Shown here: one piece after another, positions 1 to 29,892 of the stretch
How the letters are laid out: each line of letters starts with the position of its first letter
Numbering within the stretch: the stretch's first letter is position 1
Source of the DNA: a virus
Length of the DNA: 29,892 nucleotides
Direction: 5' to 3' (one strand)
IMG/VR virus record: IMGVR_UViG_3300036715_000959
Location: 1 to 29,892 of that record
Notes under the pieces: generated by a model
The model's input: the letters and a program-made list of their open reading frames with translations, nothing else
Databases searched by the model: none
What the model was told of the DNA's origin: nothing
Position numbers and translations under genes: made by a program

Positions 1-162
1 GCCTCCTCCGCTGCCGCCACCCCCGCCCACGCCGCCGCCCGCGCCGCCGCCCACGCCGCCCACGTCACCGCCTCCGCCCTCGCCGCTGCTGCTGCCGCTG
101 CTGCTGCCGCCGCCGCCGCCCACGCCGCCTCCGCCGCCGCCACCGCTGCCGCCGCCGCATCT
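1..162. repeat. GC-rich low-complexity GCC/GCG tract
   Basis: This is a degenerate trinucleotide-type tract of gcc, gct and cac units with a few ctc interruptions. On the minus strand it encodes the Ala-rich tail of the gene starting at 602. In another minus frame the same bases would read Gly-rich. Such tracts can slip during replication and are hard to sequence and assemble, which may be why the window begins here. Confidence 0.8.
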
Positions 163-602
163 TTCATCGCGGCATTCGTCTCATCGCCAGCAAGCAGCGC
201 GCCGGAAATCGACTCGGACGCTGCAACAACAGCGGGCCAATATGGCGCATCCGCAGGTGTAACTTTCGCCGCAGACGCAAGCGCGCTGATCGCACATTCA
301 GCCCGGAACAAGCGGCTGATCTTGGCCCATTGTTCATCCGTCAGAACCGACCACCGGCTTTGCGCCATGGCATATCGCGTCACAAATTCCGGCCAGCGCG
401 CTTCCGTTCCGGCATCATCAATCCACGGCGTCAGATCGGCGACCCACTGCGGCATCAAATGCGCCGGGCAACCTTCCGTCGATTCCGCGCCGGGAACCAA
501 GGCGGCATATAGGCAAGCCGTCTCTCGACCTTTGTCATCGTGCCCGGTCCATTCCATGCGGATCAGTGTGCCTTCCTCAAGCCGCTCAAGAATTGCATTC
601 AT
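1..602 (-). CDS. Ala/Trp-rich phage hypothetical protein (3' end off window)
   Basis: The frame is open from an ATG at 602 to the left edge with no stop, so about 200 residues are visible and the C-terminus is missing. A GGAGG site at 610-614 lies 7 nt before the ATG and fixes the start. The first ~140 residues form a normal globular sequence with motifs such as WTGHDDKGRETACL, CPAHLMPQW and LTPWIDDAGTEARWPE. I recognise this as a recurrent phage family of unknown function whose members end in alanine repeats. From about residue 145 the protein becomes almost pure Ala interrupted by Trp, Arg, Glu and Val (for example WAAWAAARAAAWAG). It is the last gene of the leftward early block in the window. 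No enzymatic function can be assigned. The coding frame is supported by the non-repetitive N-terminal half. Confidence 0.8.
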   Translation of the reverse strand, partial: MNAILERLEEGTLIRMEWTGHDDKGRETACLYAALVPGAESTEGCPAHLMPQWVADLTPWIDDAGTEARWPEFVTRYAMAQSRWSVLTDEQWAKISRLFRAECAISALASAAKVTPADAPYWPAVVAASESISGALLAGDETNAAMKDAAAAAVAAAEAAWAAAAAAAAAAAAARAEAVTWAAWAAARAAAWAGVAAAEE

Positions 603-656
603 TTCTCTGCCTCCAGTTTCCATTTGATCCAGTCTGCCTATTGCTTCGCGTGCCAG

Positions 657-964
657 TTATGCGGCGGCAGCGTCGCGGCGGAAGTCGCCAATAGTCAGGC
701 TGGGCGTTGTGATATGCCGATCATCCGACATTGTGGGCGCATTAATCATCAGATCGAACCGTCCCAACGCCTCACACAACCGCGCCACCATCGCCCGGCC
801 ATCCGTCCGCACCGGACAGCCGCAGGATCGCGGCGGCAACTGCGGGGGCGTCGGTGAGGGGGGATCATGATTGTGTCATCTAGTCCAGCCAGTTGAACGA
901 AATCGGAATACTCCATAGCTTCGAACTAGCCAACCGTGATCGGCACTTGCGTTTCATTGGGCAT
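657..964 (-). pseudogene. Disrupted small gene (amber stop plus frameshift) after the DUF6011-like gene
   Basis: An ATG at 964 lies one nucleotide after the stop of the upstream gene. It reads MPNETQVPITVG and then an amber codon at 926-928. The same frame continues past the amber as FEAMEYSDFVQLAGLDDTIM and reaches a run of six C on the coding strand near 858-863. Adding one C there would join it to the frame ending at 657, which encodes DGRAMVARLCEALGRFDLM and ends in FRRDAAAA. No convincing ribosome site precedes the TTG at 839 that would start the 3' part alone. I infer one small gene broken by a nonsense codon and a homopolymer indel, or sequencing error. If intact, the product would be about 100 aa with a Pro-rich middle. 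Function unknown. A shorter alternative start is the in-frame ATG at 916. Confidence 0.4.
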
Positions 965-965
965 T

Positions 966-1490
966 TTATAGCCCCCATTGTGCACGGCAGATCGGGCCTA
1001 TACCCAGTTCGATGCTCAGCTTGTTCGTCAGCTTGCGCCCGCAGCACGAGCAGATGCCGGTGGCCTTCCCATAGTCAAGGGCGGCCTGAAGCGGGTCTTC
1101 CGCGATCCGGCGGAGGGCGTCGATCGTGGTCGGCTCCGCGTCCGAGCGAGCCTCGAAGCGACCACCGACGACCTTGCCCTGATAGACGTCGTTGTCGATC
1201 AGTGTCACCCAGAGGACGCGGCGCACGTTGGCGGCCTTCAGCATCAGGCCATCGGCAAAATACTTGGGTCGACCTACCCCGTTGTCCTGCGCGGTCTCGA
1301 ACATGTCAAGGATCGGCGACAGATTGACGTCGCCGGACTTCTGATCTCGGCCATTCATCTTGGCCAGCATGCCTTCGGCGGCGTCGATCTGTCTCTGGGT
1401 CAGGCCACGGGAGGCCGACTGGCGAACCAGATCAGCGGCGAAGCTGTTCCAAGGGGTGATCGGCTTCAGACGTTCGATGAGGTCTTGCAT
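966..1490 (-). CDS. DUF6011-like zinc-binding protein
   Basis: Protein of 174 aa. The C-terminus carries CSCCGRKLTNKLSIELGIGP followed by ICRAQW. The three cysteines plus the later cysteine resemble a treble-clef zinc site typical of DUF6011 proteins found in phages and actinobacteria. The central part (about residues 60-130) is rich in beta-type sequence with no known motif. I chose the ATG at 1490 over the one at 1511 because AAGGAG lies 6 nt before it, whereas the purine run before 1511 directly abuts that ATG. The gene follows the primase/helicase by about 40 nt on the same strand, so it is probably co-transcribed and used early. A nucleic-acid-binding role is possible but not shown. Confidence 0.75.
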   Translation of the reverse strand: MQDLIERLKPITPWNSFAADLVRQSASRGLTQRQIDAAEGMLAKMNGRDQKSGDVNLSPILDMFETAQDNGVGRPKYFADGLMLKAANVRRVLWVTLIDNDVYQGKVVGGRFEARSDAEPTTIDALRRIAEDPLQAALDYGKATGICSCCGRKLTNKLSIELGIGPICRAQWGL

Positions 1491-1529
1491 AGCATTCTCC
1501 TTGCTAGTCATCTCCCTTCTACACCTTTC

Positions 1530-3824
1530 TTACTTCTTGATCAAGCAGTATCGTTTCGTTTTCCGTTTATTGTATGCGCTCTCCGTCTCCTCCTCGCGGA
1601 TCAGGCCGCCGTCGATCAACCGCTTCAGGGCGGCGTCGATGTCCTCGCGTTTGAACTTCCGGCTGTTGTTCACGATGGCACCGAGGGTCTGGCCCAGCTT
1701 GGCATCGATCTGCGGCATGATATGGCTCATCACCCGATCGAAATTTGACCGACTGGTGTCGTTCGAGATCACGGTCATCGACTTCTTGTTGATGTCGTCT
1801 ACCACCATGGCGTAGGCCCACGTCACATGCTCCTCCGTACGAACACCACCGGGGGCCGCCAAGATCAGGCTGATCTTTGACACCATTTCCCACCCACGCA
1901 GCGCGAGGGGCTGTAGCCCGTTTCGGCTTTTCAGTTCCTCGGCTAGGTCGTCCATCTTGTCGCTGATCAGGTTCAGCATCCGCCGCGCGCCATCGGTGCT
2001 GGGGATCACCACCTTCTTGCCACGATACTCGATCCGGTTTGGCTGTATGCCTGCACTGAAGGAGCCTGCTCCGGCCAGTTGCTGCAACGCCATCTTCAGG
2101 CCGTCCGGCAGGGGTGCAGGCTTCCAGCCCTTCTTCCTGCGCGGCGAATCCTCCGCCTCACGACGGATCAGGCAGCGACCGATGAAGCCGTTCGCCACCG
2201 CGTCGTGGTCCACGATCTCGTCGAAGTTTTGCGGCGTCGTGAAGCCGATCAGGCTGACAAAGGGGTGCCAGATGCCGTTCGGGACGTCCGCAAGCTGCGC
2301 CTTCAGGCTCTCGATCTCGGCGGTGATGAAGTCCTTAGGGTCTTCCTCGTTGCGCTTCTCAAGAGAGATGATCTTCTTCAAAAGCTCGTCATACATCGAC
2401 CGCTTCAGGTCTCCAGACACCGGAAGGTAGCTGCCCCCCTTGGAGTACGTAGACATCAACGTCGCGGTAATCCCCTCCAGATAAGCCGCGCCGCCGCGTT
2501 TCTGCGCCGACTTGATCTTCTGAAACAGGAAGCCGATCTCGTCGATGTTGTAGAAGGCCGGCTGGTTGGCGACGAGGTTCCGCACCAATTCCTGCTCCGA
2601 CTTGATGCCGCCGTGAGTAGCTGGGCCGTAGCCGCACTCAATCTGGATTTCCGTCATACCCTCGGTGACGGAGTTCTTCCCGGTGCCGGAGCCGCCGACA
2701 CAGAAGACGAACAGGTTCGGGATCACTCCAGTGATGTCGTCGGTGTACTTCAGGCCGATCAGATTGCTGATCACCAGAAGCGCGCAAGCTGCGGCGAGGT
2801 TCTCGCGGCTGCGGAATGACCGCGCCTCCATCCACTCTGCCACCTGACCGACCAGCCCGGGTGGCTTCGTCAGGTCGACCGCACTGGTGTCGATCACATC
2901 CGTAGGAGCCTCTGGAATGTCGAAGGACATGGTCGGCTGGAACGTCACAGGCCTCACCCAGCCGCCCTGTTCCGCGTGGTAGACGAGGGTCGCCAGTGTC
3001 ACTGGGTTCGCGCTCTGTCCGAAGCTGTTCCACTTCTTCTGCATGGCGCTGTCGTCGTACTTCTTGCTGACCCTCGACCAGTCGTCCCAGAGGTCATAGT
3101 AGGCGCCGCCGGACGCGTGGTGAAGCGCCATCCCGGTCTTGATCCAGACGTCGTAGTCGACATCGTTGTTCGGGATGTGGTGCAGCATCCCCAGCAGGTC
3201 ACCCTTGGCCACATCCACCGTCTGGCCGTCAAGCTCGACCCGGTAGTGCGACTTGATCTTCAGAAGCTCCAGAAGCTCAGGCGGCGCATCGTCTATGTCG
3301 TCCGGTGATCCGACGAGGATTTCGTACTCTCGCCCGCTGGCGTGCATGCTGCCGGGGCCGACCAGAAAGGCAGAGCCGGACAGGAAGTCGATCCCACCGT
3401 AGTCACTCTGGTGCCGGGACAGGGACATCCCAGTCGGGACCTTGAAGTAGAAGTGCTTCGAGTCAGGGCCAGAACCTGATCGTACGATCAATCCGGACCC
3501 GGCGGTGGATGGGATGTCTTCTTGCAGCCGAAGGAGGGACTGCAGGCCGCCATTGCGCGGGTCAACATCGACCCCGAGCAGGTCCTTCATCAGGATGCCG
3601 AACCCGGTGTCGAAATGCCCGGCGGCGACCATGTTCTCAAACTGCTCCTCGCCCCACACAGGCGTATGCTGCCAGTTGGCGATCCTTGGATGCTTGAACA
3701 GCGCCTTCGCGCTGCAGTCTGGCTGCCCGCACTGGCACTTGCCGTCCGGACCCGCGCCATAGAGGCCAAAGACCCGGTAGCCGGCCTCCCAGAAGAGACG
3801 GGCCATGTCGGAGGATTTTGTCAT
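1530..3824 (-). CDS. Bifunctional primase-polymerase / helicase fusion
   Basis: Protein of 764 aa. The N-terminal ~180 residues match the bifunctional DNA primase/polymerase (prim-pol, archaeo-eukaryotic primase) fold: Cys30, Cys32 and Cys37 near the start, the metal-binding motif GVDVDP with Asp86 and Asp88, KHFYF with His124, and GIDF with Asp146. Residues ~200-290 resemble a PriCT-type linker (LLGMLHHIPNNDVDYDVWIK, then YDLWDDWS). A P-loop ATPase follows, with Walker A GGSGTGKNS at 377-385 and a Walker B-like YNIDEIG near 425-431, as in DUF3987-type phage helicases. The last ~65 residues look like a winged helix. It would lay primers and unwind the fork. The start overlaps the stop of the HTH gene (ATGA), so translation is probably coupled. 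Whether the prim-pol domain also extends DNA is unknown. Confidence 0.88.
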   Translation of the reverse strand: MTKSSDMARLFWEAGYRVFGLYGAGPDGKCQCGQPDCSAKALFKHPRIANWQHTPVWGEEQFENMVAAGHFDTGFGILMKDLLGVDVDPRNGGLQSLLRLQEDIPSTAGSGLIVRSGSGPDSKHFYFKVPTGMSLSRHQSDYGGIDFLSGSAFLVGPGSMHASGREYEILVGSPDDIDDAPPELLELLKIKSHYRVELDGQTVDVAKGDLLGMLHHIPNNDVDYDVWIKTGMALHHASGGAYYDLWDDWSRVSKKYDDSAMQKKWNSFGQSANPVTLATLVYHAEQGGWVRPVTFQPTMSFDIPEAPTDVIDTSAVDLTKPPGLVGQVAEWMEARSFRSRENLAAACALLVISNLIGLKYTDDITGVIPNLFVFCVGGSGTGKNSVTEGMTEIQIECGYGPATHGGIKSEQELVRNLVANQPAFYNIDEIGFLFQKIKSAQKRGGAAYLEGITATLMSTYSKGGSYLPVSGDLKRSMYDELLKKIISLEKRNEEDPKDFITAEIESLKAQLADVPNGIWHPFVSLIGFTTPQNFDEIVDHDAVANGFIGRCLIRREAEDSPRRKKGWKPAPLPDGLKMALQQLAGAGSFSAGIQPNRIEYRGKKVVIPSTDGARRMLNLISDKMDDLAEELKSRNGLQPLALRGWEMVSKISLILAAPGGVRTEEHVTWAYAMVVDDINKKSMTVISNDTSRSNFDRVMSHIMPQIDAKLGQTLGAIVNNSRKFKREDIDAALKRLIDGGLIREEETESAYNKRKTKRYCLIKK

Positions 3825-4021
3825 CCCTGAACACCGTCTACGTAGTCGGACAGGCGCCGCAGGACAGGCAGACCGACGTCGTTGCCTTTGACAAAGCCGT
3901 AGACGGTGTTACGGTGCAGGCCCACCTTGGTGGCCACTTCTTGCCGGTTCATACTCGATAGAATGGCTCGAAGTCTTGCAGCCTCTTCCTCAATCAACTT
4001 CTCGATGTCGTGGAATGGCAT
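3821..4021 (-). CDS. Small HTH (XRE/Cro-like) regulator
   Basis: Protein of 66 aa. Residues ~26-60 form a helix-turn-helix of Cro/XRE type (RQEVATKVGLHRNTVYGFVK), preceded by an acidic amphipathic helix (IEKLIEEEAARLRAIL). It is the first gene of the leftward block. It sits against the divergent control region and is divergent from the Sak4-like gene, the classic position of a phage early-switch repressor. Its stop overlaps the start of the primase/helicase, so the two are coupled. A GGGA sequence about 6-7 nt upstream of the ATG is a modest ribosome site. No partner repressor or integrase is seen in the window, so lysogeny is not demonstrated. It probably autoregulates and controls the rightward promoter; this is inference. 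Confidence 0.8.
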   Translation of the reverse strand: MPFHDIEKLIEEEAARLRAILSSMNRQEVATKVGLHRNTVYGFVKGNDVGLPVLRRLSDYVDGVQG

Positions 4022-4033
4022 TGTTATTCCCGA

Positions 4034-4062
4034 TTGACGGCTTCATATCTGTGGAGTAATAC
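4034..4062 (+). promoter_or_regulatory. Rightward early promoter, sigma70-type
   Basis: TTGACG (4034-4039), a 17-bp spacer and TAATAC (4057-4062) are close to the sigma70 consensus at ideal spacing. The promoter sits in the 73-bp divergent gap and would drive the recombination/replication operon starting at 4095. The small inverted repeat AGTA-a-TACT (4055-4063) covers the -10 box and could be an operator for the adjacent HTH protein. Confidence 0.65.
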
Positions 4063-4094
4063 TGCAATCCTGAGAGAGAACGCAAGGAGTTTCG

Positions 4095-4895
4095 ATGGAA
4101 ATCCAAGACAGCATTTCAACCCCGGAGGATCGACCCGTCGTCTGTACGATCCTCGGGGATGCGGGGATGGGGAAAACCTCACTCGCCGCCACCTTCCAGA
4201 ACCCGATCTTCATCCGGGCGGAAGACGGTATGCAGGCGATCCCGGCGGCCACCCGGCCCAAGGCCTTCCCGGTCTTGCGGGCGGCGATCCGCGAGGGTGT
4301 CGAGGTGACGGTACAAGACCAAATCCGCGACCAGCTTGGCTACCTGCTGCGCGAGAAGCACGACTTCAAGACGGTGGTGTTCGACAGCGTTACTGCGCTG
4401 GAAAGCATCTTCACCGACCACATCGTGGACAGCGACCCCAAGAAGCCGAAGGGCATCCAGCAGGCTCTGGGTGGCTACGGCGCAGGCCGGGACGCAGTGG
4501 CGTCCATGCATCGCCGCCTCCGCATGTCGGCGGAAAGTCTGGTCACCAAGCGCGGCATGAACGTCGTGTTCATCGCCCACGCGGAGACGACCAAGATCGA
4601 CCCGCCGGATGCCGAGAGCTACACCAAATATGTGATGCGGATGCACGAGAAGTCCCAGCAACCCTACCTCGACAATGTCGATCTGGTGGGCTTCCTGCGA
4701 CTGCAGACGTTCATCACGGGCGAGACCGGCGAACGCAAGCTGGCGCGGTCGAGCGGTACTCTGGAACTGGTCTGCCATGCGACGGCGACCAACGTCTCCA
4801 AGAACCGCTACGGCATCACCGAACCCATGGTCTTCGAGATGGGCAAGAACCCGCTCGAAGCCTTCATTCCCCAACTGAAAGGGACGACCAAATGA
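4095..4895 (+). CDS. Sak4-like RecA-fold ATPase (single-strand annealing recombination)
   Basis: Protein of 266 aa with a RecA/RAD55-type P-loop NTPase core: Walker A GDAGMGKTS at 21-29, Walker B-like TVVFDSVTAL around 93-102, and a sensor-like strand VVFIAHAETT around 157-166. The size, domain make-up and position directly before an SSB-like gene match the Sak4/phage nucleotide-binding family, which helps anneal single strands during phage recombination. AAGGAG at 4084-4089 lies 5 nt before the ATG and fixes the start. It is the first gene of the rightward operon. Its stop overlaps the ATG of the SSB-like gene. Alternative: a general AAA_24 phage ATPase with a different role in replication. 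Confidence 0.8.
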   Translation: MEIQDSISTPEDRPVVCTILGDAGMGKTSLAATFQNPIFIRAEDGMQAIPAATRPKAFPVLRAAIREGVEVTVQDQIRDQLGYLLREKHDFKTVVFDSVTALESIFTDHIVDSDPKKPKGIQQALGGYGAGRDAVASMHRRLRMSAESLVTKRGMNVVFIAHAETTKIDPPDAESYTKYVMRMHEKSQQPYLDNVDLVGFLRLQTFITGETGERKLARSSGTLELVCHATATNVSKNRYGITEPMVFEMGKNPLEAFIPQLKGTTK

Positions 4896-5524
4896 GCGAC
4901 GATTTCTGGGGCCTTTCCGACGGCAAGGACGTCAAGGACGAGATCAAGGACGGCAGCTACGACACCGGCGCCGGCGGATTCACCCTGATCCCCAAGGAGA
5001 CCGAGGTGCTGGCCTTGGCCGAGGAGGTCAAGTGGGCCAAGAAGGAGGAAGACACCTCCAAGCATATCGCCATCCGCTGGCTGGTGATCGCGCCGGAGAG
5101 CCTGAAGAACCGCAAGGTTTTCCAGAAAATTCGGGTGAAGGAAGCCGACAGCAACACGCCTCCCGAGAAGCGGCAGCAGAAGGTCGACAACGCCAAGCGG
5201 ATGTTCGGCGCGATTGACTTTAACTGCGGCGGAAAGCTTCTGGCGGCGCGGCGCGAGCCTACCGACGAAGACCTGATGCAACACATCGCCAACAAGATGA
5301 TGGTGCTGAAGATGGGCGTCGTGAAGATGGGCGACGGCAGCCACATGAACTTCGTGTCGGCGGTCGGCCCCAAGGACAAGCCTCCGACGTCCGACGCCGA
5401 GGTCGAGGCCGCGCAGAAGCGTCCAGAGTTCCAGTCGATGCGGTCTGGGGCCTCCACTGGGGGTGGTGGGACCGGGCGGCGTGATCTCGACGATGAAATC
5501 CCATTTGCTCCGCAATTTTTGTGA
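4892..5524 (+). CDS. Single-stranded DNA-binding protein-like
   Basis: Protein of 210 aa. The start is the ATG that overlaps the upstream stop (ATGA). The core (residues ~25-160) is charged and strand-rich without a textbook OB-fold signature. The C-terminus is Gly-rich and then acidic, with RDLDDEIPF close to the end; this strongly resembles the acidic DDxIPF tail that SSB proteins use to recruit partners, here followed by four extra residues. Position between a Sak4-like ATPase and a YqaJ-type exonuclease supports an SSB role in recombination and replication. Similar phage proteins are often annotated DUF669 or unknown. The SSB call rests on the tail and the neighbours. Confidence 0.65.
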   Translation: MSDDFWGLSDGKDVKDEIKDGSYDTGAGGFTLIPKETEVLALAEEVKWAKKEEDTSKHIAIRWLVIAPESLKNRKVFQKIRVKEADSNTPPEKRQQKVDNAKRMFGAIDFNCGGKLLAARREPTDEDLMQHIANKMMVLKMGVVKMGDGSHMNFVSAVGPKDKPPTSDAEVEAAQKRPEFQSMRSGASTGGGGTGRRDLDDEIPFAPQFL

Positions 5525-5961
5525 GCAATGACGACATAGAAACGTGGCGTCCGGTTCCCTCTTTGCCGGGCGTCATGGCCTCAAGCTGGGGTCGAATATT
5601 ACTACCCATCTAAGGTGGCGAAGATGCTCCACGGCGGCATGCGTGAATACAAATCTGAGCCTAGATACGGTCACAAAACCTCCGCAAAAGTCGGCGCATT
5701 ACACGTCTACATGAACATAAGCACGAGGCAGTTCTGGAACATAAAAATTCACCGATCCGTCTGCGAAGCGTTTCACGGGCCTGCGCCTGAAGGGAAGTCA
5801 TACGTCCTACATGCCGATGAGGACGGAAAAACAACAGACCGGAGAACCTTAGCTGGGGAAGCCAAAAGGAAAATCTGAACGCCGCAGGTTTTCTTGAATA
5901 TTGCCGTGGCCGGACCGGCGAAAACAGTCCTGCAACTAAGGGTAAGAGGAGAAGAAATTGA
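5521..5961 (+). pseudogene. HNH homing endonuclease remnant with two frameshifts
   Basis: Three pieces of one HNH/NUMOD-type phage endonuclease lie in order. Piece 1 starts at a GTG overlapping the SSB stop (GTGA) and reads ETWRPVPSLPGVMASSWGRI until a TAA at 5611-5613. Piece 2 is one frame over (about 5604-5829): KVAKMLHGGMREY, then WNIKIHRSVCEAFHGPAPEG and YVLHADEDG. Piece 3, back in the first frame from about 5830, reads NNRPENLSWGSQKENLNAAG and runs to a TGA at 5959-5961. The N-x-x-P-E-N-L and W-G-x-Q-x-E-N motifs are diagnostic of this family. The changes amount to one extra base near 5604-5612 and one missing A in the A5 run at 5827-5831, together restoring frame. As written it cannot make a full protein. 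It is either a decayed homing gene or contains sequencing errors. The ORF 5615-5878 is only its middle. Confidence 0.8.
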
Positions 5962-6845
5962 CCGAAATCAATGACCAGCAACGCAGCGCGGAATGGTTCG
6001 CATCCCGGCGCAACAAGCTGACGGCTAGCGACTTTGGTGCGATCATGGGGGTCGACCCAAACCGGACCCGGGAAGACGTCCTGCGGGCCAAGGTGCGCGA
6101 GCATCACGGGGCCGAGCGAGAGTGGAACGGCAACATCGCCACACAATGGGGCGAGACCCACGAGCCAGAGGCGCGGGAGGCGTTCGAGGTCTACACCGGC
6201 CTGAAGGTGACCCGGGCCAGCTTCGTGATCTCCGACAACTTCCCGTGGGTGGGTGCCAGTCCGGATGGCTACGTCGGCGACGACGCCAACTTCGAAGCCA
6301 AGTGCCCCTTCGGTCTGCGCAACGATACCTACCCGGTGGCCTTCAAGACGATCAAGGAGCAGCCGCACTACATGTTTCAGGTGCAGGGCCAGATGTTCGT
6401 CACCGGGCGCATCAAGACCTATTTCTGGCAGTGGACGCCGAACGATCGCGCCCTGACCGAGATCGAGTACGACCCTGACATCGTGCAGGAATTGATGGCC
6501 GGTCTGGAGGCATTCCGGGTCGATTTGGTGAAGGCCATCATGGAGCCGGAAGACTATCTGGAAAGCCCCCGCAAAATGGTTGACACCATCCGAGCGCGCC
6601 AGATGGTGGCCGAGATGGATGACCTGACCGAGGCCATCGAGAAAGCTACCGAGCGCAAGAAGGAGCTTCTGGACGAGATCGTGCAGGCCGCCGGTAGCAA
6701 GAACGCGATCTTCGGAGGCCGCAAGCTGACCAAAGTCGAGAAGTCCGGCGCGATCTCCTACGCATCTGCCATCAAGGTGTTGGCCCCCAACGCTAACCTA
6801 GAACCGTGGCGCGGGAAGCCCTCCAGCTACTGGCTGTTCAAATGA
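5958..6845 (+). CDS. YqaJ-family (lambda-type) exonuclease
   Basis: Protein of 295 aa of the YqaJ viral recombinase / lambda-exonuclease PD-(D/E)XK family. Residues 17-32 (RRNKLTASDFGAIMGV) and GETHEPEAREAFE are family hallmarks. The catalytic set is visible as Asp103 in GASPDGYVG and Glu113-x-Lys115 in FEAKCP. A charged helical segment (about 210-245) follows. The enzyme would resect duplex ends 5'-3' for the annealing proteins encoded just upstream. The start is TTG at 5958, supported by AGAGGAG 6-7 nt upstream and overlap with the HNH remnant's stop. No ATG is available nearby without losing the conserved N-terminus. The stop overlaps the ATG of the next gene. Confidence 0.88.
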   Translation: MTEINDQQRSAEWFASRRNKLTASDFGAIMGVDPNRTREDVLRAKVREHHGAEREWNGNIATQWGETHEPEAREAFEVYTGLKVTRASFVISDNFPWVGASPDGYVGDDANFEAKCPFGLRNDTYPVAFKTIKEQPHYMFQVQGQMFVTGRIKTYFWQWTPNDRALTEIEYDPDIVQELMAGLEAFRVDLVKAIMEPEDYLESPRKMVDTIRARQMVAEMDDLTEAIEKATERKKELLDEIVQAAGSKNAIFGGRKLTKVEKSGAISYASAIKVLAPNANLEPWRGKPSSYWLFK

Positions 6846-7009
6846 GCGACATCCAGATTGAAGGGAAGGCTACAATCTGGCGACAGACGTTCACTCTCCG
6901 CATCCTGAACGGGGTGCTGCAGCAGCTATTTATCGGAACAGAGTTCACCAGTGTTGGACTGTCGGTGATCGTCGAGGAGTGGCGCGATGTGCCGCAGGTG
7001 ACCGAATGA
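6842..7009 (+). CDS. Small hypothetical protein (55 aa)
   Basis: Begins at an ATG overlapping the exonuclease stop (ATGA) and ends with a stop that overlaps the next ATG, so it is held in a coupled series. The 55-aa product starts MSDIQIEGKATIW and contains a hydrophobic strand-like stretch (FTSVGLSVIVEEW). No signal peptide, cysteines or known motif. Function unknown. Its reality rests on the double overlap and same-strand context. Confidence 0.6.
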   Translation: MSDIQIEGKATIWRQTFTLRILNGVLQQLFIGTEFTSVGLSVIVEEWRDVPQVTE

Positions 7010-7125
7010 CCGAGTGTCGCGTGCCGGGTTGCAACCGCCTCCTCTACAAGGGGAACGCGTCCGGGGTGTGCTACTTACACACCCACACGAAAGAGTGCCG
7101 CCAACGCGCTGGCTGCCTCGCATGA
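7006..7125 (+). CDS. Short Cys/His zinc-finger-like protein, possibly truncated
   Basis: The ATG overlaps the upstream stop. The product is 39 aa with C4-x4-C9 and C22-x2-H25 (CRVPGCNRLLYKG, then GVCYLHTH). This spacing is like the small 'C..GC...GLC..H' zinc fingers common in phages. Further cysteines lie at 31 and 37. It ends at TGA 7123-7125. The same frame continues past the TGA with a coding-like tail (YRIKTREELQKEGLLR) to a TGA at 7195-7197 that overlaps the next gene's ATG, exactly the junction type used elsewhere in this operon. So the intact gene was probably 7006-7197. DNA or RNA binding is likely; target unknown. Confidence 0.55.
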   Translation: MTECRVPGCNRLLYKGNASGVCYLHTHTKECRQRAGCLA

Positions 7126-7193
7126 AACTCCTCCGGCCATATCGGGTACCGGATCAAGACCCGAGAAGAACTACAGAAAGAGGGACTACTGAG

Positions 7194-7433
7194 ATGACCG
7201 AAGCTGTGAACCACCCAGCCCACTATGGCGGAGACACGCCGTACGAGGTGATCAAGGTTCTGAAGGCGTGGCTGACGCCGGAAGAGTACCGTGGGTTCCT
7301 GAAGGGGAACGTCCACAAGTACCTCGCCCGGGCTGGCAAGAAGGGCCGTCAAGACGAGGATCACAAGAAGGCCCAGTTTTACCAGAACGCGCTTGTGGAG
7401 TTCGACAAGGAGCAAGAAAATGGACAAGGTTGA
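7194..7433 (+). CDS. DUF3310 family protein
   Basis: Protein of 79 aa, nearly all of it a DUF3310 domain: VNHPAHYGGDTPYEVIKV at the N-terminus and NVHKYLARAGKKG in the middle. This domain is frequent in phage nucleotide-metabolism regions, sometimes fused to nucleotide kinases; its biochemical role is not established. The start at 7194 fits the conserved NHPxHY start and an AGAGG about 10 nt upstream. In-frame upstream codons back to 7122 lack conservation features. It overlaps the start of the ThyX gene by 14 nt. Confidence 0.85.
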   Translation: MTEAVNHPAHYGGDTPYEVIKVLKAWLTPEEYRGFLKGNVHKYLARAGKKGRQDEDHKKAQFYQNALVEFDKEQENGQG

Positions 7434-8094
7434 CGTTCTCGATCACGGCTTCGTCCGGCTGGTCGATCACATGGGGGGCGACCTGTCGGTCGTCCGCGCT
7501 GCGCGTGTTTCGTACGATGCAGATTGGCGTGCGGGAGAGGATCAGGGCAGCGATGAGCGGCTGATCAACTACCTCTGGAAGAACCACCACACCACTCCGT
7601 TCGAGGCAGTTACCCTCACCTTCGAGGTCAAGGCGCCGATCTTCGTCTTCCGCCAGTGGCATCGCCATCGGACATGGTCCTTCAATGAATTGTCGGCGCG
7701 GTACCGGGAGCTTCCTGAGGAAGTCTATGTCCCTGCTCCCGACATGATCGGGAAACAGTCAGCGTCGTCCAAGCAGGCTCGCTCGCTTGTGGATGCCGAG
7801 GTAGACCATATCAGCCCCGCCATCATGAGGGATGCCGCTCGGGTCGCCTTCGATGCCTACCGACAGCTTCTGGATCGCGGCGTACCGCGAGAACTGGCGC
7901 GGTCGGTCCTTCCGGTCTCGACCTACAGCCATATGTTTGCCACGGTGAACCTGTTGAACCTTCTGAAGTTCCTGACCCTACGCACCCACGAGCATGCCCA
8001 GTGGGAGATCAGGCAGTATGCTTTGGCGATGGCGGAACTCGCCGAGACAGTCGCGCCGGTGTCGGTCAAGGCGTGGTCGGAGGGTCTGAAATGA
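7420..8094 (+). CDS. thyX: FAD-dependent thymidylate synthase
   Basis: Protein of 224 aa. The ThyX signature RHRx7S is present as RHRTWSFNELS (Arg82-His83-Arg84 to Ser92), followed by ARY. The C-terminal third has the usual RSVLPVSTYSHMF and LLKFLTLRTHEHAQWEIRQY segments. It methylates dUMP to dTMP using methylene-tetrahydrofolate, NADPH and FAD, supplying thymidylate for phage DNA. The start is the ATG at 7420 with AAGGAG at 7407-7412 (7-nt spacer). Upstream in-frame codons lie inside DUF3310. Length is typical of phage ThyX and all signature residues are present, so it is expected to be active. Its stop overlaps the methyltransferase ATG. Confidence 0.95.
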   Translation: MDKVDVLDHGFVRLVDHMGGDLSVVRAARVSYDADWRAGEDQGSDERLINYLWKNHHTTPFEAVTLTFEVKAPIFVFRQWHRHRTWSFNELSARYRELPEEVYVPAPDMIGKQSASSKQARSLVDAEVDHISPAIMRDAARVAFDAYRQLLDRGVPRELARSVLPVSTYSHMFATVNLLNLLKFLTLRTHEHAQWEIRQYALAMAELAETVAPVSVKAWSEGLK

Positions 8095-8705
8095 ACACCT
8101 CCTCCGCCGTCATGCAGCAGCGCCATGAACCCCCGGATGGTCTGGATGACTTCCCGACCCCGCCGTGGGCCACCCGGGCGCTGTGCGAGCGGCTAGGTCA
8201 TGCTAGGAACCCGCGATTCATGACCTGCCGGGAGCCAGCGGCTAACCGTGGCCACATGGTGAAGCCATTGCGGGAATATTTCCTGCACGTCGACGCCTTC
8301 GACATCCACGACTACGGCGCCGGGTTTCAGGTGAAGGACTACCTAGCCGACGACACGACCAATTTCGTCGACTGGACCATCACCAACCCGCCATTCAATC
8401 TGGCGGAGAAATTCATCGTGCGGGCAATGCGCGACAGCATCTATGGCGTGGCGATGTTCACGCGGGTGGCCTTTCTGGAGAGCGTGGGCCGGTACGAGCG
8501 GTTGTTCAAGGTGATGCCGCCACAGACGGTCCTGCAGTTCGCCGAACGGGTCGTGCTTCATAAGGGCAAGCTGACCCCTAAGGGGAGCACCGCCACCGCC
8601 TACTGCTGGCTGGTCTGGCAGCCGAACAGTACCCAGACCGGTACCCAATTCGACTGGATCGCCCCCTGCCGAAAGCGGCTCGAAAAACCGGAGGATTACT
8701 TGTGA
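8091..8705 (+). CDS. Phage adenine-N6 DNA methyltransferase-like
   Basis: Protein of 204 aa. Catalytic motif IV is visible as TNPPF (98-102), typical of N6-adenine methyltransferases (D/N/S-PPY/F). REPAANRGHM near 47-56 looks like the AdoMet motif I, with Asn in place of the usual Gly. DAFDIHDYGAG (68-78) fits motif II. The protein starts with a DFPTPPWATRAL segment common in phage Dam-like enzymes. There is no clear target-recognition domain, and the enzyme is shorter than typical Dam (~270 aa). It may protect phage DNA from host restriction. Start by ATGA overlap with thyX; its stop overlaps the GTG of the next small gene. Confidence 0.8.
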   Translation: MNTSSAVMQQRHEPPDGLDDFPTPPWATRALCERLGHARNPRFMTCREPAANRGHMVKPLREYFLHVDAFDIHDYGAGFQVKDYLADDTTNFVDWTITNPPFNLAEKFIVRAMRDSIYGVAMFTRVAFLESVGRYERLFKVMPPQTVLQFAERVVLHKGKLTPKGSTATAYCWLVWQPNSTQTGTQFDWIAPCRKRLEKPEDYL

Positions 8706-8842
8706 CCATTGACCTGCGCAAACTGTCTGACCGCCACCTGCTGGCGCTACATCGGGTGGGAAAGAGGGATGCCTTCCTCCGCCCGGTCAAGGCCATGATC
8801 GCTTTGCGCGACGAGATCGAGCGGAGGGGCTTGCGGAAGTGA
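8702..8842 (+). CDS. Small basic hypothetical protein (46 aa)
   Basis: GTG at 8702 overlaps the methyltransferase stop (GTGA), and the frame ends at TGA 8840-8842. The product reads VTIDLRKLSDRHLLALHRVG and so on, ending in EIERRGLRK: a basic, fully helical-looking 46-aa protein. No known motif. Accepted because of the overlap, the reading direction and its coding-like composition. Confidence 0.55.
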   Translation: MTIDLRKLSDRHLLALHRVGKRDAFLRPVKAMIALRDEIERRGLRK

Positions 8843-8859
8843 GAACCGTGCTGTAGTAT
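8831..8859 (+). promoter_or_regulatory. Candidate promoter before the SF2 helicase
   Basis: TTGCGG (8831-8836), a 17-bp spacer and TAGTAT (8854-8859), located in the only real gap (8843-8886) of this part of the operon. It would give an internal start for the helicase and following genes. Confidence 0.45.
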
Positions 8860-8886
8860 GCGGGACACAACAATGAGGCTTGCACC

Positions 8887-10671
8887 ATGACGCTCCGCCC
8901 CTACCAGCAAGAAGCATCCGACGCGGCAATGAACTGGGTTCGCAAGGACCGTTCTCCCTGCCTGATCGAGGCGGCTACCGGCGCCGGCAAGAGCCACATC
9001 ATCGCCGATCTGGCGAAGAAAATTCACGACATCTCGAAAGGCAAGCATGTCCTCGTCCTGCAGCCTAGCGCCGAGCTTGTGGTGCAGAACGCCGAGAAAT
9101 ACCGCGCCACCGGCTCCAAGTGCTCGATCTTCTCGGCCAGCGCCGGGGAAAAGAGCCTGCGCCATCCAGTGGTGTTTGGCACGCCCGGCACGGTCAAGAA
9201 TCGCATTAGCCGCTTTGGTAACCAGTTCGCCGCCGTAGTGGTGGATGAGTGCCACGGCATGACCCCGACCGTGATCGGTATTATCGACGCCATGATGGAC
9301 GCCAACCCGAACCTGCGGGTGATCGGCCTGTCTGCGACCCCCTATCGGATGAAGACCGGCTACATCTTCAAGATCAAGCCAGACGGCAACCCGGTGCCGG
9401 AGAGCCAGACCAAGAACCCCTACTTCACGGCATGCGTCTACCGCGTACGCGCGAGGGAATTGATCGATCAGGGCTACCTGACCGAGCCATTCATCAGCGA
9501 GATCGGGGCCGAGCATTACGAGACCCTTTCCATGCAACTGAACACGCGTGGGCAGTTTGATTCTGCCGACGTGGACGCCGCCTTTGTTGGCCACGGTCGC
9601 AAGACCGCCTCGATCATCGCTGACATCGTAGCCCGCTCGCGGGACCGGGCCGGGGTCATGATCTTTGCTGCCACCGTCGCACACGCCAAGGAGTGCATGG
9701 CGAGCCTGCCTATGGGCCTGTCGGCCATCGTGACGGCGGAGACCCCCAAGAAGCAGCGTGACGCGATCCTAAAAGCCTTCAAGGCCCGCCAGTTGAAGTA
9801 CCTAGTCAACGTGTCGGTGCTGACCACTGGCTTCGATGCGCCGCACGTCGACGTCATTGCTCTTATGCGCGCCACTGAGAGCGTGGGCCTGCTACAGCAG
9901 ATGGTTGGCCGTGGCCTCCGGATTGACCCGGGCAAGAAGGATTGCATGCTGCTGGACTACGCCGAAAACCTTGAGCGGCATTGCCCGGACGGGGACATCT
10001 TCTCCCCGAAGATCAAGGTCACCAAGGGCGACAAGGAAGTCGTCGAGATCGACTGCAAGTGCCCGCTCTGTTCGGCGGAGAACGTCTTCACTGGCCGCCC
10101 GAACCCGGACGGCTACGGCATCGACGACAGCGGCTACTTCACCGATCTGGATGGCAACCGACTGCCTTCTGAATGGGGTGCGATCCCCGCCCACTTCGGT
10201 CGCCGCTGCCAAGGATACATCCGGGTGGCAGGACAGCAGCTTCAGTGCGACTACCGCTGGACCTCCAAGGAGTGCCGGGAGTGCGGCACCGACAACGACA
10301 TCGCTGCCCGCTACTGCTCCTCCTGCAAGTGCGAGATCGTTGATCCCAACGAGAAGCTGCGGATCGAGTTTAAGGCCCGCAAGCGGGACCCGCACCAAGT
10401 CCAGACCGACGCCGTCCTCGACTGGAAGGCGGAGCCGGGTGTGTCAAAGGCTGGAAACTCCACCATCCGTGTGGATGTCAGGACCCCGTACCGGAGCTTC
10501 TCGTTCTGGCTTCAGGCCAAGCCTGCCAGCACCTTTTCGGCAGCCAGCCTTGAGAAGTACGATGCCCTTCAAGGCCACCGGCCACGCACGATCACGTACA
10601 GGAAAGAAAAAAATTCAGGTTTTTACAAAGTGATAGGGTATAATAGACCTGAGGATACTCTATTTGCATGA
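8887..10671 (+). CDS. SF2 DEAD/DEAH-box helicase with zinc-binding C-terminal part
   Basis: Protein of 594 aa. Superfamily-2 helicase motifs in order: Q-like LRPYQQEA at the N-terminus, motif I ATGAGKSH (30-37), motif II DECH (120-123), motif III SATPYR (149-154), TTGFDAPHVD (motif V) and QQMVGRGLR (motif VI). Beyond residue ~390 there are two cysteine clusters (CKCPLC; then CDYRW, CRECG, YCSSCKC) that look like zinc ribbons, then a C-terminal region found in phage members of this family. Probable replicative or recombination translocase acting on duplex DNA. A GAGG lies 8-9 nt before the ATG. The last ~25 codons are AT-rich compared with the rest and run into the GIY-YIG gene, whose ATG overlaps the stop. 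Confidence 0.9.
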   Translation: MTLRPYQQEASDAAMNWVRKDRSPCLIEAATGAGKSHIIADLAKKIHDISKGKHVLVLQPSAELVVQNAEKYRATGSKCSIFSASAGEKSLRHPVVFGTPGTVKNRISRFGNQFAAVVVDECHGMTPTVIGIIDAMMDANPNLRVIGLSATPYRMKTGYIFKIKPDGNPVPESQTKNPYFTACVYRVRARELIDQGYLTEPFISEIGAEHYETLSMQLNTRGQFDSADVDAAFVGHGRKTASIIADIVARSRDRAGVMIFAATVAHAKECMASLPMGLSAIVTAETPKKQRDAILKAFKARQLKYLVNVSVLTTGFDAPHVDVIALMRATESVGLLQQMVGRGLRIDPGKKDCMLLDYAENLERHCPDGDIFSPKIKVTKGDKEVVEIDCKCPLCSAENVFTGRPNPDGYGIDDSGYFTDLDGNRLPSEWGAIPAHFGRRCQGYIRVAGQQLQCDYRWTSKECRECGTDNDIAARYCSSCKCEIVDPNEKLRIEFKARKRDPHQVQTDAVLDWKAEPGVSKAGNSTIRVDVRTPYRSFSFWLQAKPASTFSAASLEKYDALQGHRPRTITYRKEKNSGFYKVIGYNRPEDTLFA

Positions 10672-11348
10672 CGCATTACGTATATACCCATACAAGTTTG
10701 AAGACCGGGAAGGTTTTCTATGTCGGAAAAGGGCAGCGCAGACGTGCATACAACGTCAGCAGCAGAAACCGACACTGGAAGTCTATCGCAGAATCACACG
10801 GATACAGCGTGGAGATCGTACGAGAATTTTCTAATAAATACTGCGCTTTCACCTTTGAAAAAATTATGATCAAAGCCATGTCAGGTCATGGTTTAACAAA
10901 CGTAAGCCCCGGAGGGGAGGGTGGAATTGGTGCCAAAAGTGGCCGAGAAAACCCCATGTTTGGCAGAACCGGTCCAGCGCATCATAGGTTTGGAAAGAAA
11001 TTTACAGACAAAGAGAGGGCGGCAATCAGCGCCGGTCGCAAGACCGGAAAGAAGCAGTTTTTGAGTGAGACTGTCATAGAGGCCACAAGAACCCGTATGA
11101 TAGGCAACAGGTTTTCGGTTGGAGTGAAACATAGTAACGATTTCAAAAAGAAAATTTCTGAGACATTTTCCGGAGAAGGGCACCCATCGTACAAGTGGGA
11201 CGAGTACACTTTCACGCACAACGATGGTCGAATTTTTACCGGAACCATGCATAATTTTTGTGCATCATACGACTTGCTAAAAGGAAATGTGTGCTGGATG
11301 ATCAAGGGTAAACATCAATCGGTAAAGGGTTGGAGGCTACCAGCATGA
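10668..11348 (+). CDS. GIY-YIG homing endonuclease
   Basis: Protein of 226 aa. An N-terminal GIY-YIG nuclease domain is visible: VYTHTSLKTGKVFYVGKG (the 'Y-V-Y' and 'FYVGKG' pair), with the conserved arginine region RRRAYN and a glutamate in FTFEKIMIKAM. The middle contains NUMOD3-type repeats (GRENPMFGRTGPAHHRFGKK; HSNDFKKKISETFSGEGHPS), the usual DNA-binding elements of phage SegA/SegB-like enzymes. The gene is clearly more AT-rich than its neighbours, a sign of separate origin. Its start overlaps the helicase stop and its stop overlaps the VRR-NUC start, so it sits between two genes without disrupting them. A TATAAT at 10639-10644 inside the helicase end may act as a -10 box, though no good -35 is seen. 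Confidence 0.88.
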   Translation: MTHYVYTHTSLKTGKVFYVGKGQRRRAYNVSSRNRHWKSIAESHGYSVEIVREFSNKYCAFTFEKIMIKAMSGHGLTNVSPGGEGGIGAKSGRENPMFGRTGPAHHRFGKKFTDKERAAISAGRKTGKKQFLSETVIEATRTRMIGNRFSVGVKHSNDFKKKISETFSGEGHPSYKWDEYTFTHNDGRIFTGTMHNFCASYDLLKGNVCWMIKGKHQSVKGWRLPA

Positions 11349-11752
11349 AGTTTCCACCTGACATCCGCGTCTACGGCGACCAAAAGTTTCGGGGGTCGTG
11401 CCCCACCGAGGCTCTGGAGCAGGCCACCTTCTTCAACCGTGTCCGGAAGGTCTTCCCCGACACATGGGGCATATTGGCGATCCACAACAAGAACGAGGGT
11501 CAGAGGACCCACATGCAGGCCGCATTCGACAAAAGCCAAGGCATGGTGTCTGGGGCCAGCGACATTGTGATCCCGGGCCGCCGAACCTTTGTCTGCGAGA
11601 TGAAGCGGAGAGACCACACTCAGAGCCACTGGCAGCCGGGCCAGATCGAGTACCTGATGGCAGCCCAGAATGCCGGGGCTTGCTCCTGTATCGCTCTTGG
11701 CGTGGACGCAGCGTGGGAGGCTTTTATTGATTGGTCACGACTGGAGGCCTAG
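11345..11752 (+). CDS. VRR-NUC domain nuclease
   Basis: Protein of 135 aa. The C-terminal ~90 residues match the VRR-NUC (PD-(D/E)XK) fold: GASDIVIPG with the metal-binding Asp, FVCEMKRRD with the E-x-K pair, and HWQPGQIEYLMAAQNAGA, followed by a C-terminal helix. Phage stand-alone VRR-NUC proteins are thought to be structure-specific nucleases, possibly resolving branched DNA, which fits this replication/recombination operon. The ATG overlaps the stop of the homing endonuclease. Full-length and with all catalytic residues visible. Confidence 0.85.
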   Translation: MKFPPDIRVYGDQKFRGSCPTEALEQATFFNRVRKVFPDTWGILAIHNKNEGQRTHMQAAFDKSQGMVSGASDIVIPGRRTFVCEMKRRDHTQSHWQPGQIEYLMAAQNAGACSCIALGVDAAWEAFIDWSRLEA

Positions 11753-11774
11753 TGTCCGGATCAGGCGTATCCTG

Positions 11775-11975
11775 ATGGGGGAGGTGAGGCTGGAAGACGA
11801 GGACCTAGGCATCCAGTCGGCCTGCTTGTTTCACATCTACAAGGGGGCTGTGGCGATCCTTGCCATGAAGACACTGGAGGCCCGCCGCGCAGCGATCGCA
11901 AGGCTCCCAGAAGCGATTAGGCCACATGTGGAAGCGGAAGCTAGAAGGTTGTTTGACAAAAGTCGCAGCAGGTAG
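11775..11975 (+). CDS. Small helical hypothetical protein (66 aa)
   Basis: Starts at ATG 11775, 22 nt after the VRR-NUC stop, and ends at TAG 11973-11975. The product begins MGEVRLEDEDLGIQSACLFH and continues as Ala/Arg-rich helices (EARRAAIARLPEAIRPHVEA). No known domain. The ribosome site is weak, and a start at GTG 11784 is a poorer alternative. Taken as real because it fills the space between two genes on the same strand and is cleanly open. Confidence 0.5.
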   Translation: MGEVRLEDEDLGIQSACLFHIYKGAVAILAMKTLEARRAAIARLPEAIRPHVEAEARRLFDKSRSR

Positions 11976-11981
11976 TACGTT
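11953..11981 (+). promoter_or_regulatory. Candidate promoter for the terminal early gene
   Basis: A perfect TTGACA (11953-11958), a 17-bp spacer and TACGTT (11976-11981, 3-4 matches to TATAAT). The -35 lies in the end of the preceding small gene. The inverted repeat GGTAG...CTACC (11971-11995) overlaps the -10 and could be an operator. Confidence 0.45.
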
Positions 11982-12008
11982 GCGGATAATCTACCACGAG
12001 GTATGGAC

Positions 12009-12368
12009 ATGACTTGGACGAAGATCGAAAAGAGCAAAACGACGCAGATCGGTCGGCGCCCCAACACGCTGCCGTCGATCTCGCACAGCACGAAGAATAA
12101 GAACATCGCGCACTTGACTGTCCCGATTCACGAGACCGGCGGGAAGCCGACGTTTGATGTCTTCGCCTCTGAAACTGGGGACCTCGGATTCTCTTTCGGG
12201 GACGCCGGGGAGTACAAGGTTCAGACGATCAAGACGAACGTTTTCATGGTGCGACTGAACATCCCGAAGCGTCAGCTTGAGAACTGCCCGATCGGCACGC
12301 GCAAGGTCGAACTCAAGCGCGAGAACGGCATGATCGTGCTGGACCGAGCATACCTTCAGAGTACGTAG
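12009..12368 (+). CDS. Hypothetical protein, last rightward gene (119 aa)
   Basis: Product of 119 aa starting MTWTKIEKSKTTQIGRRPNT. It is basic at the N-terminus and strand-rich later (FSFGDAGEYKVQTI; MVRLNIPKRQLENCPIG). No recognised family. The ATG at 12009 has GAGG 7 nt upstream; the in-frame ATG at 12003 has the same GAGG only 1 nt away, so 12009 is preferred. It has a candidate promoter of its own. Its 3' end overlaps the end of the convergent fibre-like gene by 13 nt. Small genes at the end of phage early operons often act on host functions, but nothing in the sequence shows that here. Confidence 0.6.
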   Translation: MTWTKIEKSKTTQIGRRPNTLPSISHSTKNKNIAHLTVPIHETGGKPTFDVFASETGDLGFSFGDAGEYKVQTIKTNVFMVRLNIPKRQLENCPIGTRKVELKRENGMIVLDRAYLQST

Positions 12369-13396
12369 GCAGAGATCACCATCTTCCACTTGGAGTTGGT
12401 AATCCCAAACGTATGGCCAGTCGTCTTGTTGTTGATCAGGAAAGCCGAAAGGGTGTCGTCGCTGTACCGAACATAGACGTTCGTCGCATCAGCGTAGGGC
12501 TGGCTGACCCGCAGGAAGGTCGTGACGCTGCCGTTTGGGCTTACATTGAAAACCGTGTCCCCGGCAGTCCATCCGCCCTCTGCGCTTTGGCAGACAAGAG
12601 ACAACTGAACAATCGACGGGATCACGCCAAGACCGTGCGCGACTGTCACCAGACCTCCGACAGAGATGGACTGTTCCGCCGACTTGAAGCTGGTAGAGGT
12701 GGCCTGCAAGGACACGATCTCGGCCACCACGCGGGTGTTTACGCGGGTGATCCGGATCAGGTATTCGTCTCCGTTTGTCGTGCCGATCTCCGGTCCGGTG
12801 ACACCGTTGAAGCCACTGAAAGTGATGGCGCCGGCGGAAGCTCCATTGGTCACTAAAATGAACAGTTGGTAGCCAGTACCGCTCAGGGCAGGGCTCTGCA
12901 GGGTAAAGGAGCCGTTGTTCATGAGGATGTGGTATATGCCGTCGGTCAGCTTTGGCGTGAACGAGCCGGACGACTTGGTGCCGTCATCGAAGTACGGGAA
13001 GGCAGGGGTCTCCACGATGAACGCCGTGGAACCGTCGGAAATCACCCAAGCGCGCCCTAAGGGGGAAACTCTGGCATAGGTGCCCGGGGTCTCGATGTTC
13101 TCGATGAACAGGGTGTTGCTGGAATTGTTTGAGATCAGCCACTGACCGGAGATCGGGTCTCCGGCGGCGTTGTTCGGGATGGTCGCAACACAGTTGGTTC
13201 CGCCACCGTTCATGTTGATCATGAGCGGCTGAAGCTCGTCGGTCGTGAAGGTGTGGGTTGTCACCGCCCCGAGGGAGATTGTGATTTTGCCGGCCAGCGC
13301 GCTGTCGATGATGCTGAAGTTGTCGTTCAGGATCGTGTCCCAGTTCGTCGTTCCAGACGCTGGTTCCGCGAGGTCCTTGTTGGTGCTGTTGCCCAT
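12356..13396 (-). CDS. Tail fibre-like / virion-associated protein
   Basis: Protein of 346 aa. The N-terminus NKDLAEPASGTTNWDTILND with NFSIIDSALAG resembles the short particle-attachment segment that begins many phage tail fibres. The remainder is beta-rich with Gly/Asn/Thr/Ser repeats and no cysteine pattern, as expected for a trimeric fibre. The C-terminal ~100 residues (VTVAHGLGVIPSIVQLSLVC onward) look like a small beta-sandwich also found in fibre ends. It is the last late gene on the minus strand. The ATG shares bases with the upstream stop (TGATG), with GGAG 6 nt before it. Probable role is receptor contact or fibre assembly; sugar or protein target unknown. Confidence 0.65.
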   Translation of the reverse strand: MGNSTNKDLAEPASGTTNWDTILNDNFSIIDSALAGKITISLGAVTTHTFTTDELQPLMINMNGGGTNCVATIPNNAAGDPISGQWLISNNSSNTLFIENIETPGTYARVSPLGRAWVISDGSTAFIVETPAFPYFDDGTKSSGSFTPKLTDGIYHILMNNGSFTLQSPALSGTGYQLFILVTNGASAGAITFSGFNGVTGPEIGTTNGDEYLIRITRVNTRVVAEIVSLQATSTSFKSAEQSISVGGLVTVAHGLGVIPSIVQLSLVCQSAEGGWTAGDTVFNVSPNGSVTTFLRVSQPYADATNVYVRYSDDTLSAFLINNKTTGHTFGITNSKWKMVISAYVL

Positions 13397-15309
13397 CAGA
13401 TGCTCCTATTTGCGACTTCCAGCGCGCTGGCGACGGTGTGGTCTGGCGTATTGAGGAGCGGCTCTGTCGAGGTCCCCAGTGCCTTTCTCGCCTTTTCTGC
13501 GGCCCGAATCAAGCGATCCGCACCGATGCCAGCCGCAGCCCCGACCCGGCCACCAGATTTGCGGGCAGCACGGTCATCAACCATCGCCCCGGACAAGTTT
13601 GGTGCCGCGTACGGAACAGAGCCTTGCATGAGGCCGTTTTCGAAATACTTCTGCATGGCTGGCCTCATGGCCTGCGATCCGATCGACTTCTGGATTTGCT
13701 TGTACAGAGGGGTGGCGACAGCAGCACCGGTGGCGAGAGCCGCCGTCAGGGGAGAAAAGTTTCCCATCTGTGCAAGCATCTGAGCACCAGCGTAGGAGCC
13801 TGCAATGGCACCCGGGAGGCCTGTCATGTCGAAGGCGCTGCGGAGGAGTCCATGCTTGCCTTGAGCCGGTAGTTTCTTCAGAACCAAGGCGGCATTCTTG
13901 GCGTAATCTGCGATCTCCCCACGCGTGCCATTTTTGGTGGCCTTTGCCCCTTGGCGAACCAATGACTGCATGAGATCGTTTGGGTGTAGCATGCCAATGA
14001 GGCCATATTCCTTGTTTTGACCGGTCAGCTTCAGCGCACCAGAGATCGCAAGAAAGTTCCGATAGTACATGCGAGCCTGACCGAGAAGATCGGTACGCCA
14101 AGTCTCTCCGGTGGCCGTCACAGCATCATCCAAAGCGTTGTCGATCGCATCCCTAAGCCGATATGCGGTATCCTTTACGGCAGCGTTGTCGCTTTGCAAC
14201 ATGGACCCAAGGGACTGGCGCCACTTATCCATAGCTGTGGCCGGGATCGGCGTGCCGTTCTGGGCTGCCTGCTTGATCGTACTGGACACATGGGCCGGAA
14301 GACCAGTCTGGACCGACGCTGGAGCGTTCATCAGGTAGTCCGCAGTGATGTCGTCAACCTGTCGAACTACCCTTGCAGACGGAATTACGTCGACCCCCTG
14401 AAGAGCGACATCGAATGCTTGACCAATCGCAGTTTCAGAATCTTTTAGAGCCTTCGACGTGACAATCGGAGATTTGGAGCCGATGTATTGCATGGCCCCC
14501 TTAGTGAAGTCCGCGATCTGGCCGCTCTCTGGGTTATCACCAGCGAGAGCCTGCCCGGCATGCGTATCAGCCTCCCAACCCATTACCTTTGGGGAGTTCG
14601 TTGCCTGACCTGCGGTTACCTGAATGCCGCGCTTGCGGAGAGCATCGACAGCGGCCTGCCTGATCGGGTTGGCAGCCTCCTCGACAGGGGTCACCAGACG
14701 TCGAACGCCGTTGGATATGCCCGTTCCCCCCAGACCACCGATGGTGGCCCCGGCGATCCTTGCGGCCTGCGTCCAGCCGCTGTCCGGGCCGAACTTGGAC
14801 TCTGCCAGATTTCCTGCGCCCTCGCTGGCGATGGCGGGGACGGCAGCGCGCAAGACGAGCTTTGTAGCCAAGGAGCCGGGTCCAGTAAAAGCCCCCGGAA
14901 CGAACTCCGAAGCAGTTCCAATAAAATGGGAGCCTGCCGTCTTGCCGCGATACTCGGTGCGGCCCTCACTGATGTCGGCCAGCTTGGACTGCAACCCAGA
15001 GCCAGTGAATATCTCGGGAACCTTCCCGGCCTTGAGTGCCTCGACATTGCCCAGACCAAACTTGTCCATGACCCAGTCGTTCGCGTCTCCAGTCATGTTG
15101 TAGATGGAGCCGGGAAGGCCAGCGAATTGCGCCGTACCGCGCGCAAGGCCGGCACTGGCGGAATCGAAATAGTCGGAGAATGACCCAGCCTCATGTGGGA
15201 CACGAAAGCCGTCGTCAGGGCCAAGAGGGGTTTGAACTTTGGATAGGTCTGGACCAGACTGGACCGGTGCCGCAGGAGCAGTGATTTTGGAAAGATCAGG
15301 ACCAGCCAT
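13396..15309 (-). CDS. Internal virion / DNA-ejection-type protein
   Basis: Product of 637 aa from ATG 15309, which shares a base with the stop of the 1204-aa gene (TAATG); a longer in-frame start at 15342 would overlap that gene. The N-terminus repeats a GPDLSK motif (AGPDLSKI; SGPDLSKV), followed by an Ala/Gly-rich, largely helical protein with amphipathic segments (EFVPGAFTGPGSLATKLVLR; AIAGSYAGAQMLAQMGNF; AALATGAAVATPLYK). Size, composition and position after the lysozyme-bearing protein match the ejected internal proteins of podoviruses, thought to form a channel through the cell envelope. No enzymatic motif is visible. The assignment comes from context and composition, not a strong domain. 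Confidence 0.6.
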   Translation of the reverse strand: MAGPDLSKITAPAAPVQSGPDLSKVQTPLGPDDGFRVPHEAGSFSDYFDSASAGLARGTAQFAGLPGSIYNMTGDANDWVMDKFGLGNVEALKAGKVPEIFTGSGLQSKLADISEGRTEYRGKTAGSHFIGTASEFVPGAFTGPGSLATKLVLRAAVPAIASEGAGNLAESKFGPDSGWTQAARIAGATIGGLGGTGISNGVRRLVTPVEEAANPIRQAAVDALRKRGIQVTAGQATNSPKVMGWEADTHAGQALAGDNPESGQIADFTKGAMQYIGSKSPIVTSKALKDSETAIGQAFDVALQGVDVIPSARVVRQVDDITADYLMNAPASVQTGLPAHVSSTIKQAAQNGTPIPATAMDKWRQSLGSMLQSDNAAVKDTAYRLRDAIDNALDDAVTATGETWRTDLLGQARMYYRNFLAISGALKLTGQNKEYGLIGMLHPNDLMQSLVRQGAKATKNGTRGEIADYAKNAALVLKKLPAQGKHGLLRSAFDMTGLPGAIAGSYAGAQMLAQMGNFSPLTAALATGAAVATPLYKQIQKSIGSQAMRPAMQKYFENGLMQGSVPYAAPNLSGAMVDDRAARKSGGRVGAAAGIGADRLIRAAEKARKALGTSTEPLLNTPDHTVASALEVANRSI

Positions 15310-18300
15310 TATTGCGCCCATTTTCCGTTGTGAACGACCCACGGCTTTCCGCCAGAGATATCCGGAGCCGTGGTTCCGTCAGGCAGGGGGGCACCGCTCG
15401 AAGACACTGCCGCCGGGGCTTCCACCGTCTCACCCTTGACGTGGATGGCGGCCTTGGCGTCTTCCATGTACTTGGAGAGCGGACTCGCCTGAGAGAACCA
15501 TGACGTGTACCCAGTTTGATCGTACGGATCACCTCCGGCCTTGACGAACGCATCCCTCATCCCCGGAGAGTAATAGTCCGTCTGCCACTGAGTCATACCC
15601 TTGCTCATCGCAAGGATGGCACGGACGGAGTCTGGCTGCAAGTTCGGATCAGCCGCCAGCTTGGAAAGCTGGTCAATCTCAGCCCGTGGGGCGCCACCCG
15701 GCATATCGGAAAGCTGGGCGATCATCTGGGCCGTCATGTTCTTCACAACAGTCTGGGCGCTTGCGGCGTCGGCTGCAGCGTCACCTGAAACTGGGGCACC
15801 AAAAGCCTGAAGAATGGCCGTCACGTTGGTGTTCAGGTCGGTCAATGCCCCCGGCTGGAAACCAGAATAGATGTCTACCATGTGGTCGATATTGGCCGCC
15901 TGACCCTGAAGCTGCGGTATAGCAGCCATCGCCTTCCCACGGAACTCTGCGGTCGCAACCCGGTTCGCCTCGGCGGTGCTGGCATCATTCGCCGCTCCGC
16001 GCATCCCCGGGTTTACCACAACGGAGCCGGGGGTAGACCCGGTGGAGATTCCACTTGCATTGATCTGTGCCAGCTTGGCCTGAGCGTCCTCAACCATATT
16101 TTTGTAGAGAGGCACGCTGGACAGAATAGCCATCTTTGCCAGCATCTGGTTCAGGAAGGCCGGGTCTTGGTTCAGCGGAATACCATCAGGACCAACGGCG
16201 CCGCTCTTGTAGGCAGTCGCCATATCCTGAGCCGACATCGCAGCAAAGCCACCCCCGTCAGCGCCGGGGATCACCCCAACAGTGGAGCCGATCCCAGAAC
16301 GATCGACGTACCCCGGCGGGAGATCGTACCCGATCATTGCGGCATAGTCTGGGACCGACATGTTGTAGGCTGCCGCCCCGCCGATGACATCGTTCAGTGT
16401 GCCAACGTTCGTCTGGGATGTTCCTGCACGCGTCAGGCCAATGTCAGCAGCCTGCTTCTGGAGGCCGGCTTCGGTGTTGGCGAATCCACCCAGACCCTGA
16501 AGCATCGCGGCACCAAGATACCGGCTGGGAGACGACGCCATGGTGCCGAGACCAGACAAGACCGACAGCAGGAAGTTCTTGTCCAGCTTCCCGGTCTCCG
16601 GGTTGATGGCCATATCCTTCACGTTGCTCCAGATGTCACCACCTTGACGCGGGTCGCCACCCATGGTCGATCTGGTTATCCCGTTTCCACCGCCAGAGCC
16701 GCCGCCCCAGACCGGCTGTGCGGCGCCCATGTACTCCGCCGCCCGCTGATCGCGGTACTGCTGGGCGGGCTTCTCGTAGCCGTCCAAGAAGATCACTGCA
16801 GCCTCACCGGGGGTCTTGGCCTGCTCCATGGCTGCCAACACCTCAGGGTAATTATCGCGCAGGTCCTTGACGATGTAAGCCGACTGGAACGTCGGATCAG
16901 CCGGATTGATGCCTGCCTTGTTGGCGGCAGACAGATACCGGTCTTTCCGGTCCTTGTACCACTGAACAAAACCGTAAGACTGGTGGCTATCACCGCTTGC
17001 CGCCGGGTTGAAGCTGCTCTCGCTGCCGATGTTCAGCAGGATACCGGCACCAACGACAGGCGGCAGACCGGAGTTGGTGAACACGTTCATGACGTGCTCT
17101 TGCATGCTTCCAGCCGGGATCGACACGCGGGCATGACCGACGGGGGAACCAAGGCCGCTCGGTACGGTCGGGCCGGGCAGCTTGGCCGTGCCATGCGGCA
17201 TCGGGGCCGGGGTGATCTCACCCATGTCCCTGATGGGCGGCAGCACTCCACCGGGGGCAGACTGCGGCGTGCCGATTCCGGCAGCCGCCAGATCAGCCGC
17301 CCCCAGACCAGCAGGCGCCGGACGAGGCTTCGGCATCAAGGAGGAGGAGATGACATCCCCAGCTTCGTGTGGGCTGGACGGCAGCAGGCCGCCGGCACCT
17401 GCGGTAGGAGCCGGCTGCCCACGTCCTGCCATGTCGGCGTACATTTCCGGGTGGGTGATCTGCACGTTTCCGCTGGCAGGGGCCACAGCCGCAGCGCCAA
17501 GTCCGGTCGGAGCATAGTCCGGCACGGTCGGTTTGCTGACGATCTCCACAGGGTCGATCGGCGCGGGTGGCACGAGGCCGCCGGGCGGGGTATAGCTGTA
17601 CCCATCGTACGACGGAGCGCCGCCGTCGGCGTAGCCCGCCACACCGCCACGGTTCATGAACTTCATGGCAGTCTCGGCAATATTAGCTACCTTACTGAAG
17701 TCGGATTGGCCTTGGCTTGGAGCTTGCGCTGTCTGAAGCTTAGGATTGGGCTGCTGCGCCTGCTGCGCAAGAACTCCACCCATGTACCCTTGCTGCTGCA
17801 CCGGGTTTACCGCGCCGCCGTCCGCGCGCCGCACGAGACCACCACGGTAGCGACGACCGACAGGAGAGGCGTCCGGGCCGCCGCCGGTAAGGGTGCCATA
17901 GTCGTTCTTCAGGCTGACAATGCTGTCGCCGAGGCTGGCAGAGGCATTGATCATGTTCGCCAGATTATCTTGCGCCTGCTGGCCCAGAGCCGGGTCGGAG
18001 ACCACCAGTTGGCCGACAGGAAGGTAGGCGTCAGGAACGTATCCACCAAGGCCCGGAGAAGACCCCACGGCAGCACCGTATGGGCCAGCCGGCGCCCCGC
18101 CACCTGCGTAACCAGCCGGCACAAGGCCGCCGCGTGCGCGGGCTGCTCGCTCGTAATCCACGGTTTTGTAGCCGCTGTTCGGGTCCGTACCGACAGCGTC
18201 GGGGTGCTTCTTCTCCACCTCGTCGGCCATGAAGCCGATACGCGGCATGTCGTCCCCTTTGTAGTTGAAGGAGTAGATCGGAAGCCCGTTGTCGGCCTTG

Positions 18301-18923
18301 CCGATGCGCCGGATTTTCTCCTTCAGACGGCGATCCGAGAAGAAGGAATACGGCTGCTGGGTGGTCGTGGTAGACCCAGAAAGCGCGCCGGTTCCCTCCG
18401 CGATATTAGCGAGGAACTGAGCCGTCTGGAACGGGTATGCCTGCTGCTGCATGAACTGGTTGTATAGGGCAGACAGGCCCGCTTGGTCAGTCTGCTGCTG
18501 GGCTTGCTGCTGCTGTTGCGCCACACCAAGGGCTTGATTGTAAGAATCGCTATAGAGACCAGACGCGATCTGTGCGTTTCCCATCATCTGTTGCTGGTTC
18601 AGATTGGCCGCCGCGATGCCAGATCGGTCTCCACCGAATGCGCCAGATGATATGGCGGTGCCAAGCTGCCCTGCCTGCGCCTGCTGGTTCTGCTGCCCAA
18701 CGATGTTCATGGTCGAGTTGACCACATCGTTGATATATGGGTTCTGGTACTTCTCGATGTCCAGCGGGTTAAGTTGTGCCACGAACGCGTTCGGGTCTGT
18801 GGAATACTTCTGGAACGGGTTCTGCGCTGCGCCAGAGGCTATGTCATTGACCTGATTATAGCGGTTCAGCACATCCTGAGGAATTTGAACTTGCGACGTC
18901 GATGTTGAAGTTTTGCCGCCCAT
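15309..18923 (-). CDS. Large internal virion protein with S74-type region and tail-lysozyme domain
   Basis: Protein of 1204 aa. Residues 1-190 are Gln/Ala-rich (QVQIPQDVLNRYNQVNDIAS near the start, then poly-Gln). Residues ~196-258 match the peptidase S74 / intramolecular chaperone motif: SDRRLKEKI, then RIGFMADEVEKKHPDAV. A long Pro/Gly-rich linker follows (~260-600). Residues ~606-735 form a phage tail lysozyme-like domain (GAGILLNIGSESSFNPAASG with a probable catalytic Glu near 635, YGFVQWYKDRKDRYL). The remaining ~450 residues are helical and Ala-rich. Likely injected or tail-tip protein that locally digests peptidoglycan during DNA entry. It is coupled to its neighbours by TGATG (start) and TAATG (stop). 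S74 domains usually end fibres, so the early position is odd. Confidence 0.75.
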   Translation of the reverse strand: MGGKTSTSTSQVQIPQDVLNRYNQVNDIASGAAQNPFQKYSTDPNAFVAQLNPLDIEKYQNPYINDVVNSTMNIVGQQNQQAQAGQLGTAISSGAFGGDRSGIAAANLNQQQMMGNAQIASGLYSDSYNQALGVAQQQQQAQQQTDQAGLSALYNQFMQQQAYPFQTAQFLANIAEGTGALSGSTTTTQQPYSFFSDRRLKEKIRRIGKADNGLPIYSFNYKGDDMPRIGFMADEVEKKHPDAVGTDPNSGYKTVDYERAARARGGLVPAGYAGGGAPAGPYGAAVGSSPGLGGYVPDAYLPVGQLVVSDPALGQQAQDNLANMINASASLGDSIVSLKNDYGTLTGGGPDASPVGRRYRGGLVRRADGGAVNPVQQQGYMGGVLAQQAQQPNPKLQTAQAPSQGQSDFSKVANIAETAMKFMNRGGVAGYADGGAPSYDGYSYTPPGGLVPPAPIDPVEIVSKPTVPDYAPTGLGAAAVAPASGNVQITHPEMYADMAGRGQPAPTAGAGGLLPSSPHEAGDVISSSLMPKPRPAPAGLGAADLAAAGIGTPQSAPGGVLPPIRDMGEITPAPMPHGTAKLPGPTVPSGLGSPVGHARVSIPAGSMQEHVMNVFTNSGLPPVVGAGILLNIGSESSFNPAASGDSHQSYGFVQWYKDRKDRYLSAANKAGINPADPTFQSAYIVKDLRDNYPEVLAAMEQAKTPGEAAVIFLDGYEKPAQQYRDQRAAEYMGAAQPVWGGGSGGGNGITRSTMGGDPRQGGDIWSNVKDMAINPETGKLDKNFLLSVLSGLGTMASSPSRYLGAAMLQGLGGFANTEAGLQKQAADIGLTRAGTSQTNVGTLNDVIGGAAAYNMSVPDYAAMIGYDLPPGYVDRSGIGSTVGVIPGADGGGFAAMSAQDMATAYKSGAVGPDGIPLNQDPAFLNQMLAKMAILSSVPLYKNMVEDAQAKLAQINASGISTGSTPGSVVVNPGMRGAANDASTAEANRVATAEFRGKAMAAIPQLQGQAANIDHMVDIYSGFQPGALTDLNTNVTAILQAFGAPVSGDAAADAASAQTVVKNMTAQMIAQLSDMPGGAPRAEIDQLSKLAADPNLQPDSVRAILAMSKGMTQWQTDYYSPGMRDAFVKAGGDPYDQTGYTSWFSQASPLSKYMEDAKAAIHVKGETVEAPAAVSSSGAPLPDGTTAPDISGGKPWVVHNGKWAQ

Positions 18924-19420
18924 CAGACTGCCTCCGCCTGTTCTGCCCTGATGCCAGTATGCGCTCCGTACAGGAAATAAATTCCGGTCGGCTTCCCGAA
19001 TGCCCGCTCGTAAAGGCGCATCTTTGCCTCCGTACGATCATTTGAAAGCACGCCGATCGCCAGAGGTACCACCAAAGAATCCGAGATTTTCTTGGCGAAA
19101 TCCGTCAGCTTTCTGGCGCGTCCGCCCTTGGCGGCCCGGTACATGGGATCGACAAAAATCGCCTTCTCCTCCAGAACGATTTCGTCACTGTACCATAGAG
19201 TGCCAAAATGCATGAGGATTGCAGCTTCTAGGGGCCTTCCGGGATGGCCTCCAATGACGCCGACGACGCCGGTCTGTCTGGTCAGAGCGCCCCAGTTTGC
19301 TTCTGCCAGCTTAAGGACGCTGGGTAGAACCATTGCGTTCTCCGCAGTGGCCTGCACAGACAGGCGCATCATTTCGTTCATGTCCTCCGGAACACCGATC
19401 CTGACTTCCAGATTTGGCAT
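18923..19420 (-). CDS. GNAT-like acetyltransferase-fold protein in the virion module
   Basis: Product of 165 aa. It looks like a divergent GNAT N-acetyltransferase fold: VRIGVPEDMNEMMRLSVQAT at the N-terminus, the central strand EKAIFVDPMYRAAKGGRARK (similar to the 'v.p.yRgkGig..L' AcCoA loop) and a C-terminal region LSNDRTEAKMRLYERAFGKP followed by GIYFLYG. ATG 19420 is preferred over the TTG at 19426 because AAGGA lies 6 nt before it. It sits between small virion genes and the lysozyme-bearing protein, as seen for similar genes in podovirus-like phages, where the function is unknown. Substrate not predictable. Confidence 0.65.
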   Translation of the reverse strand: MPNLEVRIGVPEDMNEMMRLSVQATAENAMVLPSVLKLAEANWGALTRQTGVVGVIGGHPGRPLEAAILMHFGTLWYSDEIVLEEKAIFVDPMYRAAKGGRARKLTDFAKKISDSLVVPLAIGVLSNDRTEAKMRLYERAFGKPTGIYFLYGAHTGIRAEQAEAV

Positions 19421-19422
19421 GG

Positions 19423-19920
19423 TCAATCCTTCTTCGGGCCGGGGAGATCGCGGAGGGTCTTGATAGTTTTCTGCCTCATTTTCTTGACGAACGCATCAAG
19501 AATTTCATGGCCGTGGTCCAGAGAGCCATTCCCGATGTGGGCGACAGACTCAGGCGGGACGACGTACTCTCCGCCGGCGGCCACGATCGGAACCGGGGTG
19601 ACGGGGCCGCCAGCCGCCTTGTGCGGAGATGGGCCGTTGTAGGGAAGTCCGGAGCCGCCGTAAGGGGTCGCACCCGTGGGTAGACCATACGGCCCCTCAA
19701 ATTCGAAAATGCTTTTGGCAACCTTGAACCCAGCCAAAGAGTTACCCTCGCCCAAGGCCGAGATAATGTCAGCCGGTATCACGTAGGAGCCGGAGGCTAC
19801 ATGCATCGGCAGGTGGTCGGTTCGCCCCGCGACGGCGCTGTGGATCGGTCCGCTGTGAACCTTCACGCGGTGGTGTCTGGCTAGGCCAATGGCAGCCCTG
19901 ATGTCAGCGTCCTGAGTCAT
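19423..19920 (-). CDS. Conserved virion-module protein with GRTDHLPMH motif
   Basis: Protein of 165 aa. It contains GRTDHLPMHVASGSYVIPAD then IISALGEGN, and a second related segment VAAGGEYVVPPESVAHIGNG ending in HEILDAFVKKMRQK. The two segments look like an internal duplication of a 'GSYVIPAD / GEYVVPPE' element that may form paired beta structures. I associate this motif with an uncharacterised protein common in podovirus-like phages. The start overlaps the upstream stop (ATGA) and its stop lies just before the GNAT-like gene. Structural or assembly role inferred from context only. Confidence 0.65.
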   Translation of the reverse strand: MTQDADIRAAIGLARHHRVKVHSGPIHSAVAGRTDHLPMHVASGSYVIPADIISALGEGNSLAGFKVAKSIFEFEGPYGLPTGATPYGGSGLPYNGPSPHKAAGGPVTPVPIVAAGGEYVVPPESVAHIGNGSLDHGHEILDAFVKKMRQKTIKTLRDLPGPKKD

Positions 19921-20267
19921 TGCGTCGAATATACCACAACGGCTTTCTGGCCGGAACCCGGAGAAAACACTGCTCCGCTGCTGACCGGAATGCCAATTTC
20001 AACGATGTTTGCCGCCTTGGGGACATAGGCGATAGGCGAACTTGTCAGGCTGGTGGTTGAGCTGTCGTAGAGAACGCCGTCCGTTGTTCCCGCCGTCGTG
20101 ATGCTCACGCGCACAATCCTTCCTTGACCAGAAAATACCAAGGCCGGAGCGGAAATCTCTGCGCTGGTCTGGTTGCCACTCATGGTAGCATAAATATCAC
20201 GAAGATTGGACAGCGCAGAGACGATGTTTTTGGCTGTCGTCAGAATGTCGGAGAGGCTGGCGACCAT
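19917..20267 (-). CDS. Small virion-module protein (116 aa)
   Basis: Starts MVASLSDILTTAKNIVSALS with a short amphipathic helix, then a Ser/Thr/Val-rich beta-type remainder (GRIVRVSITTAGTTDGVLYD; AANIVEIGIPVSSGAVFSPG). No cysteine, signal peptide or catalytic motif. Start shares bases with the stop of the 865-aa gene (TGATG); its stop overlaps the next start. Similar short beta proteins occur after nozzle-like genes in podovirus-like phages and may decorate the tail or head. Function unknown. Confidence 0.6.
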   Translation of the reverse strand: MVASLSDILTTAKNIVSALSNLRDIYATMSGNQTSAEISAPALVFSGQGRIVRVSITTAGTTDGVLYDSSTTSLTSSPIAYVPKAANIVEIGIPVSSGAVFSPGSGQKAVVVYSTQ

Positions 20268-22864
20268 CAGAATTTCCCGTCCTGCTGGATGCGGTAACGA
20301 ATATTCCCCAGTCGCCAGAATGAGTCCACGTCGGCGCTACTGATCTCGATCGCCACAAGGCGTGCCCTGATGCGCGGCGTGATGTACTGCGGGGAGGTCT
20401 GCGTCATGGAGTAGGGGCCGTAGGCGGTCTCGGGGCCTCCGGCGTAATCTGCGCAGTGGAAGGTGATGAAGACCTCCGCATCCTGACTAGCCCCAAACAG
20501 GCCCCACTTCATATCTGGCCACACTTGGTCGATGAAGGACTTCATGTCCCCGTCCGACAGCGCGAAGAAGCCGGTCCTGAAGCTGGACGCCAAGGCGCGC
20601 GTGTTGGCATTCAGGCCGCTTTCCTGCTTGTAGATCGGCCCGGCGCCCGCAGACGACAGCGGCTGCGTAAACACGGATTGGTCCACCCAAGCTGTGCGGG
20701 TGAGCGTCCCGTAGTCCCACTGCTGGATGGCAGTGTTGTACTTGGCGTAGTTCGTCGGGACGCCGCCGGATCCAGTAACCGGGTAAAACCACATGATCTC
20801 TGAAAAGCGAGAATTTGCCGCCGCCACAACGTAGTCGGCTGCATCGCGGTCGATCTGCTGGAAGACAACATCCCAGATCGGGCACGGGATCATCTGTATG
20901 CCTTCGCCGCCGTAGCTGTAGAACTGCCCGGACCCCATCCAGAACGCCGTGCCGCCCATGACCATGGCGGCCTTCTGCCCAATCAGGCCACAGCCGGTCG
21001 CAACCTCGTTGAAGGAGTAGACGTCAGGCAGCCCGATGAATTGCATGGACCACAGAGATGTGTCCGTCCACAACAGCCCCTGCTGGTGAGCCTGCATCCC
21101 ACTCACGATCCTTGACCCGCTGGAGAGCCGGTAGGAGCCGGCGAAATCGACAGGCGTGGCAACCCACCTGTCAAGGTTCTGTACGTCTGACCAGCGCACC
21201 AGCAGCGGGTCTTGGATTCCGGTGGCAGTCGACCCGTACGCAACCACCTGCCGCTGGGGCATCGCCACGAAGGCCCCCTCATTTGCCTGCGGCGCGTACG
21301 GCAAGTTCTTCAGGCGGTTGTAGCCATCCAAGTGGTCATAGAGATAGATCGGCCCGCCACGGAAGCACGTCAGCGTGGAGCCGCCCCACACCGAGATGGT
21401 GGCAGCAACCTGATCTCCGGCGGGCGGGGCTTGCTCCTGCAGGGTGCCCCCCGTCGAGGTGGCAAGTATTGCCGACCCGGTGCCGTTGTAGACGGTGATC
21501 GAGGACGTCGTGCCGGTCGTAGATGACGACAGCACATAAATGCGTTCGTGTCCTGATCCGTTCACTGACAGATAGGTGCCGGACTCCGGCGTGTAGACGT
21601 AGGGCAGGTTGAGCGTAGCGGTATAGAACCCAAGCGTCGGGTCCAGCCCGTTGTTGGTCACGCCGCTCATCGAGATGTTCGTACACGGCCAGAGCAAGTC
21701 TTCAGTCAGCCGCCAGTTTCTGATCGTGACCGTCCCGGATGCAGCCGCTCCGGCGGTGGCCGACCCCGTCATCTCGATGCAGCTACCGGTGGACGTGATG
21801 TAGCCGCGCACTACCTGTGCCGTCGTGTCGGAAAACAGGGTCGCGCCGCCGCCGTCCTTGATGTTTTGGGTGGAGACGTAAGAATCCTCCGGAATCCAAA
21901 TCTGCTGAGAGAAATACAGAAGCGCGTTGCCGTTAGCCGCGACGGCGACGCTGGAGACATTGACCGACCGCGTGCCGCCGTCGCTCACTCCGGAGCCGTA
22001 CCCACCGTCACCGTAGCCGCCTTCTCCGTAGCCGATGGATTGGTCCGCAGGCTCAGCCCCAACCGAGTAGATCAGGTTCACCCGGTTGGTGTTGATACTG
22101 ACCGTCGCCGTCGCCGTCGCCGGGCTGGAAGCCAGAATCGTGAAGGTGTCCGCGCTGGATACCGTCTGGACGATATAGTCGCCGTAAAGCAACACCCCCG
22201 AGGAGTAGTAAGGCACCAAGATGGTGAAGGTCGAGCCGACCGACAGGTTGATCTTGGTGACCGTCACGGTGACCTTCGTTGCGCCGCTGACGAAGTCTAG
22301 GCTGGCGACCGCAGCGGCGGTTGTCGTGGCTGTCGCCAGAACTGGGTTTCCGAGAACGTCACGCGCCGAGATCTGGTAGGTATTCGCTCCAACTGCCTTG
22401 ATCGGGTAGGAGCCGTATAGCACCAGCCCGCCGACTGCCACATGCGTGGCAATCACGACAGCATCGTAATCGGTCATGTTTGAGCTAGTGTCGGTAATCG
22501 TCACGTCGGCATCGCCGGTGGTGGTCGAGAAAGTGGCGGACACACCGATGATGGCCATGTAGCGGTACGGGGTGACGTTCTTCGGGTTGTTGCCGAGGTC
22601 GTCGTACACCGTCGCGGAAACCGTCGTGGCGGCCTCCACATGCTTGCCGGCGTTCAGGTCAAGCCACGTATTGAGGGCGATGACCGACGTAGCCGTGCCG
22701 TAGGGGCTGAATTGTTCCCATCCGCCGAACTTCTGCGGCAATGCCGATCCACCACGGTCCGGCATGAACCTGATCAGTTGGCTTTCGCTGATCGCTGCCT
22801 CGTTCAGGGTAGCCGTGCGGTTCTGGTCGACGCCCGGAATGAGCTTCAGGGAGGTGTGAGGCAT
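20267..22864 (-). CDS. Large tail nozzle / tail hub-like structural protein
   Basis: Protein of 865 aa. N-terminal LIPGVDQNRTATLNEAAISE with RFMPDRGGSALPQKFGGW is typical of large podovirus tail proteins that follow the adaptor gene. The central ~300 residues are Thr/Ser/Val-rich immunoglobulin- or beta-sandwich-like (VTVTVTKINLSVGSTFTILV). Residues ~530-865 include aromatic and repeat-like blades (LLVRWSDVQNLDRW; LLWTDTSLWSMQFIG; MVMGGTAFWMGSGQFYSYGG) suggestive of the beta-propeller of P22 gp10 / T7 gp12-type proteins. This is a fold-level analogy, not a recognised sequence match. GAGG 7 nt before the ATG sets the start. Located directly after the adaptor gene. Confidence 0.65.
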   Translation of the reverse strand: MPHTSLKLIPGVDQNRTATLNEAAISESQLIRFMPDRGGSALPQKFGGWEQFSPYGTATSVIALNTWLDLNAGKHVEAATTVSATVYDDLGNNPKNVTPYRYMAIIGVSATFSTTTGDADVTITDTSSNMTDYDAVVIATHVAVGGLVLYGSYPIKAVGANTYQISARDVLGNPVLATATTTAAAVASLDFVSGATKVTVTVTKINLSVGSTFTILVPYYSSGVLLYGDYIVQTVSSADTFTILASSPATATATVSINTNRVNLIYSVGAEPADQSIGYGEGGYGDGGYGSGVSDGGTRSVNVSSVAVAANGNALLYFSQQIWIPEDSYVSTQNIKDGGGATLFSDTTAQVVRGYITSTGSCIEMTGSATAGAAASGTVTIRNWRLTEDLLWPCTNISMSGVTNNGLDPTLGFYTATLNLPYVYTPESGTYLSVNGSGHERIYVLSSSTTGTTSSITVYNGTGSAILATSTGGTLQEQAPPAGDQVAATISVWGGSTLTCFRGGPIYLYDHLDGYNRLKNLPYAPQANEGAFVAMPQRQVVAYGSTATGIQDPLLVRWSDVQNLDRWVATPVDFAGSYRLSSGSRIVSGMQAHQQGLLWTDTSLWSMQFIGLPDVYSFNEVATGCGLIGQKAAMVMGGTAFWMGSGQFYSYGGEGIQMIPCPIWDVVFQQIDRDAADYVVAAANSRFSEIMWFYPVTGSGGVPTNYAKYNTAIQQWDYGTLTRTAWVDQSVFTQPLSSAGAGPIYKQESGLNANTRALASSFRTGFFALSDGDMKSFIDQVWPDMKWGLFGASQDAEVFITFHCADYAGGPETAYGPYSMTQTSPQYITPRIRARLVAIEISSADVDSFWRLGNIRYRIQQDGKF

Positions 22865-22867
22865 CTA

Positions 22868-23611
22868 TCAGCCTCGCGTTGGGGTGGAGATGGGAGACAT
22901 AGACTGGGACGACCACGCGGAAGCCTCATACTTCTTGCGGAACTCGTCCTTCGAAGCTGCAGATGCCATGGCCATGTACTGGGACTCGTAGCTTTGAGCC
23001 ATTTGCGGATCGTCAGACTGGCGCCCAAAATTCCTCTGGTAGCCCGAGATGTAGACCATAGAAGCCATGATCAGCAGGTCGGAAAGGTAGGACGAAATGA
23101 ATGTCGTCGGGTTAGCCTCTGATAGAGTCGTTGGCTTGATCGTGCCCACCAATTCGACGCGGTAGTCTTGGTCTGGTGACGGGCCGACGTAGATAAGGTT
23201 TTCATTGAACGGGCAATAGTAGGCTGGAATGCCGCGATCTGCCGTCAGGTTAGAGCCGTAGCAAGCGTCAAGAAACTCCTTGGTCGTCGGAGTGAGGGGT
23301 TGCCGATAAGCAGTATCGGCATCTGGGTCAGTCTGGCCTGCCGGCAAGATCAGGTTGACTTGCTCGCTAATCCAGAAAGACCCATCCGTGCTCTCCATGG
23401 GGAACGACAAGTTTCTGACTCCGGTCGACAGCCTGTATAATATACCATGTAGGGATACCGAGGCAAACAAGAGATCGAGGTCTCGAAGGATGCGATTCTC
23501 GGCATAGAGAATCATCGAAGGCAGGATAGACAGAAAGTTGGCGTCGTCCTCGGCAACGACCGCCATCTCCGCGATCTGCGTGACGTATTGGCTATAGGTC
23601 AGGCCGGGCAT
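22868..23611 (-). CDS. Head-tail adaptor (T7 gp11-like)
   Basis: Protein of 247 aa. LPSMILYAENRILRDLDLLF and RNLSFPMESTDGSFWISEQV, followed by YCPFNENLIYVGPSPDQDYR, are features of the podovirus gp11-like adaptor (tail tubular protein A type) that binds below the portal. The C-terminal helical part ends SKDEFRKKYEASAWSSQSM. GGAG 7 nt before the ATG at 23611 defines the start, after a non-coding gap on this strand. It begins the co-translated tail series 23611 -> 12356. Portal and capsid genes are not seen nearby. Confidence 0.75.
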   Translation of the reverse strand: MPGLTYSQYVTQIAEMAVVAEDDANFLSILPSMILYAENRILRDLDLLFASVSLHGILYRLSTGVRNLSFPMESTDGSFWISEQVNLILPAGQTDPDADTAYRQPLTPTTKEFLDACYGSNLTADRGIPAYYCPFNENLIYVGPSPDQDYRVELVGTIKPTTLSEANPTTFISSYLSDLLIMASMVYISGYQRNFGRQSDDPQMAQSYESQYMAMASAASKDEFRKKYEASAWSSQSMSPISTPTRG

Positions 23612-23799
23612 AGGCGATCTCCGGGGTTACCCGGCGGATGATACATGGGAAAGTGGTGCCTGCCTAGCCTATCCCGCATCTTGCAACTATGGGACTACCT
23701 TAGGGTTCGTAGCGCGTCCATCGCAGGCTATAATGGACACCTTAGGGAGACTGAAATGTACCGTTGGTACAGATACATACGATCTTGGCCGGGTATATG
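23612..23799. promoter_or_regulatory. Probable late-block control region
   Basis: This 188-nt stretch has no gene on the late strand. It contains two copies of ACCTTAGGG (23697-23705 and 23739-23747, 42 bp apart, about four helical turns), the inverted repeat GTCCAT/ATGGAC (23716-23721 and 23733-23738), a rightward TATAAT (23729-23734) and a palindrome TGTACC-gtt-GGTACA (23757-23771). The combination looks like an operator/promoter region. No strong leftward promoter was recognised. Confidence 0.4.
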
Positions 23800-23881
23800 T
23801 TACTGCGAACCTGATGAGGTGGTCAACTTCTTTCTTCCGCGAGGTGTCACCTCGAACTTGGCTACCGCCAGAGAAAAGTGA
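23756..23881 (+). CDS. Possible small antisense-strand ORF (41 aa)
   Basis: ATG 23756 with GGGAG 6 nt upstream and a TATAAT 22 nt before that; ends at TGA 23879-23881. The product begins MYRWYRYIRSWPGICYCEPD and is aromatic and basic at the N-terminus. It runs opposite to the late block and overlaps the 3' part of the Cys4-protein gene. The expression signals are better than chance would suggest, but the ORF is short and no family is recognised, so it may be only part of a regulatory RNA. Confidence 0.25.
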   Translation: MYRWYRYIRSWPGICYCEPDEVVNFFLPRGVTSNLATAREK

Positions 23882-24072
23882 CTACCGCAATAATCGACAG
23901 GCCTGATCATCGGCAGAAATGGATCAGACAAGTCCTTCGGAACCCTTTGTCCGAGCGGGTCACGCAAGGCCCCCATATTAGGCCTAACACACCAGCCTGC
24001 CTCGCCAAACAGCCGCGCCCAATGACACGTTCCGCACGTACGATCCCAGTCTTTTCTCCTCAGTTTTCGCAA
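23800..24072 (-). CDS. Cys4 (rubredoxin-like) small protein
   Basis: Protein of 90 aa beginning from TTG 24072, 3 nt after the upstream stop. CGTCHWARLFGEAGWC followed by DYCGSHF gives a C-x2-C-x11-C ... C layout. I know this pattern from small phage and bacterial proteins of the type 'CGSCRFW...GxC.R...DWCGEF', which probably bind zinc. No ATG exists before residue 33, so a TTG start is inferred; the ribosome site is weak and translation may depend on re-initiation. Function unknown. Confidence 0.55.
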   Translation of the reverse strand: MRKLRRKDWDRTCGTCHWARLFGEAGWCVRPNMGALRDPLGQRVPKDLSDPFLPMIRPVDYCGSHFSLAVAKFEVTPRGRKKLTTSSGSQ

Positions 24073-24075
24073 GGG

Positions 24076-24384
24076 TCACTTCGAGGGAATGAAAGCGCCG
24101 GGATCACCGATGGCAAAAATCTGCGAGCAGGATGTCTTGGTCACCGACCCATTGGGACGCCAAACGACAACCCCGGTCCACTGACCTTGCGGGGTCACGT
24201 AGAACTCCAGCTTGCGACCATCCGGCTGCGCTAGGCCGATCCCATATATGACAGCCCCGGAAGCCTTCATGGCCGTTGCCAGATCACCATGGGGGATGCA
24301 AGTCAGGGTCGGCAGTGGCGCGGTAGGGTCGACCTGCGCGAACGCAGGATAGGCCATCAGAAGGAGCGCCGCTGTGCGAAACAT
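24076..24384 (-). CDS. Small secreted protein in the lysis region
   Basis: Product of 102 aa. A Sec-type signal peptide is visible (MFRTAALLLMAYPAFAQ, likely cut after AFA), giving a mature protein of ~86 aa with two cysteines (in TLTCIPHG and TSCSQIF) that could form a disulphide in the periplasm. No lipobox. The ATG shares a base with the stop of the holin-like gene (TGATG); a longer in-frame start at 24504 would overlap that gene and hide the signal peptide. Mature sequence has strands such as RKLEFYVTPQGQWTGVVVW. It could act in lysis or superinfection exclusion, but nothing shows which. Confidence 0.65.
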   Translation of the reverse strand: MFRTAALLLMAYPAFAQVDPTAPLPTLTCIPHGDLATAMKASGAVIYGIGLAQPDGRKLEFYVTPQGQWTGVVVWRPNGSVTKTSCSQIFAIGDPGAFIPSK

Positions 24385-24590
24385 CAGGCAGCGTTCTTGG
24401 TGAAGTAGGCGGTGATCGACATCACGATGCCAGTGATCGCGGACACCACAACCGGATTCTGGGCGACAGGCACCCACTCCGGGGCGAAAGTGCTGACGGC
24501 CCATTGGATGCCGGTCACGATCGTGCCCGCCGACATGGCGAACTTCAGCTTGCGGGTCGGGGCGATGGTAGGCTGGTTGATCAGGTTCAT
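24384..24590 (-). CDS. Holin-like small membrane protein
   Basis: Protein of 68 aa with two predicted membrane segments: residues ~15-36 (FAMSAGTIVTGIQWAVSTFA) and ~43-63 (PVVVSAITGIVMSITAYF), joined by a short loop and ending in KNAA. Size, topology and nearness to the endolysin gene suggest a holin. ATG 24590 is preferred because AAGGAGG (24598-24604) is 7 nt upstream; the ATG at 24596 is only 1 nt from it. The coupling TGATG with the secreted-protein gene supports joint expression. No sequence family recognised, so the call is from topology and context. Confidence 0.6.
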   Translation of the reverse strand: MNLINQPTIAPTRKLKFAMSAGTIVTGIQWAVSTFAPEWVPVAQNPVVVSAITGIVMSITAYFTKNAA

Positions 24591-24592
24591 GA

Positions 24593-24784
24593 TCATTCCT
24601 CCTTGGGTTCGTTGGGATCGATTTCGGAGACCAGAATCACCTTCCGGCCTTCAATGTGGAAGTCGAGGCGCTCTCCGTGGGACACGGTACCGAGAAACTC
24701 GAACTTGCCGATATTCTCCCCATCCATCTCGGCGATTTCAACCTTGACGTCGTTTGGGCCGTTTGATTCAACATTCACCTTCAT
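24593..24784 (-). CDS. Small acidic hypothetical protein (63 aa)
   Basis: Starts at ATG 24784 with AGGAG 6 nt upstream. The product (MKVNVESNGPNDVKVEIAEM, later RLDFHIEGRKVILVSEID) is acidic and alternates polar and hydrophobic residues, as in a small beta-sheet protein, ending in PNEPKEE. No known motif. It lies between endolysin and holin-like genes; its last codons carry the ribosome site of the holin-like gene. Function unknown. Confidence 0.6.
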   Translation of the reverse strand: MKVNVESNGPNDVKVEIAEMDGENIGKFEFLGTVSHGERLDFHIEGRKVILVSEIDPNEPKEE

Positions 24785-24830
24785 GGCAATCTCCTGTTTT
24801 CAGAATTTGTGGCACAATTATGCCCTCTTG

Positions 24831-25436
24831 TCACGCCTCATTCATCGACGGAAGTTGATCGCTCTTAATGAAGGGCAACGGAACCTTCGGGTTGGCGTAG
24901 CTGGACGGCCATCGGGTGGCGATGCAGCGCGCCTTCGGGACAGGTACAACACTAACCTTGTCACCCTGATTGCCGCCGAGCACCATGTAGTTCAGGTTGT
25001 CCTGACCTACCGCGAAACCGACATGGCCGCCACCGGGGCGCTTGAACACCACCACGCAGCCGTAGACCGGCTGGGTCTCGACCCCGAAGTACGCCCAGTT
25101 CTGGGCATAGTAGGGGTTCTCCTTCATCACGCCGGTGAAGACCTCTCCCGGCAGACCACGCTTCATGGCAGTCTCGGCGAAATCGCCGCACCACGGTAGC
25201 TGGGCCGGGTCGCCCAGACGGGAGCCGTCGGAATAGAGCCAAGTGCGCAGGACGTAGTTATCGCGCACCTCGTGCAGCCCGATGACCTTTCGGCCCTCGT
25301 ATATCCAAGGAGGATCGTTCGGGACGACTTCATGCAGTCCGAACGCCCCTTTGGATGCCTTCAGTGTATTCGGCCCGAACACTCCATCATCATCAACGCC
25401 GATGATGCGTTGCCATTCCTTGATTTCTTCATTCAT
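24831..25436 (-). CDS. Endolysin with peptidoglycan-binding and CHAP-like amidase domains
   Basis: Product of 201 aa from ATG 25436, which overlaps the upstream stop (ATGA). Residues ~1-35 look like half of a peptidoglycan-binding repeat (EIKEWQRIIGVDDDGVFGPN). Residues ~75-180 resemble the TIGR02594/CHAP cysteine amidase family: LPWCGDFAETAMKRGLPG with the catalytic Cys, GGGHVGFAVGQ with the catalytic His, and MVLGGNQGDKVSVVPV. No signal peptide is present, so release would depend on a holin. The mature enzyme should cleave peptide bonds in the cell wall at the end of infection. Confidence 0.82.
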   Translation of the reverse strand: MNEEIKEWQRIIGVDDDGVFGPNTLKASKGAFGLHEVVPNDPPWIYEGRKVIGLHEVRDNYVLRTWLYSDGSRLGDPAQLPWCGDFAETAMKRGLPGEVFTGVMKENPYYAQNWAYFGVETQPVYGCVVVFKRPGGGHVGFAVGQDNLNYMVLGGNQGDKVSVVPVPKARCIATRWPSSYANPKVPLPFIKSDQLPSMNEA

Positions 25437-25804
25437 GGTCCCCACCCCATTGCGATCTTGATCTTGGTCCAAAAAATCAGCCAGAGAGCCGCGAAGCTCG
25501 TAGACATCAAACCGAGTACGATAAGCACGCCCTTCCCGATGTCCTGCCAGTGCTCCACCAGCTTGGCCGTCGGCTCAACGTCATTCATACGACGGAGCAT
25601 GTCCTTCTGGGCAACCATCATCTCGTTCTGTATGCGGGCCATATCATCAACCTTGATGTTCATGACCTCATGGTAGGTTCTTGTATCTTTCCGTTCCTCG
25701 TCAAATTGCCTCATATGTGTTTCGAGTCGCTCCGCCATGAGGGCGATCTGCGTCGACATGCTGCTGGCTCCGGTCGATCTTGATGTCATGTCGAGGCTAT
25801 CCAT
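25433..25804 (-). CDS. Coiled-coil protein with C-terminal membrane anchor (lysis region)
   Basis: Protein of 123 aa. Residues ~20-80 are charged and heptad-like (ALMAERLETHMRQFDEERKD; ARIQNEMMVAQKDMLRRMND), and one membrane segment lies at ~94-114 (VLIVLGLMSTSFAALWLIFW), followed by KIKIAMGWGP. The layout resembles DUF1515-type phage proteins found beside endolysins, which may assist lysis. The start is uncertain: ATG 25804 has no clear ribosome site, while the in-frame ATG 25759 has GGAG 8 nt upstream. Its stop overlaps the endolysin start. A spanin-like role is possible but not supported by a lipobox partner. Confidence 0.6.
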   Translation of the reverse strand: MDSLDMTSRSTGASSMSTQIALMAERLETHMRQFDEERKDTRTYHEVMNIKVDDMARIQNEMMVAQKDMLRRMNDVEPTAKLVEHWQDIGKGVLIVLGLMSTSFAALWLIFWTKIKIAMGWGP

Positions 25805-25829
25805 TTAGACAGGTCGTTTCAACCCTGAG

Positions 25830-26291
25830 TTAGGAGGAAATCGAGCCTTTGATGATGTTTACCTGAAGCTGAACAGCCTCAGAAAGGATCGAACCTGTGG
25901 TGTTTTCCACGGTTATATCGTACGAACCATCTCTCGTTCCGCTGATCCACGCGCGGTATTTTCCAGATGGCGTGATCACAACCACAACCGGGGTGTCGGT
26001 GATCAGAAAATTCGTGCTGCTGACAGTGAAGGGGGCGTTGTAGTACGCGTTCAGGGCGGTTGCGGCCATAGTGATCCGACCGGAGTCCGCATTCAACGTG
26101 ACTCCAGTGTACTTGTCGGTTGTCTGAGTAACAGTGCCACCACCCACGATGGTGTAGCTGACGACACCGATCCCGATGTAGGCCTGCCGCAGCGACCCCC
26201 TCACAGAGGTACCGGCCTGAACAAGCTCGAAAAGCTCATCGCCAGAGAAGGCAATCGCCGCTGGAAGGTTTGGAATTTGGATGTTCGACAT
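25830..26291 (-). CDS. Small virion protein with fibre-type N-terminus
   Basis: Protein of 153 aa. The N-terminus (MSNIQIPNLPAAIAFSGDEL with FELVQAGTSVRGSLRQA) resembles the short attachment segment at the start of many tail-fibre or head-decoration proteins. The rest is beta-rich (VVSYTIVGGGTVTQTTDKYT). AGGAG 8 nt before the ATG sets the start. It follows the two glycine-rich proteins and precedes the lysis genes, so it probably belongs to the receptor-binding apparatus. No catalytic residues seen. Confidence 0.6.
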   Translation of the reverse strand: MSNIQIPNLPAAIAFSGDELFELVQAGTSVRGSLRQAYIGIGVVSYTIVGGGTVTQTTDKYTGVTLNADSGRITMAATALNAYYNAPFTVSSTNFLITDTPVVVVITPSGKYRAWISGTRDGSYDITVENTTGSILSEAVQLQVNIIKGSISS

Positions 26292-26301
26292 TTAGTGTCT
26301 C

Positions 26302-27651
26302 CTACCAAGAGAATACATAGATCGCGCCATTTCCGCCAGCCCCGCCATTACCACCGATGCCCGGGTCCATGCCTACCCCACCGCCACCACCGCTGCCGCC
26401 GCAAGCTCCCCCGTTTCCGCCGTTTGCGCCAGCGGTTGAAGCTGTAACAGTAGAGCCACCACCACCACCGCCTGCACCACCCCGGGCGCTTGAGCCTGCT
26501 GCACCCGCCGCTCCCGCCGTTGGGCTTGCCCCTGATGTGCCGGCCACACCGCCGCCGCCTATCGTGTAGGAATTTGAGGCTCCCCCATCTACTGCAGCAA
26601 TGGCAGTCGGGGTCGCATCGTGGTTTCCTCCGCCCCCACCTCCACCGCCGCCGCGCAGTGAGGAGCCTCCAGCGCCCATCGCAGCGCCCGAGGAACCTCC
26701 GCCGCCCCCTCCGCCACCCCCAAACTCAGCGTTATGGGTGGTGACCACCGAGGCGATGGTCCCCACAGACCCGGTCCCAGCGACCATGCCCGTGTTTCCT
26801 GCGCTGCCCGGAAGGCCTCCACCTCCGGCGACGGTTGACCCGGATCCACCGGCAGAAGCTGTTCCGCCACCACCGCCACCTCCGGTGGTAAGCGCGGAGT
26901 TCTGTCCGCCGCCACCACCACCGCCGCCGCCGGCCAGAAGTCTCACTGGAGACCCAAACGTCGTGTTTCCACCAATGGAGCCAGAAGACCCGGAACCACC
27001 TGCGACAGCGCCGATACCGCCAGCTCCGCCCTGACCGACGTTCAGGCTTTCGATGGACCCAAGATCAAGAGCAGAGAAGAGACGGTTATTGTAGGCACCT
27101 CCGCCACCGCCTGCGCCACCCTTTGCGACAACTGCGGTTGCTAGTGATGCTCCTCCTCCACCGCCTCCACCTCCGCCGAACATGACAACTTCAACGAACT
27201 TCGGGGTGAAACTTGTCGGCTTCGTCCATGTCCTGACCCCGGGGGTCGTGAAGGTTTGAACATCCGAAACAGAAGCCTGCCAGCCCACCGGAATAGAGGC
27301 TCCGTTCAATGTCACCCAGTCTCCGTCGTCGACGAAGATCGCCACCTCTCCGACGTCAAGGGTTCTTCCGTAAACCTTCATCGCGTTGGTGCCGTCAAAC
27401 ACCTCGACCGTGACCGTGCAGGCCGTTAAGGCGCCACGATTTGCGATGTAGATGGAGTTGACCTGTCTCTGGGTCGACGCCGCAGGTGCAGCGATAATGG
27501 TCGTCGTAGCCGCCGTCGTGATCGAAGTTTCAGTATTCGCGGGCGTCATGTCTATCGTGGTGACATCCTGAAAATTGGCAACCACGTTGATGGTCGCCGC
27601 AACCGAAGTCGTCACCCGTACGAGCTTTGATGTGGTATCGAGTACGATCAT
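26302..27651 (-). CDS. Glycine-rich adhesin-like tail protein, copy B
   Basis: Protein of 449 aa. Residues 1-150 are a beta-type domain (IVLDTTSKLVRVTTSVAATI; VFDGTNAMKVYGRTLDVGEV; TWTKPTSFTPKFVEVVMFGG). From about 155 to 440 the protein consists of long poly-Gly runs separated by short variable peptides (ASLATAVVAKGGAGGGGGAY; VVTTHNAEFGGGGGGGGGSS), ending GNGAIYVFSW. This resembles the polyglycine type II helix folds of some phage receptor-binding adhesins, where variable loops protrude from a Gly bundle. It is a paralogue of the adjacent gene at 27658-29004. Likely cell-surface binding; receptor unknown. Start has no strong Shine-Dalgarno. Confidence 0.7.
   Translation of the reverse strand: MIVLDTTSKLVRVTTSVAATINVVANFQDVTTIDMTPANTETSITTAATTTIIAAPAASTQRQVNSIYIANRGALTACTVTVEVFDGTNAMKVYGRTLDVGEVAIFVDDGDWVTLNGASIPVGWQASVSDVQTFTTPGVRTWTKPTSFTPKFVEVVMFGGGGGGGGGASLATAVVAKGGAGGGGGAYNNRLFSALDLGSIESLNVGQGGAGGIGAVAGGSGSSGSIGGNTTFGSPVRLLAGGGGGGGGGQNSALTTGGGGGGGTASAGGSGSTVAGGGGLPGSAGNTGMVAGTGSVGTIASVVTTHNAEFGGGGGGGGGSSGAAMGAGGSSLRGGGGGGGGGNHDATPTAIAAVDGGASNSYTIGGGGVAGTSGASPTAGAAGAAGSSARGGAGGGGGGSTVTASTAGANGGNGGACGGSGGGGGVGMDPGIGGNGGAGGNGAIYVFSW
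26840..26899. repeat. 60-nt tract identical to 28190-28249
   Basis: This 60-nt stretch of copy B is identical, base for base, to 28190-28249 of copy A. Two further identical tracts are 26702-26745 versus 28055-28098 (44 nt) and 27088-27126 versus 28438-28476 (39 nt). Flanks diverge, including at silent sites, so the paralogues have probably exchanged these blocks by recombination or conversion. Confidence 0.85.
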
Positions 27652-27657
27652 CTCGGG

Positions 27658-29004
27658 TCACCAAGTCAGGACGTAGATCGCCCCATTTCCGCCTACGCCG
27701 CCCGCGCCGCCCACGCCGGGGTTCATGCCGCAGCCGCCTCCGCCGCCGCCGCCGCCGCAGTTGCCGCCGTTGCCGCCTGCAGCGCCCGCCGTAGACGCCG
27801 TGACAGATGTGCCGCCACCTCCGCCACCCGCGCCACCTCTGGCACTCGTTCCTGCTGTGCCGTTGGTACCAGCCGTCGGCGCGGCACCGTCCGTCCCGAC
27901 TGCGCCACCGCCGGCGGAGACATAGGCATTCGATGCGCCGCCAGCCGCTCCGGCGATGACTGCCGGGGTCGCATTGTGATGTCCACCGCTGCCGCCACCG
28001 CCGCCGCCTCGCAAGGATGATCCGCCCGTGCAGGAAATCGGGGTCGCGGTCGATCCGCCCCCTCCGCCACCCCCAAACTCAGCGTTATGGGTGGTGACAA
28101 CGGTGACCGTACCCTGAGACCCGGTGCCACCAACGCCGCCCGTGACGTTCGGGGTGCCCGGTGTTCCGCCAGCGCCAACCGCAGACGTGCCGGATCCACC
28201 GGCAGAAGCTGTTCCGCCACCACCGCCACCTCCGGTGGTAAGCGCGGAGATTTGTCCGCCCATTCCGCCTCCGCCGCCGCCGGCGAACAGAAGTGTCACA
28301 GCACTGAAGGTCGTGTTCCCGCCGATACCGCCCGTGCCGCCCGCCGCTCCAGCCGTACCCGCCGCGCCGGATGTGCCACCAACGCCCACGCTGAGCGTCT
28401 CTGTGGCCCCCAGATCAGATGCGAGGAACGTGCGCTCATTGTAGGCACCTCCGCCACCGCCTGCGCCACCCTTTGCCACCACAGCCGTCGCCAAAGAGGC
28501 TCCGCCGCCTCCACCGCCGCCAGCACCGTACATGATCACCTTAACGAACTTCGGAGTGAAGGTCGTCGGCTTCGTCCATGTTCCGGCACCTGTCGAGGTG
28601 AATGTCTGCAGGTCTGTGGGGCCACCCACCTGAGCAATCATCGGAAGCGCCGCGCTGGACAGCGTGGAGAAATTACCGATGGCATCGCAGATGATCGTCT
28701 CGCCAGCTTGCAGGTTGCGGCTGTACGGACGCATGGCATTGGTGCCGTCAAATACCTCGACGGAGACTTGACATGGGTTCGTGGCATCCCGGTTGGTGAT
28801 CATCAAGCTTTTGACCTGCCTCTGGGTCGACGCCGCAGGTGCCGCCACCACTGTCGTGGTCGTGGCCGTCGTGATCGGGGTCTCGGTGTTTCCGAGCGTG
28901 AAGGCTGACGAAGTGATGTCAGCCCAGTTTGCGACCACGTTGATCGCAATGGCAGAGCCGGTCACGATCCGGACGATTTTGGAGGTGGTATCAAGAATGA
29001 TCAT
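27658..29004 (-). CDS. Glycine-rich adhesin-like tail protein, copy A
   Basis: Protein of 448 aa, similar to the copy at 26302-27651 over its whole length: same N-terminal domain (ILDTTSKIVRIVTGSAIAIN; STQRQVKSLMITNRDA; EVFDGTNAMRPYSRNL), same Gly-rich body and a matching end (GNGAIYVLTW). Loops between Gly runs differ (for example SVGVGGTSGAAGTAGAAGGT here versus NVGQGGAGGIGAVAGGSG there). It starts 3 nt after the stop of the upstream fibre gene. Probably a receptor-binding or fibre-tip protein; two copies may give two specificities or heteromers. Confidence 0.7.
   Translation of the reverse strand: MIILDTTSKIVRIVTGSAIAINVVANWADITSSAFTLGNTETPITTATTTTVVAAPAASTQRQVKSLMITNRDATNPCQVSVEVFDGTNAMRPYSRNLQAGETIICDAIGNFSTLSSAALPMIAQVGGPTDLQTFTSTGAGTWTKPTTFTPKFVKVIMYGAGGGGGGGASLATAVVAKGGAGGGGGAYNERTFLASDLGATETLSVGVGGTSGAAGTAGAAGGTGGIGGNTTFSAVTLLFAGGGGGGMGGQISALTTGGGGGGGTASAGGSGTSAVGAGGTPGTPNVTGGVGGTGSQGTVTVVTTHNAEFGGGGGGGSTATPISCTGGSSLRGGGGGGSGGHHNATPAVIAGAAGGASNAYVSAGGGAVGTDGAAPTAGTNGTAGTSARGGAGGGGGGTSVTASTAGAAGGNGGNCGGGGGGGGCGMNPGVGGAGGVGGNGAIYVLTW
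28190..28249. repeat. 60-nt tract identical to 26840-26899
   Basis: Partner of the tract at 26840-26899, lying in the Gly-rich part of copy A (encodes the LTTGGGGGGGTASAGGSG region). It could serve as a homologous recombination site that would delete or fuse the two paralogues. Confidence 0.85.
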
Positions 29005-29007
29005 CGG

Positions 29008-29892
29008 TCAAACCCTTATGCTGGCGATCGCCATGACCTGCTGCTGGGTCAGGCCTGATCCGGCCCCCGGCGGCGCGGCAAACGTGCCATCCGCACGCAG
29101 GAAGTTGGTGGTCCCGCCACCGCTGGCAGGAGCAAGTCCGTTGGCACCGCTGGTGAAGACTGCATTTCCCGCAAGCGTGACGGAAGCATCCGGCAGGGTA
29201 TAGGTGCGGGTCGTGCCCGTGGTAATCCCAGAAAGCTCGAACTTCGCCTGCTTGGTAGCATCGGCGTTGTCCTGCAGCGTGAAGACGGTGTCGGGGATAT
29301 TGAAGGAAGTGGCCGTGGACCCGAATGCCGTCGTCGGGCTATTGATCGTGAGCGTCCCGAGAGCACCGGCTACAGCAGAGCCAATGCCGATGTTCGTCGT
29401 GGAGCCGGAAACCCCCAGAGTCCCGATCGATACAGTTTTTGTAATTCCGTTAAGGGTTGCGCCGATACCGAGGTTGTTAAAAGACGTGCCGGTGCTGGTG
29501 CCGAAATTGTTTGTAGCATTGGAGAACGTAGTCTGACCAGAGATGGTCTGGTTGACGTTGTCCAGCAGGATGGTACCGCCAGTATTGTCGGGCAGAATGT
29601 AGCTGCGCGTCGTGCCAGTCGTGATCCCTGAAAGCTGGAAACGCGCTTGCTTGGTCGTGTCCCCATCATCCTGCAGAGTGAACAGGGCGTCCTTCAGCGT
29701 GGCCGTATTGGTGTTGTCGAGGGTCTTGTTTTGCAGGGTCTGAGTAGCGCCGATCAGCGCCAGAGTCCCATCGACATCTGGGGCAGTGAAAGTACGCGTC
29801 GTGCCAGTCGTGATCCCTGATGCTTCGAAAGCGATCTGCTTGGTGGCGTCGGCATTATCCTGCAGAGTGAACAGGGCGTCCTTCAGCGTGGC
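29008..29892 (-). CDS. Tail fibre protein (N-terminus off window)
   Basis: The frame is open from the right edge to TGA 29008-29010; 294 C-terminal residues are visible and the start is outside. It contains three ~30-residue repeats of the form LQDxxDxTKQxxFxxSGITT followed by GTTRTxxxPD, typical of modular phage tail fibres, separated by Asn/Thr/Gly-rich beta segments (NATNNFGTSTGTSFNNLGIG). The end GGGTTNFLRADGTFAAPPG with LTQQQVMAIASIRV resembles fibre C-terminal linkers. Its stop lies 3 nt before the start of glycine-rich copy A, suggesting that the fibre and the glycine-rich proteins form one adsorption device. Confidence 0.75.
   Translation of the reverse strand, partial: ATLKDALFTLQDNADATKQIAFEASGITTGTTRTFTAPDVDGTLALIGATQTLQNKTLDNTNTATLKDALFTLQDDGDTTKQARFQLSGITTGTTRSYILPDNTGGTILLDNVNQTISGQTTFSNATNNFGTSTGTSFNNLGIGATLNGITKTVSIGTLGVSGSTTNIGIGSAVAGALGTLTINSPTTAFGSTATSFNIPDTVFTLQDNADATKQAKFELSGITTGTTRTYTLPDASVTLAGNAVFTSGANGLAPASGGGTTNFLRADGTFAAPPGAGSGLTQQQVMAIASIRV
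29188..29277 (-). repeat. Fibre repeat, third copy (90 nt)
   Basis: Encodes LQDNADATKQAKFELSGITT then GTTRTYTLPD. Same length (90 nt) as the other two copies; more diverged at DNA level than they are from each other. Confidence 0.75.
29587..29676 (-). repeat. Fibre repeat, second copy (90 nt)
   Basis: Encodes LQDDGDTTKQARFQLSGITT then GTTRSYILPD. The adjoining 36 nt at 29668-29703 are identical to 29857-29892 at the window edge. Confidence 0.8.
29776..29865 (-). repeat. Fibre repeat, first visible copy (90 nt)
   Basis: Encodes LQDNADATKQIAFEASGITT then GTTRTFTAPD. It begins 189 nt from the second copy in repeat phase. The window stops within the segment shared with the second copy. Confidence 0.8.

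Follow-up and report, generated by a model that had tools for sequence, protein, structure and literature searches.

A tandem pair of glycine-rich, adhesin-like tail genes in a phage genome, with short identical tracts best read as gene conversion

Introduction

Tetart et al. (1998) reportedly claim, as their title has it, that adhesins of T-even phages recombine between conserved glycine motifs. In the long-tail-fibre adhesins of the gp38 type (T2, S16, PP01), poly-glycine II helices carry hypervariable receptor-binding loops (PMC12892980; PMC12529663), so that the combination of glycine motifs with hypervariable loops is established for gp38. The gp33 protein of mycobacteriophage Bxb1 is described as similar to the S16 gp38 bundle (PMC13243192), and the gp24 fibre of cyanophage Pam3 combines a TNF-like domain with a glycine-rich lattice, its variable distal tip being the least conserved part and the proposed host binder (PMC9608196). 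Neighbouring tail proteins of this sort have also been predicted: gp31 and gp32 of mycobacteriophage Mysterious are consecutively numbered minor tail proteins with predicted poly-glycine domains, and conversion tracts are not reported for them in the portion of that source considered here (PMC13252515). Single-strand annealing proteins (SSAPs), including Sak4, reportedly recombine diverged DNA and contribute to phage mosaicism (PMC5499656).

Here we describe two adjacent adhesin-like genes, winUp and winDn, in a 29,892-base stretch of viral DNA (the window); the stretch makes up one IMG/VR virus record in full and is classed as linear. Like gp38 adhesins, their products carry conserved glycine-rich motifs with variable segments; unlike them, they are encoded in tandem and have another N-terminal domain, and gp38 was absent from the structural matches listed for winUp. 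As two neighbouring proteins with a putative poly-glycine domain they can be likened, by description, to gp31 and gp32 of Mysterious. A sequence-only reading of the window had proposed duplication and gene conversion for the pair, with loops varying on a fixed glycine scaffold and possibly giving two specificities or being shuffled between copies to alter host range, without a reverse transcriptase.

Results

The upstream gene winUp (27658-29004, minus strand, 448 aa) and the downstream gene winDn (26302-27651, minus strand, 449 aa) are neighbouring ORFs on the same strand, separated by 6 nt and with intact frames in both copies, and their proteins share 66% amino acid identity. In the order of minus-strand transcription they follow a tail-fibre-like gene that is truncated at the contig end (29008-29892, minus strand), and are themselves followed by a gene for a 153-aa protein directly downstream of winDn (25830-26291, minus strand; phrog_18251), a gene for a 123-aa protein, a gene for a CHAP-like lysin (24831-25472, minus strand) and tail genes. 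Relatives of the 153-aa protein were found inside longer ORFs adjoining lysin and tail genes in sister phages. The product of the fibre-like gene matched phrog_13925 and phrog_692 (virion structural) and showed about 55% identity over about 45% of its length to Rhodobacter phage proteins; this last similarity hints weakly at a host among the alphaproteobacteria. The same gene contains internal repeats of about 98 nt with 68-84% identity. Elsewhere in the window, a 1204-aa protein (15309-18923, minus strand) has a phage tail lysozyme domain and an internal Peptidase_S74 (endosialidase chaperone) domain, and the plus strand carries a gene for a ThyX-type thymidylate synthase (7393-8094) and a probable homing endonuclease gene (10668-11348), in which the NUMOD3 motif exceeded its cut-off and the GIY-YIG match was weak.

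Both proteins consist of an N-terminal domain (aa 1-125), encoded at 28630-29004 in winUp and at 27277-27651 in winDn (both minus strand), and a C-terminal glycine-rich domain. The poly-glycine, adhesin-like architecture proposed earlier is supported by Pfam Gly_rich_2 (PF21722; 27.1 bits for winUp and 24.7 bits for winDn, both above the gathering cut-off of 24.3), by the winUp structure model and by its match to Bxb1 gp33; both proteins also matched phrog_863, a tail family. For winUp, AlphaFold (28 rows) gave a model with a mean pLDDT of 80.8 and low confidence at 274-307; it comprised an N-terminal part built of beta-strands throughout and a glycine-rich part. The model of winDn (ten rows) had a mean pLDDT of 59.4 and was too poor in the glycine domain for use. 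With Foldseek, the best solved match of the winUp model was the Bxb1 gp33 "tail wing brush" (PDB 9d93; E 1.5e-8, TM 0.72-0.76 by target), and the Pam3 fibre gp24 (PDB 7ypx), which also has a glycine-rich domain, was matched at E 1.6e-3. The rmsd values were large (7-10 Å), so these matches speak for architecture only. A sequence profile searched against PDB likewise gave Bxb1 gp33 as its sole match at E<=1 (E 0.0022), and S16 gp38 (PDB 6F45) was absent among the best 50 Foldseek PDB matches listed for the winUp model. Bxb1 gp33 differs in phage type and host, and its match lies mainly over the glycine-rich part; Pam3 gp24 differs in its helical N-terminal anchor, in being a single fibre and in having a separate chaperone. 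Published descriptions give both of these matched proteins glycine-rich helical or lattice domains.

Repeated conserved glycine blocks with variable segments between them were seen in the family alignment and in the within-clade nonsynonymous rates (dN) by column class. The N-terminal domain occurred in MAG contigs fused to unrelated C-termini whose glycine content was just 7-11%, an arrangement suggestive of an anchor whose tips can be exchanged; the domain is presumed to attach the proteins to the virion. The contigs with these glycine-poor C-termini (L109-L116) were binned with several bacterial phyla. By analogy, which is the sole direct link to a receptor role, winUp and winDn are probably receptor-binding tail proteins, and their glycine-rich domain probably forms poly-glycine type II helices bearing host-binding loops.

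Searching the fetched loci with phmmer, we found single copies of the gene in about 12 contigs and tandem pairs in seven (L014, L015, L016, L017, L018, L020 and L022); these copy counts were upheld in the whole records of 18 contigs, which may themselves be fragments. A search of contigs with the N-terminal domain gave 13 loci. In the tree, winUp and winDn paired with a support of 100/99, and they did so with the same support when the N-terminal domain was used alone; the C-terminal domain without the tracts described below still paired them, with a support of 91/90, just below the starred level. In the seven other tandem genomes, on the other hand, upstream copies fell into one clade and downstream copies into another, and the duplication in those genomes is thus older than and independent of that of the window pair. 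As far as these sequence trees tell, the window pair is a lineage-specific duplication, apart from the older pair in the seven contigs, which has the same head-to-tail layout in the same family. winDn appears to be the faster-diverging copy, having an end branch of 0.47 versus 0.15 for winUp; relative-rate counts in the C-terminal domain pointed in the same direction, with p<0.05 for 5 of 6 outgroups and no significance with L009. Windows of amino acid identity had suggested that the winDn loops were imported from another phage, an idea we rejected on the grounds that trees free of the tracts still pair both copies, albeit with support slightly short of the starred level.

Among GenBank phages, tblastn gave no match to winDn, and the homologue in L007 as query gave only a weak N-terminal match. 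None of the tail genes of the window was present within the fetched flanks of the adhesin-bearing loci, and none of the sister phages recognised by those tail genes had this adhesin, indicating that the module moves between phage backbones. One relative of 195 aa (L021:5968-6555) has the N-terminal domain and the first glycine block joined in frame to the last, with about 243 codons missing, consistent with a deletion through recombination between glycine-coding stretches or with assembly collapse.

The two window genes share three long exact tracts, all on the minus strand and in register: 60 nt (26840-26899 in winDn, 28190-28249 in winUp), 44 nt (26702-26745 and 28055-28098) and 39 nt (27088-27126 and 28438-28476). 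A further exact tract of 23 nt lies in the N-terminal domain (27467-27489 in winDn, 28820-28842 in winUp; minus strand) and is not significant alone. Of 290 residues identical in both proteins, 140 were encoded by the same codon. Inside the three long tracts codons matched at 46 of 48 such residues, compared to 94 of 242 outside, where 86.5 would be expected from independent codons with the same usage. Silent sites between the two genes are therefore essentially saturated outside the tracts, and their overall silent divergence was 1.0-1.4 (Nei-Gojobori). When matches and mismatches were permuted within each amino acid, the longest observed run of matching codons, 19, was reached in none of 5000 shuffles (p<2e-4), and the chance product multiplied by the number of possible starts was 1e-8, 3e-4, 5e-4 and 0.09 for the 60-, 44-, 39- and 23-nt tracts. 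Thus the earlier observation of adjacent paralogues of about 450 aa with identical tracts and diverging flanks held up, divergence along the genes being far from uniform.

Across 17 between-genome comparisons, which took in either copy or single-copy relatives, the longest nucleotide run was at most 24 and the longest codon run had p<0.05 in none (0/17). The longest codon run was significant in none of the seven other tandem pairs either, and four of the seven gave p values of 0.01-0.04 on a looser sum-of-squares statistic, values that could stem from faint ancient exchange or from multiple testing; besides its separate duplication, this older pair differs from the window pair in that its clustering of identical codons is weak or absent. 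Protein conservation was rejected as the cause of the tracts, given that mean family entropy was 1.04 at tract positions versus 1.02 outside and that random placement was equally low half the time. Chance and codon bias were rejected on the strength of the shuffles within amino acids and the expectation from codon usage. What was found is the pattern of a gene-converted paralogue pair: stretches of identity within a duplicate that is saturated elsewhere, and none like them in the 17 comparisons between genomes. These sequences are best read as the product of short-tract gene conversion that followed an earlier duplication, in agreement with the duplication and conversion first proposed, which the pairing of the two genes in the tree also supports.

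The plus strand of the window encodes a Sak4-like single-strand annealing protein (4095-4895; phrog_124, E 6.7e-40; AAA_24), a single-strand DNA binding protein (SSB; 4892-5524; phrog_9002, E 5e-42) and a YqaJ/RecE-like recombination exonuclease (5958-6845; PF09588, E 2.2e-25; phrog_434, E 1.3e-43). The exonuclease, the Sak4-like protein and the SSB are plausible conversion machinery, and we infer that they may have been the enzymes that acted. No reverse transcriptase family was found among the window proteins scanned, and the tract pattern is explained without any reverse transcriptase, as the sequence-only reading had it.

Loop variation could be followed in three near relatives (L017, L020 and L022), whose flanking DNA was mostly about 3-7 differences per 100 nt apart; in the glycine domain the differences rose to as many as 45 per 100 nt. 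In the comparison of loops with scaffold that the sequence-only reading had called for, dN was 0.08-0.21 at non-glycine columns, the corresponding values for glycine columns and for the N-terminal domain being 0-0.04 and 0.01-0.03. On these three relatives, the idea of loops varying on a fixed glycine scaffold is therefore supported. In most pairs silent divergence, too, was raised at non-glycine columns, a pattern that suggests the import of divergent segments and not selection on point mutations alone.

Discussion

The account that we consider probable begins with a whole-gene tandem duplication of a receptor-binding tail protein made of a beta-rich anchor and a C-terminal glycine-rich domain. 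The copies would then have drifted to silent-site saturation, the downstream one faster, until, more recently, short-tract conversion replaced the sequence of three or more stretches, 39-60 nt long, every one of which spans a single glycine block and adjoining residues. The RecE-like exonuclease, Sak4-like annealing protein and SSB would have worked on homologous glycine-coding DNA, and the outcome would be a phage with two adhesins, related yet different. That the two have different host specificities is plausible.

Conversion might instead keep partly alike two proteins that serve as distinct structural components of a single tail, such as an adaptor and a tip or the members of a hetero-oligomeric brush. 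The closest solved structure is indeed named a tail wing brush and is not a proven receptor binder, and the unrelated older tandem pair falls into separate stable orthologous groups, as expected for distinct roles; against this, the two window copies agree in domain plan and length, and relatives with a single copy are common; we regard a division into two parts as unlikely. The loop-shuffling device suggested earlier goes further, making the glycine-coding tracts crossover points that move loop cassettes between copies and so create new specificities. The tandem adhesins would then be an internal reservoir, from which phage-encoded annealing recombination would move short glycine-anchored segments between the copies within one genome, and if this were true, host-binding loops would be re-sorted without an encounter with another phage. 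Divergent loops flanked by tracts fit such a scheme, as do the hypervariable loops of the near relatives, where silent divergence is raised too, as expected for imported segments, and the recombination at conserved glycine motifs reportedly claimed for T-even adhesins by Tetart et al. in 1998. In seven tandem genomes, however, no segment of 15 codons had at least 85% identity to the paralogue while exceeding the orthologues, the C-terminal domains of the window copies still pair without the tracts, and outside the tracts these copies are no closer than expected from descent. Shuffling between copies thus found no backing, and we consider both the device and the internal reservoir quite improbable. 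The conversion tracts make the copies locally alike and are not evidence for loop shuffling.

The tracts themselves could owe their identity to something other than conversion. The window is one metagenome-derived virus record of 29,892 bases, and such repeats pose difficulties for assembly, so that an assembler may have merged or copied sequence between similar genes; yet the tracts are short compared to a typical read length, frames are intact in both copies, and independent tandem pairs occur in seven other contigs, all of which leaves such an artefact very improbable. A constraint on DNA or RNA, from codon bias or a shared element, is to our mind the faintest prospect: the biased composition of glycine-coding DNA does raise chance identity, but the shuffles stayed within each amino acid and the expectation was drawn from the codon usage of the two genes themselves, such tracts were missing from the 17 comparisons with other genomes, and 23-24-nt pieces of two of the tracts had no match in two exact-pattern scans of IMG/VR, a search set from which very close records may have been absent.

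Under our preferred account, tandem duplication of a receptor-binding gene, saturation and later short-tract conversion, the window pair varies a known phage route for changing host-binding proteins and is not a new device. To the glycine-rich systems already described, the present analysis adds a tandem pair that is clearly dated and bears short conversion tracts, along with another tandem duplication of independent origin within the family. Phages have come back repeatedly to glycine-rich adhesins for host recognition, and two independent tandem duplications, one of them with clear short conversion tracts, suggest that adhesins have evolved more than once by way of copy number and exchange within the genome. 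winUp and winDn offer a concrete pair for asking whether phage annealing recombinases drive adhesin exchange.
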